From the IMG/VR virus record IMGVR_UViG_3300029922_000029, positions 1 through 64,000 of that record: a stretch of 64,000 bases of DNA, one strand, 5' to 3'. The notes beneath the pieces are model-generated. The model made no database searches. It saw nothing but the letters and a program-made list of their open reading frames with translations, and was not told the origin of the DNA. The translations under genes and the position numbers were made by a program. Source of the DNA: a virus. Positions 1 to 64,000 of the stretch are shown here, in pieces. The first letter of the stretch is position 1; the number at the start of each line of letters is the position of its first letter.

Positions 1-1
1 C

Positions 2-2731
2 GCCAGGAGCTATCAGGAAGCCAGGAAGATGGAGGGGACAGCCACGGACGGTGGAGCCCCGAGTAAGATCGTGCCTTACGGCAACTTCGAAGACGTCATC
101 ATCAACTGCCCGGCACTCCAGCCACTTTGGGCTAAGAACGCTGAAGGCCAGTACATCTGGGACATCAGCAATCCCAAAGGGCTCTTCCACCAAGCCCGAT
201 ATGCTTCCATGACGTTTGGCATGGCAACCAAGGGCGGAGAGGAGTTCCTCAAGCGGAGGTGGCCAGGACCCAGGACCGAGAGTTACATCGCACAGGGAAA
301 AGCCGCGGGCTACACCCCCGTAACATGTAAGTACATGCAGGAGAATGGAATCTGTGTGGTGGGCAAACATCCCAAGCACGGCGACCACTGCATGAAGAAG
401 ATCCCCCCTTCCGTTCGCTCAGGGGGTGTGACTCAAATCAATCCAGACAACCTGCCCGAGGATCAATGGAAAGAGCCCTCTCCTATCCGGAACTCAACCC
501 CAAAACACCTCACTGTAGACGAGGCCATTGAATCGATCGTGTGGTTGTCGGAAGCCAAAACAAAGAAGCTGAGATCAGGGCCTCCTGATATCGACCCAGC
601 CTCTGGCCGTCCGATTGTGGAGGACTCCTATACGCCTGACAACCTCGATGAGCGGATCGAGGGGCTCATGCGGCACATGAGGACCTTCCCGCCCGAGGAT
701 CAGAAGAAGATCCAGGCAGCCATCACGGGCAATAACCTCATGAGTAAGAAGGAGCTCAAGGAGGAGACGAAGCGAATCGACAAAGAGATTCAGATTGATG
801 CCTTTACCAAGAGGGTTGCCGGTAAACGCTCTTATGTGCTGAATGAAAAAATAACCCTCTACGTAGATGATGACGAGCACTATTACAGCGTGAGTGAGCT
901 TGACGCAAAAGGCATCCCTCACGACCGCAGGATATCGAACTTCACCGTTACCATTCAAGAAGAGCACGAGGTGATTCGGATCTCTGACGAACCCGATAGC
1001 GGTCAACAGTCGGTTATTGAAGATCGTTATTTTCTGGGAGTGATTCACGCGCGCGGGCAAGTCAAGCTTCTCCCTAAGATTCGTACGGATGACTGGAATA
1101 AGAGTAGAGATTCCTTTTTCCGGCAGATCGTAAAATCAGCCGGGACTGCGATCGCCTACTTGAGTGCGGATTACGATCTGATTCGTAACTGTGTCCATGA
1201 ATTCAGTCACGAGGGCGTCGTCGTCAAGAGGATCTGCCGGGAGATTGGTCATCATAAATTACAGGGCGGAAGAGACGTCTATATGATGCCTTCGGTGATT
1301 ATCTCCAAGGATGAGATTAAGCCGAATGATGAGTACGTGGTCGAGCCACTGGGAGCGGGGAGCAAGCGAAGCAAACTCGACTTTGCCTTGATGTCGGCCG
1401 AGGAAGCCAAGGATCTGAGCTACCATCTCATCAATGATTACTTCCACTGCAACATCCCGATTCTCACCCGGACAACGTTTGCCCACGCGATGGCGGCCGC
1501 CATCACCCCACAGATTGAGGAAGCGGTCGGATACCGAAAAGCTCCGACTCTCTTTCTCGCCGGATCTTTGGGGGATGGGAAAACGTTCGTTGCGGAGTCA
1601 GCTCAGTGTTTCTACGGGAAGGTTGATATCAGCACGGGGAATTACGGGAGCGCGAAAGCTAAGCTCGCACTCGCCTACATGTTCCGTCATGCGATGCTGT
1701 TGATTGATGATTACAAGCAGAGCTCGAGCGATACAGCGGGCCTGGATATCATGAATCTGATTCAGCAGACCTACGATCGTAGTGAGCGAAACACACTCAA
1801 GAGGGACTCGAGCCTCAAGGACGACGCTCACTGTGCCAGAGGACTGATGACGATCACTGGGGAGGAGTTTCCAGATAAGGAAGCCAGTGCCGTCTCACGC
1901 CTGATCCTTCTGGATATCGAACTGAAGGCGAATCGCGAGAGAGGTGATATCGTCACTAAGCGACGCTCCGAGTACTCAGGCTTCACGGCCCACTTCATTC
2001 ACTTTGTCTATCAGCTAGGGAAAGATGAACTCATCAAGATGTGGGAGACCTACTTCAATGATCTGCACGAGCCCGTGAAGGTAGATCACGCCAATAAGGC
2101 CGCTGGCCGAATTTGCGAGAATCTGACCTTGAACATGGTCGCGTTTCGCCTCAGCATGGAGCTTATGATCCAGCTTGGGGTGGATCCAAAGATCGCTTAT
2201 GGCTTGGCGGAAGAGCATCTGAATGGGATGTACAGGCTTAGGGACACCATGATCCAAGCTGTATCGAACGCCAAGGGTGGCAATCAGTTCCTAGATGCTC
2301 TGGTGGCGATGATGGCGATGCCGAACAAGTATCGGATTCATGGATGGCCTTATGCCAGTGGTGAAATTGATACGTTCGCCAACGGGTCACCTACGGCGGT
2401 TCCGATTGGGTTCTACAAGCACGAGACACCTGACGTCGTCTACATCATCCCGGCCCTGGCTTATCCTGAAGCCAATCAGCTCGTGAGTAAAGGTAAAGAG
2501 AGCCTTCAGACGAAGCAGCATGTGAGTCGTCAACTCAAAGAGGGTAAGCATATGGATAATAATATGCTGACTGATGGTACGAGAAGGGACTGCCAGAGGC
2601 GGTCTCCGCAGGGTGGCCATAGCGTTCGGGTTTGGCCGATCTTGCTGACTTCTGTGGGCGTAGACCGGCTGAAGCTCGTGAATCCTATTCCTGTTGACAG
2701 TGGGAAAAAACTGCCTTACAAGGATAGCTAA
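2..2731 (+). CDS. AAA+ primase-helicase, 5' partial
   Basis: The frame is open to the left edge, so the gene probably starts outside the window; the first ATG is at 29, with an AGGA too close to serve it well. The N-terminal ~130 residues carry spaced Cys/His (INCPAL, CKYM, GIC, DHC), like the metal- or Fe-S-binding module of phage and plasmid primases. A Walker A (LGDGKTF, near residue 515) and Walker B (LLIDDY, near 560) mark an AAA+/SF3-like helicase domain. It probably primes and unwinds DNA at the replication fork. The C-terminal ~300 residues are not recognised. The exact family (D5/P4-like or DUF927-like) is uncertain. Confidence 0.75.
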   Translation, partial: ARSYQEARKMEGTATDGGAPSKIVPYGNFEDVIINCPALQPLWAKNAEGQYIWDISNPKGLFHQARYASMTFGMATKGGEEFLKRRWPGPRTESYIAQGKAAGYTPVTCKYMQENGICVVGKHPKHGDHCMKKIPPSVRSGGVTQINPDNLPEDQWKEPSPIRNSTPKHLTVDEAIESIVWLSEAKTKKLRSGPPDIDPASGRPIVEDSYTPDNLDERIEGLMRHMRTFPPEDQKKIQAAITGNNLMSKKELKEETKRIDKEIQIDAFTKRVAGKRSYVLNEKITLYVDDDEHYYSVSELDAKGIPHDRRISNFTVTIQEEHEVIRISDEPDSGQQSVIEDRYFLGVIHARGQVKLLPKIRTDDWNKSRDSFFRQIVKSAGTAIAYLSADYDLIRNCVHEFSHEGVVVKRICREIGHHKLQGGRDVYMMPSVIISKDEIKPNDEYVVEPLGAGSKRSKLDFALMSAEEAKDLSYHLINDYFHCNIPILTRTTFAHAMAAAITPQIEEAVGYRKAPTLFLAGSLGDGKTFVAESAQCFYGKVDISTGNYGSAKAKLALAYMFRHAMLLIDDYKQSSSDTAGLDIMNLIQQTYDRSERNTLKRDSSLKDDAHCARGLMTITGEEFPDKEASAVSRLILLDIELKANRERGDIVTKRRSEYSGFTAHFIHFVYQLGKDELIKMWETYFNDLHEPVKVDHANKAAGRICENLTLNMVAFRLSMELMIQLGVDPKIAYGLAEEHLNGMYRLRDTMIQAVSNAKGGNQFLDALVAMMAMPNKYRIHGWPYASGEIDTFANGSPTAVPIGFYKHETPDVVYIIPALAYPEANQLVSKGKESLQTKQHVSRQLKEGKHMDNNMLTDGTRRDCQRRSPQGGHSVRVWPILLTSVGVDRLKLVNPIPVDSGKKLPYKDS

Positions 2732-2740
2732 CCACACATG

Positions 2741-2778
2741 ACTCCTCTCGCTCCATGGTGGGGCGGGAGGAGTTTTTT
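2741..2778 (+). terminator. Rho-independent terminator
   Basis: An 11-bp GC-rich stem (ACTCCTCTCGC with GCGGGAGGAGT, one wobble) is followed by TTTTTT, just downstream of the primase-helicase stop. Confidence 0.85.
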
Positions 2779-2795
2779 AGCTTACAGGAGATCTT

Positions 2796-3047
2796 ATGAG
2801 CAACGCTGAACAACTGACCGTCGTCGAGAACGAGCCCCCTGCCAAAACCAAGAAGGTACGTGCGCCTTACAGCTACCTGGTGATCTACCACCTCGAAGGG
2901 GATGAGTACACCCGCACCCAGGAAGTTGCTGACCGCGGCTCCCTCAAGGCCGTCGTCGAAGCCATGGGACCTGGCTACACGGTCGACAAGATCCTCAAGG
3001 TCGTCGGCGAAGTGAAGATGAAGGCTTCTGTTGAATTCGAATTCTGA
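2796..3047 (+). CDS. Small hypothetical protein, 83 aa
   Basis: The ATG has a strong AGGAG site 8 bases upstream. The first 25 residues are charged and look disordered; the rest (PYSYLVIYHLEGDEYTR...) looks like a small beta-rich fold. No family recognised. It lies between a terminator and the promoter of the DinG-like gene, so it may be a single-gene unit. Confidence 0.7.
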   Translation: MSNAEQLTVVENEPPAKTKKVRAPYSYLVIYHLEGDEYTRTQEVADRGSLKAVVEAMGPGYTVDKILKVVGEVKMKASVEFEF

Positions 3048-3064
3048 GTTTTTCCTGGTATAGG
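3045..3064 (+). promoter_or_regulatory. TATAAG-class promoter before DinG-like gene
   Basis: AGTTTTTCCTGGTATAGG is an extended -10 type box (TGGTATAGG) after a T-run, without a recognisable -35. The same block recurs at 54003. The following leader carries GGAG before the ATG at 3097. Confidence 0.6.
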
Positions 3065-3096
3065 TCTTTTAGATCTAAACTTGGAGATTAAAAAAA

Positions 3097-5058
3097 ATGA
3101 ACTGGAACCTCGCCCGCGAAACGATCCGTCAGCTCTCAGACGGGACTCACGCTACGGCGGGGTTCCGGCTTCTTCCCTACCAAACTAAAGCCTGCCTTGA
3201 GATGGTCAGCCATTTCGAAAAGGGCCGTAGGTTTGTCATCATCGACGCTCCGACCGGCGTCGGTAAGTCGTTCCTCGATATGGTCGGTCCTTGGGTTTTC
3301 CAAGAGCAATCCCTCGACTCCCATATCGTCCATCCCACCCGCGATCTCCAGACCCAGCACCTCAACTCCTTCCGGCAGCACGAAAGGATCTACCGGGTCG
3401 CGAAGGGCAAACACAACTACTCGTGCCTGCTCTTCAACGGGAAGGACGGCAAGCCTCTCCCGGTTCCCTATGCACCCTGCCAGGGCGGCGGGGATTCGTT
3501 CTGCCATGGCAGTTACCGGAAGACTCCGCTCGGAATAGCACCTCAAACCGACCATCGAGACTTCGATACCGAGACCCTGAAATCGGCAGAGCGTTACCTG
3601 AAGAACCCATCGGCTTATGTCGACGAGATGGATGAGTTCCCGCTGAAGAAGGGCAAGCAAAAGAAGGTCTGCATGGAGAGGGGGATCTGCCCCTACCTGA
3701 CTGCGCGTGAGGCGACTCAGACGGCTCCGATCGCATCGCTGAACCTGCCGGCCTACGTGCTTTGGAATACGCTCTTAATTGATGCTCCGTTCTATAAGCC
3801 GCGGGCTCTCCTCGTGATTGATGAGTGCCATAATCTTGAAGGGCAGCTTAGAGACGCCTACACGCTGTCCTACACCGAGGAATCGCTCCACAAGACCTAC
3901 AAGGCCCTCCTGGGTACACGAAAGGACCAGAAGCGCTGGGTGAGCTTCGAGCGCGATATCTCTGGCCTGGCGCCTGACGGCGTCCACAGGAAGCTTAAGC
4001 CCGAGGAATATCCAGAAGAAAAAGTGGTCGAGATCGCCCGCTACCTCAATAACGTGAACGAATACGTGTTGAACGAGATCACCCAGAAGCACTCGAAAGA
4101 GTTGATTGCCGAGATGGCTGAAGAGGATGGAGATCTGCTCACGGTTCTCAAGATCCAGGCCGCCATGAAGCAAGCGCTGCCTCCGGCCGGTATGACTCGG
4201 TTCACTCAATATGGGGGTGAATTCAGAAGGAATGAATCAAAGGCCCTCCAGCTCGTCTTGGCGCCCGTCCGGATCCCGCAGGACTCGCTCAAGATCTATG
4301 GGACCTACACGGTTATGCTGTCAGCCACGATTCCCGACAAAAGAGTCTTCGCATCCACTCTAGGATTGGATCCAACTCAAGTAGGCGTGGTGGTGGTGCC
4401 TGAGATCTTCAAGCCTGCCCATCGTCCTATTGTTTTTCTCGATACTCTAGATATGAGCCAACGGGCCGTAAAGGAGAAGGGAGAGGATCGGGCCTTTACG
4501 ATGGTAGCAGATCAGGTTTACGAAATTATGGATCACTTCCTCCATCAAGGGATTCGCGGACTCGTGCATGTGACTTCTTATGATCAAGCCCAACAGATTC
4601 ATAGTCGGTTCGCAAGGGTAACGCCACGGCTCTTGGTAGACACAAAAACGAAACCTGGGAAAGCCTACGATCAGTTCATGTCGATACAAGGCCCGTGGTG
4701 GCTCATGAGTCCGTCCATCAAGGAGGGCAAGGACTTCAAAGGAGACCTGGCTCGAGTGCAGATCGTGGTGAAGTGTGCCAAGCTTCCGCCCGAAGGCATC
4801 ACCAAGCGGATTGACGCCGAGATCAACGGCTGGTATGCCAATAAAACGGCTACCACGATGAGGCAGGAGTACGGCCGTACGACTAGGTCCGCCGACGACT
4901 TTTCGCTCACGATTTACTTGGATTCCGCTGCCCGAGTCTTTACGCGGAAGTGTTCAGGACTCTTTACGAAAGAATATCATCAGGCGGCGGATATTGGGTC
5001 GCGGATTCGGTGGCAGGATGTCAGATTTACGGAGAAAGGGATTGAGTATGGAAAATGA
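3097..5058 (+). CDS. DinG/XPD-like SF2 DNA helicase
   Basis: 653 aa. In order: a Q-motif-like LLPYQ near residue 25, Walker A APTGVGKS near 52, a Cys-rich segment (NYSC, APC, DSFC, CMERGIC; residues ~110-198) matching the Fe-S cluster region of DinG/XPD/Rad3 helicases, the DEAH-like box IDECHNLE near 242, VMLSATIP near 406, and motif VI QEYGRTTRS near 590. Length and motif order fit a complete 5'-3' Fe-S helicase. It likely acts in phage DNA replication or repair alongside the primase-helicase upstream. Confidence 0.9.
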   Translation: MNWNLARETIRQLSDGTHATAGFRLLPYQTKACLEMVSHFEKGRRFVIIDAPTGVGKSFLDMVGPWVFQEQSLDSHIVHPTRDLQTQHLNSFRQHERIYRVAKGKHNYSCLLFNGKDGKPLPVPYAPCQGGGDSFCHGSYRKTPLGIAPQTDHRDFDTETLKSAERYLKNPSAYVDEMDEFPLKKGKQKKVCMERGICPYLTAREATQTAPIASLNLPAYVLWNTLLIDAPFYKPRALLVIDECHNLEGQLRDAYTLSYTEESLHKTYKALLGTRKDQKRWVSFERDISGLAPDGVHRKLKPEEYPEEKVVEIARYLNNVNEYVLNEITQKHSKELIAEMAEEDGDLLTVLKIQAAMKQALPPAGMTRFTQYGGEFRRNESKALQLVLAPVRIPQDSLKIYGTYTVMLSATIPDKRVFASTLGLDPTQVGVVVVPEIFKPAHRPIVFLDTLDMSQRAVKEKGEDRAFTMVADQVYEIMDHFLHQGIRGLVHVTSYDQAQQIHSRFARVTPRLLVDTKTKPGKAYDQFMSIQGPWWLMSPSIKEGKDFKGDLARVQIVVKCAKLPPEGITKRIDAEINGWYANKTATTMRQEYGRTTRSADDFSLTIYLDSAARVFTRKCSGLFTKEYHQAADIGSRIRWQDVRFTEKGIEYGK

Positions 5059-5314
5059 AGACGCAACGCCTACCTATGGAGAGCTGATAGGATTTATTGT
5101 CCTCGCTATAGCGGTGCTCGGCGGAGCAGCCTGGTACGGAGAAAATGTCGCAGGACCCGCCCGAGATGCAGCTAGGCCTTATCATAGGTACAGACTCCAA
5201 ACCGGAGAGATTGTTGAGTGTAAGGAGCTCGGGTGCACCTCTTTGGGTTGTTATCTAGAAGGGTGCAAGGGCGGCGACATAGTGCACGTGAGTAACGTGA
5301 GACTTGTGGAGTGA
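5048..5314 (+). CDS. Small membrane protein, 88 aa
   Basis: The ATG at 5048 overlaps the end of the helicase gene and follows GAGAAAGGG; a longer in-frame start (4994) would lie deep inside the helicase. One transmembrane helix (LIGFIVLAIAVLGGAAW) is followed by a soluble domain with four Cys (CKELGCTSLGCYLEGC). Function unknown. Confidence 0.7.
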   Translation: MENEDATPTYGELIGFIVLAIAVLGGAAWYGENVAGPARDAARPYHRYRLQTGEIVECKELGCTSLGCYLEGCKGGDIVHVSNVRLVE

Positions 5315-5319
5315 ATGCA

Positions 5320-5589
5320 ATGCCCGACGATAATACATGGTCCGGGTATATCCCCACCCACGTACTGAAGCATCACGGTGATAATCCAGCGATGCAGAGG
5401 TACATCGAAGACTTCAAAAGTTTAGAAAAGCATGTAGGCGGCCTATCCGGGATTTGTTCGTTGTTTAGTGCCATCAGCAAGCTTGAATCTGAACGCGCAA
5501 TGTGGAAGAAAGAAGTCGATGACCAGAAAGCCTATGTGACTGGTCTAGAAAATAGGCTATCCAGTCTGATCAACCCAAAAGGATTATAA
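5320..5589 (+). CDS. Hypothetical protein, coiled-coil end
   Basis: About 89 aa. The ATG at 5320 has TGGAG at proper spacing; a GTG at 5311 overlapping the previous stop is an alternative. The second half (SAISKLESERAMWKKEVDDQ) reads as a coiled coil. Not recognised. Confidence 0.65.
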   Translation: MPDDNTWSGYIPTHVLKHHGDNPAMQRYIEDFKSLEKHVGGLSGICSLFSAISKLESERAMWKKEVDDQKAYVTGLENRLSSLINPKGL

Positions 5590-5590
5590 A

Positions 5591-5944
5591 ATGACCACAC
5601 CCGAAAAACTAGAAGTCTGGGCAGTCGTAGAACTCATGGGCCATGTCAAAGTAGCGGGGCTCGTCACTGAAGAGGAACGGTTCGGTTGCAAGATGGGCCG
5701 CATCGACATCCCGATGAAAGAAGGCGGCCTCACGACTCAATACTTCGGTGGCAGTTCGGTTTACCGCATGACTCCGACCACTGAGGAAGTCGCACGCGCG
5801 ATCGCAACCAAAAACCAGCCGGCGCCGATTCATTCTTGGGAGCTGCCGCAGGCTCAACTTCCAGGGACTACTGAGCATATCTCGCGTCCTCCTTATGAGG
5901 AGGATTTGGATGGCGGCCGCGATGATGACCGGGATGACTACTGA
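5591..5944 (+). CDS. Conserved-looking phage hypothetical, 117 aa
   Basis: The protein begins with a beta-rich segment (WAVVELMGHVKVAGLV) and has an acidic C-tail (DGGRDDDRDDY). I recall similar small proteins from phage genomes but know no function. It starts two bases after the previous stop. Confidence 0.7.
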   Translation: MTTPEKLEVWAVVELMGHVKVAGLVTEEERFGCKMGRIDIPMKEGGLTTQYFGGSSVYRMTPTTEEVARAIATKNQPAPIHSWELPQAQLPGTTEHISRPPYEEDLDGGRDDDRDDY

Positions 5945-5953
5945 GGAGATCCA

Positions 5954-6307
5954 ATGAAATACATTATTTGTGATGCCGGGATCGAGCAGGAGATCAACGG
6001 ATACAAGCAAAAGATTGTACTCGGGATCCGTCTTGAAGACCACGTACCCGTGAGAGTCACCGGAGACACTATGACAGCGGTCCCCGAGAATGAATTTATT
6101 GTTCTCAAGAAAGGTTTTGACCAACTTCACGCCGACTTCAACGCCTATAAGGAGACGACACAAGAACTCCAAGACATTGAGCTTGAGCGGAAGAAGAATC
6201 ACATCGAGCTTCTGAAGTACATTGCCGGAGGTTGCGCACATGGGTTTGCTGTGAAGTATGCAAATCAGATGTTGAACTCTTATGGGATATCTGAGAGTGA
6301 AACGTGA
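5954..6307 (+). CDS. Hypothetical protein, 117 aa
   Basis: The start has GAGGAG upstream. Residues ~55-85 (FNAYKETTQELQDIELERKK) form a coiled coil; the end resembles an amphipathic helix. No family recognised. Confidence 0.65.
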   Translation: MKYIICDAGIEQEINGYKQKIVLGIRLEDHVPVRVTGDTMTAVPENEFIVLKKGFDQLHADFNAYKETTQELQDIELERKKNHIELLKYIAGGCAHGFAVKYANQMLNSYGISESET

Positions 6308-6483
6308 CCGACACTCTCGACGAATGGACCGATAAAAACGCCTCATTTCTTCGCGAAAATCTAAAAGTGAACATCCGCGTCTACTGCGATCACCTCAGTG
6401 AAGACGAGCAGGACGACTTGCTTCGGATGCATCTTATTATGGTGAGGCAGTGGAAAGAGAACCCTGGGAGTGAGAAAAAATAG
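6304..6483 (+). CDS. Small hypothetical protein, GTG start, 59 aa
   Basis: GTG overlaps the previous stop by 4 bases (GTGA). The product (VTDTLDEWTDKNASFLRENL...) is helical and charged. Its place in a translationally coupled chain supports it. Confidence 0.6.
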   Translation: MTDTLDEWTDKNASFLRENLKVNIRVYCDHLSEDEQDDLLRMHLIMVRQWKENPGSEKK

Positions 6484-6522
6484 TTGACACCGAAGAACGC
6501 CTTGATAGGCTCCTGATTGAAT

Positions 6523-6735
6523 ATGGCAGATTCGCTCCGCTCCCCAAACAAAGATGACGACGATGACGTGACCCTGAACGTTCAGGCCTATCACAAGTTT
6601 CTCGCCGAAAAAGCTTTGACCAAGCATCACGGAAACCGGACCCATGCTGCCCATGACTTAGGCATCTCCATCCGAACCCTTCGGAACTGGATTGCCAAGT
6701 TTCATCTCGCCAAACGCTACCCATCCGCAACCTAG
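6523..6735 (+). CDS. Fis-type helix-turn-helix protein
   Basis: About 70 aa. The C-terminal half, KHHGNRTHAAHDLGISIRTL, matches the Fis/NtrC C-terminal HTH (helix, turn LGIS, recognition helix). An acidic stretch (KDDDDDV) precedes it. A TTG at 6517 is an alternative start; no good ribosome site is visible for either. Probably a small DNA-binding regulator or nucleoid-type protein; a related HTH occurs at 49988. Confidence 0.75.
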   Translation: MADSLRSPNKDDDDDVTLNVQAYHKFLAEKALTKHHGNRTHAAHDLGISIRTLRNWIAKFHLAKRYPSAT

Positions 6736-6809
6736 CCAAACGCTATCCACCTGCACCGGGTCCCTCAGACCCCAAAAACTCAAAATAACACTAGTTGTCA
6801 TAAATAGGC

Positions 6810-6835
6810 AATTCCCCTCTTCTCTCTGGCATAAG
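6810..6835 (+). promoter_or_regulatory. TATAAG-class promoter (CATAAG form)
   Basis: TTCTCTCTGGCATAAG is followed by GGGAGG and the ATG at 6858. The TCTGGCATAAG core recurs before the genes at 44541 and 48302. Confidence 0.55.
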
Positions 6836-6857
6836 GGTGATGGGAGGATTCTGTCAT

Positions 6858-7142
6858 ATGAACACCAACGATCAGGACCAGCAATCTCAGCATCAGGAAG
6901 AAGTAGTACAATCCCATGGAGCACCATCTCAGCATTACCGCAGTACGTTCGAAGTCCGCAGCCGGAAGATCAAGAATGCACATAAAGTGCAGTTCTATCT
7001 GGACTACGGATTCAGTCAGTCAGGGCCCTGGCTGCAGATCGCGATGAACGATACGGAGTACGGTATCGGCTACAATCCCGGTCAAACGTTCAAGGCTCGC
7101 GAAGCTGTGACGCCTCTGCGCGTCGCTCCTGATCTGGCTTAA
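6858..7142 (+). CDS. Hypothetical protein, 94 aa
   Basis: The ATG at 6858 has GGGAGG 10 bases upstream; upstream in-frame ATGs sit on that site. Gln/His-rich N-terminus, then a beta-rich segment (KVQFYLDYGFSQSGPWLQIA). Single-gene unit between its own promoter and the terminator at 7169. Function unknown. Confidence 0.65.
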   Translation: MNTNDQDQQSQHQEEVVQSHGAPSQHYRSTFEVRSRKIKNAHKVQFYLDYGFSQSGPWLQIAMNDTEYGIGYNPGQTFKAREAVTPLRVAPDLA

Positions 7143-7168
7143 CCGCTAGATCTCTCGCACACCACAGG

Positions 7169-7213
7169 AACCCGAGTCATCCCTCACACACACGGGGGTG
7201 GCTCGGGTTTTTT
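7169..7213 (+). terminator. Rho-independent terminator
   Basis: AACCCGAG pairs with CTCGGGTT, extended inward by CATCCC/GGGGTG, and runs into TTTTTT, which is also the edge of the palindrome at 7211. Confidence 0.85.
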
Positions 7214-7235
7214 GTGTTACGAATCGTAACACAAA
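7211..7235. promoter_or_regulatory. 25-bp palindromic operator candidate
   Basis: Perfect 12-base arms, TTTGTGTTACGA and TCGTAACACAAA, flank a single A. It lies 50 bp before the BRO-N-type gene at 7286 and directly after a terminator, where a repressor operator would be expected. Confidence 0.6.
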
Positions 7236-7240
7236 TTTAA

Positions 7241-7263
7241 TAGCATCGGAAATACCGACGCTA
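7241..7263. promoter_or_regulatory. Second inverted repeat before BRO-N gene
   Basis: TAGCATCGG and CCGACGCTA form 9-base arms with one mismatch around AAATA. Either a second operator half or a leader hairpin. Confidence 0.4.
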
Positions 7264-7285
7264 AGCTATCAAGCAAAGGATATTT

Positions 7286-7804
7286 ATGAAGTTAGTTCAC
7301 TGGGAATTTCAGGGCCTACACGTACCAATGGTTGAAGATGACAATAGAGAGCTCTATTGCACCAGCAAGGCAATCTGTGGAGCATTAGGAATGAAAGAGG
7401 GCCACCTCTGGAAGATTACCTCGCTTCACTCGAAGGAACTATCTGAGCTTAGCCTTACCAATAGTAAGGCTAAGGATTTTCTCCAAGAAAATCGGATAGC
7501 ATTTGGCATTACTAGGATGAGAAAAGACATGCGTATTTGGTCAGAAGACGACATGCTGACTTTCGCATTCCACTCTGGTTCTGACAAATCCATGGAGTTC
7601 AGAAAGAATCTGCGTCAGTTCATCAAGCGGCACGCTGCCAGAAATTACGTCACTCAAGAGCAATACCAAGAACTCGACGATAAGCTTGGCCTTGTCTTAG
7701 ACGTGGTAAAAAGGTATTACCCTGCCGCAAACAAAACCGCCTCACTCGCAGGCTCCATGCTCCGAGCTCAGCGGGAAACAAAACACCTCAGAAATCTACA
7801 CTAA
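7286..7804 (+). CDS. BRO-N-type phage antirepressor candidate
   Basis: 172 aa. The N-terminal ~110 residues follow the BRO-N pattern: CTSKAICGALGMKEGHLWKI, then a central variable part, then FRKNLRQFIKRHA at its end. The C-terminal part is helical and basic. BRO-N proteins bind DNA and often act as antirepressors. The palindromes at 7211 and 7241 are the obvious candidate targets, which is inference. Downstream DUF932 follows after 9 bases. Confidence 0.65.
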   Translation: MKLVHWEFQGLHVPMVEDDNRELYCTSKAICGALGMKEGHLWKITSLHSKELSELSLTNSKAKDFLQENRIAFGITRMRKDMRIWSEDDMLTFAFHSGSDKSMEFRKNLRQFIKRHAARNYVTQEQYQELDDKLGLVLDVVKRYYPAANKTASLAGSMLRAQRETKHLRNLH

Positions 7805-7813
7805 GGAGATCTC

Positions 7814-8614
7814 ATGACTGCACTCCACGCCGCTGCCGATCCCGTACCTTCCACTGAACCCCATCTCTTTCCAGTCGCACTAGAGAATATCTTCACCCAT
7901 GATGGTATCCCGATCCCGCGGGTAAAGTCAGTCGTCCGCCAGGACAGCCGGGATCCACTCTCAGTCGTCAGTGATCGCTACAGGCTCATCACTCATGGCC
8001 AAGCCGAATCTCGCGTGAAACCGTTCACCGATGCTCTTGGGGTGGCGAAGATTACTCGGTTCCTAGAGAAGAATGGAGCACGCCTCATTTCTCGCTACAC
8101 CTATGCTGATCAGACAGTCACCATTCCTGCAGTCGGGGATATCGTTGCCCTCGAGGTGAATGTCATCAACTCCTACGACTCACATCTGCCCCTAAAATAT
8201 ACTCTCGGAGCGCGTGTGCTGCGGTGCAGCAACGGGATGACAGTCATTGGCGGCGAGTTCGAGTTCAGCTGGAAACACACAGGTGAAGAACAAGAGATCA
8301 TCTTGCCGGATCCCGTGAAAGTGCTGGCTCACTTCAAAAAAGCCGGCGACACCTGGGACCTTTGGGCCCGTACCGAACTAAAGTATGAGGATCGTCTCAA
8401 AGTCATGAGTTCGATCGTCGCCATGAAGGTTCTGACTGAGACCCAAATCAAAAAGTGGGAGAGCAACTTCGAGCAAGCGAAGACCGTCTGGACTCTCTAT
8501 GACTCTTTCACCTACATCATCACGCACGAGTTTGCCAAGCTCCGCGAGTCGAGCCGCCTGCACAAACTCTCGCAGCTCCAGTTCGCCTTCAGCACTCTTA
8601 CGCAATCTCTGTAG
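7814..8614 (+). CDS. DUF932 phage/plasmid-like protein
   Basis: 266 aa with an AGGAGA ribosome site. SVVSDRYRLITHGQA, a central VNVINSYDSHLPLKYTLGAR and VLRCSNGMTV are the hallmarks of DUF932 (TIGR03299), found in phages and plasmids. Biochemical role unknown. Length is a little short of the usual ~300 aa. Confidence 0.85.
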   Translation: MTALHAAADPVPSTEPHLFPVALENIFTHDGIPIPRVKSVVRQDSRDPLSVVSDRYRLITHGQAESRVKPFTDALGVAKITRFLEKNGARLISRYTYADQTVTIPAVGDIVALEVNVINSYDSHLPLKYTLGARVLRCSNGMTVIGGEFEFSWKHTGEEQEIILPDPVKVLAHFKKAGDTWDLWARTELKYEDRLKVMSSIVAMKVLTETQIKKWESNFEQAKTVWTLYDSFTYIITHEFAKLRESSRLHKLSQLQFAFSTLTQSL

Positions 8615-8682
8615 TTTGAGTGGAGCACGTGGACCACAGGATGTGGACGCAAGTTGATCGCATCAGGCTTCCCATTCAAATG

Positions 8683-8718
8683 GATCGTCTCGGGACTTCG
8701 GTCCTGGGGCGATCTTTT
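8683..8718 (+). terminator. UUCG-capped terminator
   Basis: A 14-bp stem with G-U wobbles (GATCGTCTCGGGAC with GTCCTGGGGCGATC) has a TTCG tetraloop and a TTTT tail. It lies in the 8615-8847 gap, in which no gene is seen. Confidence 0.85.
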
Positions 8719-8779
8719 AGCTCACATCAAGTGGTCTTTTAACCCCTAGGGTCGCTCTTTTTAGCTCACCCAAGACCGC

Positions 8780-8806
8780 TCAGAAACTGACTTTTTCGGG
8801 TATAAG
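8780..8806 (+). promoter_or_regulatory. TATAAG-class promoter
   Basis: CTCAGAAAC precedes TTTTTCGGGTATAAG. The same CTCAGAAAC...TTTTC-GGTATAAG arrangement recurs at 9207-9234, pointing to a real, reused element. Confidence 0.65.
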
Positions 8807-8847
8807 TCTACTAGAGAGAAGAATTATCTTCTTTTAAAGGAGACTCT

Positions 8848-9138
8848 ATGCAAATCAAAGTCTTCAACCTGCCGAACCTTCTTCAGGCCAAGCAGACGAG
8901 CACAGGCGTTGCCGAATGGATCTTCAAAGAGTTCGTCGACAAGAGTTTCTTCTTTCATGACCTAACTCATAGCCCTGAGTACTCGAGATTATCTTGCGAG
9001 GAATTAGCTATTGGCCGCTGGGTCAAGGTGCTTCATCTGAAAAATATCGACAGTATTTTTGAAGGAAAAGTCGAGGGAGGCTCAGAACTCGTTTGCCATT
9101 TTCAGGGGTCCGCTTATAGGTTCTGTGTCAAGCTTTAG
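8848..9138 (+). CDS. Hypothetical protein, 96 aa
   Basis: Strong AAAGGAG site. Single-gene unit framed by the promoter at 8801 and the terminator at 9140. No domain recognised; N-terminus MQIKVFNLPNLLQAKQTST, with a beta-rich end. Confidence 0.7.
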   Translation: MQIKVFNLPNLLQAKQTSTGVAEWIFKEFVDKSFFFHDLTHSPEYSRLSCEELAIGRWVKVLHLKNIDSIFEGKVEGGSELVCHFQGSAYRFCVKL

Positions 9139-9139
9139 G

Positions 9140-9180
9140 AAAATCACTCGGGTCAGGTTCTGACTCGGGGATTTTCTTTA
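9140..9180 (+). terminator. Terminator, repeated type
   Basis: AAATCACTCGGGTCA pairs with TGACTCGGGGATTT around AGGTTC, then TTTTCTTTA. The terminator at 9503 is a sequence relative (GGTTCTGA core shared). Confidence 0.8.
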
Positions 9181-9205
9181 CCTAAAAACACCACCGTAAA
9201 CACCA

Positions 9206-9234
9206 CTCAGAAACAGTCTGTTTTCAGGTATAAG
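9206..9234 (+). promoter_or_regulatory. TATAAG-class promoter before Xre gene
   Basis: CTCAGAAACAGTC precedes TTTTCAGGTATAAG, a near-copy of the 8780 promoter. Confidence 0.6.
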
Positions 9235-9260
9235 TTGATTAGGAAGGGTAATAATCACTC

Positions 9261-9494
9261 ATGAGAAAATTCAGAAAAAAAGACAGTAAAAAAATCAGAG
9301 GCCGTATTGGACATCTCGTCTGCGACCTTAGAAAAAAGGCCAACCTCACCCAATCGGTATTATCGAAGTCCATCGGGCTAGAGCAGTCATCGCTTTCCCT
9401 GATCGAGAATGGGAAGCGGGATTTGACCGCAGTCCAGTGGTTTATGTTGTGCGACAAGCTAAAGGTTTCTCCAGACCTGCTGTCAGATGCCTAG
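9261..9494 (+). CDS. Xre-family transcriptional regulator
   Basis: 77 aa. A basic N-terminus precedes a complete Xre/Cro HTH: LRKKANLTQSVLSKSIGLEQ, then SLSLIENGKR, then LCDKLKVSPD. It probably represses promoters in this region; its target is not identifiable. It stands alone between its own promoter and a terminator. Confidence 0.9.
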   Translation: MRKFRKKDSKKIRGRIGHLVCDLRKKANLTQSVLSKSIGLEQSSLSLIENGKRDLTAVQWFMLCDKLKVSPDLLSDA

Positions 9495-9502
9495 TAACTC
9501 TT

Positions 9503-9540
9503 AATCCCCGGGCCAGGTTCTGAGTCCGGGGATTTTTCTT
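9503..9540 (+). terminator. Terminator fused to next -35 box
   Basis: AATCCCCGG pairs with CCGGGGATT, followed by TTTTTCTTTACG. The tail supplies the TTTACG used as -35 by the promoter of the gene at 9574. Confidence 0.85.
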
Positions 9541-9567
9541 TACGTGGAAATTATTGCCTGTTACCTT
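9539..9567 (+). promoter_or_regulatory. Leaderless-type promoter for 9574
   Basis: TTTACG, 17 bp, TACCTT, then 6 bp to the ATG at 9574. Geometry is identical to the other leaderless sites in this window. Confidence 0.55.
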
Positions 9568-9573
9568 CTCCAC

Positions 9574-9813
9574 ATGATTCAGGTCTACACTACTGCCGCT
9601 CTCGCACATCAGAGCTTCGAGTCTGGTTTCGGCCCTGAATGGTTCGCCGAGGTCCGTCCGGCTGGAGTTTGTTTTGCGGCCGAGCTATTTAAGTTCGTCA
9701 AGACGGAGAGCCTGGACATCGAGAAGGGCTACCTCATTCAGAAGCAAAGCGGCACCATTCGCCACCTTGATTCAGAAGCAGTCATTATCTGGAGAGACGA
9801 TCTAAAGCCATGA
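9574..9813 (+). CDS. Small hypothetical protein, 79 aa
   Basis: The ATG at 9574 fits the promoter geometry; a GTG at 9544 would lie inside the promoter. MIQVYTTAALAHQSFESGFG... is not recognised. Its stop overlaps the start of the glycosyltransferase, so the two are co-expressed. Confidence 0.6.
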   Translation: MIQVYTTAALAHQSFESGFGPEWFAEVRPAGVCFAAELFKFVKTESLDIEKGYLIQKQSGTIRHLDSEAVIIWRDDLKP

Positions 9814-10790
9814 ACCCAATTCGAGTCGTTCACATCACCGAGAACCCGATTGCTGGCGCGCCGATCAATCTCTCTAACGCCATGAATAAGTGGTCGCGCG
9901 GTACAATACACTCACGACACATTGCTATGTCTGATCGTAATGAAAACAGGGTGTTCGACAGCGATTTGTTGACCACACGACCCTCAGACCAAGCCCAGAT
10001 CTACTACAACTTTGATGATGCCGACATCCTGCACTTCCACAATTTCTACGACGACCAGGACCTTTTCCGCCGCTACCCCGACCTCTGGCATGTGGCCCTC
10101 AAGAAGAAGCGCGTCATCCAAATCCACACCCAGCGCGACATCGGCTGGATGGACATCGAAGCCGGCCTCCGGGATCCCGAGACCAAGAAGCTCGTCATTG
10201 CTCAATACCACCCGCGGCAGTATCCGGAGTGTGAGGTCGTGCAGAACGTAGTCGACATCTTCGATGACAGGCTCATGCCACGGCCAATCCCCTACTCAAA
10301 GCCCAGGGTCGTCTACAGCCCTTCCCGGCTCCGAGCTCCGGGCTGGGACAACAAGGGCTACGATGAGACCGCGCCGGTCCTCCAGCGTCTGGTGAATGAG
10401 GGCGTGATCGAGGCTGAGATCATCTATGACCAGCCGCATGACTACTGCCTGATGCGGAAACAGATCGGGAATATCGCGATCGACGAAATTATCACGGGGT
10501 CCTACCACCTCTGCAGTCTCGAAGCGCTTTCGATGGGGCTCGTGACAATTGCCAATCTCGACCTTCAGCAGATGGAAACGCTCTGCCAAGTGACTGGCTC
10601 GACGCCAGCCGAGCTACCTTGGATCCGCGCCAGCCAATATTCACTCGATGTCGTGCTTCGCGCGCTCACCAAACCTGAAGCCGAGCTCGCACAGCGGCAA
10701 GCCTACGGTCGGGCCTGGATGGAAAAGTACTGGCATCCCGCTGGGATCGTGGCAAAATTTGAGAAGATCTACCGGGAGATGCTAAGATGA
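9810..10790 (+). CDS. GT-B glycosyltransferase
   Basis: 326 aa. N-terminus RVVHITENPIAGAPINLSNA and the later SPSRLRAPGWDNKGYDET and GSYHLCSLEALSMGLVTIAN match the two Rossmann halves of GT-B (GT4-like) enzymes; the last holds the donor-site Glu. Phage glycosyltransferases modify phage DNA, virion proteins or host surface; which applies here is unknown. Three other GT-B genes occur (11249, 22823, 23933). Confidence 0.8.
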   Translation: MNPIRVVHITENPIAGAPINLSNAMNKWSRGTIHSRHIAMSDRNENRVFDSDLLTTRPSDQAQIYYNFDDADILHFHNFYDDQDLFRRYPDLWHVALKKKRVIQIHTQRDIGWMDIEAGLRDPETKKLVIAQYHPRQYPECEVVQNVVDIFDDRLMPRPIPYSKPRVVYSPSRLRAPGWDNKGYDETAPVLQRLVNEGVIEAEIIYDQPHDYCLMRKQIGNIAIDEIITGSYHLCSLEALSMGLVTIANLDLQQMETLCQVTGSTPAELPWIRASQYSLDVVLRALTKPEAELAQRQAYGRAWMEKYWHPAGIVAKFEKIYREMLR

Positions 10791-10984
10791 TCGGACCCAA
10801 GGAAGTGAGAGAACTCCAGCTGAGTGTTTCCTATATGTCCGAGCAAATAAAATATGCATTCCGACATAAAGGTTCCGATTCCTACCTTCCGTATAAGCCT
10901 GCTTATCGACAATTCAGAAACAGAATCAGAAAGCTCTCTAGGATGAGAATGGTCATGAGAAAAATACTCAAACGTCATGGATGA
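10787..10984 (+). CDS. Small basic protein, paralogue of next gene
   Basis: 65 aa, 4-base overlap with the glycosyltransferase. Its C-terminal half (KPAYRQFRNRIRKLSRMRM) aligns with RPEYRIFRQSIRACSKHRA of the next gene, so the two are likely a tandem duplication. Helical and very basic; possibly nucleic-acid binding. Confidence 0.65.
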   Translation: MIGPKEVRELQLSVSYMSEQIKYAFRHKGSDSYLPYKPAYRQFRNRIRKLSRMRMVMRKILKRHG

Positions 10985-11246
10985 ACCCATCCTTACCCCA
11001 GCCCAACAAGCCACCCACGAGCAACAACTCGCCGAGCGTGCTGTCTTCATCAAGCAATGGCGCCTCGAGGCAGCCGCCGGCATTGCCCACCTCGAGAAAC
11101 ATATCCGCGCGGCAGCAAGCGGCCGGCCGGCACGGGGAATGATCCTGATGGACGGCCGCCCCGAGTACCGAATTTTCAGACAGTCAATCAGGGCTTGCTC
11201 AAAACACCGCGCTGAGCTAAAAAAGTTGTTAAGGACTGTGAAATAA
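10977..11246 (+). CDS. Small basic helical protein, 89 aa
   Basis: Starts inside the preceding gene (8-base overlap). Helical (HEQQLAERAVFIKQWRLEA), with a C-terminal motif shared with the previous gene. Function unknown. Confidence 0.65.
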   Translation: MDEPILTPAQQATHEQQLAERAVFIKQWRLEAAAGIAHLEKHIRAAASGRPARGMILMDGRPEYRIFRQSIRACSKHRAELKKLLRTVK

Positions 11247-11248
11247 AA

Positions 11249-12322
11249 ATGCGTATCCTCTTCCTGGTGAAAAAAAACGAGACCTACGGCTTCCAGAGTT
11301 ACCCCGGCTATTCGGAGAACTGTGAGTCCAAACCCAGCGTTTATGTTAAGAAATCGGCTGGTCTCTATAACTCAACCCGTTTCATTGTGGAAGGCCTGGC
11401 GGCCCGGGGCGTCCATGCCAAGATTGTCGAGGTCCAGGACAACAACGCGATCGACAAAGAGGTCACCCTCTTTAAGCCCCAGGCAGTCGTGATCGAGGCC
11501 CTTTGGGTGGTGCCTGAAAAGTTCCAAGTGCTGCAACGCCTTCACCCTTCCGTCCAGTGGTTCTGCCACCTTCACAGCCACATGCCGTTCCTGGCGCTCG
11601 AGGGCATTGCGCTTGAGTGGCTACTGTCCTACGCCGGTATCGGTGTGGGCCTCATCGCGAACTCAGAGGCCTCCTACGAAGCCCTGCGGTGCGTTTTGGA
11701 GTCGGATGAAGTCATTTACCTTCCGAACGTCTATATCCCCGAGGACCGCACGCGGGCGGTGGAGCACCACAAGAGGCATCGGATCGATGTCGGCTGCTTT
11801 GGAGCCGTCAGGCCCATGAAGAACCATCTTCTCCAGGCCCTGGCCGCAATCGAATTTGCCCGGGACTGCAGGAAGCATCTGCACTTTCACATCAACGGAT
11901 CCCGGACTGAAGTGGGTGGCGAGCCGGTCCTCAAGAACTTGCGCCGGCTTTTCGAAATGACCCCCCATGCCGAGCTCATTGAGCACCCCTGGATGGATCC
12001 GTCCATGTTTCTAAATGTCCTACGGGACGAGATCGATATCGGCCTTCAGGTCTCGATGTCTGAAACTTTCAACGTGGTGACGGCCGATTACGTGACGGCC
12101 GGCATACCCGTGGTTGTCTCTAAGCAGGTACCTTGGGTTTCTAGCTTCTGCCAGGCCCGGGAAGACTCGGCCCTCGACATTGTCGACAAGATGCATAAAA
12201 TGTTGTCGGCACGCTGGGTGATCCGGCGGAATCTCAAGCTTCTGAAAAAACACTCGAAGAGAGCTCAAGATGCCTGGTTTGAGTTTGTGCGGGCTGTTTA
12301 TGTGAGGTCGCAGAGTGGATAA
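11249..12322 (+). CDS. GT-B glycosyltransferase
   Basis: 357 aa. MRILFLVKKNETYGF and a putative acceptor-side domain are followed by IDVGCFGAVRPMKNHLLQAL (start of the donor half) and VSMSETFNVVTADYVTAGIP (nucleotide-sugar site with Glu). Complete GT4-like protein. It follows two small genes by two bases and belongs to the same operon as the glycosyltransferase at 9810. Confidence 0.85.
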   Translation: MRILFLVKKNETYGFQSYPGYSENCESKPSVYVKKSAGLYNSTRFIVEGLAARGVHAKIVEVQDNNAIDKEVTLFKPQAVVIEALWVVPEKFQVLQRLHPSVQWFCHLHSHMPFLALEGIALEWLLSYAGIGVGLIANSEASYEALRCVLESDEVIYLPNVYIPEDRTRAVEHHKRHRIDVGCFGAVRPMKNHLLQALAAIEFARDCRKHLHFHINGSRTEVGGEPVLKNLRRLFEMTPHAELIEHPWMDPSMFLNVLRDEIDIGLQVSMSETFNVVTADYVTAGIPVVVSKQVPWVSSFCQAREDSALDIVDKMHKMLSARWVIRRNLKLLKKHSKRAQDAWFEFVRAVYVRSQSG

Positions 12323-12626
12323 TCAGAATCAGATCTATAGCGGCCATTGCTGCGCCTGCACCGGCGTTTGCGGGCATGTGGGTCCTCCTGCTTTTTGTCC
12401 AAGGCATTCTTCGGCACCTATCCAAGGAATCTCTCTCCCGTTTTTTCAGCACGCCTGGATCTGCCCGGCTTGCCGCGGAGGCGTGGCGCCCGGAGTTCAG
12501 CGTTGCCCTTGTGTACCCTTGACAACACTAACCTTCACGGGTATCTCAGACGGATGCGTACTCAAGACCTCAGAGACAATGAGCGAGACAGAAAGAGATA
12601 TTTCTTCCACAAACGTGGATGGCTGA
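12315..12626 (+). CDS. Zinc-ribbon protein, up to 103 aa
   Basis: GTG start overlapping the previous stop. The first ~65 residues have HCCACTGVCGH and WICPACRGGVAPGVQRCPC, a convincing double zinc ribbon seen in small phage proteins. The last 35 residues overlap the next gene in another frame and look less natural. Confidence 0.55.
   Translation: MDNQNQIYSGHCCACTGVCGHVGPPAFCPRHSSAPIQGISLPFFQHAWICPACRGGVAPGVQRCPCVPLTTLTFTGISDGCVLKTSETMSETERDISSTNVDG
12519..12547 (+). promoter_or_regulatory. Leaderless-type promoter for 12554
   Basis: TTGACA, 17 bp, TATCTC, 6 bp, ATG. Consensus -35 with exact spacing; no ribosome site lies before the ATG. Confidence 0.65.
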
Positions 12627-13423
12627 AGCACTGGCAGTGGGAAGCATTGCTCTGCAGATCCCGATTCAAAGAACACATCCTGACGTGCAACCTCTCATTG
12701 GGCGGTGAGGATCCGCGCGAGGTCCAGTTTACGTTCGCACTCCTAGGCGCCGCGATCTACCTGACATTCCACAACCTACTGCCTGAGAAATGGGCAGTAG
12801 GCTGGTACATGCGAGGCGAAGTGAAAAACCCTCGCTGGCATGAAGACTCCATGGGCAAGGACTGGGGTTTCTACATCTACGACGACTCCTTTGTGTTCCA
12901 GTGGAACCACACGGCGGCCGTCAGCGGTAAGGATCCTAAGTATGGCTATTCGAAGCACTTCTACTTTCCTTGGAGCTGGGGCTCAAGCGTCCGTAATCAG
13001 GTTCTGACGGCCGACGGCAAGTGGGTCGACGCTCCTTATGAGGCAAGGTCGAAGGCCTGGCGGAATCTTCGTAAGCTTAACCCAGACGCAAGCTTCTTTG
13101 ACCTAAAGGATGCTGACTACCCTGATCTGGCCGAGTACCACACCGCTGACTACACCTACACCCGAAAGAACGGCGAAGTCCAGAAACGGATCGCCAAGTT
13201 CCATGTTGAAGAACGGGAATGGCGCTGGCTCATGTTCCATAAGCTTCCCTTTGCTTTTGGGCCCAAGCTGGTCAATCGCTGCATTGACGTGCGCTTCGAT
13301 AAGGAAGTGGGAGAGAAATCTGGTTCGTGGAAGGGTGGCACGACCGGGTGTGGATACGAGATGAAGCGCGGGGAGACGCCGCTTGAGTGTTTACGGCGCA
13401 TGGAGAAGGAGAGGAAATTTTGA
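12554..13423 (+). CDS. Hypothetical protein, 289 aa
   Basis: The ATG at 12554 is chosen because it lies 6 bases after the -10 box; the longer ORF start (12347) would cover the zinc-ribbon gene and the promoter. Trp-rich (RGWLKHWQWEALL, KDWGFYIYDDSFVFQW, FYFPWSWGSS). No family with a known function recognised, but it looks like a folded, conserved phage protein. Confidence 0.7.
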   Translation: MRTQDLRDNERDRKRYFFHKRGWLKHWQWEALLCRSRFKEHILTCNLSLGGEDPREVQFTFALLGAAIYLTFHNLLPEKWAVGWYMRGEVKNPRWHEDSMGKDWGFYIYDDSFVFQWNHTAAVSGKDPKYGYSKHFYFPWSWGSSVRNQVLTADGKWVDAPYEARSKAWRNLRKLNPDASFFDLKDADYPDLAEYHTADYTYTRKNGEVQKRIAKFHVEEREWRWLMFHKLPFAFGPKLVNRCIDVRFDKEVGEKSGSWKGGTTGCGYEMKRGETPLECLRRMEKERKF

Positions 13424-14341
13424 GTGCCAGTCAGATGTGAATGTAAAACCTGCGGTAAAGTTTTCTTTAAGCCTCCATTTACAGTGAAGGACGGCCGCGG
13501 CCGTTTTTGTTCAAGGGTGTGTCTTTATAAAAACACATCCATCCGACTCAAGGGAAAACCTACTGGAAGACAGCTTTTTGGGTCCGCCGGACCTAACTGG
13601 AGAGGTGGAATACCTCAAAAAGAATGTCCATGGTGCAAAAAATCATTCACGGGAAAGGTCCGTAGTCAGGTCACATGCTCTAGGAGATGCGGCCTTCTTT
13701 TAGGTCAATCCAAGAGGACTGGCGACAATAACGGGGCTAGAAAAAAGAATCCACCAAAACAAAAAGTATGTAGGTCATGTGGAAGGTTGTTTTCTAGGAA
13801 TAACGGTGAGGTTCAGAAGAGAGGTTCTGGAGTATGTCCTGGTGGTGGTAAATATTACTGCTCAAACTCCTGTTCTCAAAAAAAGTTATGGCAAAGTGTT
13901 CGACAAATGCGGATAAATCAAGAATTAAAGTCGCGCGGATTCGATACTGAACTTGAGAAATCCTGGCCTTGGTTAGTTAGTCCATTTAGCAAGAACAAGC
14001 TAAGAGTAGATATATTCCTGGAAAAGTTCAGTCTGGCTATAGAATACGATGGCCGACAGCACTATCAGCAAGCCTTCGCCAAGGGGACAGAAGCCCTAGA
14101 GAAGATACAAAAGAAAGATCAGCATAAAAACAGTACACTTAATTCCAGGGGTTTCTCGGTATTGAGGATTCGTCATTACCCCGTAAACATGCGGCAGTTA
14201 GAAGAGTTTATCCTGCTCTTGCACAAAGAAACTCATAGTGGCCGACCACTTACAGTTGTGGTAAAATCAAATGATGAACTTTTCCAGTGGCTTAAAAAAA
14301 TCCGCTCATATCACTGCCACAAAACGTCACTCCCTCCCTAA
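13424..14341 (+). CDS. Homing-type endonuclease with zinc knuckles
   Basis: 305 aa, GTG start right after the previous stop. Three or four treble-clef-like Cys modules (CKTCGKVF...CSRVC, CPWCKKSF...CSRRC, CRSCGRLF...CSNSC) precede a C-terminal nuclease fold: LRVDIFLEKFSLAIEYDGRQ and RGFSVLRIRHYP match EDxHD/Vsr-like (PD-(D/E)XK superfamily) endonucleases. Codons are visibly more A/T-rich than neighbours, which suggests a mobile gene. It may be a free-standing homing nuclease. Confidence 0.75.
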   Translation: MPVRCECKTCGKVFFKPPFTVKDGRGRFCSRVCLYKNTSIRLKGKPTGRQLFGSAGPNWRGGIPQKECPWCKKSFTGKVRSQVTCSRRCGLLLGQSKRTGDNNGARKKNPPKQKVCRSCGRLFSRNNGEVQKRGSGVCPGGGKYYCSNSCSQKKLWQSVRQMRINQELKSRGFDTELEKSWPWLVSPFSKNKLRVDIFLEKFSLAIEYDGRQHYQQAFAKGTEALEKIQKKDQHKNSTLNSRGFSVLRIRHYPVNMRQLEEFILLLHKETHSGRPLTVVVKSNDELFQWLKKIRSYHCHKTSLPP

Positions 14342-14504
14342 GAAGGAGTTTGCTCTGCCAGGTGAGCACTATCCAATCGACACGGAAGCCCGCGGCCGCG
14401 CGGCGCTCTCTTATGGAGCTCGCTTTGCTTCGCCCGAGCAATACGAAACGATCAAACGCAAAGTGCACGCGAAATATCCGAACATCGGTAAAAAGAAGAG
14501 TTGA
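14271..14504 (+). CDS. DUF6582-like small protein
   Basis: 77 aa. LPKKEFALPGEHYPIDTEAR, ARAALS-like RGRAALSYGARFASP and KVHAKYPNIGKKK match small phage proteins with the 'LP.s.FAlP..r.yPi...' pattern. Starts inside the end of the nuclease gene (71-base overlap), which could mark an insertion boundary. Confidence 0.65.
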   Translation: MMNFSSGLKKSAHITATKRHSLPKKEFALPGEHYPIDTEARGRAALSYGARFASPEQYETIKRKVHAKYPNIGKKKS

Positions 14505-14791
14505 CTCGCAAAGACCTAGACCTCATGGTCGCCAAACTCCTCCAGCACCAATGCACTTGGGACGGCAGGAACTGGGAATCCATCGACTCCGACGATCGCG
14601 CACGCTACACCCGCAGCGCTGAGGAGATCACCTCTACTCTAGACTATCTGGGTCTGCTGGTGGGTCAAGTGAGTCGCCAGAATGCCCAGGCTTGGCGGAA
14701 TGCCGTAAAAGCTTTAGCAGGGCCTCCTTCTGCGGACAGCTCAGAGAAGAAACCTTCTGCGCCCGAAACTCCTGCGTTAAAATACTCTTGA
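14501..14791 (+). CDS. Hypothetical protein, 96 aa
   Basis: TTG start overlapping the previous stop; ATG at 14525 is an alternative. Helical N-terminal half, Pro/Ser-rich end. The last 158 bases overlap a possible minus-strand gene, so the C-terminus is uncertain. Confidence 0.55.
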   Translation: MTRKDLDLMVAKLLQHQCTWDGRNWESIDSDDRARYTRSAEEITSTLDYLGLLVGQVSRQNAQAWRNAVKALAGPPSADSSEKKPSAPETPALKYS

Positions 14792-14870
14792 GGTTCTCGA
14801 GCGGGATGCGCCTGACCTCCGGCATCAGGAGGTGGTCGAGCTCGAGGTGGGATCGGTTGGATTCAGCCAT
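14634..14870 (-). CDS. Possible minus-strand protein, 78 aa
   Basis: Starts at MAESNRSHLELDHLLMPEVR with GC-rich third positions typical of real genes here. A leaderless-type promoter (TTGAAG, 17 bp, TACACC, 6 bp, ATG) sits upstream on the minus strand. It converges on and overlaps the plus gene at 14501. Not recognised. Confidence 0.45.
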   Translation of the reverse strand: MAESNRSHLELDHLLMPEVRRIPLENLKSILTQEFRAQKVSSLSCPQKEALLKLLRHSAKPGHSGDSLDPPADPDSLE

Positions 14871-14916
14871 ATCGTAGGTGTACAGCATGCGACTGTATGC
14901 TTCAAGGGAATTTAAA

Positions 14917-15054
14917 GTCCAGATGGGGCTCGAACCCACGACCCACTAGATATTTCACTAGGTACTCTACCTGACTTTCGTCATGCCCTACTCAGCCTGC
15001 ATCCCTCTCGGCGCCGATCCGTATGCAAACCTTTTGGCCACTGAGCTACTGGAC
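14917..15054 (-). tRNA. Interrupted or degenerate tRNA-like element
   Basis: On the minus strand, 5' GTCCAG pairs with 3' CTGGAC. A D-arm start TAGCTCAG and a canonical T-arm GTGGGTTCGAGCCCCAT are present. Between TAGCTCAGT and CAGGTAGAGT lie ~64 extra bases; removing them leaves ~74 nt, a normal tRNA length with D-stem GCTC/GAGT. The anticodon arm (CTAG, TGAAATAT, CTAG) has an 8-base loop without U33, and no CCA is encoded, so it may be a pseudo-tRNA. It is directly downstream of the tmRNA. Confidence 0.55.
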
Positions 15055-15075
15055 AAAACGAACATATCATAAAAT

Positions 15076-15490
15076 TGGTTGAGGTGGGGTGAATCGAACA
15101 CCCGTCCGAAATCTATCCAATCGACTTTCTACACATGCTTTGCCACAGTTTTGATTCTCGTGGCCCGAAATAGGGACGACCTGGCTTTCGCTAGACCTTC
15201 CTCCACCATCCGGTTTTTTAGCCCCAGACCGGCAACAGGGCTTCGGATTAATACTGGCCTTACGGCCTTCATCATCGCGGAAGCGCGCGATTTTTGCCGG
15301 ATTCCTTTGACGGGCTCTCGGCGCCCCGCTACCTAATTACTTAGGCGGCTTTGGCGACTTCCACAACCCGGCGGGCTGCGAAGTCGACCACGATCACATT
15401 GTCAGTCTGTGAATGCCCATTTTTAGGTGGTCCTAGGCGCCACCGCATGCAAGTCGATTTTCAAAGATCCCGTCGAAACCTTTCACCCCA
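15076..15490 (-). ncRNA. ssrA: tmRNA (transfer-messenger RNA)
   Basis: 415 nt. The 5' end TGGGGTGAAAGGTTTCGACG and 3' end with GGGTGTTCGATTCACCC plus encoded CCA match one-piece tmRNA. The acceptor TGGGGTG pairs with CACCTCA, followed by A-CCA. The early TTGCATGC block and the tag reading frame are in the standard order. The tag ends VVDFAARRVVEVAKAA-stop (stop complement at 15341-15343), followed by extra stops; the resume codon is probably ACT. It rescues stalled ribosomes. The AKAA end, not ALAA, and the long tag are unusual. Confidence 0.92.
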
Positions 15491-15500
15491 ATGACCAACC

Positions 15501-15527
15501 AGTATACCACACACAGTTCGCGGTCAA
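15501..15527 (-). promoter_or_regulatory. tmRNA promoter
   Basis: On the minus strand: TTGACC, 15 bp, TATACT with an upstream TGG (extended -10). The start point falls just before the mature 5' end at 15490. It overlaps the 3' end of the gene at 15524. Confidence 0.7.
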
Positions 15528-16375
15528 GCCCTAGAAATCAAAATCCCCAAATCCACCAAATCCTTCGCGGTGCCCGCCCGAATCCTCGAATGCTCCCAGG
15601 AATTGATGGTCATCCAGAAGCCCATCGGTCGAAACAAAATGATCTTGTAAGAGCCCGAAGGGTCCGAGAATAATCCCGAGACCTCCCGCATGCGCTTGAG
15701 TGCGCTCCGCGGTGCCCAGATGACCACGAGACCTTCGTCATCAAAGGTAGCCGCTACTGCGGTCTTGGCCCCAAGTTCTAACGCCTTACTGAGCCGGAAG
15801 AGGTACTCCGATCGATCGAAGACTGCCTTGGACTCCGGCTGAAGGCCGACCTCAGGCTCACCTCGCGTATCCAGAAAGGTCGTAGCAGCAATCTCAGCGA
15901 AACGACCCTCTGGCTTTGGGCCAGCGGAGCTCAGTGCATCTAAATATTCTTTCCCGGCTTTCAGACTGCCGAGCCCATCCAGACCTAGGGATGCCACGGA
16001 ATCACGTAGCGGAGGCGGCAAGATCATTCGAGACATGACTGGATCTGGCGCTGCTGATGCGGGGAGTCCACCACTGAAAGGCCTGATCCGACTCGCCGGC
16101 CGATGCTGAATAATATTGGGACTGACATGATTGTAGCGGGTTTCCTTAGTATCCATCTCCCGGACAATCACGAAGCTGGGCTCGCGATAAAAGACAGTCT
16201 CTTTTTTAGGGCTGATGGTTCTGGCTCGATTTCCATGGCAGAACTGGCCTAGCGTCGTGCGCTCGCCGAGCTCGAGACGTTTCAATATTTTCCCCGTGTG
16301 GGTCCTCTGCACCTGGAGTGATGGCACGACCGTTTCCCACTCAACCATCTCGCCTTCTTTGTAGTCAGTTTTCAT
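15524..16375 (-). CDS. Hypothetical minus-strand protein, 283 aa
   Basis: The only long frame in this stretch and the only large minus-strand gene before 62.8 kb. A promoter-like TTGAAA...TATAGG lies just before its ATG, divergent from the plus promoter at 16423. N-terminus MKTDYKEGEMVEWETVVPSL; the middle is Pro/Ser-rich. No family recognised. It lies upstream of the tmRNA and is read in the same direction. Confidence 0.7.
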   Translation of the reverse strand: MKTDYKEGEMVEWETVVPSLQVQRTHTGKILKRLELGERTTLGQFCHGNRARTISPKKETVFYREPSFVIVREMDTKETRYNHVSPNIIQHRPASRIRPFSGGLPASAAPDPVMSRMILPPPLRDSVASLGLDGLGSLKAGKEYLDALSSAGPKPEGRFAEIAATTFLDTRGEPEVGLQPESKAVFDRSEYLFRLSKALELGAKTAVAATFDDEGLVVIWAPRSALKRMREVSGLFSDPSGSYKIILFRPMGFWMTINSWEHSRIRAGTAKDLVDLGILISRA

Positions 16376-16404
16376 AGTTCAACCCTATATCATTGTGCTG
16401 GAAA

Positions 16405-16428
16405 ATTTCAACATTCTTAGGGTATAAG
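16405..16428 (+). promoter_or_regulatory. TATAAG-class promoter, divergent pair
   Basis: TTCAACATTCTTAGGGTATAAG is followed by GAGGAG and the ATG at 16447. It overlaps the minus promoter of the 15524-16375 gene, so the two directions may compete. Confidence 0.6.
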
Positions 16429-16446
16429 TCTTTTGAGGAGAAAATT

Positions 16447-16686
16447 ATGAAACGACTTAAGAAACGCCTCGCAGAACTGAAGCAAAAACTCAGGTTCGCG
16501 TGGCTTGCGTTCAAGCACTTCGACCAAGTCCAGTACGGCTTAACGCTTGCCACCGAACTCAATACCGAAAACGTAAACGCAATGCCGTCTCAGATCGCGG
16601 ATCTCTTGGCGTCTTGTCTGCGGGTCAGGAGACTCAGCAAGCTAACGGGGGCCGTGACGACTCAGCAGTTCAGGTTATTTGAATGA
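16447..16686 (+). CDS. Hypothetical protein, 79 aa
   Basis: Strong GAGGAG site. The basic amphipathic N-terminus (MKRLKKRLAELKQKLRFAWL) is followed by helices. First gene of a long plus-strand run. Confidence 0.7.
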   Translation: MKRLKKRLAELKQKLRFAWLAFKHFDQVQYGLTLATELNTENVNAMPSQIADLLASCLRVRRLSKLTGAVTTQQFRLFE

Positions 16687-17120
16687 CCACAAATCTGGAC
16701 CGCTTTCCTGTAGGCGGCACCTTCCGGCCGCTCTCCGATGGGCAAGTCATGCTGCTTCACCAGCTCCGTCAACAGCAAGAATCGGGACGACTCCCAGGAC
16801 TCTGGAATACCGACCCCGGGTTGTGCGGAATCCGTGTGAAGCAAATCAGAGAATGCATCCAAGCACAGTCGCTTCCCATTGATTTTTCTCCTTGGGCCTT
16901 CATTGCTGCCGGTCACGTCTACGTCCGGACATGGGAAGACGCGGCCGTGCTGTTGGTCGACTGTCTCCATCGCTTGAGGCCGTATAATAACGTCGTCCAG
17001 CTTGAGCATCTTGAAGATCTGTATCCGAACGGATTCTTCGATCAGATGACCGTGAACAAGTACATCGACGACTACATGGTGCCTGGGCTGGTTCCATTTG
17101 GTGAGGTCTACGAATCCTAA
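16683..17120 (+). CDS. Hypothetical protein, 145 aa
   Basis: ATGA overlap with the previous gene. Contains RPLSDGQVMLLHQLRQQQES and a C-terminal FDQMTVNKYIDDYMVPG. Not recognised; followed by a terminator. Confidence 0.7.
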   Translation: MTTNLDRFPVGGTFRPLSDGQVMLLHQLRQQQESGRLPGLWNTDPGLCGIRVKQIRECIQAQSLPIDFSPWAFIAAGHVYVRTWEDAAVLLVDCLHRLRPYNNVVQLEHLEDLYPNGFFDQMTVNKYIDDYMVPGLVPFGEVYES

Positions 17121-17203
17121 CTTTTATCCCCACTCAAATAGATGTCGCTAGTCAGCGGGTCTTCCGCAAGAGGCTGCAACTTACCACCGTCTATAAAAAC
17201 ATT

Positions 17204-17248
17204 AAAAATCCCGGGACAACGGACTTGAGTGAGGGTCCCGGGATTTTT
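17204..17248. terminator. Bidirectional terminator
   Basis: Perfect 14-bp stem AAAAATCCCGGGAC / GTCCCGGGATTTTT, with A-run and T-run on opposite sides, so it can work on both strands. Confidence 0.9.
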
Positions 17249-17269
17249 AATTTTAGAAAGGAGTCCTCT

Positions 17270-17656
17270 ATGCCTAATGCAAATATGCCCCATACTCATC
17301 TTCCTACTGCAATCCCCCCTGGTGCGATTCTTCCCAATATTAAGACCACTAAAGCCTCTGCTGATATCAAAATCCCCGCTTCTGCAAAAGCACCCAACGA
17401 TGTAAAAATACTTGGCCGAGAGAAAATGAAATTAGGCCGAGAGAATACTAGCTTAAGAGCTCGTTCCGGAAACATTGATGTGAATGATCCGCTGGTCAGT
17501 TTTCTCTACGACTTACTCCGGGATCATCTGGCTCCTGGCCTGGTTGAGAGACTTGTCCAAGAGGCGGTTACTTATCCAAACGTCATGTACACGAATGGTT
17601 ACATCGCGAAGTACTGCCAGGATTTAGCGGCGAGGCTTCGGGGAGAGACGACATGA
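17270..17656 (+). CDS. Conserved phage hypothetical, 128 aa
   Basis: The ATG at 17270 follows AAAGGAG. A Pro/Ala-rich low-complexity N-terminus precedes a conserved-looking C-terminal domain: PLVSFLYDLLRDHLAPGLVE and TNGYIAKYCQDLAARL, a pattern I associate with small phage proteins of unknown role. Confidence 0.75.
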   Translation: MPNANMPHTHLPTAIPPGAILPNIKTTKASADIKIPASAKAPNDVKILGREKMKLGRENTSLRARSGNIDVNDPLVSFLYDLLRDHLAPGLVERLVQEAVTYPNVMYTNGYIAKYCQDLAARLRGETT

Positions 17657-17678
17657 TTCACATGAGTGGAGATAACAT

Positions 17679-17921
17679 ATGACCATCATCAGCTGCCTCT
17701 GCAAAATCAATCCACCCACTACAGTCCTCAGGAGCGTAGTCGACCCAAGAGAGATGACGGCCTATCAGTGGATCCGGGATTTTATGAAAGCTGGCAAGGG
17801 CACCCAGCACTCCGATGGCATCGGGTGGTGCGTCGCTCAGGGGCCTGACGGCTGGCGGATCTACAGCGAGAGAGGCTATGGCTTACTGATGTCAGAAGTC
17901 AAAAGAGAGGAGCCGATGTAA
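17679..17921 (+). CDS. Hypothetical protein, 80 aa
   Basis: ATG 22 bases after the previous stop; GGAG nearby. No recognised domain (YQWIRDFMKAGKGTQHSDG). Overlaps the next start by one base. Confidence 0.65.
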   Translation: MTIISCLCKINPPTTVLRSVVDPREMTAYQWIRDFMKAGKGTQHSDGIGWCVAQGPDGWRIYSERGYGLLMSEVKREEPM

Positions 17922-18337
17922 TGGCGGAGCGATTTGGCGTGATTGAACATACTCAAGACAAAAGGGCTATGCTTCACCTTCTCACTCATCACCGCGAGAT
18001 CTGCGAAGGATGGATCGGTCGGTGGCCTACCCACTGTCAATCAGTCTTCGCGATCTATGAAGAAAGCAAGCTGCCCGAGGGCTATACCAAGGTGCAAAAG
18101 CCATCCGAAGACAAAATCCATAGCCGGTCTTGGTGGTTTCAGGACCGCTACTACGTCCATATGACCAAGACCACGAATCAAGGCACGTGGTGGGGGAAGG
18201 TTGAGTGGAAAGCGAATCCACGGGAGCCGGGACTCAAGAAGATCGGAGCGTTCATCTGCGATACCACGAAGGATGCCCGGCACCAGGCTTTGGCGATCAT
18301 CAACAAGCATCGGAAAGACAAGGAACGGGATGAATAG
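17921..18337 (+). CDS. Hypothetical protein, 138 aa
   Basis: TAATG junction with the previous gene. Trp/His-rich mid part (RSWWFQDRYYVHMTKTTNQG). Function unknown. Confidence 0.65.
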   Translation: MAERFGVIEHTQDKRAMLHLLTHHREICEGWIGRWPTHCQSVFAIYEESKLPEGYTKVQKPSEDKIHSRSWWFQDRYYVHMTKTTNQGTWWGKVEWKANPREPGLKKIGAFICDTTKDARHQALAIINKHRKDKERDE

Positions 18338-18536
18338 AATACCAGTCGAGCCCAACTTCATTGCATTTACTCTGGACGGTAAGGAAAGATTCCTGCATCT
18401 AGAATGTAGACGGCTAGGTTGGGTGGTTTGTGCGGGAAAAACAGAGGGTACTGGCATGAGTGAGGCATTTCGGTTTAAACAAGAAGCAGCGCGACACATG
18501 CGATTTATGGTCGATGGGGTGACTGACAATGGCTGA
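18330..18536 (+). CDS. Small hypothetical protein, 68 aa
   Basis: ATG at 18330 overlaps the previous gene by 8 bases after AACGGGATG. Beta-rich (NFIAFTLDGKERFLHLECRR). Not recognised. Confidence 0.6.
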   Translation: MNRIPVEPNFIAFTLDGKERFLHLECRRLGWVVCAGKTEGTGMSEAFRFKQEAARHMRFMVDGVTDNG

Positions 18537-18924
18537 CCGACACAAAGATCTGAAGACGTGGTGCCAGCAAAAGCTGTCCAACCAAGACATTACTGAGGAA
18601 GAGGTTCTTTTGGTGAAGGAGATTAATGATCTGATTTCTGTGGTGGGCACCCTCAAGGTACGACTCACTACTGCAGAAGAAAACCTGGGTAAAGCTTTTG
18701 CTGAAAACTTCATTCTCTCTCAGAGGGTTGAGGACGATCGTGTTGCACACCGGAATGAAGCCATCAAAGGAAGACTCTGGCAGGAATCGGTCCAGCGCAA
18801 CCGAGAAGCACTTCAGGCACTCGAGGCGGGTGTCCGGTTCTTCTCTGGTCAAATCAACTTTGGCAAAACTGAATATATAATGCGCAAGGCTATTGAACGA
18901 ATCAAAGAAGAGGTCCCCGTATGA
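18529..18924 (+). CDS. Coiled-coil hypothetical protein, 131 aa
   Basis: 8-base overlap with the previous gene. Long helical heptads (GTLKVRLTTAEENLGKAFAE) in the middle. No family recognised. Confidence 0.65.
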   Translation: MADRHKDLKTWCQQKLSNQDITEEEVLLVKEINDLISVVGTLKVRLTTAEENLGKAFAENFILSQRVEDDRVAHRNEAIKGRLWQESVQRNREALQALEAGVRFFSGQINFGKTEYIMRKAIERIKEEVPV

Positions 18925-19178
18925 AATCTAAAACATCAGCAGCCGTCCTTCTCAGTACACTCGCAGCGCTTGGTGGCCTTGGGGCGATCGAGGCGCTGGG
19001 AAGCAATGGCACCGTTCGTGTATCGACTATCCCCACTGAAGACGAACTGGAGTGGATGAACCTGCTCCAGCCCTTTAGGCGCAAAGAATGGCAGGCTCGA
19101 TTCAAGCGTGGGCTGACACCAGACCAGCGCGCGTACGTCAACGAAGAGGTGGCAAGATATGTCCAGGACCCGAGCTGA
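18921..19178 (+). CDS. Membrane-anchored small protein, 85 aa
   Basis: N-terminal hydrophobic segment (AAVLLSTLAALGGLGAI) reads as a signal anchor. The C-terminal WQARFKRGLTPDQRAYVNEE is shared in pattern with WGRKFSRGLTPVEKNGLQ of the protein at 51306. Confidence 0.6.
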   Translation: MKSKTSAAVLLSTLAALGGLGAIEALGSNGTVRVSTIPTEDELEWMNLLQPFRRKEWQARFKRGLTPDQRAYVNEEVARYVQDPS

Positions 19179-19467
19179 AAACGGAGACATCTGGCAAGCC
19201 GGCCGCCCCGTCATGGCAAAGCTCCACGGCAACGACAACGCGCGCAGAGTTGTCATCGAGACCGGCGAGATGGTGGAATTTCGGTTTTGGAACCCAGCCA
19301 ATGTCAGGACACGTGACGGACTCTACTTGTCGATCGAGGAGAAGCAGTTTAGTGATGACTTCTGCTACGTCGGAAAGATCTTAGAAGAGATCTATAGACG
19401 AAACAATAACACCACAGCCGAGATCCTGGATGCCAGGCTCTATACCACACCGAAGGAAGACGAATGA
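19159..19467 (+). CDS. Hypothetical protein, 102 aa
   Basis: 20-base overlap with the previous gene. Contains RRVVIETGEMVEFRFWNPAN, a beta-rich core. Not recognised. Confidence 0.6.
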   Translation: MSRTRAENGDIWQAGRPVMAKLHGNDNARRVVIETGEMVEFRFWNPANVRTRDGLYLSIEEKQFSDDFCYVGKILEEIYRRNNNTTAEILDARLYTTPKEDE

Positions 19468-19679
19468 CCCTACCAGACGAGCGAACGAGGGCTATTCAAT
19501 ACGCCCGTCAATTCCTGACAGATCTCGTGCACCCACATAAGACTAAAAAGATTCCGCTCGAGATCAGAAAGCGGGCGAGGTCAGTGCTGAAGCATTTTCC
19601 TGGTGAACTGGACATGGAGGCTGTGGCTCGAATTGTTCCTGGAGTCTTTGGGCTGCCTGATAAGAAGGAAGACGCATGA
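19464..19679 (+). CDS. BPSL0761-like protein, 71 aa
   Basis: MTLPDERTRAIQYARQFLTD and a central IPLEIRKRARSVLKHFPG match the short BPSL0761-type proteins common in bacteria, prophages and plasmids. Function unknown. 4-base overlaps on both sides. Confidence 0.7.
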   Translation: MTLPDERTRAIQYARQFLTDLVHPHKTKKIPLEIRKRARSVLKHFPGELDMEAVARIVPGVFGLPDKKEDA

Positions 19680-20008
19680 GCGGAGACACGAAAGACTGTG
19701 AAACCAAGAAAGACATCATCGATGGGATGCGGGAGAAACTCGAGGACACCCTCCTTACGGCTACAAAAGAGACCGAAACCGAGAAACCAGTGATCCGCGA
19801 TGTGGTGAAAATAAACGAGATCGTGATGACCACTACACGCAAGATTCAAAAAGTCATCGATGATAGCGCTGAACCGCTCCATGAGCGTCAGGCGTGGCTG
19901 ATTCGCAGTCGCGTGATCAATGCCGTATTCCAGATGCACTACGGCATGTCCATTCAGGCGGCTGAAAACTTAATTAGAAAAGAGGACCCAGATGGCGAAA
20001 GATCTTAA
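19676..20008 (+). CDS. Helical hypothetical protein, 110 aa
   Basis: Charged, mostly helical (RDVVKINEIVMTTTRKIQKV). 4-base overlap upstream and 17-base overlap downstream. Not recognised. Confidence 0.6.
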   Translation: MSGDTKDCETKKDIIDGMREKLEDTLLTATKETETEKPVIRDVVKINEIVMTTTRKIQKVIDDSAEPLHERQAWLIRSRVINAVFQMHYGMSIQAAENLIRKEDPDGERS

Positions 20009-20366
20009 AGTCGGAGAGCGAGTCAGAGTCTATGGGCACTTCATTGATGGTCTTGATTGGATCTGCACCTCTTGGAGGGGCGAAAAAGGGACCGTTCAAG
20101 ATTTCTTAGGTGGGGTGGGGGCGCGCGGTATTACCGTCAGTCTAGATGAGCCTATCGGTAACAAGAGTACTAAATTAGTACGAGTTCACATCAATCAGTG
20201 CCGACGGCTGAGAAAGAAAAAGAAACTGAAGGCCATCTGGATTCACTGGAAAGCTGTTCAGACTTTGGCAGATACTGGCGAGTCTTATGATGGTGCCACT
20301 ATTCTTTGTTCGCCTCCTGTGGCTGTTGTTGAGAGTAACTGGGTTAAATTTGAAAGGACAAAATGA
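19992..20366 (+). CDS. KOW-like small beta protein, 124 aa
   Basis: LKVGERVRVYGHFIDG with GEKGTVQDFLGG looks like a KOW/SH3-type barrel. The motif ...RVHINQCRRLRKKKK resembles HIVHPFQCRKMKKQ of the protein at 60396, suggesting the two are related. Confidence 0.6.
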   Translation: MAKDLKVGERVRVYGHFIDGLDWICTSWRGEKGTVQDFLGGVGARGITVSLDEPIGNKSTKLVRVHINQCRRLRKKKKLKAIWIHWKAVQTLADTGESYDGATILCSPPVAVVESNWVKFERTK

Positions 20367-20641
20367 AATACACAGACCTCATCGAAGCCATTCAGACTGC
20401 AGCCGAACTCTATAAACGGAAGCATAATAAACCAATGGAGATCTTCGACTTCAACTTCGAGGATGACCGCTCGGCCGGCATCCGAATCGAGGCTTGCTCG
20501 AAGGTTATCTGTGAGCACGGCGAGTTTATGGGAAGCAAAACAGGAAAGAAACCGCTCGCCAAGATCATCATCACTTTCGAATTCTTTGGCGGAAAGCTGG
20601 ATGACCGGGCTGTGCAATTTGAAGACGAGGATGACGAATGA
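20363..20641 (+). CDS. Hypothetical protein, 92 aa
   Basis: 4-base overlaps at both ends. Ends in an acidic tail (QFEDEDDE). No domain recognised. Confidence 0.65.
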   Translation: MKYTDLIEAIQTAAELYKRKHNKPMEIFDFNFEDDRSAGIRIEACSKVICEHGEFMGSKTGKKPLAKIIITFEFFGGKLDDRAVQFEDEDDE

Positions 20642-20832
20642 GCTTATGTGGAGATAGTTATTGCGGATTGAGTCACACACACTGCTGTGGGTGCGACATC
20701 GACATGGGCCGGGGTGACGTCCATTATTACATCTCAGATCGAATCCACTGCACTTCATGCTGGGTGAAAAATCAGTCTGTTGAGGTGTGGAAACGGTCGC
20801 CGGAGAGTACGGGGGAGGCAACGGGAGTATGA
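20638..20832 (+). CDS. Cys-rich zinc-binding-like protein, 64 aa
   Basis: CGDSYCG, HTHCCGCDIDMGRGDVHYY and HCTSCW form a plausible zinc-finger arrangement (CxxC pairs ~20 residues apart). Function unknown. Confidence 0.6.
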   Translation: MSLCGDSYCGLSHTHCCGCDIDMGRGDVHYYISDRIHCTSCWVKNQSVEVWKRSPESTGEATGV

Positions 20833-21044
20833 ACCCAATGTATCAATCAACCCTCTTTGATGCCACACAGCATGCAATTGACCGATCCAGGCGGCAGGGT
20901 GTTCCAATGTATGTCTACGGAGACGGTGAGAAAGTGTACGTGAGATCAAAAGAAGAGGGCGTTCCAGATGGTACTGAACTCATCACTACACGAGACTGGA
21001 TCAAAGAAAATGGGAGTCCTAGAGTATGGCCAAAACCAAACTGA
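20829..21044 (+). CDS. Small hypothetical protein, 71 aa
   Basis: ATG at 20829 overlaps the previous stop (ATGA) after GGGAG. YQSTLFDATQHAIDRSRRQG then a beta stretch VPMYVYGDGEKVYVR. Not recognised. Confidence 0.6.
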   Translation: MNPMYQSTLFDATQHAIDRSRRQGVPMYVYGDGEKVYVRSKEEGVPDGTELITTRDWIKENGSPRVWPKPN

Positions 21045-21502
21045 ATGACCTGACCTATACAAAAATCCAACAACGCACTCACAACGACTGCGGAATCGCC
21101 TGCATCGCCATGTATGCGAGAGTGTCTTATGAAGATGCCCACAAAGCAGTCCTGAACTACGATTCCCACATGCCGAAGATCGGAGTCAGCCGCGGAACCA
21201 TGATCCGGGCTCTCAAAGATCTCGGCGTGAACGCAGCCAAGTCTTGGCAGTTCTTCGATGGAATCCCGTGCATTGTTTCAGTCCCATCCTTGAATACTGA
21301 GGCGGCGATGCATTCTGTCTTTTGGAACGGAAACACGCAAGAGGTCTACGACCCTCAAGCCGGCAAAGAGGCCAAGAAGTTCTACACCTCCGATCTCATC
21401 TACAAAGGCTGGTCGACCACCGTGGTGGACATCGACGCGGCAGCTGAAGGGATGGGGGTCAGTGTGGCTGAAATTAAGAGGTTTATTAATCGAGATGAGT
21501 GA
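21026..21502 (+). CDS. C39-like (papain-fold) peptidase domain protein
   Basis: 158 aa. QRTHNDCGIACIAMYARVSY carries the catalytic-type Cys of C39 double-glycine peptidases; IVSVPSLNTEAAMHSVFWNG supplies His, and EVYDPQ the Asp. Stand-alone, no transporter domain. In phages such domains may process peptides or be enzymatically silent; role unknown. Confidence 0.7.
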   Translation: MAKTKLNDLTYTKIQQRTHNDCGIACIAMYARVSYEDAHKAVLNYDSHMPKIGVSRGTMIRALKDLGVNAAKSWQFFDGIPCIVSVPSLNTEAAMHSVFWNGNTQEVYDPQAGKEAKKFYTSDLIYKGWSTTVVDIDAAAEGMGVSVAEIKRFINRDE

Positions 21503-21710
21503 TCCTAAAGACGTCCAGTGCACCCTATGCCCAGAAATAGTCCGGTATGGCTCCACTTGTTGCCTCTGGGAAGGTGCGCGCGTTCACCCCATCTGTTTTA
21601 TAAAAATCAGGGAGAAGCATGCCCATCAGACCCGAGAACAAGAAGCTCTACCCGTCAAATTGGAAAGAGATCCGCCGTGGAATAATCGAACGATCCGGAA
21701 ACCGCTGTGA
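21495..21710 (+). CDS. Cys-rich small protein, 71 aa
   Basis: ATG at 21495 overlaps the C39-like gene by 8 bases. CTLCPE...CCLW...HPICF is a zinc-finger-like pattern. The last 90 bases overlap the HNH gene in another frame, so the C-terminus is doubtful. Confidence 0.5.
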   Translation: MSDPKDVQCTLCPEIVRYGSTCCLWEGARVHPICFIKIREKHAHQTREQEALPVKLERDPPWNNRTIRKPL

Positions 21711-21990
21711 GTGGCCTGGATGTGGCGTAGCAAATGGAGCCATCGGATTCTGGGCGGCGGAAACTTTTGTCAGCCGACATGGCGAGACAGATAAAGCAGA
21801 GGCTGCTAGCTACTTTGATCATCCCGTCATTAAAATCGTCTTAACGACGGCACATCTGGATCACAATCCGCCCAACTGCGACCCAAGCAATCTCAGGGCT
21901 TGGTGTCAAAGGCACCACCTGAGGTATGATGCGCCGATGAAGGCATTGAATCGAAAGAAACGAAAGGAACAATCATGCAAGACCAAGTAG
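21619..21990 (+). CDS. HNH endonuclease
   Basis: 123 aa. GGGAG before the ATG. MPIRPENKKLYPSNWKEIRR, RSGNRCEWPGCG, LTTAHLDHNPPNCDPSNL and CQRHHLRYD form a complete HNH nuclease with zinc Cys pairs and the catalytic His in AHLDH. Typical free-standing phage HNH; may cut DNA during packaging or homing. Confidence 0.9.
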   Translation: MPIRPENKKLYPSNWKEIRRGIIERSGNRCEWPGCGVANGAIGFWAAETFVSRHGETDKAEAASYFDHPVIKIVLTTAHLDHNPPNCDPSNLRAWCQRHHLRYDAPMKALNRKKRKEQSCKTK

Positions 21991-22307
21991 AAATCACAGT
22001 CCACGCCCTATTCCCAGCTTCCACCCCAACCTTCTCGAATATTTGGCTCCAAACCTTTTCCAAGACGTATCTACACCATCTCGAGCGGGCTGTTGCAGAG
22101 TTGCCCGCATCTTACTCGTATCGCTTCGCAGAAGTCCCAGCGGTTCATGCTCGGATGATGGCAGCCGTGATCAAGAGAGCCTTCAATAAGGACTCGATTG
22201 CATTCAAAAGAACCTGCAAGGAACTCAACATCCCCTATACCTACGCGGGGATCAAAAACTATCTGGAGAAAGGAAAAACCAGCGATGCCCCAGCCGAAGC
22301 CCAGTGA
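21975..22307 (+). CDS. Hypothetical protein, 110 aa
   Basis: 16-base overlap with the HNH gene. Helical (IWLQTFSKTYLHHLERAVAE). Not recognised. Confidence 0.65.
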   Translation: MQDQVEITVHALFPASTPTFSNIWLQTFSKTYLHHLERAVAELPASYSYRFAEVPAVHARMMAAVIKRAFNKDSIAFKRTCKELNIPYTYAGIKNYLEKGKTSDAPAEAQ

Positions 22308-22680
22308 CCCCAAACTCATCGAGCTTGCCACTCGAATCCGAACCCTCATGAGAGAATACGATGCCGGTGGCACAATCTCTTTAGTCTCAAAGACGCACGG
22401 CGAGTTTGCAATCGTGTTCCCTCGGTGGTCAGGGATCTCTGAAGAGCCTCAGGGGATTCGAATGAGGTTTAAGAAAGAAGAGCAAGAAATCGCAGAAGGT
22501 GCCGCACACTTCGTCGTCAGTTCGATGCAGGTGAACGAAATGTTTGTTGAGGATTTCTCCGAGCTATTCGACGCTTTGAGAGCCAAGAATATCATTTCTT
22601 TCAGTAATCTAGACAGCCGGATCACAAGATCAGAAGTCTCCAAACTTCCTGCGGTTCATCTTGTGCCACTACAAGATTGA
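22285..22680 (+). CDS. Hypothetical protein, 131 aa
   Basis: ATG at 22285 is preceded by GGAGAAAGG; longer in-frame starts lie inside the previous gene. Contains HGEFAIVFPRWSGISEEPQG. Not recognised. Confidence 0.65.
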   Translation: MPQPKPSDPKLIELATRIRTLMREYDAGGTISLVSKTHGEFAIVFPRWSGISEEPQGIRMRFKKEEQEIAEGAAHFVVSSMQVNEMFVEDFSELFDALRAKNIISFSNLDSRITRSEVSKLPAVHLVPLQD

Positions 22681-22755
22681 GACTGAGGAACTCAACAGGC
22701 GAGTATTCCGCTGCTGACACACGGCTCGTCTGGCTGGTATCACTCACTCTCATGA

Positions 22756-22795
22756 CTCCGGGCTTGCCTTTCGGGTGGGCCCGGAGTATTTGTTT
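22756..22795 (+). terminator. Terminator before glycosyltransferase operon
   Basis: CTCCGGGC pairs with GCCCGGAG, followed by TATTTGTTTACC. The U-tract again runs into a promoter-like TTTACC. Confidence 0.75.
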
Positions 22796-22822
22796 ACCTA
22801 TGAAATCTCGGAGTATATTCTC

Positions 22823-23823
22823 ATGAAGATCCCGATGGCTCAGAGCGACGGATGGTTCCGGTATTATGCCTCTTCGCCCAACTACAATCTACTCGTCACT
22901 CCCCACCCGGACTTCGAACAGATCGTGATCCGGCAGCCCATGGATTATGAGTTTGCTCGCTCGCGCGCGATTGAAGTCGGCTGCATCGTGGTGGATGAAA
23001 TCTGCCTGCCTCACTTCATTGATCTTCCGAACGTCGCGGTCTTTGGAATCGGCGACGACCTCCATTCTTGGGATCAGAAGCGGTACGACATGACCAGTCA
23101 CTTCTCAAGAAATTGCAACCTGGTCTTCTCCGATTACATGCTCACCCGACCTCACCCTATGACCTGGGGGCGCAGCCTCGCCCTGAGCGTGGAAACTACA
23201 TCTTCTGCCCGAACCACGCTCAGGGAACGACTGCCCCCAAGTGGCGCGAGTGGGGAGAACGAAAAAGCGTCATTGTACCTGGCACCATCAATCCTAAGGT
23301 CTACCCCTTCCGGACGATGTGCTCGGAGCTCCCGGGAGTCGAAAAACAGCTCATCTCCTCGATTCCTAAGCAGGACGAGCAGTGGCGATATCATGAGGGG
23401 TTCGTCGACTGGATTTCTCATTACAGGATTGGCATCACCTGCAATTCGGTACTCGGCTATACGGTGGCGAAGTACTTCGAGATTCCTTTGGCAGGCGCTC
23501 TTCTTTTTGCGGCCGACATCGAGAACTCCTTTGAGAAAATGATGTACGGATTCACAGGTGAGAACTCTGTGCTCATCTCACGGAAACATTGGGACCACGC
23601 TAAATATTCATTAGGCTCGATGCTCGGCACGGACAATTGCGCTCAGATTATTGCACAGGAGGGGCAGCGTCTCATCCTGCACCGCCACACAGCCGTGCAG
23701 CGTCTCAACCTCATTTCATCGATCGTCAAAGATTACTTGGCGGGAACATTCCAGCCCTACGATCAGTGGCAGCATTTTGTGGATTCTTGGGGGCCGGCTA
23801 AGTCTCACTGGGGCAATACATGA
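22823..23823 (+). pseudogene. CgeB-like glycosyltransferase, split by -1 frameshift
   Basis: Frame one (ATG 22823 or 22835 to ~23166) gives YNLLVTPHPDFEQIVIRQ and GIGDDLHSW...CNLVFSDYML. Frame two (from ~23167 to 23823) gives NYIFCPNHAQ, SVIVPGTINPKVYPF, YRIGITCNSVLGYTVAKYFE and ENSVLIS. Together they form one GT-B enzyme of the glycosyltransferase family 1/CgeB type. The switch lies at GGGGG (23166-23170): one more G would restore a single frame. This is a true mutation, a sequencing error or programmed slippage. Confidence 0.65.
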
Positions 23824-23936
23824 AGTGGTTTTTGAAACTCATGGAAATCGTCATGGTCGCAGGAATCTTTACGATCGTCTTCATTATTTTGTTGTTGGCT
23901 AAACAAATCTGTTTCGACCTCTTGGGTCATCTATGA
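23820..23936 (+). CDS. Single-helix membrane microprotein, 38 aa
   Basis: ATGA overlaps at both ends. MKWFLKLMEIVMVAGIFTIV begins a transmembrane segment that continues through FIILLLA. Sits between two glycosyltransferase genes in tight coupling. Function unknown. Confidence 0.6.
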   Translation: MKWFLKLMEIVMVAGIFTIVFIILLLAKQICFDLLGHL

Positions 23937-24967
23937 AAATCCTCGGCATTTCCAACCCAGAATTCATCGGCGTGACGGTTGCCACCAAAGCGATTTGCAC
24001 GTCGCACTATCCAGTGCCTCACCTGGATCCCGGCCCTCAAATCGCCCGCATGGCTGAAGTAGTCTTAGATCAGAAACCTAATCTTCTGACTGTGGGCGGC
24101 TGGAGCCGCGGTTATCTCGAGTTGCTCGAATATCTAAGGCGTGCTGGCCGCAAGTTCCCTGTCATCTGTGTGCACCACGGAACCGTGTTCCACCGGCAGG
24201 CCTTTAATGACGGGATCTACCGGCCCCAGATGGATGCGGCTGTGACGAAAGGCTTGATTGATCTCATGGGTTATGTGCACCCCGGTGAGGCCGACTACCA
24301 GCGGACATTCCTCAAGAAAAGGCGAACTCTTTGGGTGCCTCACGCCTTCCCGGCGAGCCCGATTGAACCCCGGAAGCACGACCTGAAGCACTTCCGCGTG
24401 GGCGTACTAGGCGGCATGACAAGCGTCTTAAAAAACACGGATGGTGCGATCCAGGTGGCTGAGGCTTGGTGCCGACAGTACTCGGGGGGTACGGCCGAAG
24501 TCGTGAGTCAACAAGCCTATGACAAGCCCCATGCCGAGTTTCTCCACCTCCTGAGCTCATGTGACTCTCTTCTCCATCTCTCATGGCTTGAGTGCTACCC
24601 CAACATACTCCAGGAGGCATGGGGACTGGGTGTGCCAACTCTGGCGGGCCCGGCATCGCTCGGTCTCATGCACTCGCCCTTTTTTAGCCCCGAGGTTCGT
24701 CAGATGCTAGATCTCCTGACCATGAAGTCGACCAACGACGCCTTTGAAGTTTTTGAGGGTCTCGAGCGGATCCTGATATCCGGTCATGATCTTCGGCTTA
24801 GGCTTTGGGGGATCCAAAAACAACTCCATGCCAGCACAAACGCCTACCTTTGGGAGATGTTCCAGAGGATCTGGGATGGTTACCGGAACCACTCGCTCTA
24901 TGACGCCAGGCTCTTCGACGCCTATCCGACTAATTCACTTCAGCGGGTTTCCCATCTCGGCATGTGA
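23933..24967 (+). CDS. GT-B glycosyltransferase
   Basis: 344 aa. MKILGISNPEFIGVTVATKA, VHHGTVFHRQAF in the acceptor half, FRVGVLGGMTSVLKNTDGAI at the start of the donor half, and LHLSWLECYPNILQEAWGLG at the nucleotide-sugar site. Complete GT4-like enzyme in an operon with the split glycosyltransferase. Confidence 0.85.
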   Translation: MKILGISNPEFIGVTVATKAICTSHYPVPHLDPGPQIARMAEVVLDQKPNLLTVGGWSRGYLELLEYLRRAGRKFPVICVHHGTVFHRQAFNDGIYRPQMDAAVTKGLIDLMGYVHPGEADYQRTFLKKRRTLWVPHAFPASPIEPRKHDLKHFRVGVLGGMTSVLKNTDGAIQVAEAWCRQYSGGTAEVVSQQAYDKPHAEFLHLLSSCDSLLHLSWLECYPNILQEAWGLGVPTLAGPASLGLMHSPFFSPEVRQMLDLLTMKSTNDAFEVFEGLERILISGHDLRLRLWGIQKQLHASTNAYLWEMFQRIWDGYRNHSLYDARLFDAYPTNSLQRVSHLGM

Positions 24968-25167
24968 GAGCACCGCATTAAAAACCACTTTGCACATCTA
25001 TTTATCGGACTGATTAAATCAGGATTGATTCGGCGCTCTGGCTGAATTGCTGTGTTTTTAATCCCGACTGGTTTCCTCAACAACAGCATGCACCCAAAAA
25101 GTTGGGTGCAGATTATGACTTTCAACTTACTGAGAGCATTCAGTAACGCAGTGCTGCGCACCCAATG

Positions 25168-25204
25168 CACCCAACTTTTACTACTAGAGAGCAAGTTTAT
25201 AGGG
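25168..25204 (+). repeat. 37-bp inverted repeat, left arm
   Basis: A perfect 37-bp inverted copy lies at 25405-25441, 200 bp away. The arm begins with the iteron CACCCAACTTTTACTACTAG and ends AAGTTTATAGGG. Confidence 0.9.
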
Positions 25205-25404
25205 GGTATGAATCTTCACCCAACTCCCCAGTTCTAGTATTGTACGTTCAACAGGGTTTTCTAACTCATAATATACTACCTTTCAGATCAACTATACACC
25301 ATTACCCTATATAGCTTAGTGTTATCACTTGGCTAGGCAATGACTCAGTGTATATAGAGTAACCGTTTGAATTGGTTTCTACGCATTGTGTTGATGATTC
25401 TTTT

Positions 25405-25441
25405 CCCTATAAACTTGCTCTCTAGTAGTAAAAGTTGGGTG
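25405..25441 (-). repeat. 37-bp inverted repeat, right arm
   Basis: Exact reverse complement of 25168-25204. The two could extrude a cruciform around the A/T-rich centre. Confidence 0.9.
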
Positions 25442-25540
25442 TTTGGGTGCACGAGTACTTATCTATTTGAAATGATTCAGTTCATCTGCACCCAACCCAG
25501 TTGGGTGCACGATTTGTTGATTGAACCACTCGCCCATAGC

Positions 25541-25765
25541 ACAGTCCTGTCTCCCTGGAGTCAAGACTGTAATCAGCCCGACGCTTCCTCTTTGGGGCCT
25601 CTGATTTGCCCTAGGAGCCCGCGCATGTCATGATGAGAAGTGTGAGGTCGCCTGGCCACGTGATTGGCCAACCACGGACTCCCTGGGCCCCGGGAAGAGG
25701 GATAATCTAGGTGCCGGGGCATTCACTCCGGGGGCGGCCGCCACACAAGATAACGAGGTGCAGCA
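25541..25765. other. GC-rich gap of unclear role
   Basis: No gene seen. GGGGCC (25595 region) can pair with GGCCCC (25690 region), and GGCC-ACGTGATT-GGCC makes a small hairpin, so it may hold a structured RNA or leader for the gene at 25766. Confidence 0.3.
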
Positions 25766-26011
25766 TTGGACCCCGCTCCTGAGATCCGTTATGGCACGCT
25801 GTGGCATAGGTCAGCCGCTAACCTCTGCGTCCTCGACACGCAAGGGATCCTCTGGTGGCTCCAAGAAGGCGCAGATCGCGGCGTCTACAAAACCATGCAA
25901 GAAGGTTCCTGTGTCCTCGTCCATGTGATAGGAAGTAAGCTGAAGCCCGGCTTACACGTGGTCGCTGTCGAGGAGATTCGAAATGGACACGATGAGTCGA
26001 AAAAAAGCTGA
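25766..26011 (+). CDS. Hypothetical protein, TTG start, 81 aa
   Basis: TTG is preceded by GAGGTG at 5-base spacing. LHVVAVEEIR at the end and LDTQGILWWLQEGADRGV in the middle suggest a small beta fold. Overlaps the next gene by 29 bases. Not recognised. Confidence 0.55.
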   Translation: MDPAPEIRYGTLWHRSAANLCVLDTQGILWWLQEGADRGVYKTMQEGSCVLVHVIGSKLKPGLHVVAVEEIRNGHDESKKS

Positions 26012-26525
26012 GCCGCAGCGTTCGCTACTCGACGCAGATTCCGTGACTCCGGTCGTCGCCGATCCGAACTCAGCTGACCAGCTCATCAAAGCCGATCATC
26101 TCAATTTTTACACCTCAACCGTCCACTACACGACGGAACCTCTTCCCACGCTCGTCCTCCAGTTCACGACAACTCCGGCGCCATCCATGAGTCTGTTTAA
26201 TCGACTCGAGTCTTTACTGATCGATCATGCGCCTGATGAAGAGAAACCCAAGAACACCGAGATCGTTCTCACCTTCCTGTTTGAGCCCGAGGGCAATGAC
26301 AAGCGAATCTTTCGCGACAAGATTGGGTCCGGCACCCATCTCGAGTCGGTGAGCACTTCGATCAGTTTCCCTAAAAAAGATCCCGCTAAATTCTTGGAAA
26401 AGATCGACGAACTTCAGCGAGTTCTTTTGATCGTCAGTTGCCTCGACTATGAAGCGCTGCTCGTGATCGATCGTGAGGCGAATGAGATCGAATACAGGCA
26501 TCTGCTGTGCCGACGGTTGCACTGA
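25983..26525 (+). CDS. Hypothetical protein, 180 aa
   Basis: GAGGAG precedes the start. Contains TEIVLTFLFEPEGNDKRIFR and a helical LEKIDELQRVLLIV. Its stop lies in the outer stem of the downstream structured RNA. Not recognised. Confidence 0.65.
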   Translation: MDTMSRKKAEPQRSLLDADSVTPVVADPNSADQLIKADHLNFYTSTVHYTTEPLPTLVLQFTTTPAPSMSLFNRLESLLIDHAPDEEKPKNTEIVLTFLFEPEGNDKRIFRDKIGSGTHLESVSTSISFPKKDPAKFLEKIDELQRVLLIVSCLDYEALLVIDREANEIEYRHLLCRRLH

Positions 26526-26761
26526 CTACACAGGCATGGGATAATCAGGGTGGGTGAGGAGATTGTTTGCTGAGGCCCGATGTTGATCGCCCCACCTAGA
26601 CTGCTGGTATTTCTGGGCTCACGGATGAGCCACTCTGCCGGGTAAGCCCCGTGTCGAGACCCAGACAAGGATGTCAGACGGAAACGCCCGGTTTAGGTCT
26701 GGCTGCGATTCCGTCCCCCTCGGCCCCTTTCTCCTCACCTCACCTCAAAGCAGTGTAGTCA
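26523..26761 (+). ncRNA. Structured RNA candidate with possible pseudoknot
   Basis: Outer TGACTACAC (26523) pairs with GTGTAGTCA (26753). Next, GGTGGGTGAGGAGA (26549) pairs with TCTCCTCACCTCACC (26730) with one bulge. Inside: hairpin GGCTCA-CGGA-TGAGCC (26616-26631), and CCAGAC/GTCTGG interleaved with GACGGAA/TTCCGTC, a pseudoknot or alternative pairing. No ORF is credible here. Strand is assumed from neighbours; no known family recognised. Confidence 0.45.
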
Positions 26762-26779
26762 GCAATTAAACCCAAGCAA

Positions 26780-26803
26780 AAATTGATTCGAAGCGGGTAT
26801 GAG
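26780..26803 (+). promoter_or_regulatory. TATAAG-class promoter (TATGAG form)
   Basis: AAGCGGGTATGAG is followed by GAGGA and the ATG at 26823. A weaker match to the class. Confidence 0.45.
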
Positions 26804-26822
26804 TTTTACAGAGGAAACTTAT

Positions 26823-27089
26823 ATGGCCACTGATCAATGGGAAGTCCGGTCTGCAGAAGGTTCACACGTCGTTATCCGTCCCGATGACGGACAAATGATC
26901 GCCCGGTTCTATGGCGATTTCGACAGTAATCAAAACGCCTTCAAGCGAGCAAATCTATTTAAGAAGTGCCCGCGAGTTCTCGAGGAACTCGCTGACCTCA
27001 TCAATGCCTGCGAAAAGGAACTTCCTGAACATGTGCGGGATCGCGTGCTGAAGGCGCCACTGGAGTTGCTTCGGGAGTTGCGGCGGTGA
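26823..27089 (+). CDS. Hypothetical protein, 88 aa
   Basis: ATG at 26823 with GAGGAAAC upstream. Beta-rich start (WEVRSAEGSHVVIRPDDGQM) then helices (VLEELADLINACEKELPEHV). Not recognised. Confidence 0.7.
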   Translation: MATDQWEVRSAEGSHVVIRPDDGQMIARFYGDFDSNQNAFKRANLFKKCPRVLEELADLINACEKELPEHVRDRVLKAPLELLRELRR

Positions 27090-27322
27090 TTTGGCTTTGG
27101 ATTGTATTGGGTCTATGTCTCGCCAATTTAGTATTTTTCTTGGGCATTTGTGTAGGCTACGTGAACGGAAAAGAGCAGGTAAGAAAAGTAGAAGGCGAAG
27201 AAATATGGCACTGGCTTTTCCGTAGGCGTAACGAGGCGCCTATGGGGAGTGGTGAAGAAGAAGCATTCAAAGAGGCACATGAAATGATCGAACATTGGCA
27301 GCTCATGGGGAGGGTAGGATGA
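27086..27322 (+). CDS. Membrane-anchored small protein, 78 aa
   Basis: GTG start with GTGA overlap. N-terminal transmembrane helix (WIVLGLCLANLVFFLGIC), then a charged helical tail ending EHWQLMGRVG. Shares layout and the end motif with the next protein (RRWMQTGRVE): likely duplicates. Confidence 0.65.
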   Translation: MIWLWIVLGLCLANLVFFLGICVGYVNGKEQVRKVEGEEIWHWLFRRRNEAPMGSGEEEAFKEAHEMIEHWQLMGRVG

Positions 27323-27555
27323 CTTTATTGTCTGGAATAAAGATTGTCAGCGTCGAGAGTCTAATGTTTACCACCTATAGTTTTGGTCTCATCTCTGCGC
27401 TCTACATTATGAGGATACAGAGACGAATTGTGGGGCATAAGATGGTGGAATGGCTTTACAAAAAAGAGAAGGCTGATGTGTTGGATGGTTTAAATGCCTT
27501 CAATACCACGAGGTGTATGGTGAGACGCTGGATGCAAACTGGAAGGGTGGAATGA
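27319..27555 (+). CDS. Membrane-anchored small protein, 78 aa
   Basis: ATG at 27319 overlaps the previous stop. Hydrophobic N-terminal third (FTTYSFGLISALYIM), then a basic helical tail. Paralogue candidate of the gene at 27086. Confidence 0.65.
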   Translation: MTLLSGIKIVSVESLMFTTYSFGLISALYIMRIQRRIVGHKMVEWLYKKEKADVLDGLNAFNTTRCMVRRWMQTGRVE

Positions 27556-27642
27556 ATGACATGGGAATGGGAGCTACTCCGGTTTATCGCAGAAGCTTTC
27601 GGATGCCTCTGCATTGGTTACATCTTAGGAATTCTTTTCTAA
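27556..27642 (+). CDS. Membrane microprotein, 28 aa
   Basis: MTWEWELLRFIAEAFGCLCI followed by GYILGILF. The second half is a likely membrane helix. It starts one base after the previous stop. Tiny, so uncertain. Confidence 0.45.
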   Translation: MTWEWELLRFIAEAFGCLCIGYILGILF

Positions 27643-27654
27643 CAGGAGATTAAA

Positions 27655-29487
27655 TTGTTAAAAACCCTCAGTATTAAGCATTTCAGGGGACACAACGGCA
27701 CTTTCCACTTCGGCCCAGGCCTGAACCTGATCCGAGGCCCGAACGAAGGCGGCAAAACCACCATCGCTGAGGCCATCAAGTTCTTGTTCACGGGCTCCGA
27801 TATCTTGGATTCGCCGTCGACAGAGCATCTCATTACGACCGGGCATGACGCATGCGAAGTCACTCTGATCACGGCCAAGTCAGCCGTCACGCGCAAGAAG
27901 AAACGAAACGGAACCAGTCAGATCAAGGTGGCAATCGGCGACACGCCGGCAGTCGAGATCAAGCAGCAAGACATAGACGAACGGCTGATTGGGATGTCTC
28001 CGCAACTCTTCACGGCTTGCTGGCTGTCGGGTTACTTCATGAATTCCCTCGATGAGGAAGGGCGCATGCAGCTCTTGGGCTCAGTGAGCAATGTCAACCG
28101 TGCCGACATTCTCTTGAGCCTCCTGCCTCCGGATTCTCAGATTCCATACAAGGTGAAGTGCGAGGACCCGGCTGTTGACTTGCGAGTCATCACTGAAGAC
28201 AGAAGGAGTCTTCAGAACGTATTGTCGTCTGACGAAGGTGCGCTGCGTGAAGTCGTGGCGTCGATTGAGGCCACACTCTCAGGTGGAAAGGAGGCCACTC
28301 CGGATTCCGGAGTCATCCAGCAACACGTGAATGAACTCACGGCCCAGCTCGAGCTCCATGCGGGTTACCAGCGGGATCTGTCCCGGTATGAGAACTCGCT
28401 GAGGTTGAAAGAGCAGTATGACCAATCTGTGAAGGGAGCGCATGATCGGTTCAATGCGGCCGAGCAAAACGTCTTGGCATTGAGTGCAAAGCTGTCACCT
28501 AATTCACTCGGAGATGTGCCGATCCTTCAGGACTATTCGCCCGAAGTGTTTCGACTCACCGGTCTCAAGAAGGTGCTTCCGCAGGCCCCACAAAAGCCGA
28601 AGCTGCCAGAAGGAGATCAGAGTGGCAGTTGCCCCGTCTGCCTTCAGACCATCACGAGTGATCACCGGCATGCCGTCATCAACGAGTACGAAACGACGCT
28701 CATGGCTTACAACAAGGAGGCGTCCGAAGTCAGTCAGCACAACCTCAAGATCCAAGCCGAGATCGATAGCCTTCAGAAGAAAGCTAACGAAGAGCAGGTT
28801 GCCAAGAACGAGTACCACAGGGTTGAGACTCAGATTACGCGCGAGCTCGAGACTGCCAGAAAACTGGTTGCAGATCTCAGGAAAGAGATCATGTCCCAGA
28901 AGGAGCCGACAGTCGTCTTTGCTCCAGCCAAGCCCGAAGGAGATCAGCAGGAGCTTAGTAACCAGTTGGTTACTAAGAAGGCGCTGCTTCAAAACCTCAT
29001 GGACAGGCAGGGAAAACTTGAGGGTCAACAGGAGCGCCGTAATCTTCTCGAGCAGACGATCCAGAATCGGAAAGCACAGATCGCTTGGCTTGAAGTGGTG
29101 GGTCGGGCGCTCGAACAACTCCCGATTGTCGAAGCCGAAGCAATCGCGAAGACTCTCCAGATTGATGACGGCAGACTCACGATCCAGAGGTTCCAGCGGA
29201 AATCGGCCGGCAAGACCTTGGAGCGTGCGGAGCCCGTCATCACGGATGCGAATGGGGTGAACTATCTGGCACTGTCCTCGGGACGCCGGATCAGGCTCGA
29301 TTCCGAGCTTTGCTATAAGTTCCAGGAACTCACGGATGCGGCTGGGCTACGGGCTCCGAAGCTTCTCTTTGTTGACAACAAAGACCTGGTGGACCGGCAA
29401 GTCAAGCTGGTTCCTGGTGTTCAAGTTCTCCTCTGCCATGTCGACCCTTCGGTGGGCACGGGCATTCTCGTTGATATCGTTGAATAA
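27655..29487 (+). CDS. SbcC/Rad50-like SMC-family ATPase
   Basis: 610 aa, TTG start with an AGGAGA site. N-terminal IKHFRGHNGTFHF and Walker A GPNEGGKTT (near residue 30). Coiled coil flanks a zinc hook CPVC near 326. C-terminal LALSSGRRIRLDSEL (signature-like) and LLFVDN (Walker B). Shorter than SbcC, like phage gp46-type subunits. Likely part of a nuclease complex for DNA ends, but no SbcD-type partner is adjacent; the phosphoesterases at 58855 and 63107 are distant candidates. Confidence 0.85.
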   Translation: MLKTLSIKHFRGHNGTFHFGPGLNLIRGPNEGGKTTIAEAIKFLFTGSDILDSPSTEHLITTGHDACEVTLITAKSAVTRKKKRNGTSQIKVAIGDTPAVEIKQQDIDERLIGMSPQLFTACWLSGYFMNSLDEEGRMQLLGSVSNVNRADILLSLLPPDSQIPYKVKCEDPAVDLRVITEDRRSLQNVLSSDEGALREVVASIEATLSGGKEATPDSGVIQQHVNELTAQLELHAGYQRDLSRYENSLRLKEQYDQSVKGAHDRFNAAEQNVLALSAKLSPNSLGDVPILQDYSPEVFRLTGLKKVLPQAPQKPKLPEGDQSGSCPVCLQTITSDHRHAVINEYETTLMAYNKEASEVSQHNLKIQAEIDSLQKKANEEQVAKNEYHRVETQITRELETARKLVADLRKEIMSQKEPTVVFAPAKPEGDQQELSNQLVTKKALLQNLMDRQGKLEGQQERRNLLEQTIQNRKAQIAWLEVVGRALEQLPIVEAEAIAKTLQIDDGRLTIQRFQRKSAGKTLERAEPVITDANGVNYLALSSGRRIRLDSELCYKFQELTDAAGLRAPKLLFVDNKDLVDRQVKLVPGVQVLLCHVDPSVGTGILVDIVE

Positions 29488-29493
29488 CAGAGT

Positions 29494-29522
29494 TTGACTT
29501 CTCCCCCGCACTGAGGTTAGGG
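29494..29522 (+). promoter_or_regulatory. Promoter candidate for 29531
   Basis: TTGACT, 17 bp, TTAGGG, 8 bp, ATG. It overlaps a hairpin CCCCCGCAC/GTGCGGGGG that touches the start codon, so translation or transcription start may be masked. Confidence 0.45.
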
Positions 29523-29530
29523 TGCGGGGG

Positions 29531-29782
29531 ATGGGGAAACCAAAGCAAAATTTAACTCCCGAACGTCTCTGTGAGGTCTGCGATGAAGAAATCGTGGCCG
29601 ACCGAATTGCCGCTATGCCGGCCGCGAAACGCTGCATCCACTGCGAGGAAGTCAGAGAGCGGAAATGGGGCGTGCGAGTTCGATCGATGGAAGTCATTAC
29701 GAGCTCGACGGATGCGGAGAGCTTTGAAGGCGCCGAACTTTTTTTTACACGTGACCGACTGAGGAAGCCGAGGCCCAAATGA
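29531..29782 (+). CDS. DksA/TraR-type zinc-finger protein, 83 aa
   Basis: CEVCDEEIVADRIAAMPAAK followed by RCIHC is the C4 zinc finger of DksA/TraR proteins (CxxC, 17 residues, CxxC). The usual N-terminal coiled coil is short. TraR-like phage proteins bind RNA polymerase and mimic ppGpp/DksA; here that is inference. Confidence 0.75.
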   Translation: MGKPKQNLTPERLCEVCDEEIVADRIAAMPAAKRCIHCEEVRERKWGVRVRSMEVITSSTDAESFEGAELFFTRDRLRKPRPK

Positions 29783-29961
29783 CTGAGTCGATCGACTTTA
29801 GTATTCAGCCAGGAGAGATCCGGTGGAGCGTACCGGGTTGGCCGAGTATTTTGGCCGTCAAGCCCAACGGCGATATTCTGGTGAAGGGTAAACTGATTGC
29901 GAACGATATCGAAGTTTATGAGGCCCTGAAATATATGGCCGGAAGGTACAAGGCAAATTAA
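29779..29961 (+). CDS. Small beta-rich protein, 60 aa
   Basis: 4-base overlap upstream. WPSILAVKPNGDILVKGKLI looks like a short tail-fibre-type or 'frame-shifted tail' beta repeat; not firmly recognised. Confidence 0.6.
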   Translation: MTESIDFSIQPGEIRWSVPGWPSILAVKPNGDILVKGKLIANDIEVYEALKYMAGRYKAN

Positions 29962-29963
29962 AT

Positions 29964-30752
29964 ATGTCCATTGTCTCATCCATTCTCTCCGACCTGCATG
30001 ACCCCTTCAAAGACCAACTCCCCGCCCAGCCCAACACGACGGAAGGCCAAGACTTCCTCCGCCAACTCTCGAACACCGAGCAGCCCGACCCGAGCCAAAA
30101 AGGCACGCGCGCGCTCTGGTACCCGCTCGCCAAAGTCTACCCGCAAAAAATGAAGACTCGGGGCAAGTACCCGAACGGATATCCTGAAGGGGCTGTCGTC
30201 CACTTCACGGCCGGCGTAGATGGAACCGGAGCACTCGAGCAGGGGATCGTAAACGGTTTCTCCTATTTTCTCATCACGCGCGACGGCACGGTGTGGCAGG
30301 CCGCACCGCTCGATGAGTGGGGATTTCATGCGGGACCCAGTACCTATCCGGGCCTCGGCAACGGCATCAGCCCGAAGCTGGTCGGCATCGAGATGTGCAC
30401 GGCAGGCATCGTAGATCCGCAGCCCGTGGTCGCTGGCCAGGCGCCGATGTTTAAACAGTGGTACGAACGCGACCCACGAAAGTACCTGTCGGCGGCCGAG
30501 GTCAGGTACTCGGTTAAGAAGGATAATATCCATTCGGGCTACTACCACATCTACACGCCGGCACAGGAGCACTCGCTCGTAGGTCTTTTGCTCTGGCTCA
30601 AGAGTAACAATCCAGGCGTGTTCAGTTTTGATCACGTACTGGGGCATGACGAGATCTGCGTGCCACCGGGCCGGAAGGTCGATCCGGGAGCTGCGCTCAC
30701 GATGTCGATGCCGGAGTTTCGGGCGTTTTTGAAGACGCAGGGGCCTGTATGA
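29964..30752 (+). CDS. N-acetylmuramoyl-L-alanine amidase (endolysin candidate)
   Basis: 262 aa. After ~65 residues the amidase_2 fold begins: AVVHFTAGVDG (first zinc His), FSYFLITRDGTVWQ, LVGIEMCTAG, FDHVLGHDEI (second His) and GRKVDPGAAL (third ligand side). It cleaves the sugar-peptide bond of peptidoglycan. No signal peptide, so it would need a holin or act from the virion. The nearby small membrane proteins are holin candidates only by position. Confidence 0.9.
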   Translation: MSIVSSILSDLHDPFKDQLPAQPNTTEGQDFLRQLSNTEQPDPSQKGTRALWYPLAKVYPQKMKTRGKYPNGYPEGAVVHFTAGVDGTGALEQGIVNGFSYFLITRDGTVWQAAPLDEWGFHAGPSTYPGLGNGISPKLVGIEMCTAGIVDPQPVVAGQAPMFKQWYERDPRKYLSAAEVRYSVKKDNIHSGYYHIYTPAQEHSLVGLLLWLKSNNPGVFSFDHVLGHDEICVPPGRKVDPGAALTMSMPEFRAFLKTQGPV

Positions 30753-30970
30753 TCACTGTGGGAAAGATGTGCGTAGAGGATCTCGGCAAGCAGGGCGAGT
30801 TCAATATGGTTAAGGTCACCTTTGATATCCGAGACGAGGGAGTCGAGCCTGGTAGTGGCCCTGTCCTCGAGTACAAGAGAGGTTTGATTATCAGCATGAG
30901 ACCAGAGGATCTTCCAGTGCAAAGCAGAGACGGAAACTCGCTTGAGTATAGAATTCGGATGGGGCGATGA
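30749..30970 (+). CDS. Hypothetical protein, 73 aa
   Basis: ATGA overlaps at both ends. Beta-rich (NMVKVTFDIRDEGVEPGSG). Not recognised. Confidence 0.65.
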   Translation: MITVGKMCVEDLGKQGEFNMVKVTFDIRDEGVEPGSGPVLEYKRGLIISMRPEDLPVQSRDGNSLEYRIRMGR

Positions 30971-31260
30971 AGAAGATTACAGCCAAAGAGTTCAGGGAAC
31001 TGGGCCTCCTCCAAGAAATGAACCGACAGTTCCTTCATCCGATGGGGCTAGCGCTGGAAGTCATCATAGAGGCTGATGGCAATGAAAGCTTTGGAGGAGT
31101 TTGGGACTCAAGAGAGGACCCTAGAGGAATTACTTTCGCAGATGAAATACTTTCACCCGCAAGAGCTAATACGGTAGCTGCCATATTCAATGAAAAGTCT
31201 GCCGTGCGGAAAGCGAAATTCGGATGGCATATCCAGCCGATCCCTGGCAATGAAAACTAA
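30967..31260 (+). CDS. Conserved phage hypothetical, 97 aa
   Basis: MKKITAKEFRELGLLQEMNR, HPMGLALEVIIEADG and GGVWDSREDPRGITF match a small family seen in many phage genomes ('kit.kEFre.G.LqE.NR.flHP.GLAlev'). Function unknown. Confidence 0.75.
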   Translation: MKKITAKEFRELGLLQEMNRQFLHPMGLALEVIIEADGNESFGGVWDSREDPRGITFADEILSPARANTVAAIFNEKSAVRKAKFGWHIQPIPGNEN

Positions 31261-31273
31261 GTAAAGGAAGTTC

Positions 31274-31302
31274 TTGCCTACCCCTCGACCCTGATGTAAG
31301 GT
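31274..31302 (+). promoter_or_regulatory. Leaderless-type promoter for 31309
   Basis: TTGCCT, 17 bp, TAAGGT, 6 bp, ATG. No ribosome site precedes the ATG. Confidence 0.65.
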
Positions 31303-31308
31303 GACGCC

Positions 31309-31995
31309 ATGACCAACAAAAACTACGACCACCTGAAGCCAGTCATTGCCAAACTCATGGGACATTTTAACGATGGGACGCTCGCGATTCAGAAGGAGTT
31401 CCCGGAGCTCAAAGACAATGATCTCTATGTGGTGCTTTACGAAGCATCGCTTGCGGTGGTGGGTCAGGTGATCGGAAGCGCATTCGTCGCCAACCCCCAG
31501 ATGAATCAGCCCGATGTCTACCGGCAGGCCGCGAAGTCGCTTCAGATTCATACGCAGAAATTTCAGGAGTGGTCGCTCCTACTGAAGGAACAGAAGCAGG
31601 AGGAGGGAGCTGCAAAGATCGAGACAGTTGCAGAGGGTATGTCCCGTGAACATCTCTTGGCTGCGATGGGGTCTAAGGAGCCATTCCAACAGCCACCAGA
31701 CGGAGCTCATAACCCTAATCCGAGTCAAGTTGGCGGTCAGACCGCTGAACAACTCGCCGCTCATCGCGCGAAGATGGAAGAAGTTAGGGCTTATTTTGAA
31801 GCCGAGAATCGGGTGGCGAAGCAACGGATGGGTAAGCGTGAATACACGCCGGAGGAGATAGCGAAGATTACGGAGGCTATGGCTGAGGCGAAACCGTGGC
31901 AAGGGATGACCGAAGCGGGGTATGAACCAGTTATCGAAGACCTCGGCCCCCCAACTCAGCCGCGGTCGATGTGGGTTCCTGATGGCCAAGCCTGA
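31309..31995 (+). CDS. Hypothetical protein, 228 aa
   Basis: Start fixed by the promoter geometry. N-terminal ~110 residues helical (IAKLMGHFNDGTLAIQKEFP), then a disordered middle, then RVAKQRMGKREYTPEEIAKI. First gene of the nuclease block. Not recognised. Confidence 0.7.
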   Translation: MTNKNYDHLKPVIAKLMGHFNDGTLAIQKEFPELKDNDLYVVLYEASLAVVGQVIGSAFVANPQMNQPDVYRQAAKSLQIHTQKFQEWSLLLKEQKQEEGAAKIETVAEGMSREHLLAAMGSKEPFQQPPDGAHNPNPSQVGGQTAEQLAAHRAKMEEVRAYFEAENRVAKQRMGKREYTPEEIAKITEAMAEAKPWQGMTEAGYEPVIEDLGPPTQPRSMWVPDGQA

Positions 31996-32656
31996 GCTCT
32001 GGCTTGATTTTGAAACCGGCGGTGTCGACCCTATGGTGCACTCACCCCTTTCGTTTGCGATGGAGGGTTATGATTCGAACGGAAACGCACTGGGATGCTG
32101 GGATGTTCAGATTCGGATCCAGCCGCTGGTCGTCGAGCCGCAGGCTCTGAAGATCAACAAGATCGATCCCACGACGCCAGGCATCGGCCTGGAAGAGTTC
32201 AAGAACGGCTACTTCCGAAGGCTGAACGACTGGTTCTACAATGGCAATAAAGAAGGCCGCACCGAGCCCATGATCCGGCCGTACGCCGAGATCATGCCTT
32301 TGGTTTGTGGCCACAACACTTCGGGCTTCGATAATCTGATGCTGAAGCGACTCTTAGGTGACTGGGTCGGTGCCATCACGCAGGGCATCGACACGATGGT
32401 GCTCGCCGCCACTCTCCGGCAGTGGGGAATCATTAATCCCGAGAACATAAAACTCGGGACTTTACTGGCCTACTTTGATATTAGTCCGCTGGAAGGTGAA
32501 CTCCATACGGCTCTCACCGATATCCGAGGCTGTAAGCGCCTCAACGAAACCATGAAAGGGATTCTCAATGGAAGCCGCTACTCTCCTGAAATACAAGCAG
32601 CTCTCGACGCTCCAGGGGCGTTCGATCCAATTGGTTTTATGGCAGCAGGAGAATGA
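31982..32656 (+). CDS. DnaQ-like 3'-5' exonuclease
   Basis: 224 aa; ATG at 31982 overlaps the previous gene. ELWLDFETGGVDP (first acidic pair), VCGHNTSGFDNLMLKRL (Exo II) and HTALTDIRGCKRL (Exo III, HxAxxD) give a full DEDDh set. Likely proofreading or DNA/RNA end trimming. Confidence 0.85.
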   Translation: MAKPELWLDFETGGVDPMVHSPLSFAMEGYDSNGNALGCWDVQIRIQPLVVEPQALKINKIDPTTPGIGLEEFKNGYFRRLNDWFYNGNKEGRTEPMIRPYAEIMPLVCGHNTSGFDNLMLKRLLGDWVGAITQGIDTMVLAATLRQWGIINPENIKLGTLLAYFDISPLEGELHTALTDIRGCKRLNETMKGILNGSRYSPEIQAALDAPGAFDPIGFMAAGE

Positions 32657-33377
32657 CCAGTTTGTTTGCCTGATGGATGACGGCACCCAGTTCGCGATCG
32701 CGGAAGACGCGTTTGTCGGCAAGGCTTCGATGGTCCCTTTGCAGAAGGCGGTTGCCACCGAGGGCCATCACGCGGAGCAGATCCTACGACTCAAGGGGAT
32801 TGTTTGTGAAAAGGCTTACCAGCGCGGTAAAGAGTGTGGTAAGACCGGGACACTAGCGGCCGACAACGAATTCGAAACGGCCGACGAGAAGAAGGCCTAT
32901 AAACAGGGGTTGGAAGATGGAACAGCAGAACACGCCAAACGAAGTGTCGATCCCACTAGCACCGCAGGAAAACTTTCTCCAGATGAAGAAGGAGCTCTCA
33001 ATGAATGCCTCGAGTCAGCTCGGCCCATCGACATGCTCGCAAACTGCGGAACCCTTGGCGGCACCGACCGACTCGGCCGACAGTCTGTCGATGCAGTCCT
33101 CCCACCTGGATCCGCTGGGTCTGGAGACACCATCACAGTCGCAAGTCCCGTCCCCGAATGGGGAGACCTTGAAATCCCCATCACAGGACGAGCGGTCCTT
33201 ACCGAGATCTCCCCAGATCCTCAGCCCGGAGGAAGCCCAACTCCAGCAACCGTTGCCTTCTATGCCGCAGACGGATCCGCAGTCGACCCAACCCAGCCTC
33301 CAGGAGATGTCCCCGTCAACGCTGCTCAAGTGGCTCCAGTTCAAGCTGAACCGGGAACCGACAGTCAGCCGACTTAA
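32568..33377 (+). CDS. Hypothetical protein, 269 aa, low-complexity tail
   Basis: Starts 89 bases inside the exonuclease gene. The N-terminal ~125 residues look folded (SIQLVLWQQENDQFVCLMDD, GKECGKTGTLAADNEFETAD). The remaining ~140 residues are Pro/Gly/Ala-rich and overlap the gene at 32917 for 461 bases; they may be chance read-through. Confidence 0.55.
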   Translation: MEAATLLKYKQLSTLQGRSIQLVLWQQENDQFVCLMDDGTQFAIAEDAFVGKASMVPLQKAVATEGHHAEQILRLKGIVCEKAYQRGKECGKTGTLAADNEFETADEKKAYKQGLEDGTAEHAKRSVDPTSTAGKLSPDEEGALNECLESARPIDMLANCGTLGGTDRLGRQSVDAVLPPGSAGSGDTITVASPVPEWGDLEIPITGRAVLTEISPDPQPGGSPTPATVAFYAADGSAVDPTQPPGDVPVNAAQVAPVQAEPGTDSQPT

Positions 33378-33513
33378 GGACGGAAAATTCTTCGCCGACT
33401 ATTTCGCCCTGACTGCGCCGGCGACTCAGTTCATTGGAGATACCGAACACGAAGCTTATCTGGGGCTCGCCAAGTGGCTAGCCTCTCAACCTCAAGAGGA
33501 ATTACCTACATGA
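32917..33513 (+). CDS. Hypothetical protein, 198 aa
   Basis: Ser/Pro/Gln-rich first 130 residues, then a folded C-terminus (LLKWLQFKLNREPTVSRLKD, GDTEHEAYLGLAKWLASQ). The C-terminal part lies outside the overlap and supports it as real. GGTTGGAAG precedes the ATG. Confidence 0.65.
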   Translation: MEQQNTPNEVSIPLAPQENFLQMKKELSMNASSQLGPSTCSQTAEPLAAPTDSADSLSMQSSHLDPLGLETPSQSQVPSPNGETLKSPSQDERSLPRSPQILSPEEAQLQQPLPSMPQTDPQSTQPSLQEMSPSTLLKWLQFKLNREPTVSRLKDGKFFADYFALTAPATQFIGDTEHEAYLGLAKWLASQPQEELPT

Positions 33514-34037
33514 TGGACTCTAAAATGATTCAGCCTGATCCCCGAATTGTGGACGCGATCGCATCCGTCGCCCACGCCGTGAATGACTCCTACCGCGCCG
33601 CCACGGGCGAGATTCCGAAGGGTCCTTGGGTTACGCTCTCCAACCAAACGAAACAAGGCACCCTGCAAGGCGTCGTGAACCACCTCATGAATCCAGGCGG
33701 CATCGACCCGCGCCACTCACACGAGCTCTGGCTCGAGGGCAAACTCCGCCAGGGCTGGCGGTACGGTGAGACGGAAGACGCGGAGGAAAAGGTTCATCCG
33801 TGCCTGTTGCCCTATCATTCGTTGCCTGAGAATCAGCGCGTGAAGGATTATCTCTTCGGAGCCGTTGTGGCAGCGCTCGGGCCTCTCCTGATCCCAAAGC
33901 CCAGCATCGGGAAATCGATGCGGTCGCCGGAAGAAAAGACTTTTGTTCCCGGGCCACTCAAGGGCGGTCTTGTACAGGGTATGACCAAAGCCTCAGGCGA
34001 ACGCCAGGAAGTGAGCGATGCTCATGGCAGCAGCTGA
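33510..34037 (+). CDS. RyR-domain protein
   Basis: 175 aa; ATG at 33510 overlaps the previous stop. The middle HSHELWLEGKLRQGWRYGET with KVHPCLLPYHSLPENQRVKD matches the RyR (ryanodine-receptor) repeat found in bacterial and phage proteins, often suspected of binding nucleotide-type ligands. Basic Pro-rich tail. Role here unknown. Confidence 0.75.
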   Translation: MMDSKMIQPDPRIVDAIASVAHAVNDSYRAATGEIPKGPWVTLSNQTKQGTLQGVVNHLMNPGGIDPRHSHELWLEGKLRQGWRYGETEDAEEKVHPCLLPYHSLPENQRVKDYLFGAVVAALGPLLIPKPSIGKSMRSPEEKTFVPGPLKGGLVQGMTKASGERQEVSDAHGSS

Positions 34038-34815
34038 AGACCAACCGCAGTTTGAGATCACAGAAGACCAGGCGACTGAGATCAGTGAGCTGATCCGCGG
34101 GGCGAGTGATGAGACTTATGATGAGGATGACCTCGAGCGGATTGACAATGCGCCTCCTCCAGTTCAGATCGATGAATTTGTCCCTACCACTCCAGCCGAA
34201 GATGATGAAATCGCTCTGCGCATCAAACTCTCACCCGAGACCATCAAACGGATGAAGGTCTTGGCGATCCTGGGTTCTCCTCAGGTCATCGTCTCACTCA
34301 AGGAGCAACTCCAGGTGACGGTGAACGATTGCTTCGACCAGCTGATCCAAGACGAACTCAGGCAACACCTGGCGTCATCAGGCGTCCTTCCTGAGTCTCA
34401 GCTTCAGCCCGCAATCCCCGGAACCACTGCAGGTCCGGCGCCCACCACTCCCCGCGCTACGCGCGCGGCCCAGGCAGCACAAGCTGCGGCGACTGACTCA
34501 TTCAGTCACAGCCTCTCCAATGACGAAGAGGATCCTCCCGAGGATGAAGATCCGACCGGCGAGAAAAAACCCATGGTTTTGGCCGGCCAGTTCGAGGACG
34601 TCGGTGAGGATGCCGATGCACACCTGGATGCGATCTTCACGGAAATCAAACCGTCGCGGCAGAGCCGTCAACAGAATGAAGACCAGCAACTGGCTGCTCT
34701 CGCCGGCGCGCCCGGAGTTTCTGGCGGCAGCGGTGGCATGACGGATGCCCGCAAGGCTTACGACGGTAAGAAGAAGGCCAATGTGTATGTGGCTCGAGCG
34801 GGTGAATTGAATTGA
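34018..34815 (+). CDS. Acidic hypothetical protein, 265 aa
   Basis: ATG at 34018 or 34024. Acidic N-terminus, a helical central domain (LSPETIKRMKVLAILGSPQV ... VNDCFDQLIQDELRQHL), then Ala/Pro/Thr-rich and acidic stretches. Not recognised; possible scaffold or DNA mimic is speculation. Confidence 0.6.
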   Translation: MLMAAAEDQPQFEITEDQATEISELIRGASDETYDEDDLERIDNAPPPVQIDEFVPTTPAEDDEIALRIKLSPETIKRMKVLAILGSPQVIVSLKEQLQVTVNDCFDQLIQDELRQHLASSGVLPESQLQPAIPGTTAGPAPTTPRATRAAQAAQAAATDSFSHSLSNDEEDPPEDEDPTGEKKPMVLAGQFEDVGEDADAHLDAIFTEIKPSRQSRQQNEDQQLAALAGAPGVSGGSGGMTDARKAYDGKKKANVYVARAGELN

Positions 34816-35120
34816 CCCACACCTGTAAACACTGCTCAGGCCCGCTTCTCCACGTGAAGCCAGGCCCGGTGGACCTGCTGTGGTGTAACCCCTGCACGGC
34901 CGCGCACGACATGAACGGCGCCATGCTGGCAACCCCCGGGGATCAGCTGAAGAGCTCATTCGATGCATTGAAGGTTACACGCCAGCATATCCATCCCCCG
35001 GCCGGCGTAAAGGGCCTGATGCAGAACACTCTCGAAGCCGCCTACATGGAAGGCCTGCTGCAGTCCTACATGGCGGGCGTGAAGGATGGGCTGTTACTGG
35101 CTTATCAGACGCCGAAATAG
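34812..35120 (+). CDS. Zinc-ribbon protein, TTG start, 102 aa
   Basis: TTGA overlap with the previous stop. CKHCSGPL...LWCNPC forms a zinc ribbon (CxxC, ~18 residues, CxxC). Helical C-terminus (EGLLQSYMAGVKDGLLLAY). Confidence 0.65.
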   Translation: MTHTCKHCSGPLLHVKPGPVDLLWCNPCTAAHDMNGAMLATPGDQLKSSFDALKVTRQHIHPPAGVKGLMQNTLEAAYMEGLLQSYMAGVKDGLLLAYQTPK

Positions 35121-35124
35121 TTCT

Positions 35125-35153
35125 TGCCAACTAAGACTTTTCTGCCTATGGTC
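35125..35153 (+). promoter_or_regulatory. Promoter with short leader for 35172
   Basis: TTGCCA, 17 bp, TATGGT, then a ~13-base leader containing AGGAGA before the ATG at 35172. Confidence 0.6.
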
Positions 35154-35171
35154 TCTCCACAGGAGACCTTT

Positions 35172-35354
35172 ATGATCGAAAAACTCGGTGTATCGCAGGA
35201 ACAACTGAAGACGGAACTCACGCAGGAGCTCGCCGCACTCAAAGAAAAGAAGAACGGCCTTTCGAAGTTGGGCTCAGTCGAAGAATCCGGCGCATCCGCA
35301 GCAGTGGATGCCGAGATCGCGGCCGTCAAGAAGCAGATGGATGAGTTGGTCTGA
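35172..35354 (+). CDS. Small coiled-coil protein, 60 aa
   Basis: ATG at 35172 has AGGAGA; an upstream in-frame ATG (35124) lies in the promoter. Heptad-rich (LKTELTQELAALKEKKNGLS). Not recognised. Confidence 0.7.
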   Translation: MIEKLGVSQEQLKTELTQELAALKEKKNGLSKLGSVEESGASAAVDAEIAAVKKQMDELV

Positions 35355-36295
35355 TGTCAGCCACGCCTGAGAATGGGGAGCCGATCCTCTTTCGTGTCGT
35401 AGCATTCGGCACTCGCGACAAAGACAAGCTCTACACGGTCGAGCTGTTTAGCCGGATCTTCGAGCATGAGCAGGATGCCAGGACTTTCGGAAAAGCCCTC
35501 CTGGCTGCAGAGGGCACAATCCATGGGATCGTCGATAGCTATGTGTTCCAGAAGATCCGTATCGAGGAGCAGTCGTCGCACGCCTTGATTAAGTTTGTGG
35601 ATCTGGCCGATCAAAATCCTCCACCCACCTGCCGACAGATCCTCGAAGCTTGCCCAGATAACCGGCCCTTTACCGAGCAAGACATGAACCATGTCCGCAA
35701 GATCATCACGGATGCCATCGCACCAACCTGTCCGAAGAAATACCTGTTCAACCAAGAGACGGCCGATGCCATCAACGAACTCCAGCCACTCAACCAAGCC
35801 GAAGAGAATAAACTGCAGGAGAGGTTAAAGGGATATCTCGAGACTACGGCCATAAAGCCAAGTGACTTTGGTCGCCCTAAGACCGCGACAGAACACCTCG
35901 AGGAGCAAGATCATTTCAAAAGATCCTATCGCAAGACGATGGATCAAATCTCGCAAGGCTATCCGACTTACGCTGAAATCATCGCTTCGCCTGATCCAGC
36001 CCAACTCCTAGCGGACTATGCAGCCAAACGTGCCGCAAGACTCGAAGATGAAGAGGTCAGTCGTGCCGGTAAAATTAGGCATATTAAGGTCCCCACTCTC
36101 ACCCACGATGAAGAAAAAAACACCCTATACATGAGTGGTCCAGTGACGCCAGAACCCTATACCTATCCAATCACGGATGTGATTGAGGAGATCCCAGTCC
36201 GTGGCAAAATCACGAAACTTCCCGGTACAAGTCAGGTGAAGCAAGATGCTTCAGAACAAAACGACTTTGATCCCAACTCACCTTCGATCGCCTGA
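35354..36295 (+). CDS. Hypothetical protein, 313 aa
   Basis: One-base overlap with the previous stop. Helical, charged, with a late beta part (HIKVPTLTHDEEKNTLYMSG). No family recognised. Followed closely by the gp3-like gene. Confidence 0.65.
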   Translation: MSATPENGEPILFRVVAFGTRDKDKLYTVELFSRIFEHEQDARTFGKALLAAEGTIHGIVDSYVFQKIRIEEQSSHALIKFVDLADQNPPPTCRQILEACPDNRPFTEQDMNHVRKIITDAIAPTCPKKYLFNQETADAINELQPLNQAEENKLQERLKGYLETTAIKPSDFGRPKTATEHLEEQDHFKRSYRKTMDQISQGYPTYAEIIASPDPAQLLADYAAKRAARLEDEEVSRAGKIRHIKVPTLTHDEEKNTLYMSGPVTPEPYTYPITDVIEEIPVRGKITKLPGTSQVKQDASEQNDFDPNSPSIA

Positions 36296-36307
36296 AAGGA
36301 ATCATTC

Positions 36308-37663
36308 ATGATTATTGGATTGACCGACAAACCCGTTATTCGCCGTGATGGTAAAATCCGCTGTGGTACCGGCCCAAAAACGGGCGGCTTCAAGAACTCC
36401 CCTCACTTCCTGCTCCGCGATGCCGAGCAGCTCATTCCAGTCCTGGGCGCCGAACCCACCGAGATCTTCTTCACCTTCCACTCGGATAATCCAAGTGAGG
36501 TCGCCAAGATCGATCTTCGCTGGTACAGCCAGACCAAGCTCCTCTGCCAGTCCATGCACAACACGACGGACAAGACGAAGCCAATTGGCCAGTGGGCCGT
36601 CTACCGCGGGCAGAACGAAGTTCCTGGAATGACGCAAGAGCCCTACCTCGGACTTGCCCGTACCCGGAAGCGCCAATGTGATTACAAGGGCTGCGCTCAA
36701 TACCAAACCGGTGACTGCGGCGAGCACTTGTTCCTCAACATCATGATCCCGCAGTACAGCATGGGCTCAATCTTCACGCTCGACTCGGTCTCAATTCTGG
36801 CCGTCGTCAATGCGCTCGGACTGTTCGAGAAGGCCGGAACCCAGCATGGCGGCAAGTTTTCGGGCGAGATCTATCGCATGTTCAAGAAAGAAGTCGAGTC
36901 TGAATTCTTCGATACGAACGCCGGTAAGGACGTGAAGCGGAAGCAGCTCGTGGTTCAGTTTGCTCAAGTCAACTATCAGGACTATATCACCAGGTTTGGA
37001 AACAAGATCAGCCCAGAGAACATGCATGCACTCGAGGCATTACGGGCGCGTGGGCACGTCGGGAATCGAAGCATCTATTCCTTGGCATCGGATCTCAGTC
37101 GCCAACAAGAACCTCTCGCATTGGTCGATCACAGCTTCGAAGAAGATCTTGAAGCTCTGCCATCACCAGAACAAGTCTCTGCTCCCCTGACTCCGCTGGG
37201 GGGTGGTGATGACAAAGCCATTAAAGACCGAGGAAACCATCCTGCTCTCGCCGCTCTGTTCGTGGAGCTCTCAACACTTGCAAAGGTGGATAATTCAGAG
37301 CTCAACCGATACAACGTGGCGAAGACCGTAAACAGTGTCGAGAACCTCGCCACTTATTTGAAAGCCAAGATTGCCGAACACAAGAAGCGACTCGCACTCA
37401 AAGAAGGTCCGGTTGTCAGTCCGCATTCTCACACACCTGCTCATGTCACGGGCACCGCTCTACCAGCCGGATCCGTTCAATCAGCGAGACCAGCAGGACA
37501 ATCGCAACCAGCAGGATTAGCGCAGGCCAAGCCGCAACCAGCCGCGGGCCCAGCACAGTCTGTCGTCAGCAAGCCAACCGGTGCGCCCGTAGTCGTGCCT
37601 GCCGGTACGCCCATCCCAGGGGCAGCCCAAAAGGTTGCTTCCATCGTAAGTCCTTTATTCTAA
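36308..37663 (+). CDS. gp3-like (recombination directionality-type) protein
   Basis: 451 aa. The N-terminal ~230 residues (VIRRDGKIRCGTG, FLLRDAEQLIPVLGAEPTEI, CDYKGCAQYQTGDCG with zinc-type Cys, YSMGSIFTLDSVSILAVVNA) weakly resemble the phage gp3-like recombination directionality factor family. The last ~100 residues are Ala/Pro/Gln-rich repeats. The match is by pattern memory only. Confidence 0.45.
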   Translation: MIIGLTDKPVIRRDGKIRCGTGPKTGGFKNSPHFLLRDAEQLIPVLGAEPTEIFFTFHSDNPSEVAKIDLRWYSQTKLLCQSMHNTTDKTKPIGQWAVYRGQNEVPGMTQEPYLGLARTRKRQCDYKGCAQYQTGDCGEHLFLNIMIPQYSMGSIFTLDSVSILAVVNALGLFEKAGTQHGGKFSGEIYRMFKKEVESEFFDTNAGKDVKRKQLVVQFAQVNYQDYITRFGNKISPENMHALEALRARGHVGNRSIYSLASDLSRQQEPLALVDHSFEEDLEALPSPEQVSAPLTPLGGGDDKAIKDRGNHPALAALFVELSTLAKVDNSELNRYNVAKTVNSVENLATYLKAKIAEHKKRLALKEGPVVSPHSHTPAHVTGTALPAGSVQSARPAGQSQPAGLAQAKPQPAAGPAQSVVSKPTGAPVVVPAGTPIPGAAQKVASIVSPLF

Positions 37664-37669
37664 TCACCG

Positions 37670-37705
37670 AACCCTCTGCTCCTCGCGGGGCAGGGGGTTT
37701 TCTTT
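37670..37705 (+). terminator. Rho-independent terminator
   Basis: AACCCTCTGC pairs with GGGCAGGGGGTT around TCCTCGC, followed by TTTTCTTT. Confidence 0.8.
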
Positions 37706-37727
37706 AACTCTCGAAGGAGCTCTCGCC

Positions 37728-38777
37728 GTGATCAAATTCATCCTCGTCCTCCAAGGTAACCACCCAGAAATCAAAAGCTCCCTCATCAAAGGACTCCAGA
37801 CGGTCCAGGACAAGTTCTTCGTGAGAGCAGTCGTCAGCCAGAAGTATAACGGCCCCATCAAAGACCTCCACGACATCTTCATGGACTACTTCAGCCAGTA
37901 CGGGCAGACGGTTCAGGACAAGAACGACGTTGTGTTGCGTTCGGTAGCAGAGATGGGTCGCGCGGTTTATGGTCCGGATGCCTGGACGAACCTTCTTCAC
38001 GCTAGTCTCCGGCAAATTTCGGCTGCTGCCGAACCCATGGGAGTCGTCGTTGAGGATCTCACAAGTCACGACCAACTCGCACAGCTAGAAGAATTCGCTA
38101 GCGGCTTAGGTGGAGCGCCTGTGATCACGGTCAGGCTCCACCAGCCGCTGGACAAGACTTTGACCGCCTGGAAGGATTCCGACTTCGACCTCACGATCGA
38201 TCCCGACAAAGGGATGTTCCATATCTTCGGACCCCTGACGGCCGCGATCCGAGCCAAACTGCCCTCCGAACAGACAACGCCCTCCTCTCAAAGTTCTACC
38301 CACCAGGCGGTCGTCGCTCTCAACGAGGAGCTGAAGAAGCTATTGGCTCAGGGCTATGGAGCTGATTTCCAATGGGTTTATGACACCACCACGGGCTGCA
38401 AGCAGCTCAAGCTGAAAAAGCTTGAACCCATCGTGAAACTGGACAAGACTGAAGAGACGCGAATCGCGGAGCTCACGCAACAAACCTTGAGTGAAGCTCA
38501 GCCCGCGGTGCCAGTTGCGGTTCCACCCACGGAGTCCAAAGTTGACGAAGCCCCCCTCGCAGCAGAATCAGTCCCAAATGACGGAAGCGGACCAGCAGCA
38601 AGCGAAGCTGTCGGCGACGTTAGCCATGACGAAAGCAGTCCGGGCCATGATTCTGGAAATCCTGACACGTTCGATGGGTCGGGGGGACCTGCTTCTGATG
38701 GAAGCGTTGGGGCTGGACTCGCGCAAGATGTTGATGGAAGCAATAACGCAGGAAGCACAAGCGCTGTTGGGACGTGA
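37728..38777 (+). CDS. Degenerate NMP-kinase-like protein, 349 aa
   Basis: GTG start with AAGGAG. VLRSVAEMGRAVYGPDAWTN and GVVVEDLTSHDQLAQLEEFA echo phage deoxynucleoside monophosphate kinases, but the N-terminal loop VLQGNHPEIKSSL lacks a GxGKT P-loop, so it is probably inactive or a distant fold. The last ~110 residues are Asp/Gly/Ser-rich and overlap the next gene. Confidence 0.5.
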   Translation: MIKFILVLQGNHPEIKSSLIKGLQTVQDKFFVRAVVSQKYNGPIKDLHDIFMDYFSQYGQTVQDKNDVVLRSVAEMGRAVYGPDAWTNLLHASLRQISAAAEPMGVVVEDLTSHDQLAQLEEFASGLGGAPVITVRLHQPLDKTLTAWKDSDFDLTIDPDKGMFHIFGPLTAAIRAKLPSEQTTPSSQSSTHQAVVALNEELKKLLAQGYGADFQWVYDTTTGCKQLKLKKLEPIVKLDKTEETRIAELTQQTLSEAQPAVPVAVPPTESKVDEAPLAAESVPNDGSGPAASEAVGDVSHDESSPGHDSGNPDTFDGSGGPASDGSVGAGLAQDVDGSNNAGSTSAVGT

Positions 38778-38808
38778 AGACCCGCTAGCGCCATTACAGG
38801 AGATCTGA
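38578..38808 (+). CDS. Hypothetical protein overlapping 37728 gene, 76 aa
   Basis: ATG at 38578. Helical (KAVRAMILEILTRSMGRGDL), unlike the low-complexity frame it overlaps for 200 bases, and it ends just before the next gene. Plausible overprinted gene. Confidence 0.5.
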   Translation: MTEADQQQAKLSATLAMTKAVRAMILEILTRSMGRGDLLLMEALGLDSRKMLMEAITQEAQALLGREDPLAPLQEI

Positions 38809-38811
38809 ACA

Positions 38812-39063
38812 ATGCCCCCACGTGAGAAAAGTGTTGAAGACGAAGCGGAAGCCATCATGAATGACAGTTCGCTCGAGGGTGATGAAACTCTCACCGCAGA
38901 GACTGAACTTCCAGAGGAAGAGTCTGGCTTCAACGAAGAAGGCGACCCAGAAGAAGTGAATCTGGGTGAGGATGATGACTCGGTTGAGGAGCCCGTCGAA
39001 GAAGATAGCTACGAAGATCAGCCGGAATCCGAAGGCGAAGCGGAAGGCAACGAGGCCGGGTAA
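38812..39063 (+). CDS. Highly acidic small protein, 83 aa
   Basis: GGAG site. About 40% Glu/Asp (ETELPEEESGFNEEGDPEEV). Probably disordered; acidic phage proteins sometimes mimic DNA, which is speculation here. Confidence 0.65.
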   Translation: MPPREKSVEDEAEAIMNDSSLEGDETLTAETELPEEESGFNEEGDPEEVNLGEDDDSVEEPVEEDSYEDQPESEGEAEGNEAG

Positions 39064-39074
39064 TCGGGTATAAG
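39055..39074 (+). promoter_or_regulatory. TATAAG-class promoter
   Basis: TAATCGGGTATAAG overlaps the end of the acidic gene and is followed 25 bases later by the terminator at 39100. Confidence 0.5.
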
Positions 39075-39099
39075 CTTAATAGAGAAAAGCAACTCTTGA

Positions 39100-39135
39100 A
39101 CGGCCACTCACTTTTGTGCAGTGGCCGTTTTTATT
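39100..39135 (+). terminator. Terminator/attenuator in leader
   Basis: ACGGCCACT pairs with AGTGGCCGT, then TTTTTATTT. Located between promoter 39069 and the gene at 39147, where it could attenuate transcription. Confidence 0.75.
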
Positions 39136-39146
39136 TGAGGCGTGAT

Positions 39147-39368
39147 GTGGATAAAAAGGTTGTAGATCAGTTTAATCAACTCTTCATTGAGCGTCTCTCT
39201 CTATCAGACAAGCCCATGGGAAGAGTCGCTGAAGTTATGGCAGAGATCATCGCTGAAGAATTAGGGCTCAAGCTGCCCAAGGAGAATAGATGCAAGTCGT
39301 TAAAGAAATCCCGCAAGGCTACAAAGAATGGAAACCCAAGTACGGCCCGTACTCCGCATCGCGCCTGA
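39147..39368 (+). CDS. Small hypothetical protein, 73 aa
   Basis: GTG at 39147 with GAGG upstream, chosen because earlier starts lie in the terminator. VDKKVVDQFNQLFIERLSLS and MAEIIAEELGLKL are helical; the basic C-tail overlaps the next gene for 79 bases. Confidence 0.5.
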   Translation: MDKKVVDQFNQLFIERLSLSDKPMGRVAEVMAEIIAEELGLKLPKENRCKSLKKSRKATKNGNPSTARTPHRA

Positions 39369-40642
39369 TCACGGCCAAGTGTCCCCAGCGCTACTTCGGA
39401 CAGTACGTCCGCGGCGATCGCAGTATCGGCTTCTCGCAGGCAGCAAGCCGCGGGTCAGCTATCCATGAGATCTGCGCCAGGATCACGACAGCCAAGACCC
39501 AAGGGGTCAGTCTCACTCCAGTTCTGGTTGACCAGTGGGTAGGAGAGGCTATCGGAAGATACCCAGCCGCTTACGAGCAAGTCGACATGGTGAAGGCCGC
39601 AGCCGGAGCCTACATCGGTAATCCGTCTCGTTACGTGAACGCAACGACGAAGTGCGAAGTGCCTTTGGCATTCCGGTATTTCGTTGAAGAGTTGATGGAC
39701 GATTCGATCAGTCCAAAGGTACTCCTGCTCCAGGAGCCTTATGAGATTGAGGGTAGGCCCAATCCAGCAGCCTTCATCGGCGGCCGGATCGACCAAGTCA
39801 GTATGGACAGGGTGACCAATACGATTACGCTCCTTGATCATAAGAGCACACCCTCTGCGGTTCAGAATGAAGACACGAACTTCCAGATGGGAGTCTACGC
39901 TTGGTTTCTGCACCTCCTCTATCCATCGTTCACAATCAGAACCGTAATCCACTACGCTCACCCTGATCTGAACTTCTACGGAAGTCCAGTTGTGTGGAGC
40001 AAACAGGAGCTCGATGATGTGGGCTCGTACGTCATCACGCGGATTCGGGCGATCGAATCTTTCGAAGAGTTTCAGGCGATCCCTGGAAAACAGTGTGACT
40101 ACTGCCATATGGTGCAGTCGTGCGACATTAATCTTCAAATGGAAGAGCAGCGGGCACGAGGCACGATCGATCTCAACGTTCGATCGGTTCAGGATGCCCA
40201 GCGTATCGCTGAGCAAATGCATGTGGTCGGCAAGATGTACGATGACCTTCAGAAGACCTATAAGGATGGTCTTGAGAAGTTCGGCATCACGGGAACTGGG
40301 GTCGCGATCGATGGTTATGTCTACAAGCACAAGACGATGGATGAAGCCGTGGATTGGGTTGCTACTGACTTCAACGTGAGGGATCAAGCTTTGATTGCGA
40401 TCCAGGCGCTCACCGATCCTCAACTCGAAGGCGAGGCGAGGCAGAAAGCAGAGCTGATGTCCAAGCTTCCGAGTCTTCATGCGGTTCTTGCCCACTATGG
40501 CGTGCAGCCGGATGAATTCAAGAAGTGGGACAGTGACAGCCTGAAGAGTTTGTGGAGGCTCGACAAGCCTCAGCTACTCGAGAGAATCAAGGGGTACATT
40601 GTGAATAAGCGGAACACTAAATTTGGGAGGTACAAGATATGA
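39290..40642 (+). CDS. RecB/Cas4-like PD-(D/E)XK nuclease
   Basis: 450 aa. SASRLITAKCPQRYFGQYVR (first Cys), GGRIDQVSMD (catalytic Asp near 166) and ITLLDHKST (DxK near 183) plus CDYCHMVQSC (Cys 269-278) give the Fe-S-containing PD-(D/E)XK nuclease layout of Cas4/AddB/phage RecB-like exonucleases. It likely processes DNA ends for recombination or replication, together with the DnaQ-like exonuclease upstream. Confidence 0.85.
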   Translation: MQVVKEIPQGYKEWKPKYGPYSASRLITAKCPQRYFGQYVRGDRSIGFSQAASRGSAIHEICARITTAKTQGVSLTPVLVDQWVGEAIGRYPAAYEQVDMVKAAAGAYIGNPSRYVNATTKCEVPLAFRYFVEELMDDSISPKVLLLQEPYEIEGRPNPAAFIGGRIDQVSMDRVTNTITLLDHKSTPSAVQNEDTNFQMGVYAWFLHLLYPSFTIRTVIHYAHPDLNFYGSPVVWSKQELDDVGSYVITRIRAIESFEEFQAIPGKQCDYCHMVQSCDINLQMEEQRARGTIDLNVRSVQDAQRIAEQMHVVGKMYDDLQKTYKDGLEKFGITGTGVAIDGYVYKHKTMDEAVDWVATDFNVRDQALIAIQALTDPQLEGEARQKAELMSKLPSLHAVLAHYGVQPDEFKKWDSDSLKSLWRLDKPQLLERIKGYIVNKRNTKFGRYKI

Positions 40643-40836
40643 GCACACCCGAAGAACAAATGGCAGCAGTGAGGAACTCACTCGCCGTAGCGGAACGAAG
40701 ACTCAAGGAACTCATGGGGAAAGATCCTGACCTCCTCACGAGATCGGAGCAGTTTGAACTCGATATGACAATTGATTGCATTCGGATGGGAAAGCAATTA
40801 CTCGGAGACAATGGAATTTCAAAGCAACCTCTTTAA
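40639..40836 (+). CDS. Small helical protein, 65 aa
   Basis: 4-base overlap with the nuclease gene. AVRNSLAVAERRLKELMGKD is a coiled-coil-type helix. Not recognised. Confidence 0.65.
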   Translation: MSTPEEQMAAVRNSLAVAERRLKELMGKDPDLLTRSEQFELDMTIDCIRMGKQLLGDNGISKQPL

Positions 40837-40847
40837 GGAGATCGACT

Positions 40848-41174
40848 ATGTTTAAAAAATGGATCCTCAAATTTCTCAACATCCACTTCTTTGCAATCCT
40901 CAAGGCAGAACGCGAGCAAACCTATGCCGAAGCAGTGAAGCTATCAACACTCGCCGTAAAGTGTGACATTCAGAAGTACTGCGCTCAACTCGATGCTCAT
41001 AGGGAGTTGGAGAAAAAAGTTTCCGATGATTGGCGAAAGGAAAGATCAGCCAAGCATGAAGAGCATGAACGTTATATGGAGGGCCACGCGAAGCAAGTCG
41101 AGCAGTACCTCTCTGGGTTTAATGCTCTGTTGCAGGAATTCATGAAGAAGCCTGAGATCAAGAGGAAGAAATAA
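40848..41174 (+). CDS. Coiled-coil protein with hydrophobic N-terminus, 108 aa
   Basis: AAGGAG precedes the ATG at 40848. MFKKWILKFLNIHFFAILKA may be membrane-associated; the rest is charged coiled coil (KVSDDWRKERSAKHEEHERY). Confidence 0.65.
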   Translation: MFKKWILKFLNIHFFAILKAEREQTYAEAVKLSTLAVKCDIQKYCAQLDAHRELEKKVSDDWRKERSAKHEEHERYMEGHAKQVEQYLSGFNALLQEFMKKPEIKRKK

Positions 41175-41368
41175 TGGCTGAATCACTCCCCAGTTGGTCC
41201 GACTTCAAGCTTATTGTCCAGCGCGAGGCTCAAAAGTATTTTGGTCCGAACGCCACGGTGGATCGCCTCGAGGTGTGGGAGCCGGAGGGAACTTACAGTT
41301 ACTCGCGATATCGAAGACCGCAGAATAAGGAACCCAAGAAGCGTAAGATGAAGAAGGAGACAGAATGA
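41174..41368 (+). CDS. Small basic-tailed protein, 64 aa
   Basis: One-base overlap upstream. WSDFKLIVQREAQKYFGPNA then a Lys/Arg-rich tail. Not recognised. Confidence 0.65.
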   Translation: MAESLPSWSDFKLIVQREAQKYFGPNATVDRLEVWEPEGTYSYSRYRRPQNKEPKKRKMKKETE

Positions 41369-41979
41369 GTAACTGTAAGCATGAAACATGTCAGAGTCAG
41401 GAGGAGTGTAATCTACGGGATCAGGCCGTGCATGACAATAACCTCTTGGTTGACTGCCAGCATCGCCTTTCTGCCTGCGAAAAGGAACGAGATCTTTTCC
41501 GTTCGGAATCCATGAAAAATGGCGAGTTTGCTTCGCGTGAGTCCCAGAGATGTTGGCATCTCACACATAAGCTTATAGCGATGGAAAAGGAGCGCGATAC
41601 CTGGGGTAATGAGTTTAATGCGGTCTGCATTGTGAAGGAGCAACTCTTGGAGGCGCAGTCAAAGCTGGCTTGCGCCGTTGAAGCGCTAGAGAATTGCACT
41701 GGAGGAGATTTAGCTTCTGGAGAGGGCATTTATAAAGCGGAAATCGCCCGCGAAGCCCTCGCCAAGATCGATGTTGATAGTTCACCTGGAACTGTAAACC
41801 ATCAGCCTGGACCCGATACGCATGCTCTGACTGCTGACGAGCGAAAGCTAATCGAGCGCACCGCCAAGCATGATGCCTATCAAGCTGTACTTCTGTGGGG
41901 ATTGAGTCAGACTCCATCGATAAGAAAACTACGCTTTGGTACGCCAAAGAAAAGAGGGAGGGGCACCGCCAGTGGTTAG
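41365..41979 (+). CDS. Cys-rich coiled-coil protein, 204 aa
   Basis: 4-base overlap. Cys-rich start (CKHETCQSQEECN), long heptads (ACEKERDLFRSESMKN), then LTADERKLIERTAKHDAYQA. Function unknown. Confidence 0.65.
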   Translation: MSNCKHETCQSQEECNLRDQAVHDNNLLVDCQHRLSACEKERDLFRSESMKNGEFASRESQRCWHLTHKLIAMEKERDTWGNEFNAVCIVKEQLLEAQSKLACAVEALENCTGGDLASGEGIYKAEIAREALAKIDVDSSPGTVNHQPGPDTHALTADERKLIERTAKHDAYQAVLLWGLSQTPSIRKLRFGTPKKRGRGTASG

Positions 41980-41990
41980 AGGAGCAACCA

Positions 41991-42266
41991 ATGCTCTACG
42001 ATTACGTGGGCGGGTTCGTAAAGAAAGTGCAGACCGAAAAGGTCAACACCATGAGTGACCTTTCCGATCGCATGATTGCTCTCCGCGAAAGGTGCCTTCG
42101 CTGCTGGGCGGACGAATTCAGTGACATTTTCCCGCAGGGGAGAAACTTAAAGATCGCCGGAGAAGAGATGAAAAAATACGGAAATCCAGGACACAGCGAG
42201 AGATGCGAAAAGGAAAAGGTCGGAGGACGCGTCGTCCTTTCCGGACAACGAGGTTCAAATGAGTAA
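41991..42266 (+). CDS. Hypothetical protein, 91 aa
   Basis: GAGGAG before the ATG at 41991; an in-frame GTG at 41895 would add 32 residues. YDYVGGFVKKVQTEKVNTMS and ALRERCLRCWADEF. Not recognised. Confidence 0.55.
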   Translation: MLYDYVGGFVKKVQTEKVNTMSDLSDRMIALRERCLRCWADEFSDIFPQGRNLKIAGEEMKKYGNPGHSERCEKEKVGGRVVLSGQRGSNE

Positions 42267-42783
42267 ACCGTCTGAAATTCTTGATGAGTACCGCGACCGA
42301 TATCCTGAACCAGAGCATGACTGGCGTTTCCGGGCCGGGCGAATGGCCGAGCAAATGGCGATGCTTGGTACTGACCTATTGCAGGCGCAGAAGTTACTTA
42401 CTAAGGCACGACATCAGCGGGACTCCCTTGCGGTGACGTTAGTTGACGCTCAGAGGGAGCGCCTCACCGCCGAGTCCAAGCTGGACTCGGCCAATCGAAT
42501 CATCGGCGAGCAGCTTGCAACGATTGCGGTTCTGAATCGAATCAAGCCGAGTCCCGATACGAGTAGGCTGATCAAGGCCGCTAAAGCGTTGCTTCAGAAC
42601 TACGAGAAGTGCCCGCAGAACCCGCACAATGACCCGACGATCCGCCGCAGATACCTCGATGGTTTGCGGGACGCGTTAGTGCAGACCGAAAAGGCCTGCG
42701 ATGCTTGCATCGATGCGGGCTCTGGCATGACCGGCCAATCTATGAAATGTCCCGCACACTCCGCGAAGGAGTGCAATCGATGA
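42259..42783 (+). CDS. Coiled-coil hypothetical protein, 174 aa
   Basis: 8-base overlap. Central coiled coil (AQKLLTKARHQRDSLAVTLV), a later helix (SRLIKAAKALLQNYEKC) and a C-terminal Cys cluster (CDACID...CPAH). Not recognised. Confidence 0.65.
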   Translation: MSKPSEILDEYRDRYPEPEHDWRFRAGRMAEQMAMLGTDLLQAQKLLTKARHQRDSLAVTLVDAQRERLTAESKLDSANRIIGEQLATIAVLNRIKPSPDTSRLIKAAKALLQNYEKCPQNPHNDPTIRRRYLDGLRDALVQTEKACDACIDAGSGMTGQSMKCPAHSAKECNR

Positions 42784-42920
42784 GTAGATCAAGTGGCCGC
42801 GGCCGAGGCCCGGATGGAATTTCAGCAGTACCTGGAGTTTTTTCCGGGTGTCTGATCATGATTGCGATGGGTTGTTTTATGCTGTTTTTGGCGGCCGCCT
42901 GCTTTAGAGCCTGCGGATGA
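42780..42920 (+). CDS. Membrane microprotein, 46 aa
   Basis: ATGA overlap. Gly/Arg-rich start then a transmembrane helix (FSGCLIMIAMGCFMLFLAAA). One of the recurrent small membrane proteins. Confidence 0.6.
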   Translation: MSRSSGRGRGPDGISAVPGVFSGCLIMIAMGCFMLFLAAACFRACG

Positions 42921-42930
42921 GAGGAAAAAA

Positions 42931-43200
42931 ATGAAACACAGTGGAAGCGGTAGCGGTTCTGGAAAGTATGCTCTTTATCACACTCATAAGGGACGTCGCT
43001 CCGTTGAGGTGCAGGATTTACCCGAGGACATTGCGTCGGTAAGAATTGTCATCCGTGAGATGGATATCGAAAATAAACTCATGATGGATGAGGATCATGC
43101 CTATCTCTTATGGGCATCGCTTGATCAGATGGCAAAAAATAAGGGTTGGTTGAATGAGCTGGAATTGCCGCCAATGTCGCCGGGAGAGGGTCTGCGATGA
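42931..43200 (+). CDS. Hypothetical protein, 89 aa
   Basis: GAGAGGA site before ATG 42931. Gly/Ser-rich N-terminus then SVRIVIREMDIENKLMMDED. Not recognised. Confidence 0.65.
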   Translation: MKHSGSGSGSGKYALYHTHKGRRSVEVQDLPEDIASVRIVIREMDIENKLMMDEDHAYLLWASLDQMAKNKGWLNELELPPMSPGEGLR

Positions 43201-43385
43201 TTGAAATCGATGACGGCAAGAAGGATTGCATGATTCAATATCAAGGTAAGACGGTCATGCTGATGACCGAGGACGGCTACACGGCGATCGGACTATCATA
43301 TGAGCAAGCCAAGAACGTTACGGTTCTGCTTTCCACAATTTTAGCCGAAATAGTTAATGGCCTAACTAGTGCCGAAGAGTCCTGA
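43197..43385 (+). CDS. Small hypothetical protein, 62 aa
   Basis: 4-base overlap. Beta-rich (MIQYQGKTVMLMTEDGYTAI) with a helical end. Last gene before the terminator at 43405. Confidence 0.65.
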   Translation: MIEIDDGKKDCMIQYQGKTVMLMTEDGYTAIGLSYEQAKNVTVLLSTILAEIVNGLTSAEES

Positions 43386-43404
43386 GATGACTCCAAACTG
43401 AATC

Positions 43405-43440
43405 ACCCGGGCCTCGCAAGAGTGCCCGGGATTTTTCTTT
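43405..43440 (+). terminator. Terminator fused to next -35 box
   Basis: ACCCGGGC pairs with GCCCGGG, then ATTTTTCTTTACC; its TTTACC is the -35 of the 43473 promoter. Confidence 0.85.
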
Positions 43441-43466
43441 ACCCCCCACTCGAGCTGCGCTATGTT
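43438..43466 (+). promoter_or_regulatory. Leaderless-type promoter for 43473
   Basis: TTTACC, 17 bp, TATGTT, 6 bp, ATG. Confidence 0.6.
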
Positions 43467-43472
43467 CCACCC

Positions 43473-43970
43473 ATGATGGCAGAAACAGATGACGATCGCT
43501 TTGTCAGGCAACCCCTCAGCGACTGGCTCAAGGAGCGGCCGCTCTTTCACCTCTACCGTGACGTGACCGGAGAAGAGATCATACTCGAGTTGCCAGCGAA
43601 CATTGATCGGCCCAATCTTCACAAACTCGCAGACCACACGTACGAGTTCGTCGAAACTCTCCCCGACAAGTCGATGTGCCACACCATCCGAACTCAATTC
43701 GTCAGGAATGGCCACATCGCTTACGAATACAAACTCCCGGGCGGCCAGCGTTTCACGCGTTCCGCGACACGCGAGAACTGGGAGCATAATCTCGGCAACC
43801 TCGGCGCAAAGCGTCAAGCGGAGCTCGGGACCCAGATCTCGAAGACGATCCACACGCCTAAGGTCCAGAATATCGTTGATCGGGTCGAGCGGGCCAAGAA
43901 GGAGAAGCTGAAGGGCTTCATCACCCAGAATGTCCGGAACGTCCTTGACCCTAAGAGTAAGAAAAAGTAA
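43473..43970 (+). CDS. Hypothetical protein, 165 aa
   Basis: ATG set by promoter spacing (a second ATG follows directly). RPLFHLYRDVTGEEIILELP begins a beta-rich core; basic C-tail. The next promoter lies within its last codons. Not recognised. Confidence 0.7.
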   Translation: MMAETDDDRFVRQPLSDWLKERPLFHLYRDVTGEEIILELPANIDRPNLHKLADHTYEFVETLPDKSMCHTIRTQFVRNGHIAYEYKLPGGQRFTRSATRENWEHNLGNLGAKRQAELGTQISKTIHTPKVQNIVDRVERAKKEKLKGFITQNVRNVLDPKSKKK

Positions 43971-43973
43971 ACT
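43945..43973 (+). promoter_or_regulatory. Leaderless-type promoter for 43980
   Basis: TTGACC, 17 bp, TAAACT, 6 bp, ATG. It sits inside the 3' end of the preceding gene. Confidence 0.65.
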
Positions 43974-43979
43974 CACCCC

Positions 43980-44489
43980 ATGTTCATCAAGTCTATTACT
44001 AAAAAAGGTCAGCCAGTCCCATTCACCCCCAAGGAATGCCTGGAGCGCGCACTGACCCTGGGGTTGAAAAACGAGGCGACCGCTGAGTCGGACAAGAAGT
44101 TCATCTTCTTCTTGACCAAAAGTTCGGCCGTAGCCACCCAGTTCGCTGAGCACCCAGGCCCCGTGACGGCTGTGAAGAAGAGTAAAGCGCCGGCGCTTCC
44201 GAGTTGGATCGCAGTGGCTTCAGGCACCTGTCTCCTCGGCAAGCACGATGTCGCCAAGAACCGCTTCTACAAGGCCAAGTCCTACGCCTTCCAGATTACC
44301 TACGCAAGCGGTAAGGACGCACTCGGGATCCCCGACGTCAGTGTGACCACCTGTGCGTTTACCGCGGTCGAGACCAATCCGGGCGGCGCACACGGCCCCC
44401 GCAAAACCAATCCACCTGTGGTCGTGGGCGAGCTTACGCCTCAGCCCGGTGGGCTCGTGGCTCCGGCTCCAGACGCTTCTCTCGCCTAA
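43980..44489 (+). CDS. Hypothetical protein, 169 aa
   Basis: Start fixed by promoter geometry; no ribosome site. FIKSITKKGQPVPFTPKECL, then a beta-rich domain and a Pro-rich tail. Not recognised. Confidence 0.7.
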   Translation: MFIKSITKKGQPVPFTPKECLERALTLGLKNEATAESDKKFIFFLTKSSAVATQFAEHPGPVTAVKKSKAPALPSWIAVASGTCLLGKHDVAKNRFYKAKSYAFQITYASGKDALGIPDVSVTTCAFTAVETNPGGAHGPRKTNPPVVVGELTPQPGGLVAPAPDASLA

Positions 44490-44499
44490 GCGGGCAAAA

Positions 44500-44521
44500 T
44501 CATAGCTTCTTCTGGCATAAG
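44500..44521 (+). promoter_or_regulatory. TATAAG-class promoter (CATAAG form)
   Basis: CTTCTTCTGGCATAAG, followed by AAGGAG and ATG 44541. Confidence 0.6.
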
Positions 44522-44540
44522 CTAAATGCAAGGAGAGATT

Positions 44541-45995
44541 ATGAATACAGCTACTGAGTCGGAACGTTTCACGGAGCAAGATAGCACATTCACTGGAGGC
44601 GGCGAGAGCCTTTTCAGTCGGTCTGAAGACCTGAACCAGCCCGAATACCAAGCCCGCATCCAGGCACCAGAATCTCCGCAGGAGGGCGACGGCATCCTCT
44701 GGGAGGTCGAGGATCACAAAGCGGCCTACGGGCAGGGCGATCGCTTCAATCGATCCCGGGACGTGCTGAGCGAAGCCACGATCGAGGCATGGGGCCAAGG
44801 CGTCTTTGAATCGATCAGTCAAAGCAGTCTGCGAGAAATCAAAAAATACGTCGATGACTTCCTTGACTTCCTCCACTGCCCGACCTTCAAGAGTTTCGAC
44901 TCGATGGACATGATCCGGATCATGTTCGCCTACCTCGACTATCACGACATGTACTTCTGCTTCTATGACATGCCGGTCCAGATGTGCATGGATCAGCACG
45001 AGTTCACCTACATCAATAAAGCGACTGGCGAGACCCTGAACCCAGAGCATACCGAAGTCTTTCGGGTCGCACGCGGCTGGGACTTTGCTCCGTTCCGAAC
45101 CTTCAAGCAGCGTATCTCTCATCCTTCCGTTCAGGCATTCGGAAAGGGTGAACAAGTCATGCACTCGAAGGAACAAAGACCCATCACAAGAGAGGATATT
45201 CTTAGAGTTCTCTGCGAACCAGTTTATGGAAATTACGATGAAAACTCTTCTCAATCCAGGCAGTCCGGCCTCAAGGAGTATGTTGAAGATCAGGTCGATG
45301 CTTACTTGAGCGAGCAGACTTTCGATGTGCGCAACGACATGGAGAAGGTCCAGGACTTCAACGATGTTAGGCAGGCCATTATCGAAGCGACAGTCGCAGC
45401 TGGGATCGCGGTCTGCGCGTGGATTAAGTCTCCGATGGCTGTCCCGTTTCTGTCCCAGTGGCATCCGGTCTACTATCATATCTTGGGTTGGGACAACGAC
45501 ACCAACAAAGCCTATATCGAACCCGGAACCGGAGGAGAGGCGGTCGTGACCGGCTGGGAAGTCATGACTCTCAAGTCAGTCACAAAGCTCGAGAATATGC
45601 CGGCCGGCAGCTGCCGGAGCTGTCAGCTTACTCTTCACTGCACCCACATTCTGAATGCTAACGCATTGATCTACAAAGTTTGCAGTTGCGGGAAGCCAGT
45701 TCATCCTGATGACCTGGAGCTCGATCTCCACTCAATCCCTGGTCCTTATCGCGGGACCGCAAGGGATGAACGGTGCGTCCCTTATCGGAAGGCGCACCCG
45801 AGTCTGCCTTCGTTTGTCTGTTATCGCTGCGCTGAGAAGCACCTGCTGTTTGAGACCGCCATGCAGGCACCCCCTCAGTACAAATGCTCACGCACAGTCT
45901 GCCCGAATACGGGTTGCGCCCACCATTGGGGTGAGGCAACGCGCCGGCAAGTCCTGAATCAGAGGCGGAGGCAAATGTTGCCAGCCCCATCGTAA
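44541..45995 (+). CDS. Large hypothetical protein with Cys-rich C-terminus
   Basis: 484 aa; ATG at 44541 has AAGGAGAG (ATG 44526 would lie on it). Segments: acidic start, helical RDVLSEATIEAWGQGVFESI, central DFLDFLHCPTFKSFDSMDMI, then Cys pairs (CRSCQ, CSCGKP, CYRC, CSRTVCPNTGC) that look like zinc ribbons. No family recognised. The long minus-strand frame opposite is a shadow. Confidence 0.7.
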   Translation: MNTATESERFTEQDSTFTGGGESLFSRSEDLNQPEYQARIQAPESPQEGDGILWEVEDHKAAYGQGDRFNRSRDVLSEATIEAWGQGVFESISQSSLREIKKYVDDFLDFLHCPTFKSFDSMDMIRIMFAYLDYHDMYFCFYDMPVQMCMDQHEFTYINKATGETLNPEHTEVFRVARGWDFAPFRTFKQRISHPSVQAFGKGEQVMHSKEQRPITREDILRVLCEPVYGNYDENSSQSRQSGLKEYVEDQVDAYLSEQTFDVRNDMEKVQDFNDVRQAIIEATVAAGIAVCAWIKSPMAVPFLSQWHPVYYHILGWDNDTNKAYIEPGTGGEAVVTGWEVMTLKSVTKLENMPAGSCRSCQLTLHCTHILNANALIYKVCSCGKPVHPDDLELDLHSIPGPYRGTARDERCVPYRKAHPSLPSFVCYRCAEKHLLFETAMQAPPQYKCSRTVCPNTGCAHHWGEATRRQVLNQRRRQMLPAPS

Positions 45996-46011
45996 GGTGT
46001 TAAAAAGAATG

Positions 46012-46045
46012 TCGAGGCGCCTGTACGAGGCCTCGGCAATTTCTT
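46012..46045 (+). terminator. Probable terminator
   Basis: CGAGGC pairs with GCCTCG around a short loop, followed by AATTTCTTT. Weaker U-tract than the others. Confidence 0.55.
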
Positions 46046-46060
46046 TACCTCTGAGGACGC

Positions 46061-46543
46061 ATGGACGAGGCAAAATTCAAGAAGCAACTTAGAGCCTCCT
46101 TTCTAGCGCAGACAGCGCTCGCCCAGGGCTACGAGTGGCCGGTCACCGATCCCTTCCGGACTGGCACCGCCGACTTCTTTCTTGCTGTCCGTGGCTGCGT
46201 GATGGCATGCGAGGCCAAGCATATGAAAGAGCTTCCGGTCCGAGAAAACTCGAGAGTCCTCGACCACCCCGTCTCGATGGAGCAGTACAGGTTTCTCAGA
46301 CGTTACCAGGAGAGCGGCTCGCCATCGTTTGTGCTCATCGGTGTTGGTAAGGATGCGGCTGCTTACACCAACCGGATTCAGCTCAATTACACGAAGAAGG
46401 AGCTCATGTTCTTGCCGAGGCTGCAAAGACTCGGGAAAGACCTCTGGGACATGGGACCTTTGATTACGATCATGGCGGATCACAATAAAACCTGGCAGCC
46501 CTATCTCAACCTCCCTGCGGACGCACATGCCAACACCCCCTGA
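46061..46543 (+). CDS. PD-(D/E)XK nuclease (resolvase-like)
   Basis: 160 aa. DPFRTGTADFFLAVRG (catalytic Asp), MACEAKHMKE (ExK) and the following HPVSMEQYRFLRRYQESGSP with SFVLIGV match small PD-(D/E)XK nucleases of the RecU/Holliday-resolvase or VRR-NUC type. Likely acts on branched DNA or as an endonuclease. GAGGA lies close to the ATG. Confidence 0.7.
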   Translation: MDEAKFKKQLRASFLAQTALAQGYEWPVTDPFRTGTADFFLAVRGCVMACEAKHMKELPVRENSRVLDHPVSMEQYRFLRRYQESGSPSFVLIGVGKDAAAYTNRIQLNYTKKELMFLPRLQRLGKDLWDMGPLITIMADHNKTWQPYLNLPADAHANTP

Positions 46544-47102
46544 AAAACCTCAGTCAAAACCCCAAGGCTTCTTCTTCGAGGAAGATCCGGACTCGACCGA
46601 GAGTGGCGTCGACTGGTCTGAGCAATCCGCATTTTTCAATAGCGTGATCCAGACCGAGGGTAAACATAAAGCTAAAGAAGGCAGCGAGATGCCGTCCATG
46701 GTTCCGATGGGGATCCAGTCGGAAGCAAGCCTTAAGCGTCTCCAGAATGGTTGGATCGCAGTGGAGTTTGGGAAAGTCAGGAAAGACTACGCGATCCACA
46801 CCATCCCCATCAACCCGCGAGTCGACTTCGGAAACAAGGACGTCTTCGCGCAGACTTGTCGGATCACGATCCTTCTCCTGAACGAGATCGTGCCCTTCGA
46901 TCTTCAAGTGAACGTATTCCCTCCGGATCCGAACTGGTCGGTGAAAGCGGTCAGCTATAAAATCATTGGTGGCGTGGATGCTTGGAACCTCGACCTGGAT
47001 AAACTCGAAGCAGAGGTCATGCCTAAAATCCTCGAGCAGCTCACCCAGTACTGCATGGCCAAAAATACTCAGCGCGGCCCTCAACCGGGTCCACGGCGAT
47101 GA
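46527..47102 (+). CDS. Hypothetical protein, 191 aa
   Basis: 17-base overlap with the nuclease gene. Disordered N-terminus, then a beta-rich body (VRKDYAIHTIPINPRVDFGN, PFDLQVNVFPPDPNWSVKAV). Not recognised. Confidence 0.65.
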   Translation: MPTPPEKPQSKPQGFFFEEDPDSTESGVDWSEQSAFFNSVIQTEGKHKAKEGSEMPSMVPMGIQSEASLKRLQNGWIAVEFGKVRKDYAIHTIPINPRVDFGNKDVFAQTCRITILLLNEIVPFDLQVNVFPPDPNWSVKAVSYKIIGGVDAWNLDLDKLEAEVMPKILEQLTQYCMAKNTQRGPQPGPRR

Positions 47103-47899
47103 AACTCAGGTCACTGGGGTCCGGTTCCTCCACCTGTCGTCACCCGCTCGTGCCGTCCTGCTGGCTTCTTCAGTCGGCCGGCGCGACTGTGGTGATTGGA
47201 GCTCCTTGGCAGCTGGCAGCTAGGCTTGAAGCGATCGGAATCAGTCTTGACCAGATTGATATGATCCTTCCCCTCTCGCCCCGCGGCGACCAGATCGGTG
47301 GCCTGGAAGAGATTGCTCACTATTTCATGGGCAAGTCGAAGAAACCCTACCTTGTGGCACCCGAGAAGCTGCTTCAGAAAATCAAGGAGCGGATCGAGCC
47401 GGCCTTCCTATTTTACCTGAAGGAACTGTTTCAGGTGAAGGCAGTGTCTCGGATCCAGGTAAAAGAAGAGCATATCTCAGAGACCCTGAGCTTCGTGCCC
47501 AACTACTTGGACCTCAACATCCCTTCCTACGGCATCCGACTCGAGGACGCCAAGATCTTCATCACAGGCGAGACGGCCCTCAATGAAACCTGGCTGTTCA
47601 AGGAAATGGGCTGCAACGCGATCCTACACAGCTGTAATTTATCAGCAGGCATTACGGGTTATCCAGGCCCTCCAAGTCTTGCCGAGCTTCAGACCCTCCC
47701 CGTCTATCTGCAGAACAAACTCTGGCTCTACGGTTACGGCAATGCGTTCGCTGAGCACGAGTCCCAGATTATCCCTATGCTCTTTCTGCCTCAGGGCGCC
47801 GCAGTCTATGACAGCGCGAGGCGTGACAAGATTCTCAACAAAGAGCGTTATTTACGGGAAAACGCAAAGCGTCTTCTGGGTAACGAACGAGAACCCTGA
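47099..47899 (+). CDS. Metallo-beta-lactamase-fold protein, degenerate site
   Basis: 266 aa. Topology fits the MBL fold (GATVVIGAPWQLAARLEAIG, IDMILPLSPRGDQIGGLEEI, FITGETALNETWLF). The metal motif HxHxDH is replaced by PLSPRGDQ, keeping only the Asp and the following IGGL. Probably non-catalytic or altered chemistry. 4-base overlap upstream. Confidence 0.65.
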   Translation: MKLRSLGSGSSTCRHPLVPSCWLLQSAGATVVIGAPWQLAARLEAIGISLDQIDMILPLSPRGDQIGGLEEIAHYFMGKSKKPYLVAPEKLLQKIKERIEPAFLFYLKELFQVKAVSRIQVKEEHISETLSFVPNYLDLNIPSYGIRLEDAKIFITGETALNETWLFKEMGCNAILHSCNLSAGITGYPGPPSLAELQTLPVYLQNKLWLYGYGNAFAEHESQIIPMLFLPQGAAVYDSARRDKILNKERYLRENAKRLLGNEREP

Positions 47900-47931
47900 G
47901 TCCCGACGCTAATGCCCAAGAGTCCCAAGAG

Positions 47932-47960
47932 TTGACAGGGAAGTAATTGCCGAGTAATCT
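47932..47960 (+). promoter_or_regulatory. Leaderless-type promoter for 47967
   Basis: TTGACA, 17 bp, TAATCT, 6 bp, ATG. The best sigma70-like match in the window. Confidence 0.75.
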
Positions 47961-47966
47961 CGGCAC

Positions 47967-48254
47967 ATGAAGAAGAACAAGGCGCAATGCCAACGAGTCC
48001 ACGCAAAGAAACGGGCACTGGAAAGGTATGACCTAGACCTCAATCGAGACGCCCTCGAGGAGATCGTCAGCCGCATCCAAAACGGGGTCGGCATTAAGAT
48101 GGTGCTCAAACAAAGCCTCAGGATCTCCCACTACGAGATGACGGTTCAGGAGAAACTGGTGCGAGTCGTTTATGACCGGTCTCGCAAGACAGTCGTCACC
48201 TTTCTGCCCCTGATTCCTGCCACCGATATTCAGCACGACCCCGTGGATTGGTGA
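47967..48254 (+). CDS. Hypothetical protein, 95 aa
   Basis: Start fixed by the promoter; no ribosome site. VHAKKRALERYDLDLNRDAL and LVRVVYDRSRKTVVTFLP resemble small phage proteins with a RelE/BrnT-like beta sheet. Not assigned. Confidence 0.7.
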   Translation: MKKNKAQCQRVHAKKRALERYDLDLNRDALEEIVSRIQNGVGIKMVLKQSLRISHYEMTVQEKLVRVVYDRSRKTVVTFLPLIPATDIQHDPVDW

Positions 48255-48261
48255 ATCAAAA

Positions 48262-48283
48262 AGTCGGGATTATCTGGCATAAG
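48262..48283 (+). promoter_or_regulatory. TATAAG-class promoter (CATAAG form)
   Basis: GGGATTATCTGGCATAAG, followed by a leader with AGGAG before ATG 48302. Confidence 0.6.
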
Positions 48284-48301
48284 AAAGATAGGAGAAAACT
48301 T

Positions 48302-48733
48302 ATGAAAACAGCTGAGAAGATTGTGAAGGGGAGCTATTGGGCTACCGACAGTGGAGATTGCGCTCGAATCGATGCGGATGATTATCCCACCGAAGACTCG
48401 ATTGTGGGTCGTATTTATTCACGTCGACTGAATAAGTGGCGCATAAGTCCGTCCTCATGGCGGAGCGATGGGGAGTACTATAATGGCCCTGGGACCTTGA
48501 CTGATAATAAGTTGCTCAAGCCTTGGACCGGTCCTCTGCCTTGGGCAGAGAAAAAATCAGAACCAAAACCCCGCATGCTGGCCTACTTGGTCAACGTGAA
48601 GGTGAAGAACACGACTCGCCGTCGGTGGTCTCTGAGATTCTATAAAGAAACCGACATGGTCGGAATTGACAACGACTTCGTGAAACGCGCCCCCTGGCTC
48701 GATGAACCCTTTAACCCGACTGGACAACCATGA
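48302..48733 (+). CDS. Hypothetical protein, 143 aa
   Basis: ATG at 48302. AEKIVKGSYWATDSGDCARI and RRWSLRFYKETDMVGIDNDF. Not recognised. 4-base overlap with the secreted protein downstream. Confidence 0.65.
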   Translation: MKTAEKIVKGSYWATDSGDCARIDADDYPTEDSIVGRIYSRRLNKWRISPSSWRSDGEYYNGPGTLTDNKLLKPWTGPLPWAEKKSEPKPRMLAYLVNVKVKNTTRRRWSLRFYKETDMVGIDNDFVKRAPWLDEPFNPTGQP

Positions 48734-49356
48734 AACTCATCACTCTGATTCCCTTTCTTTCACTCCTTCTGCTGTCTACTGGCTTCGCTCATCATGCCCC
48801 GGCCCCATTGCCGAGCTCAACGCCTGCTGTCGTTGCAGCCCTCCCAAGTCCCGCTCCGACCGCCACCACCCACGTGGACCCGCTCTCTCCAACGATCACT
48901 CTCGATTGTGATTCGACTTGTCTACCCAACGAGGTGGCCCAGCTACCGGCGCTGCAAGCCAAGATGAATGAGGTTTTGAACTCGGATTGCCTATCTGCTT
49001 ACTTCCTTACTCCTCATCGCCGGATCGATAATAGGGACGACCTCACGCCCGAGCAGGTATTGTTGAAGCTCAGGCAGCCCTCCCATCTCACGCTCAACTA
49101 TTTCTACAAGAGCGGGACCAAAGAAGAAGGCTACGAGTCGGCCGTCGACTTCTCCGTTATTCACATGAATCGAGCCTATACGGCTACGTGGACGTTATGC
49201 GAGGTGACATCGCTAGGTCTTCATGAGATGACCCATACCAAGCAATTCTGGCATCCGGGTGGATTCAATCAAGCGAAGAAAGATTACTTCACGGTTCCCT
49301 ATCAAGCCAATAATGCAACCGAAGGAAGGGACAATATGTCTGCGTGCTGCCAGTGA
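48730..49356 (+). CDS. Secreted HExxH metallopeptidase candidate
   Basis: 208 aa. Signal peptide (KLITLIPFLSLLLLSTGFA), Pro/Ala linker, then a domain with VTSLGLHEMTHTKQF, i.e. HEMTH, the zincin motif. Third ligand not identified. Cys pairs and a CC near the end suggest disulfides. Likely exported and possibly acting in the periplasm or at lysis. Followed by two more genes, one also with a signal sequence. Confidence 0.65.
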   Translation: MKLITLIPFLSLLLLSTGFAHHAPAPLPSSTPAVVAALPSPAPTATTHVDPLSPTITLDCDSTCLPNEVAQLPALQAKMNEVLNSDCLSAYFLTPHRRIDNRDDLTPEQVLLKLRQPSHLTLNYFYKSGTKEEGYESAVDFSVIHMNRAYTATWTLCEVTSLGLHEMTHTKQFWHPGGFNQAKKDYFTVPYQANNATEGRDNMSACCQ

Positions 49357-49679
49357 TCAACATCCCACAGCCCAGACAGGACAAGGTCCTCACCGACCTC
49401 GACGGGAATCGTTATATTTGGGAGGCCGATGCCAAAGAAACATTCGCCGATCTGACCCACCGCCTGAACAAAGCGGAAGAGGTCATTCAGTATTTCGTCG
49501 ATCGGGCTACCGACTTCAACCATCCAGAAGGTTGGATCCAGAGCAAAAAGACTCTTGCTCGGATGCAGTTTGCCCTCACTGTTGTTCAGACCGGGAAGGA
49601 ACCACCGCCGGAAGCCCCAACCCGCCCAGAACAGCCACACAACACTCCGTCATCTCACTACGAACGACGTCCACTCTAA
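49353..49679 (+). CDS. Hypothetical protein, 108 aa
   Basis: GTG at 49353 overlaps the previous stop. LTHRLNKAEEVIQYFVDRAT is helical; Pro-rich end. Not recognised. Confidence 0.6.
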   Translation: MINIPQPRQDKVLTDLDGNRYIWEADAKETFADLTHRLNKAEEVIQYFVDRATDFNHPEGWIQSKKTLARMQFALTVVQTGKEPPPEAPTRPEQPHNTPSSHYERRPL

Positions 49680-49693
49680 CGCAAGGAAGCCAA

Positions 49694-49987
49694 ATGATCA
49701 CCCTTCTCCTCGCTCTCGCTTCTGCCCCTCAGTTCGAACATCCTCACCCCGGTCACGAACCCGGTCCATCTATAGGCCATGGATCCTGCATCAAGGAACA
49801 CCCTGCGGCTGATTCGGATCGCGGAGTCACGGATATGCCGTATCTGATTGACCACCAAGAAGTCGAAGCGGTGGCGAGTCCATTGCCTGGGCAGATCAAA
49901 AAGAAGCAGAAGTACGCCTCTCACTTTCATCACAGTTATCCTCACTGCCTCGACTCTTGTGGTAATTGGATTGCGGGGTGTAGATAA
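49694..49987 (+). CDS. Exported His/Cys-rich protein, 97 aa
   Basis: ATG at 49694 after CAAGGAAG. Short signal-like start (MITLLLALASAPQ), then His-rich stretches (HPHPGHEPG, HFHHSYPHC) and Cys near the end. Possible metal binder in the periplasm; unknown function. Confidence 0.55.
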   Translation: MITLLLALASAPQFEHPHPGHEPGPSIGHGSCIKEHPAADSDRGVTDMPYLIDHQEVEAVASPLPGQIKKKQKYASHFHHSYPHCLDSCGNWIAGCR

Positions 49988-50512
49988 ATGATTATTCCGC
50001 TCGATGTCCAAGAACAGAGACCTATGGTTGAGCTTCCCCTCCGAGGTGTAGATCTCAGAGCCTTTCTGCTTCGCGTAGAGTTCGCATTGATCGTCCAGGC
50101 ACTCGAACGAACGAGCAACCACAAGACTCATGCCGCCGAGATTCTTCACATCAAACGTTCCACTTTGATAGAAAAGATGCGGCGTTTGGGATTACCTTTG
50201 TGCGTGAAGACTCGCCAGACTCCGGACACCGGAAGTCTCAAAGACAGGGCAAATGCGCATACAAAACGAGTTCAAGCTAAGAAAAAAAAGAGAGCGCGGC
50301 TAAAACCTAAATTAGAAATACAAAAAGAAGAAATCATCCATCGTGTCATGGGACTAATGGGATGGGACGCCGATAGGGCTGCTGTTTGGTACCGCACCTC
50401 TAACCCAAACTTTGGGGGCGCATCAGCTGATCATCTTGTTCAAATGAATCGCGGCCGCAAAGTCTTAGCCTTTATTGAATCAGCAGAGAAAGAAAGTAAG
50501 CCAGCCGCCTGA
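49988..50512 (+). CDS. Fis-type HTH fused to MbcA/ParS-like domain
   Basis: 174 aa, start right after the previous stop. Residues ~20-60 carry the Fis HTH (RTSNHKTHAAEILHIKRSTL, then IEKMRRLGLP). A basic linker (AKKKKRARLKPK) leads to MGLMGWDADRAAVWYRTSNP and FGGASADHLVQMNRGRKVLA, the MbcA/ParS/Xre antitoxin C-terminal (toxin-binding) pattern. The fusion with a Fis HTH instead of Xre is unusual. No RES-type toxin is adjacent. Confidence 0.7.
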   Translation: MIIPLDVQEQRPMVELPLRGVDLRAFLLRVEFALIVQALERTSNHKTHAAEILHIKRSTLIEKMRRLGLPLCVKTRQTPDTGSLKDRANAHTKRVQAKKKKRARLKPKLEIQKEEIIHRVMGLMGWDADRAAVWYRTSNPNFGGASADHLVQMNRGRKVLAFIESAEKESKPAA

Positions 50513-50571
50513 ATCCGCTATGAAGTAGAATCGTCATCCTTTCAAACTACAAACACCACCGGAACCCCACC

Positions 50572-50946
50572 ATGAAAAAACTGATTGTGCTGTTTTCGGC
50601 CATCTTGCTCAGCCTGCTCTATTACACCTTCACGTTGACGGAGTCCTTGTCAAACAGTGAATCTCAGGAGAACAGTAAACAAGCTACCATCGACGACCTC
50701 TCGAAATGGCTTGCCGAATCGCGACTTCAAACGATCCAAGCTGAAATCGAAATCAAAAAGAACAAGCTCATCACGGAAGCAGAATGCTCCATCAGGCTTC
50801 TTGAGGTTGCGAAGAAGGCCGAGCCACCTCAAAATGATGAATCCGTAACGGATCCGCAAGTTGTTTGGACTTCGGCTTATGGAACTCGGGAGACTTCGGG
50901 GACATCTGTCAGTGATCGATATGAAAAGGAGCAGGCAAATGAGTAA
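50572..50946 (+). CDS. Membrane-anchored protein, 124 aa
   Basis: N-terminal signal anchor (LIVLFSAILLSLLYYTF), then a charged coiled coil (SKWLAESRLQTIQAEIEIKK). No ribosome site is visible. Could be a spanin-like protein by layout; that is a guess. Confidence 0.6.
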   Translation: MKKLIVLFSAILLSLLYYTFTLTESLSNSESQENSKQATIDDLSKWLAESRLQTIQAEIEIKKNKLITEAECSIRLLEVAKKAEPPQNDESVTDPQVVWTSAYGTRETSGTSVSDRYEKEQANE

Positions 50947-51304
50947 AATAGGTAAACCGATCCGATCGAGACTGAATCAGGTTGAGCGAGGAGTTTACGA
51001 AAAAAATCTTTCAATGGGAAGTATGAGAAGCGCTAAGGAAGATGCAGAAATCATTCTAGAGTTGGATGACGCCCTAATCATCATGACGAAGCGTTACGAA
51101 GACCAGCTTTCATGCTGGCAAGTCAGCGAGCACGAATTCATCACGAAACGTGAAGCAGGTTATCTGGCGAAAATAGCCGAACTTGAGAAAAGACCGGCCA
51201 CAGGGCCTCGTGAGTGGTCAATAACGGAACAGTACATCATCGACGGCCCAGATCTGATTGAAGGCGAAGTGGTTACGGTCGTAGAAGTCTTGGAAGGAAA
51301 ATAG
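50939..51304 (+). CDS. Coiled-coil hypothetical protein, 121 aa
   Basis: ATG at 50939 overlaps the previous gene by 8 bases. SMRSAKEDAEIILELDDALI is helical; an acidic beta end (GEVVTVVEVLEGK). Not recognised. Confidence 0.6.
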   Translation: MSKIGKPIRSRLNQVERGVYEKNLSMGSMRSAKEDAEIILELDDALIIMTKRYEDQLSCWQVSEHEFITKREAGYLAKIAELEKRPATGPREWSITEQYIIDGPDLIEGEVVTVVEVLEGK

Positions 51305-51305
51305 T

Positions 51306-51728
51306 ATGGATAGCAGTGGAAAAATTCATCATCTCACAGAAGAAGAATCAGCAGCAACCAAGCTTCGGTATGACGCCGAGACGGCGGCAGGAGAGAAGCA
51401 CGAGATGACTCCCATCACGGAGAAGCTGGCTCGATTCATGGCTTCACGGAGCAAACTCTTTCGGGAGACGTGGGGTAGGAAGTTCTCTCGTGGGCTCACG
51501 CCAGTCGAGAAGAATGGGCTACAGACGATGTTGTTCGAGTTTCTCCACAAGGAGAAGGACGCGCAACTGAAGAAGTTGGGTGATATCCCCATGCAGCGTC
51601 ATCAAGCAGCCCAGATTGTTATGGCCCCAGAAGGAGAGCGAAGTCATGAAAGAAGTATCGCAGCCGAACAAATCCTTGGAGAGCGAATCCGCGGGCAACG
51701 AGTCGAAGACATGCCTGACGGAAGCTGA
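51306..51728 (+). CDS. Hypothetical protein, 140 aa
   Basis: Contains WGRKFSRGLTPVEKNGLQTM, a motif shared with the membrane protein at 18921, so a small shared domain is likely. Function unknown. Confidence 0.6.
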   Translation: MDSSGKIHHLTEEESAATKLRYDAETAAGEKHEMTPITEKLARFMASRSKLFRETWGRKFSRGLTPVEKNGLQTMLFEFLHKEKDAQLKKLGDIPMQRHQAAQIVMAPEGERSHERSIAAEQILGERIRGQRVEDMPDGS

Positions 51729-52026
51729 ACTCAAACTCATCGACAGGGCATGGAAGTCGGGTCAATTCCAGAATTATGTGCAAGGGCCTGCGAACGCCAC
51801 GATGCTTGTAGCAAAGATGGTAAAAGAAATTAGGCGTCTGCGGATAAAGTGCGGGGAAAGCCGGATGATTATGGGTTACTTGGTCCCTTGGGATACCTGT
51901 AGCATCTGCGGAAACAAGGCAGAATCGAAGGAGGACCTTTGTGGTCATCTTAGGGTCAACAGAGATCAGGTACACCCCGATCCACTTCGGCCACTGCAAA
52001 AGGTGCCGGAAGATCCGAACGTTTAA
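51646..52026 (+). CDS. Zinc-finger-like protein, 126 aa
   Basis: GGAGAGCG before ATG 51646; overlaps the previous gene by 83 bases. LTEAELKLIDRAWKSGQFQN, then CSICGNKAESKEDLCGHLR, a C2-H-type zinc motif. Confidence 0.6.
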   Translation: MKEVSQPNKSLESESAGNESKTCLTEAELKLIDRAWKSGQFQNYVQGPANATMLVAKMVKEIRRLRIKCGESRMIMGYLVPWDTCSICGNKAESKEDLCGHLRVNRDQVHPDPLRPLQKVPEDPNV

Positions 52027-52135
52027 GTGTACTTTCTCACTGCCATTCGTTATGTATTGGTGCAGTCACTGCCGATTAGGTGGGTCGGCCACAACCTTGA
52101 GAGAATGGAGTAAGAAATGCAGGTCACGCAAATGA
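51941..52135 (+). CDS. Possible zinc-ribbon protein, 64 aa
   Basis: GTG start. HCKRCRKIRTFKC and YWCSHC form a ribbon-like Cys set, but the first 86 bases overlap the previous gene. Confidence 0.4.
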   Translation: MVILGSTEIRYTPIHFGHCKRCRKIRTFKCTFSLPFVMYWCSHCRLGGSATTLREWSKKCRSRK

Positions 52136-52317
52136 ATCTGATCTTCGATGTTTTCTTTCTGGCAAGTCCTCTCATCTTGTTGGGCATAGGCATCTTCCGC
52201 TACCTCGAGCACGGGTGGGGTGCCTGCTGGTTGGAATTTCTGTTTGCACTCTTTCTGTTGTGTTTTGTGGTAAATTCGGTGCGGGAAATGGGCTGGTTCC
52301 CGGCGAGTGGGTATTAA
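52117..52317 (+). CDS. Small membrane protein, 66 aa
   Basis: Two hydrophobic stretches (FDVFFLASPLILLGIGIF and WLEFLFALFLLCFVV). Holin-like by size and layout only. Overlaps the previous frame by 19 bases. Confidence 0.6.
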   Translation: MQVTQMNLIFDVFFLASPLILLGIGIFRYLEHGWGACWLEFLFALFLLCFVVNSVREMGWFPASGY

Positions 52318-52341
52318 GCTGATGACGGCGAAAGGTTGTTG

Positions 52342-52593
52342 ATGGCAGCACATACCGTTCAGTTCATTGTCTACTTTGATGATTCCAAGAAGCGTCGCAA
52401 TCTTTGCTGGCCGGGAACAAAGGAGAAGCTCCCTATTCCATCCTGCGAGTTCTGTCACCGGGAACCACCCGAGGTAAAACGGTTCTTGATCTTAGAGGGG
52501 GTATCTCTGTGTGCGGAGTGTGTGGAGCTCGATCTGAAGAGGATGCGGGAGACCGAAGAGCGTTCTGAACGCCAGAGAGGGATAGAGAAATGA
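52342..52593 (+). CDS. ClpX-type zinc-finger protein, 83 aa
   Basis: CEFCHREPPEVKRFLILEGV then LCAECVELDLKRM matches the ClpX zinc-binding domain (CxxC...CxxC), here without an ATPase. Could interfere with or redirect ClpXP substrates. ATG at 52342; TTG 52336 is an alternative. Confidence 0.65.
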   Translation: MAAHTVQFIVYFDDSKKRRNLCWPGTKEKLPIPSCEFCHREPPEVKRFLILEGVSLCAECVELDLKRMRETEERSERQRGIEK

Positions 52594-52844
52594 GCCACTA
52601 CTGCGGCCACGGATTCATCAAGGCTTGCCAGAAATGCTTCGACGAGAAAATGGGCGTTGCCCAAGACAGGATCAAGACCCTCGAGAAAGCTCTCCACGAA
52701 CTCTGTGAGCTCAAGATCGTCAAGGATGTGCAGGGTGACGTGCCCTGGTATCGGGAGCGTAAGGGGCCGGCATGGGCGAGTGCTTTTGCTTGCTTTCCGG
52801 AGTACGCCAAGGAGGAGGCTCTGAATGGAGCAGAAACTTCGTAA
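52590..52844 (+). CDS. Hypothetical protein, 84 aa
   Basis: 4-base overlap. CGHGFIKACQKC may bind metal; then a coiled coil (IKTLEKALHELCELKIVKDV). Not recognised. Confidence 0.65.
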   Translation: MSHYCGHGFIKACQKCFDEKMGVAQDRIKTLEKALHELCELKIVKDVQGDVPWYRERKGPAWASAFACFPEYAKEEALNGAETS

Positions 52845-53004
52845 AAACGTAGGAGATGTATTGCACCTCGTGGTATCAGCACTGACCAAAGCTAAAATCA
52901 CACAAGATGACTACAACTTTGACAGGTACAGCACACTCCTTAAGGCCAGGCTTCTCACGCAAGCTGAAATTAATGATTGTATGGAGTACCTGGAGCCTTC
53001 ATGA
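52825..53004 (+). CDS. Small helical protein, 59 aa
   Basis: Strong GGAGGAGG site; 20-base overlap upstream, 4-base overlap downstream. MEQKLRKNVGDVLHLVVSAL then charged helices. Not recognised. Confidence 0.6.
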   Translation: MEQKLRKNVGDVLHLVVSALTKAKITQDDYNFDRYSTLLKARLLTQAEINDCMEYLEPS

Positions 53005-53333
53005 AAACCGTCATCAAGAGCAAAAATCTCAGTTTCCAAGAAGCAGTGAGTGCCTGGAAAACCGACAAGCGCAGGTTCAGGCGAAAGGACGATGAGTACT
53101 GGCATGAGATGCACGAAGGAAAGTTGACCCGTGGCGAAGGCGGCAACGGGATCCGAGGACTCACTGTAGATGATGCTCTGGCTCAAGATTGGGAGCTCGA
53201 GCAGATCTATAGGCAGTGCAGTGCCGAGGAAATCATTGAGGCCATGCTCATCTCTGTCCGTCAAACCGCTAACCATCGTCTGGGCCCTATGGAGCATCTG
53301 AACAATGCTCTGATTGAGCTCGGGCTCCTCTAG
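53001..53333 (+). CDS. Hypothetical protein, 110 aa
   Basis: ATG at 53001 overlaps the previous stop. SFQEAVSAWKTDKRRFRRKD and GNGIRGLTVDDALAQDWELE; the second part resembles the DUF2829-type ending. Not firmly assigned. Confidence 0.6.
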   Translation: MKTVIKSKNLSFQEAVSAWKTDKRRFRRKDDEYWHEMHEGKLTRGEGGNGIRGLTVDDALAQDWELEQIYRQCSAEEIIEAMLISVRQTANHRLGPMEHLNNALIELGLL

Positions 53334-53343
53334 GAGTTATCGT

Positions 53344-53490
53344 ATGTACAACGGTCCCCTGAAAAAGACGCCGCCTGGATTTGGTCTGAGTCTATTCGTC
53401 TTGATCCTGAGTGTAGGTTTTGTTACATCAGGCAGTATGCTTCTCTATATTTCATACAAACTAATTCGCGCCGCAGGAGGTCATCCATGA
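53344..53490 (+). CDS. Membrane microprotein, 48 aa
   Basis: GGAG site. One or two membrane helices (FGLSLFVLILSVGFVTSGSM, then LLYISYKL). ATGA overlap with the next gene. Confidence 0.6.
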   Translation: MYNGPLKKTPPGFGLSLFVLILSVGFVTSGSMLLYISYKLIRAAGGHP

Positions 53491-53723
53491 AGAAGGTCCA
53501 CGTAAAACAAGTCCCTGAAGCCGAAGTCCCCGTTGAGATCCTGGCCTCCTCGATTGTCCAGGTCGCCGCCGGCATGAAGCGGATCAATGAATCCCGGCTG
53601 ACTCGTAAGGCACTCGTTGTGCTCCTCGTTCATGATACGGGCTTGGGCCACGGAGCCGTATCCACTGTTCTCGATAGTCTCGACTCACTCGAGGCTACGT
53701 ACCTCAAACCCCTGAAGAAGTAA
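53487..53723 (+). CDS. Conserved phage hypothetical, 78 aa
   Basis: AGGAGG site. VPVEILASSIVQVAAGMKRI and LTRKALVVLLVHDTGLGHGA match a small protein family I have seen in phages (no known function). Confidence 0.7.
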   Translation: MKKVHVKQVPEAEVPVEILASSIVQVAAGMKRINESRLTRKALVVLLVHDTGLGHGAVSTVLDSLDSLEATYLKPLKK

Positions 53724-53758
53724 CTGAAGATTTGTCCGGTGCTTTCCCGGGCAATCAT

Positions 53759-53994
53759 GGCGGTGGGTCGTAAGGGTCGAAGTGCGGTAAAGTCCAAACT
53801 AGATTCCTGAACTCACCGCCTGAATTTTACAAAGATTGTCGCGGCGCTGGCTCTGTTTTACCGCGCGGTACCTAAACGGACCTAGGTACCCAGGGCGCGA
53901 CATGATGGCGGTGGGCGTAGAGGCCGGGTTTGATCCCCACCTCTCGTGGCAATATGGTCTGGCGCGGCCAGGCTGATGAAGCCGACCCACCGCC
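53759..53994 (+). ncRNA. Structured RNA candidate with alternative folds
   Basis: GGCGGTGGGTCG (53759) is exactly complementary to CGACCCACCGCC (53983). The same core also occurs inside: ACTCACCGCC (53811) and GGCGGTGGGCG (53907), so two local hairpins compete with one outer helix. The centre has TGTCGCG/CGCGACA (53837/53896) enclosing GGTACCTA/TAGGTACC (53867/53883). The final stem is followed by TTATTTT, a terminator-like end. No gene fits in 53724-54025. Confidence 0.5.
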
Positions 53995-53999
53995 TTATT

Positions 54000-54019
54000 T
54001 TAAGTTTTTCTGGTATAGG
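54000..54019 (+). promoter_or_regulatory. TATAAG-class promoter, 6 bases from ATG
   Basis: AGTTTTTCTGGTATAGG, then 6 bases to the ATG at 54026: a leaderless start with the T-rich extended -10 box. Confidence 0.65.
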
Positions 54020-54025
54020 TTCAGT

Positions 54026-54529
54026 ATGGCAACTGCAATCAAAATGACATCCGCCGATATCGAGCTCGCCCTCACACATGCCGGTGCGCCGCTTTGCAGG
54101 CGGCGTTGGGTCGTGGTGCCCAATGTGAGTTGGGGATGGGGCCTTCGATATGAGGCCGATCTGATTGCGCTCAGCAAGACCGGCAACGCTACTGAGGTAG
54201 AAATCAAAGTCAGCAAGTACGATCTCCGTGCCGATGCCGCTAAGGATAAGTGGAAAGATGGGATTTCAAAAAAGATCTCTAGGTTTTTCTATGCCGTACC
54301 TTCTGAACTAGAGCAAGAAGCTCTAGCCGTCATTCCGCCCGACTGCGGGCTCTATGTCGTTACTGAATCTAAGTCAGGTCTCCGGACAGCTAAGATAGTT
54401 AGACCAGCAAAGGAGCGCGCTGGATCCCGAAAGCCAGATGCCGAAGAGATTCTGAAGCTGCACCATCTGGCCTGCATGCGGTATTGGGATCTCAGGAGTC
54501 GGCAGAACACAAATCGAGCTCAATCGTGA
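54026..54529 (+). CDS. MmcB-like PD-(D/E)XK DNA repair nuclease
   Basis: 167 aa. RYEADLIALSKTGNATEVEI, KVSKYDLRADAAKDKWKDGI and FFYAVPSELEQEA give D-ExK plus the 'sDlraD.KW.dY' signature of MmcB-family nucleases. GLYVVTESKSGLRTAKIV follows. Likely acts on damaged or foreign DNA. Confidence 0.8.
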   Translation: MATAIKMTSADIELALTHAGAPLCRRRWVVVPNVSWGWGLRYEADLIALSKTGNATEVEIKVSKYDLRADAAKDKWKDGISKKISRFFYAVPSELEQEALAVIPPDCGLYVVTESKSGLRTAKIVRPAKERAGSRKPDAEEILKLHHLACMRYWDLRSRQNTNRAQS

Positions 54530-54544
54530 AAGGTCTAGTTGGAC

Positions 54545-54790
54545 ATGAGTTATACAGAATTGAAAGTACGGTTTCCGGTGGGTCGAAAGGATTATTCTTG
54601 CGAGTGGTGCGCGCAAACCATTCCTAAAGCCGAAAAACATTTTCACCGCACCTATATTTGGGAGAATGAATTCAATGATGGTCGTATGCATTTGGAGTGC
54701 GAAAGGGCTATGCACGAGGTGCCACGTGAGCATCTAGACGAGGGTTGGACTCCAGGTGATTATGCGCGCGGATCAGTTGACAGTATTTGA
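54545..54790 (+). CDS. Zinc-finger-like protein, 81 aa
   Basis: CEWCAQTIPKAEKHFHRTY and MHLECERAMHEV give a CxxC...HxxC zinc site. ATG at 54545, TTG 54539 alternative. Not recognised further. Confidence 0.6.
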   Translation: MSYTELKVRFPVGRKDYSCEWCAQTIPKAEKHFHRTYIWENEFNDGRMHLECERAMHEVPREHLDEGWTPGDYARGSVDSI

Positions 54791-54805
54791 AAAAGAAAGG
54801 ACATC

Positions 54806-55213
54806 ATGCCCAAGAAAACCAAAGTAGTAGCGAAGAGCATCAAAGTCTATCCGGCGAACATAAGGAAAGCATTTCAGAAGGAGATGGATCAACAAGCGAG
54901 GTCAGTAGCGCTCCATCAATCCAAGTCCAGATCAAACCGACCAAAGCCCCATCGGTTTGTAGTGATGCTCAACCAAGAACTCCTGGATGCGCAGATTCAA
55001 GAGGTGCTCCGCTTGAAGGAGAAACACGCCCTTCGGGGGAAGAGCCCAGTGGTCAAGGAAGTTTTTGTTGATTCCGATGATCTGTTCTATGGGATTCTCG
55101 GTGCATTGAAAGATATGCCATTTGCGCTTCCGATCAAAGAGCGGGCTGCATTCATAAAACTGAGAGTTGCTAAGGTTTTGGAGGAATCGGGTATTCGGGT
55201 AGGCCTAACATGA
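54806..55213 (+). CDS. Hypothetical protein, 135 aa
   Basis: AAAGGA site. Very basic first 50 residues, then HRFVVMLNQELLDAQIQEVL and a helical C-terminus. Not recognised; an alternative overlapping frame is a shadow. Confidence 0.65.
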   Translation: MPKKTKVVAKSIKVYPANIRKAFQKEMDQQARSVALHQSKSRSNRPKPHRFVVMLNQELLDAQIQEVLRLKEKHALRGKSPVVKEVFVDSDDLFYGILGALKDMPFALPIKERAAFIKLRVAKVLEESGIRVGLT

Positions 55214-55434
55214 AATCAAAGCTAACCGTTCGTAGAGAACTCAACCGCCTCGTGAGAAGTGAGAAGAACATCAAGGATCCAGTCGAAGCATCTAAAGCAT
55301 CTATGGTCTTAGCTCTTCGATGGGTGATGGATGATGGCACTCACGGCACTTTGCAGCCCAGCAGAATCATCGAGATGATGGAGCAGGTATCCAAGTTGCA
55401 CACCAACAGAAAAGGAATCACGAATGGGTTTTGA
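55210..55434 (+). CDS. Small helical protein, 74 aa
   Basis: 4-base overlap. RRELNRLVRSEKNIKDPVE and VLALRWVMDDGTHGTLQPSR. Not recognised. Confidence 0.65.
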   Translation: MKSKLTVRRELNRLVRSEKNIKDPVEASKASMVLALRWVMDDGTHGTLQPSRIIEMMEQVSKLHTNRKGITNGF

Positions 55435-55442
55435 CGTGACAC

Positions 55443-55784
55443 ATGACTGACTGGGTGATAACACTCCCCAAGGCTATCGAATGGTCTGATTATGAGAAAG
55501 AGTTCGCAGCAGTCAAGGACTGGAGCCAGGTGATGAATTATCGCCTGGCTCGTTTCCCCAAGGGCTTACAGTCTAACGACCGGTGCTTTGTCTGCTACCG
55601 CGGTAAGATCAGAGGTTGGATGCGGATCGTGAGCTGGAAGCTTCATTGGTATGACATGGTTTGCTCCACCACCGGAGCGCCCTGGCCGAAGGGTTTTTAT
55701 CTTCACCGATCAGGCCCGTTCACTTATGTAGACGGACCCGAAATGCGGGGATTTCAGGGTATAAGGAGACTGAAGCATGAGTAA
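55443..55784 (+). CDS. PUA/EVE-like phage protein, 113 aa
   Basis: WVITLPKAIEWSDYEKEFAA, RCFVCYRGKIRGWMRIVSWK and PEMRGFQGIR resemble small phage proteins with a PUA/ASCH-type barrel. Possible nucleic-acid or modified-base binder. Moderately sure of the fold only. Confidence 0.6.
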   Translation: MTDWVITLPKAIEWSDYEKEFAAVKDWSQVMNYRLARFPKGLQSNDRCFVCYRGKIRGWMRIVSWKLHWYDMVCSTTGAPWPKGFYLHRSGPFTYVDGPEMRGFQGIRRLKHE

Positions 55785-56028
55785 GACCTACACAATCAAG
55801 CCTTTCACTCTTGAAGGTTTCCGCGCCGTAATGAAACAAGTGATGGAGGCCGGTCTGCAAGCAGAGCCGACCCTGTGCTTCAGATGTAACCGTCCCTTCG
55901 ATGGAAGACTTCCCAGGAATCATGCCCTAGTGAAAGCTTTCTGTGCGCTCTGCCTAGCGGAGCCCGATATCGAGGATTTCCAACGAGCAGTCGCTTATTT
56001 AAACGGAGTTAAAAATGAAGATCGATGA
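55777..56028 (+). CDS. Zinc-finger-like protein, 83 aa
   Basis: 8-base overlap. CFRCNRPFDGRLP and FCALCLAEPDIEDF give two CxxC pairs. Not recognised. Confidence 0.65.
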   Translation: MSKTYTIKPFTLEGFRAVMKQVMEAGLQAEPTLCFRCNRPFDGRLPRNHALVKAFCALCLAEPDIEDFQRAVAYLNGVKNEDR

Positions 56029-56362
56029 AGCAGCAAAGACAGGCTTACCTCTCAGAAGAAGCGGCTGGAGTGATTGGTTGACCGAACAAACCTGTGCAGG
56101 AACCATGGGAGGAGACAGTGTTCAGGCCCTCTGTTTTCCTGATCGAGTCAATCCTCATTTGGATTTTGAGGATCTTACGGCAGACGACTGGGAAGTCCAG
56201 CACAAGCCCATGAACCTGATTGAGGCTGTGCAGAGTGGTAAGCCCTTCAAAAGATCAGGCTGGGTAGAATTCATGGACTTCGCGAAGAAGTCTCCTGCTC
56301 AGGCTCAAGGCTTTTACCGCGAAGACCTTCTGGCGACTGACTACATTCTGGAGGACTCGTGA
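56015..56362 (+). CDS. Tandem DUF2829/Tad2-like protein, 115 aa
   Basis: Two copies of one motif: IDEAAKTGLPLRRSGW...DLTADDWEV (residues 3-63) and LIEAVQSGKPFKRSGW...DLLATDYIL (residues 70-113). This is the 'f.eAl..Gk.v.R.gW...dl.A.DW' pattern of DUF2829, which includes Tad2, a phage sponge for Thoeris signals. Function here is inference. 4-base overlap with the SLOG gene. Confidence 0.6.
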   Translation: MKIDEAAKTGLPLRRSGWSDWLTEQTCAGTMGGDSVQALCFPDRVNPHLDFEDLTADDWEVQHKPMNLIEAVQSGKPFKRSGWVEFMDFAKKSPAQAQGFYREDLLATDYILEDS

Positions 56363-56742
56363 TCCAAAGCGAAACCGCACCATTCATCAGAGGCTCAACC
56401 GAAATCATCGTCACCGGCGGCCGCGACTATAAAGATGCTAAAAGAGTGCAAGAAGTCCTGACCCTCTTCTATCCAAAAACCATCATCCAAGGCGGAGCCA
56501 AGGGTGCCGATCATCTCGCCCGAATGTTTGCGTCCGAGTTCAATCTCAAGTGCGTCAGCTGGCCGGCCGACTGGGACCAGTGGGGCAAGGCAGCGGGCCC
56601 GAGGCGAAACAAGGAGATGATCTTGGCTCATCCGAACGCAATTGTTGTAGCTTTTCCTGGTGGGGCCGGAACGGAGAACTGTGTGGAGTTTGCGATCAGG
56701 CAGAAGAGATTGGTTCTCAGGGTGGAGCCGCAATGGACTTAA
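56359..56742 (+). CDS. SLOG-family (YspA/DUF2493) nucleotide-binding protein
   Basis: 127 aa, GTG start. EIIVTGGRDYKDAKRVQEVL, IIQGGAKGADHLARMFASEF, SWPADWDQWGKAAGPRRNKE and VVAFPGGAGTENCVEFA are the SLOG/DUF2493 hallmarks (Rossmann-like, GG.kGaD site). Such proteins bind nucleotides or process nucleotide-derived signals. Confidence 0.9.
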   Translation: MIQSETAPFIRGSTEIIVTGGRDYKDAKRVQEVLTLFYPKTIIQGGAKGADHLARMFASEFNLKCVSWPADWDQWGKAAGPRRNKEMILAHPNAIVVAFPGGAGTENCVEFAIRQKRLVLRVEPQWT

Positions 56743-56951
56743 AACCCCACCCTCTCGACAACACCCTGATTCAGTACATCAACGCCGCAGAGGATGCTGG
56801 GTATGAGTGGGAGATCAGCGGTGGTCGCATGAGCAAGGAATCGTCCGTGGTCTTGCATCACGCTATCGATAGGACGGTATATAGCACGGACTCACAACCC
56901 AACTACGCATTCCACAGCGCCCTCAAGAAAGCAGGAGTTATCCGTGAGTAG
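56733..56951 (+). CDS. Hypothetical protein, 72 aa
   Basis: ATG at 56733 overlaps the SLOG gene by 10 bases. NTLIQYINAAEDAGYEWEIS, helical. Not recognised. Confidence 0.6.
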   Translation: MDLKPHPLDNTLIQYINAAEDAGYEWEISGGRMSKESSVVLHHAIDRTVYSTDSQPNYAFHSALKKAGVIRE

Positions 56952-57033
56952 GGTGGGTTGGATCGAAGCAACCCTTTTGTTGTTGTTTTTGGGTGTCATC
57001 GCTTATTTCACTATGCAATTGGTCATACAATAG
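56944..57033 (+). CDS. Membrane microprotein, GTG start, 29 aa
   Basis: GTG overlaps the previous gene. WIEATLLLLFLGVIAYFTM is one membrane helix. The next gene follows 9 bases later with GGAGAG. Confidence 0.5.
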   Translation: MSRVGWIEATLLLLFLGVIAYFTMQLVIQ

Positions 57034-57042
57034 GAGAGCCGA

Positions 57043-57420
57043 ATGAGTCAGGAAACCCTCGTAGAAAAGCACCTTCGCGGCGCCACAACCGAAGAAGAAG
57101 ACGAAAGACTCGAGGCCGACCCGAAAGCCTGGAAAGACGAGCTGACCAAGATCATCATCGATTGTGACCGCGAGATGCAGACTGCTAAGGCTAGATCGAT
57201 CGAAGAAAAAACACCGGCCGCGAAGCTCGCCTACGAACAAGTGAAGATCATCTGTATCGCGAAGAAGCAGAAGGCTGTCGAGGTTTCGCGTGAGCTGAAG
57301 GAACAGCTACGGGGGCCGAGTCACACTGAGAGTACGAGCGTCCTGTCACAGAAATCTCAAATGGTTATAGAGTTGCAGGCGATCCGGGCTATCTTGGAAA
57401 GAATGGAGCAACGAGCATGA
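57043..57420 (+). CDS. Coiled-coil hypothetical protein, 125 aa
   Basis: AGGAGAG site. Acidic first half (TTEEEDERLEADPKAWKDEL), helical throughout. Not recognised. Confidence 0.65.
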   Translation: MSQETLVEKHLRGATTEEEDERLEADPKAWKDELTKIIIDCDREMQTAKARSIEEKTPAAKLAYEQVKIICIAKKQKAVEVSRELKEQLRGPSHTESTSVLSQKSQMVIELQAIRAILERMEQRA

Positions 57421-57650
57421 GAAAATGGGGACAGAAAAAGTATCGACCAGGAGCGGTATGGCAGGCAAAAGACTACGATACTTCGCCGCAGCCCGTACAC
57501 TTTCAGATTATTGCACCTGGCGAATTTCCGAATGAACGGAAGTGCACCATCATCCACAAGTACTCGCATCACGAAAAGCATAACACGGAGGGTGTCTACA
57601 CGCTCAGGCATCTGAAGAAGCACTTTGTTTGCATCAAAGAAGGAAAATGA
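57417..57650 (+). CDS. Hypothetical protein, 77 aa
   Basis: 4-base overlap. KYRPGAVWQAKDYDTSPQPV with a His-rich part (HKYSHHEKHN). Not recognised. Confidence 0.65.
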   Translation: MRKWGQKKYRPGAVWQAKDYDTSPQPVHFQIIAPGEFPNERKCTIIHKYSHHEKHNTEGVYTLRHLKKHFVCIKEGK

Positions 57651-57651
57651 T

Positions 57652-57909
57652 ATGAGAGACCTGAAGATCAACCCAAGCAATTTTGAAATCAGCCTCAGGG
57701 AAGAGAACCTCGAAAAGGCCGTCGACCGAACTGAAATCAGTGCTGCTACTGTCTGCATGATTTTTGGCGATCAAAGCGTAGAGCAATGTATAGACGCGAA
57801 AGAGGCCGCAGCCATCGGGAAGTGGTTCTCTGCTTTGGCGCTTCGCCTGAAGCAATTCGATAAACGGGCCAACAAAATCGCACCTCAGCGTGAATCTTCG
57901 GAGTGCTAA
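57652..57909 (+). CDS. Hypothetical protein, 85 aa
   Basis: ATG at 57652 just after the previous stop; AAGGAAA upstream. Helical end (AAAIGKWFSALALRLKQFDK). Not recognised. Confidence 0.65.
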   Translation: MRDLKINPSNFEISLREENLEKAVDRTEISAATVCMIFGDQSVEQCIDAKEAAAIGKWFSALALRLKQFDKRANKIAPQRESSEC

Positions 57910-57983
57910 CCATGAAAATTATAGTCGGTCACATCTGTTTGATGATTTTCCTCATGAACGTATAGTTGCTTCTCCACCCCAGA

Positions 57984-58070
57984 ATGAAGGTAGATTTTGT
58001 TGCTGCGCTTATCTGGGGCGTCTGTCTGGGTATTTTTTCTGGAGCAGCTCATCTGCTGCTTTTTGGGTAA
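57984..58070 (+). CDS. Membrane microprotein, 28 aa
   Basis: MKVDFVAALIWGVCLGIFSG followed by AAHLLLFG: a single membrane helix. No ribosome site stands out. 3 bases before the next GTG. Confidence 0.45.
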   Translation: MKVDFVAALIWGVCLGIFSGAAHLLLFG

Positions 58071-58073
58071 GCC

Positions 58074-58313
58074 GTGAAAAAACGAATCAAAGTCTTCGTG
58101 GGTAGAAGTAAGGACTCCAACTGGGAGCTCGCTGAAAAGATTGGGATCGATCTCAATACGGCAGCGGTTAGTGAATTCTCTCACCTCGCAACCGAAGTGG
58201 AGCTCATAGTCGATGTAGACACTGTATCAGGCAGACATGAGATCGTAGCCTGTGATGGTAAATTCCTCGGAGACGAATTGGTTAGTTCCGGAGAAGTCGA
58301 GGTATGCGAATGA
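58074..58313 (+). CDS. Hypothetical protein, GTG start, 79 aa
   Basis: KRIKVFVGRSKDSNWELAEK and VELIVDVDTVSGRHEIVACD look like a small alpha-beta fold. Not recognised. 4-base overlap downstream. Confidence 0.6.
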   Translation: MKKRIKVFVGRSKDSNWELAEKIGIDLNTAAVSEFSHLATEVELIVDVDTVSGRHEIVACDGKFLGDELVSSGEVEVCE

Positions 58314-58420
58314 AACTTTTATTTGCTGCCGTCTTTCTTCTGATGGTGGGGTGCGCTTTTACGGTCATTGGCTACAGACACGTTGTGTCAGGCTTTCCGA
58401 AAATACAGAAGCCCAAATGA
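58310..58420 (+). CDS. Possible lipoprotein microprotein, 36 aa
   Basis: LLFAAVFLLMVGCAFTVIGY has a short hydrophobic stretch with MVGC, a weak lipobox. ATGA overlaps on both sides. Could instead be a plain membrane helix. Spanin outer-subunit-like by size only. Confidence 0.5.
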   Translation: MKLLFAAVFLLMVGCAFTVIGYRHVVSGFPKIQKPK

Positions 58421-58674
58421 CCAACGAACAGCAAGTCCAGTACCTCGCGAAAGAGTACGGGTTCAATGAGGTGATGCAAGCGGTCTTGTTGAAGGCATTG
58501 GACCACGCCTTCAACCAGGGTATGATGCACGTCCGCGTGGACCGTCAATACGTGAGCGTGCACGGGACTGATGGATGCCTGAACTGTGAGACCGGCCGTA
58601 TCACGACCTATGCCCATTCGAGGTGGTGTGTGGAGTGTTTACATGAGAAGGAGACGAGAAGATGCAAAAAATAA
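58417..58674 (+). CDS. Zinc-finger-like protein, 85 aa
   Basis: Helical first half; CLNCETGRITTYAHSRWCVE with C...C gives a CxxC..CxxC zinc site. 4-base overlap upstream and 13 downstream. Confidence 0.6.
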   Translation: MTNEQQVQYLAKEYGFNEVMQAVLLKALDHAFNQGMMHVRVDRQYVSVHGTDGCLNCETGRITTYAHSRWCVECLHEKETRRCKK

Positions 58675-58862
58675 ACCAGCTCAAGATGGCTAAGGCATCC
58701 GCTTCGATCGGATACGCGATCGGAGTCATGGAGGGTTTAGCTGATCTCTGTAGGGGGTTGAATAAGAGACAGAAGGAATGCCTCGACGATGCTTGCGAAG
58801 GGCTACAATCCATTGATCTGTGCGAGATTATGGGAATCACGGGGGAGAGGCCCGATGCATAA
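58662..58862 (+). CDS. Small hypothetical protein, 66 aa
   Basis: GGAG upstream. KASASIGYAIGVMEGLADLC reads as a helix. Not recognised. 8-base overlap with the phosphoesterase. Confidence 0.6.
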   Translation: MQKINQLKMAKASASIGYAIGVMEGLADLCRGLNKRQKECLDDACEGLQSIDLCEIMGITGERPDA

Positions 58863-59466
58863 GATCTGGCTGACCTCTGACCAGCACTTTGGACATCGGA
58901 ACGTTATCACCTACTGTTCTCGGCCCTTCAAAGATGTGGATCACATGAAAGAAGAGCTCGTGAGTCGGTTCAACGCAAAGGTGAGCCATGATGACATGAC
59001 TTGGCACCTGGGCGACTTCTCCATGCATCCGCGCGAGCTAGATGTGCTGCGAAGACTGAATGGTTGGCATGCCCTAGTTGTTGGAAATCATGATGGCTGC
59101 CATCCGGTTCAGTGTAAGAGCGATGAAAAGCTGAAGCGACTGACGCAAGTCTACCTGGATGCTGGTTTCGCTGAGGTATCTACCGAAGATAAACTAGTGA
59201 TGACGGATCACCCGTTTGAAACCATTAAACTCCATCACATGCCGTACAGTGGTGACCACGGAGAGAAGGAGCGATTCACGCAGTACAGGCCCCAAGATGA
59301 CGGACTCTGGCTACTTCACGGGCACGTCCATACGGAATGGAAAGTTCGTGGTAAGCAGATTAATATCGGTGTTGACCAGTGGGGCTATGCGCCAGTAGCA
59401 CTCGACACGATCAAAGAGATCGTACGTAACAAGGAGAATAAAAATGACGGTCACGCTGACAAATGA
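58855..59466 (+). CDS. Calcineurin-like metallophosphoesterase
   Basis: 203 aa; ATG at 58855 after GAGAGG. KIWLTSDQHFGH (DxH), MTWHLGDF (GD), VVGNHDG (GNHD), KLHHMPYSG (H) and LLHGHVHTE (GHxH) complete the metal site. Compact YfcE/phage-type phosphoesterase; substrate unknown. Confidence 0.9.
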   Translation: MHKIWLTSDQHFGHRNVITYCSRPFKDVDHMKEELVSRFNAKVSHDDMTWHLGDFSMHPRELDVLRRLNGWHALVVGNHDGCHPVQCKSDEKLKRLTQVYLDAGFAEVSTEDKLVMTDHPFETIKLHHMPYSGDHGEKERFTQYRPQDDGLWLLHGHVHTEWKVRGKQINIGVDQWGYAPVALDTIKEIVRNKENKNDGHADK

Positions 59467-59557
59467 AGGCATGTGGTTTGTTTCTTTTGTAGTTCTGGTA
59501 GGTGCGATAGCCGGGGGGCTCTGCTTCAACCACCTTGTGTCGCAAATCAAAAAATGA
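59444..59557 (+). CDS. Membrane microprotein, 37 aa
   Basis: AAGGAG site. One helix (WFVSFVVLVGAIAGGLCF) then a basic end. 23-base overlap with the phosphoesterase and ATGA overlap downstream. Confidence 0.6.
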   Translation: MTVTLTNEGMWFVSFVVLVGAIAGGLCFNHLVSQIKK

Positions 59558-59856
59558 AGATCCGAGTCGAAGACGGATTCGGCCGGCCAGTGGGGATGCT
59601 AGAGATTCCGGAGAGCTTCACCGCCCAGGTGTCCGTCCGGATTGAGTGGCATACTAAGATCAAGCACGGCCTGAATGAGCACGGCTACGTGCACAGTATC
59701 GTTCTACCTCTTGGAGAGGTCATACCCTATGGCTGGCACATCAGGACCGGTTGGAAAGAGCGGGAGCGGCTCAAACGTGCCGGGCTTCTGTTGCCTTACG
59801 AGGAGATCATACGGTACCGGCTGAACGAGGAGAAAACAAAATGGGTGAAGATTTAG
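59554..59856 (+). CDS. Hypothetical protein, 100 aa
   Basis: MKIRVEDGFGRPVGMLEIPE and HGYVHSIVLPLGEVIPYGWH form a beta-rich small protein. Not recognised. Confidence 0.65.
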   Translation: MKIRVEDGFGRPVGMLEIPESFTAQVSVRIEWHTKIKHGLNEHGYVHSIVLPLGEVIPYGWHIRTGWKERERLKRAGLLLPYEEIIRYRLNEEKTKWVKI

Positions 59857-60212
59857 TCAGGCCAAGCGGTGAAGATCGAGTCAGTGTAAGTAATGAAGAT
59901 CGAGTCAGGCCAAGCATGGGTGCTCTAGTTAGTGCAAGCAGTGAAGGTCCAGTCAGTCCAGCCAGTGGCGCTCCAGTCGACCCCAAAGAGAAGTACCTCC
60001 TGATTGTCCGCCGCTGGAAATACTACTGGATGAGTCAAGAAGACAGCTACCCGGAACGCGCTAGGAGGGTGGATGCCAACATGGTCCATGACCTGGCTCG
60101 AAGGCTGGCTGATGAAGAGTTCGGGCCTACCTCAATCACGAAAACAAAGGAGAATGAAAATGGTGAAGATCGATCTGGCAGACCTGAAGAAAATGTCCCA
60201 GGCACTCCTTAA
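59841..60212 (+). CDS. Repeat-bearing hypothetical protein, 123 aa
   Basis: ATG at 59841 with GAGGAG upstream. Residues 6-45 are five 8-residue repeats (see repeat entry), followed by DPKEKYLLIVRRWKYYWMSQ and a helical part. Not recognised. Confidence 0.6.
   Translation: MGEDLVRPSGEDRVSVSNEDRVRPSMGALVSASSEGPVSPASGAPVDPKEKYLLIVRRWKYYWMSQEDSYPERARRVDANMVHDLARRLADEEFGPTSITKTKENENGEDRSGRPEENVPGTP
59856..59975 (+). repeat. Five tandem 24-bp repeats
   Basis: In-frame units starting at 59856, 59880, 59904, 59928 and 59952 encode VRPSGEDR, VSVSNEDR, VRPSMGAL, VSASSEGP and VSPASGAP: V(S/R)xS at the front of each. Confidence 0.75.
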
Positions 60213-60399
60213 GGATCCGACCAATAACAAGGCCCACACTGAGTTCCGGATTCAGTTCAATCCGATTTTAGTGGCTCACTTGCTCGACGACCTCGAGTAT
60301 GCACTTAAGCTGTTGAAAGAGGGGAAGACCAAATTCGCGCCCCACACAACAAACAGTAATGTGGATGATTTCCTGAAGAAGTATGAGGTGAAAGGGTGA
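60160..60399 (+). CDS. Hypothetical protein, 79 aa
   Basis: ATG at 60160 at proper spacing from AAGGAG; overlaps the previous gene by 53 bases. DLADLKKMSQALLKDPTNNK and VAHLLDDLEYALKLLKEG. Not recognised. Confidence 0.6.
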   Translation: MVKIDLADLKKMSQALLKDPTNNKAHTEFRIQFNPILVAHLLDDLEYALKLLKEGKTKFAPHTTNSNVDDFLKKYEVKG

Positions 60400-60614
60400 A
60401 AAAATTCGAGAAAGGTACCCGCGTCCGGTTTCATGGGTTTGCCTGGAATTCAGCATCCATGACAGCTGCTCTTTGTAAGGATGTCTGCCGCCTAGTTGAG
60501 GAGGACTTCGATTGGCCTGTGCCTATCATGTGGAAAGTGAAAAATGAAATCTCTGGGCGAACCCATATCGTCCATCCTTTTCAATGTAGGAAGATGAAGA
60601 AGCAGGACATATGA
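60396..60614 (+). CDS. KOW-like small protein, 72 aa
   Basis: GTG start, 4-base overlap. FEKGTRVRFHGFAWNS then HIVHPFQCRKMKKQ; relates to the protein at 19992. Possibly a nucleic-acid-binding barrel. Confidence 0.6.
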   Translation: MKKFEKGTRVRFHGFAWNSASMTAALCKDVCRLVEEDFDWPVPIMWKVKNEISGRTHIVHPFQCRKMKKQDI

Positions 60615-60925
60615 GAGTTAAAAACTACAGTAAAGAAACAGTGACGACCGAAGACCTTAAACGCCATAACGAAAAGTATTCGGACTCAAGTGAAGAATCA
60701 CGTACTCCTGAAGCCATCCTCGCTGACTTTCAAGATGAAGACTCTGCAATCAGTATGATGGAACTTCACTATCTGGCATGCTGGCTCATGACTGAACGTG
60801 AGCAGTTTAAAAAAGCACTCGAGGAGATTGACAGTTTCGATGCCGATCCATTTCTTCATAACCATGCCAACCCGGCAATGTGTGCGATCTGTGTCGCTAA
60901 GCGAGCCCTCGGAAAAGAGGAGTGA
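60611..60925 (+). CDS. Hypothetical protein, 104 aa
   Basis: 4-base overlap. MMELHYLACWLMTEREQFKK is helical, AMCAICVAKRALG holds a CxxC. Not recognised. Confidence 0.65.
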   Translation: MRVKNYSKETVTTEDLKRHNEKYSDSSEESRTPEAILADFQDEDSAISMMELHYLACWLMTEREQFKKALEEIDSFDADPFLHNHANPAMCAICVAKRALGKEE

Positions 60926-60926
60926 G

Positions 60927-61409
60927 ATGAGCGCAATTCTAAGCCCTGACCTTAAGTACCGCTATGTCCTGACTCGCCAAATCCCACAAGCGGTGAGGTG
61001 GGTGAAGCCCTGTCTGTTTGTAATGTTAAATCCATCGAAAGCAACAGCCGAGCTCGACGACCCCACAATCCGGAGATGCCTTGGCTTTGCGAAACGTGAA
61101 GTCTGTACCTCGCTGACAGTCGTCAATCTTTTCGCTCTCCGGTCCACCGACCCAAAAGCGCTTCTGAAAGCAGAAGATCCAGTGGGGATAGAGAACGACC
61201 ACCATATCCAAGAGCAGGTACTTAAGCACTCCACGGGCTGGATCATTGCGGCATGGGGCGCTCATCCGATGGCAATCAAACGAGCCCAGCATGTCATTCC
61301 GATGCTGGGTGATGTTCACTGTTTGGGTACCACCAAAAACGGAAGTCCGCGGCATCCGCTCTATGTGAGGTCGGATCAACCGTTCGTTAAATATAAAGGA
61401 GCCGTATGA
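60927..61409 (+). CDS. DUF1643 protein
   Basis: 160 aa. RYVLTRQI, CLFVMLNPSKATAELDDPTI, VNLFALRSTDPKAL and WGAHPMAIKRA...CLGTTKNGSPRHPLY cover the whole DUF1643 pattern. Widespread in phages and bacteria; function unknown. Confidence 0.9.
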   Translation: MSAILSPDLKYRYVLTRQIPQAVRWVKPCLFVMLNPSKATAELDDPTIRRCLGFAKREVCTSLTVVNLFALRSTDPKALLKAEDPVGIENDHHIQEQVLKHSTGWIIAAWGAHPMAIKRAQHVIPMLGDVHCLGTTKNGSPRHPLYVRSDQPFVKYKGAV

Positions 61410-61573
61410 CCCCAGCAGAAACAAAAGCCTACAACAAAGGCTTAGAAGCCGCAGCCAAGCTGGCGGGTTACCAAGTCTTTGAGGTGCGGGATGAAAAGAA
61501 CCGACTGCACACATGGCAAGTCGGAGAGGCTATCGCGAAGCTGATCCGAGCCAAGAAAAAGAAAGTCAAATGA
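61406..61573 (+). CDS. Small basic protein, 55 aa
   Basis: ATGA overlaps at both ends. AETKAYNKGLEAAAKLAGYQ, Lys-rich end (RAKKKKVK). Not recognised. Confidence 0.6.
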   Translation: MTPAETKAYNKGLEAAAKLAGYQVFEVRDEKNRLHTWQVGEAIAKLIRAKKKKVK

Positions 61574-61839
61574 CTCTCTACCAACTGTGGGAGCAAATTG
61601 GAACTATCGGGCTAAGGGACTCTGATCCCGGCTGCTTCAAGTTCTACCAGCTTCAGGAGCGTAGAGCCTACGCCGGCGACCACCAGCCTGTGCTAGATTT
61701 GATCAAGTACCTACTGAAGGAGCGTGACCATTACAGGGACTTATTCCTGGATAAAAAACTCAGCGAGCCGTTGCCACCGATAGTTTTGTGTAAGTGTTGC
61801 GCTCCAGCCGTGCAACTAGAAGGACCAAAAACAAAATGA
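61570..61839 (+). CDS. Hypothetical protein, 89 aa
   Basis: ATG at 61570. YQLWEQIGTIGLRDSDPGCF, helical LIKYLLKERDHYRDLFLD, terminal CKCC. Not recognised. Confidence 0.65.
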   Translation: MTLYQLWEQIGTIGLRDSDPGCFKFYQLQERRAYAGDHQPVLDLIKYLLKERDHYRDLFLDKKLSEPLPPIVLCKCCAPAVQLEGPKTK

Positions 61840-62201
61840 CAAAAGACGAAAGAAAAGTCCTCCGTGATCTAGCTAATCAATCTACCTTGGTGAATGCCTG
61901 GTATCCCCATCACGGCGGAAAAGATAGTACGGCCGAAGCAACAGTCCGCGGTCCGTTCAATCGTTGGTTCAAGTGCACAAACATTGAGCTTAAGTACAGC
62001 CATCATGTCGCTGAAGACTACGACGACTGCCGGTTCGCCGCGGCCGCGATGAATAATCTGGTCCCATTACTGGATGAAGTGGACCGACTGGAGGCCGAGA
62101 CCAAGAAGCTGCGAGCCCTTGTCAACAAAAACGCTGAAGCCTGCGAAGGGCTGAGCCAGGAAATCGACAGACTTTGCCGCGCGCAGAACAATTCCAGATA
62201 A
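61836..62201 (+). CDS. Conserved-looking hypothetical protein, 121 aa
   Basis: 4-base overlap. HHVAEDYDDCRFAAAAMNNL with VPLLDEVDRLEAETKKLRAL recalls small phage proteins with an 'A.fia.A...vP.Ll.e...L' stretch and a coiled-coil tail. Confidence 0.65.
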   Translation: MTKDERKVLRDLANQSTLVNAWYPHHGGKDSTAEATVRGPFNRWFKCTNIELKYSHHVAEDYDDCRFAAAAMNNLVPLLDEVDRLEAETKKLRALVNKNAEACEGLSQEIDRLCRAQNNSR

Positions 62202-62230
62202 CCCAGCAGTACAACCCCAGGAGAATCAAA

Positions 62231-62437
62231 ATGAGTGTCCAAGCCCATGTCCAAACTGTGATCAACAAGATTAACGAAAAGGCTGAGCGCAATACCGAGC
62301 AAACGGTAGAAAACCTCGTGAATAAAATCATCTCGACCAAAGCCGACATTGCGCAGAGCCAAAAGAACCTCGTGGAGTACACCAAGCAACTCAAAGAGCT
62401 TGAGATGCCTACGCCTGTCACGTTGGACCTCGAATAA
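62231..62437 (+). CDS. Coiled-coil protein, 68 aa
   Basis: AGGAGAATC before ATG 62231. VQTVINKINEKAERNTEQTV, coiled coil throughout. Not recognised. Confidence 0.65.
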   Translation: MSVQAHVQTVINKINEKAERNTEQTVENLVNKIISTKADIAQSQKNLVEYTKQLKELEMPTPVTLDLE

Positions 62438-62667
62438 TGGAGGTCTCACTCGTACTCAAAAATTGGGGCATCAAGCAAGATGCTGAGACAAAGCTTCCCA
62501 AGCTGGTCGGCTCTTTCGGAGTCATGGCTGGCGAGAAAGAAATTAGTTCCCAGGAATTCAATGAGGGTTACACACATAAGAAAGTCACCTTCAGCCCAGG
62601 ACTCACTACGAAGATCCAGACTCTTGAAGCAGAGATCCAGGCGGAATTGACCCAGCTGTTGTCGTGA
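62437..62667 (+). CDS. Hypothetical protein, 76 aa
   Basis: TAATG junction. Beta-rich (MEVSLVLKNWGIKQDAETKL) then a helix. Last plus-strand gene before the tRNA. Confidence 0.65.
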   Translation: MEVSLVLKNWGIKQDAETKLPKLVGSFGVMAGEKEISSQEFNEGYTHKKVTFSPGLTTKIQTLEAEIQAELTQLLS

Positions 62668-62685
62668 GGTAGGATCATCCTCTGT

Positions 62686-62760
62686 TCCGGGGTGCACCAC
62701 AAGTAGGTGAGCACACTGTTAATGTGCCGTATGCTGGAGCGTTACCAGCCCCCGGAGCCA
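62686..62760 (+). tRNA. tRNA-Asn (GTT), divergent elbow
   Basis: 75 nt with encoded CCA. Perfect stems: acceptor TCCGGGG/CCCCGGA, D-stem CACC/GGTG, anticodon stem GCACA/TGTGC with loop CTGTTAA (anticodon GTT, U33, A37), T-stem GCTGG/CCAGC. Variable loop CGTAT and discriminator G match bacterial tRNA-Asn. The T-loop AGCGTTA lacks TTC, and the 7-base D-loop ACAAGTA lacks GG, so the usual elbow contacts are missing. Confidence 0.85.
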
Positions 62761-62767
62761 TAAATCA

Positions 62768-62803
62768 AACGCTGACTTCTCTTCGGAGGGTCAGCGTTTT
62801 TTT
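62768..62803. terminator. Terminator between convergent operons
   Basis: AACGCTGAC pairs with GTCAGCGTT, loop with TTCG, TTTTTTT tail on the plus side. It also ends the minus-strand gene poorly (GTTTGATTT). Confidence 0.85.
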
Positions 62804-63129
62804 ACTTTACCCATCAGAAGCGGCCGCAAAACCGCCCTGAACATCTGAGCCGCGATGTGCTCGACGATGAGCTCCTCGAGGTCCTCGTGGAGCGATGTGT
62901 TCTCGACTCCGAGTTCGTCAAGCACGGCATGCCCGAACTCGTGCAGAAACGTTTCCCAGCGGTGAGCGCTGTCCTGAGTCTGGTCAATCTTGATGGTTCG
63001 GGTTTCTGGATTCGTCGTACCCACGACGCCATCCTTGAGGTCAGCCGTCAGCTTCACCTTCCAGTGGTGACCCAGGATCCGCACGTACCGCGGGATATCG
63101 GGAAGGTCAGCCACGGTAGAGCTCGCCAT
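62791..63129 (-). CDS. HExxH metallopeptidase (ImmA/SprT-like)
   Basis: 112 aa. Start at 63129 (MASSTVADLPDIPRYVRILG) avoids a long overlap with the upstream phosphoesterase. RWETFLHEFGHAVLDELG gives HEFGH; EDLEELIVEHIAAQMFRAVL may supply the third ligand. RILGHHWKVKL...TRTIKI form the N-terminal beta part. In phages such proteins may cleave repressors or host factors; unknown here. Confidence 0.8.
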   Translation of the reverse strand: MASSTVADLPDIPRYVRILGHHWKVKLTADLKDGVVGTTNPETRTIKIDQTQDSAHRWETFLHEFGHAVLDELGVENTSLHEDLEELIVEHIAAQMFRAVLRPLLMGKVKKR

Positions 63130-63883
63130 TCCAGAAGGCCTGGACGTCTCCCTTTTTAATGTCGGTCTCGTGGATCCGGATCGGCTCGTGGTGGAACCAA
63201 CCGCTCGACGGATCGTAGTGGATGATGGAGAAGCCAAGGCTCCAGTTCGGCGTCTGCTTCAGGTACCGGAACACGTCCATCCGCTTGTCACCCAACCACC
63301 CCGGGCAGATCGCGACTTTAGGCTTCTGGTCGAGGCCTACCAAATAGGCTTCCTCAGCCCGGTGCACGTGCCCGTAGATATGCGATACCAGCGCGCGCTG
63401 AACACTGAGGCGAGGATTCGGGGCAAACGGCTCGTGACGGGCCCAGAGATGAGATCCCAGTACCTGGTGGCGCTGATCCGCGTGGTAGGGGATCCAGGTC
63501 CAATGCTTGCGCTCGTGCATCTTGAACAAGCCTGAGACGGAGTAAATACCGTAGAGCGGCATGGCATTTTGGATCAGGAACCGCTCGAGCCGGAACTCGT
63601 GATTTCCCTCGAGGTAGATCTTCTTGACGCCGTGAAACGCGGAGTCGAATTCATCCAGCCCCACATTGACGTCATCAATCTCTTCCTTGGCACTCGGGAT
63701 CACATCCGGGTGCCGTAGCCCATGCATCTGGAAACCGTAGAAGTCGGCGTAATCGCCGAGCACCACGAGTTCGTCCAGGCGGGGTAGCTTCTTTGCTATT
63801 TTCATCGCGAGCGCGTAAGCCCGGCGATGATGGAAGGGGCGGTGTGTATCCGGAATCACGAGCGCGATCTTGGATTGTGCCAT
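63107..63883 (-). CDS. Metallophosphoesterase, 258 aa
   Basis: ALVIPDTHRPFH (DxH), ELVVLGDYADF (GD), KIYLEGNHEFRLERFL (GNHE) and VSHIYGHVHRAEEAY (GHVH) form a complete calcineurin-like site. Start at ATG 63883, with GTG 63889 as alternative. Overlaps the metallopeptidase start by 23 bases. Possible nuclease-type partner for the SbcC-like protein, though short. Confidence 0.85.
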   Translation of the reverse strand: MAQSKIALVIPDTHRPFHHRRAYALAMKIAKKLPRLDELVVLGDYADFYGFQMHGLRHPDVIPSAKEEIDDVNVGLDEFDSAFHGVKKIYLEGNHEFRLERFLIQNAMPLYGIYSVSGLFKMHERKHWTWIPYHADQRHQVLGSHLWARHEPFAPNPRLSVQRALVSHIYGHVHRAEEAYLVGLDQKPKVAICPGWLGDKRMDVFRYLKQTPNWSLGFSIIHYDPSSGWFHHEPIRIHETDIKKGDVQAFWNGELYRG

Positions 63884-63889
63884 CTCCAC

Positions 63890-64000
63890 AAGCCTGACAT
63901 GAGCGCGTCCTCAGTGCAAATTTTTACACTATACGTGTGTAGTCGGAGATTGGCTCTAGTGGCCCAAACTAATAAAATAATGCTATTGTGATAGTCTTGT
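63890..64000. other. Intergenic right edge
   Basis: No gene seen. TACAC-TATAC-GTGTGTA is a small inverted repeat around 63930, and TATAGT on the minus strand is a possible -10 for the 63883 gene. Confidence 0.3.

Follow-up and report, generated by a model that had tools for sequence, protein, structure and literature searches.

The window analysed here, a stretch of 64,000 nucleotides, comprises bases 1–64,000 of a 108,699-bp viral contig, and the phage from which it derives is labelled G000. A gene for a primase-helicase opens the contig, and a gene-free gap at 24968–25765 contains the repeat structure described below as array A, a second copy of which, array B, lies beyond the window (Table 1). 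The contig is regarded as a fragment, because the relatives of its major-capsid protein include near-complete phages of 175–182 kb; judged from these relatives, about 65–70 kb of the phage genome would be absent from it. A tandem repeat with shifts of ~72 bp was found within the last ORF (contig 108286–108699, L003), and in the related G015 and G024 both contig ends are tandem repeats. Since related contigs end in such repeats too, the assemblies probably break there. The contig also carries a tmRNA gene (15076–15490, minus strand; tag peptide GHSQTDNVIVVDFAARRVVEVAKAA), HNH/homing-type endonuclease genes located between other genes (13424–14341 and contig 64111–64830, both plus strand) and, adjoining the terminase gene, a gene for a macro-domain protein (contig 98015–98632, minus strand). 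Likely anti-defence proteins encoded within 29–62198 and L002 include the CBASS inhibitor Acb3 (2.8e-43), an anti-Pycsar Apyc1-like protein and a Thoeris anti-defence Tad2-like protein.

Table 1. Positions of array A and its parts, of array B and of the candidate initiator gene. Positions are those of the window except for array B.
Feature	Position	Strand	Basis or remark
Candidate initiator, primase-helicase, N-terminally cut by contig start	29..2731	+	Profile and fold matches
Array A, whole conserved element	25045..25514		Self-BLAST against array B; self-inverse over almost full length
Left outer palindromic heptamer pair, TGCACCCAAAAAGTTGGGTGCA	25089..25110		Heptamers 25091+/25102-
Left inner tandem heptamer pair, 9-bp period	25159..25174	+	Heptamers 25159+/25168+; like pairs in D181, G020 and Arash
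37-bp inverted repeat, left arm, ends TTTATAGGG	25168..25204	+	21 bp exact in array B
Unpaired ninth heptamer and 46-bp block (CACCCAACTCCCCAGT.CTAGTATTGTACGTTCAACAGGGTTTT)	25217..25262	+	Near-identical in array B
Most A/T-rich 80 bp of core, possible melting region	25257..25336		68% AT, top 0.47% of contig
37-bp inverted repeat, right arm	25405..25441	-	
Right inner tandem heptamer pair, 8-bp period	25435..25449	-	Heptamers 25435-/25443-
Right outer palindromic heptamer pair, TGCACCCAACCCAGTTGGGTGCA	25487..25509		Heptamers 25489+/25501-
Array B	contig 100265..100722 (L002:16265-16722)	inverted relative to array A	Self-BLAST

The original prediction described nine CACCCAA/TTGGGTG heptamers that, together with a perfect 37-bp inverted repeat, are arranged symmetrically around ~25300 in an 800-bp non-coding gap with an A/T-rich centre. 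Both the heptamers (25091–25507) and the inverted repeat, whose arms are spaced 200 nt apart, were confirmed, the gap was measured at 798 bp, and an A/T content as high as that of the richest 80 bp at the centre was reached by 0.47% of the 80-bp windows of the contig. The mirror layout holds for eight heptamers, which are symmetric about ~25,304, but not for the ninth (25217, plus strand), which has no partner, and the symmetry is thus 4+4+1. The heptamer was found 18 times in the window, compared to 7.4 ± 2.9 expected and with at least 18 copies in none of 100 shuffles. The density elsewhere, proposed as a check of the prediction, is far from equal; nine of these 18 copies are located in array A. 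When the whole contig was simulated 20 times with a Markov model, the count of any 7-mer per 600 bp did not exceed five. Array A is the most self-inverse 490-bp stretch on the entire 108.7-kb contig; its alignment to its own reverse complement scored 74, rising to 78 in the best tiled window, while the next-best tiled window scored 32 and the maximum of 1,471 random windows was 30.

Self-BLAST of the contig aligned array A with array B (25045–25514 and 100722–100265) at 69.5% over 479 bp (E 4.5e-42), and the two arrays were the sole long-range interspersed repeat of this kind in the contig. A good alignment was obtained only in opposite orientation, and its best-kept stretch, of ~46 bp, starts at the unpaired ninth heptamer. 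A whole-contig scan identified nine more heptamers at contig 100189–100677, with the same 21-bp arm. The halves of array B are unequal, one being well kept and the other poorly, and much of its own symmetry has been lost (score of 20 against its own reverse complement). No third copy was found on the contig by low-stringency BLAST or by a scan of intergenic gaps. The arm motif is absent from the contig outside arrays A and B, which indicates that it is not a general phage promoter; a T7-type promoter was considered for TTTATAGGG and rejected, as it has no copy outside the arrays.

Exact matches to the 21-bp arm were found neither in IMG/VR nor in GTDB genomes, those to the 21-bp core block were absent from IMG/VR, and BLASTN of the array gave no match to cultured phages. 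The palindromic box pair occurred in five IMG/VR contigs, each time as one lone hairpin (terminator-like where judged) with no array, and no relatives of the SbcC and helicase proteins were found in IMG/VR. Among relatives collected by the major-capsid protein, an interspersed inverted pair was present in G012, G013, G015 and G020 at the same two gene neighbourhoods as in G000. In these four phages, the array B position is bounded by the terminase gene on one side and the 383-aa gene homolog on the other, and the array A position adjoins the 344-aa gene, the SbcC gene or both; the mutual orientation of the pair is identical in all five two-copy phages. The element sequences have diverged past BLASTN detection among the genomes compared, and the boxes differ by genome (CACCCAA in G000, GCCACTT in G020, ATGTG(C/T)A in G015 and GTTACAAA in G012, with weak repeats only in G013). 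Sites recognised by a single co-evolving protein would be expected to combine a kept position and orientation, a pair that is alike within each genome and a changed box. Only a weak element pair was seen in G004 and G025, and none in G021, G022 and G024. In the 180-kb related phage G024, a single 248-bp stretch (42463–42710) matches its own reverse complement at 73% identity and may be an isolated element of this type.

Higher copy numbers were identified by self-BLAST in more distant relatives of G000. The metagenomic phages G005, G007, G008 and G009 and Salmonella phage Arash each have exactly five interspersed elements of ~200–300 bp, which in Arash are located at 26.7, 66.5, 100.2, 138.6 and 173.4 kb; Vibrio phage D181 has three near-palindromic elements. 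The elements of G008 and G009 are one-to-one best matches. Gaps between elements are 31–41 kb in the multi-copy phages, with the exception of G007 (25–42 kb). The probability of so large a smallest gap under random placement was 2e-5 for Arash, 3e-5 for G005, 8e-5 for G009 and 0.006 for both G007 and D181, values that do not represent independent tests, as the genomes share ancestry. The two copies of G013 are antipodal, at 49.9% of the circle (P 0.001), and spacing is less even in G012 (46% of the circle, P 0.08) and G015 (43%, P 0.15).

A small mobile element (MITE-like) or a recombination/inversion site present in a few copies might also account for dispersed elements whose long inverted repeats are internal, and a protein with an RDF-like Gp3 domain is encoded at 36308–37663. 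This explanation appears very improbable, since the element positions, which should vary between relatives of a MITE, are conserved in five phages and across distant ones, with the one-to-one correspondence in G008 and G009, the copy number is fixed per lineage and the relative orientation is constant. In addition, the perfect 37-bp arms are internal and not at the element ends, and Pfam scans detected no transposase or integrase family. In self-BLAST, the homology between arrays A and B fades without a sharp border.

The elements have a common anatomy, in which tandem box pairs with a period of 8–9 bp adjoin an A/T-rich core; in G000 and D181 these pairs are mirrored. In Arash, all five copies share one identical layout, with boxes at -85(-), +45(+), +54(+) and +101(-) relative to the middle of the core. 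The core ranked within the top 0–0.9% of A/T-rich 80-bp windows in each of the eight genomes measured. All elements (38 of 38, in 11 phages) are intergenic, and their flanking genes are tandem, divergent or convergent, with no fixed orientation. This context bears on the possibility that the arrays are regulatory operators or promoters, with boxes serving as repressor or activator sites and arms carrying promoters. Both G000 arrays are located upstream of a gene in equal relative orientation, and helix-turn-helix families are present in the proteome. However, elements are also located between convergent genes in G005, G008, G009, G015 and D181, and even spacing is left unexplained by such a function; the varied orientation of flanking genes disfavours a promoter or operator as the common function, and we consider this role quite unlikely.

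Near-even spacing and mirrored boxes are also consistent with multi-copy binding sites of a phage protein with a role in genome organisation, partitioning or packaging (for example, centromere-like or looping sites), as even spacing would serve folding or segregation. Array B and the terminase gene are ~3.5 kb apart, and in D181 ~0.8 kb separates one element from the terminase gene, although only a single copy is near the terminase gene. No ParB-type or other partition family was found in Pfam scans, and A/T-extreme cores are more typical of origins, which makes a genome-organising function unlikely.

If the arrays are replication origins, the best candidate for an initiator is the primase-helicase encoded at the contig start, which is ~1,130–1,176 aa long in most of its complete relatives. 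Profile matches of the family identified an archaeo-eukaryotic primase domain (Pfam AEP-TOTE, 9e-45; PDB 7nqd, 4e-38), and the helicase domain matched the SaPIbov1 replication initiator (PDB 8tch, 3.6e-10). The structure was predicted with low overall confidence (pLDDT 65, pTM 0.44); its top hits in a fold search were again 8tch (4e-8) and, from SCCmec, the helicase Cch (5dgk, 3.5e-7), both at low TM-scores. A pattern of helices and strands that may be compatible with a winged helix was seen in the final ~130 residues of the model. SaPI Rep recognises the iterons of its own origin by its C-terminal domain (PMC7581432). In Arash and D181, the primase is instead of the Toprim type and is fused to a part resembling a helicase, so the initiator enzyme may differ between sub-lineages.

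Several known replicons resemble this arrangement in part. In phage P4, the initiator is a primase-helicase (alpha) and two separate iteron-bearing cis sites, ori and crr, are used, as would be the case for arrays A and B; P4 differs in being an ~11-kb satellite whose sites are a few kb apart and are not known to have a mirror layout of such size or even spacing. The herpes simplex virus origins oriS and oriL, recognised by UL9, have initiator boxes mirrored around an A/T core and several copies per genome, similar to the arrays, but belong to a eukaryotic virus with an unrelated initiator and with copies that are not known to be evenly spaced. More than one origin per genome is also known in phage SPP1. 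The same was reported for T4 (reviewed in PMC3016281). Neither T4 nor SPP1 is known to have a set of near-identical, evenly spaced mirror elements. The arrangement also resembles the replicons of PICI/SaPI islands, in which two iteron sets flank an A/T-rich region (PMC6092414), Rep is a helicase with homology to the helicase part of the candidate, and primase and Rep are sometimes fused, as in the candidate initiator (PMC6092414, PMC7581432). These island-type origins were described as unique to the islands, in a paper that also mentions P4 alpha and its cognate site (PMC6092414). A Rep-type helicase is encoded in the same genome as the arrays (8tch matches by profile and fold). Such an island is a small satellite with a single origin just downstream of rep, whereas the phages compared here are large and carry two to five copies at a distance from the enzyme gene; in G000, array A begins ~22 kb from the end of the primase-helicase ORF. 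The genome encodes a terminase and a major head protein, and no integrase was found in Pfam scans, unlike in such islands.

The iteron/initiator origin, one of the two functions originally proposed, fits the data best and is much strengthened by the comparison with relatives, because positions are kept despite box change, two to five copies are near-evenly spaced, cores are A/T-extreme and a SaPI-Rep-type primase-helicase is encoded. The other proposed function, a large cruciform operator, is disfavoured, as the elements, although all intergenic, are flanked by genes in every orientation, including convergent. An intergenic A/T-rich putative melting region adjoining the putative initiator boxes is a general feature of origins and was found here. 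On the other hand, the candidate initiator gene is distant from the arrays, the pair is absent or weak in some relatives, and the symmetry of array B is eroded. No sign change of the GC skew was seen at either array, and in other phages the skew followed no consistent pattern, with a clear sign change solely at the A-type element of G013. Thus, of the two observations named beforehand as speaking against an origin, the lack of a skew change was made, and an equal heptamer density elsewhere was not. Taken together, these sequence comparisons suggest that arrays A and B are probably two copies of the replication origin of this phage, which would then be a multi-copy origin.

Under this model, the initiator, most likely the primase-helicase, would bind the heptamers via its C-terminal DNA-binding domain and load on both box sets, forming two facing assemblies, one per side. 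The bound initiator would melt the A/T-rich core, and two helicase-primase assemblies would depart in opposite directions, a bidirectional start with two forks. Several matched, spread-out origins could thereby leave each fork a shorter stretch of similar length.

In conclusion, the presence of two to five matched elements suggests phage chromosomes that start replication at several sites at once. Evenly spaced multi-copy phage origins found no matching description in the open-access literature searched, where the multi-copy, near-evenly spaced arrangement appears to be undescribed. The chances seem about equal that this lineage of large phages does or does not use several matched, near-evenly spaced origins of the SaPI kind (two, three or five by sub-lineage), alike within a genome and with boxes completely changed between genomes, as a natural multi-origin chromosome. 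If it does, island-type origins of SaPI/PICI would be linked to large phages, and the lineage, whose five- and three-copy versions are found in the isolated Salmonella phage Arash and the sequenced Vibrio phage D181, would provide a compact natural system for understanding why genomes have several origins, what kind of selection acts on the spacing between them, and how origins far apart stay alike while the initiator changes.
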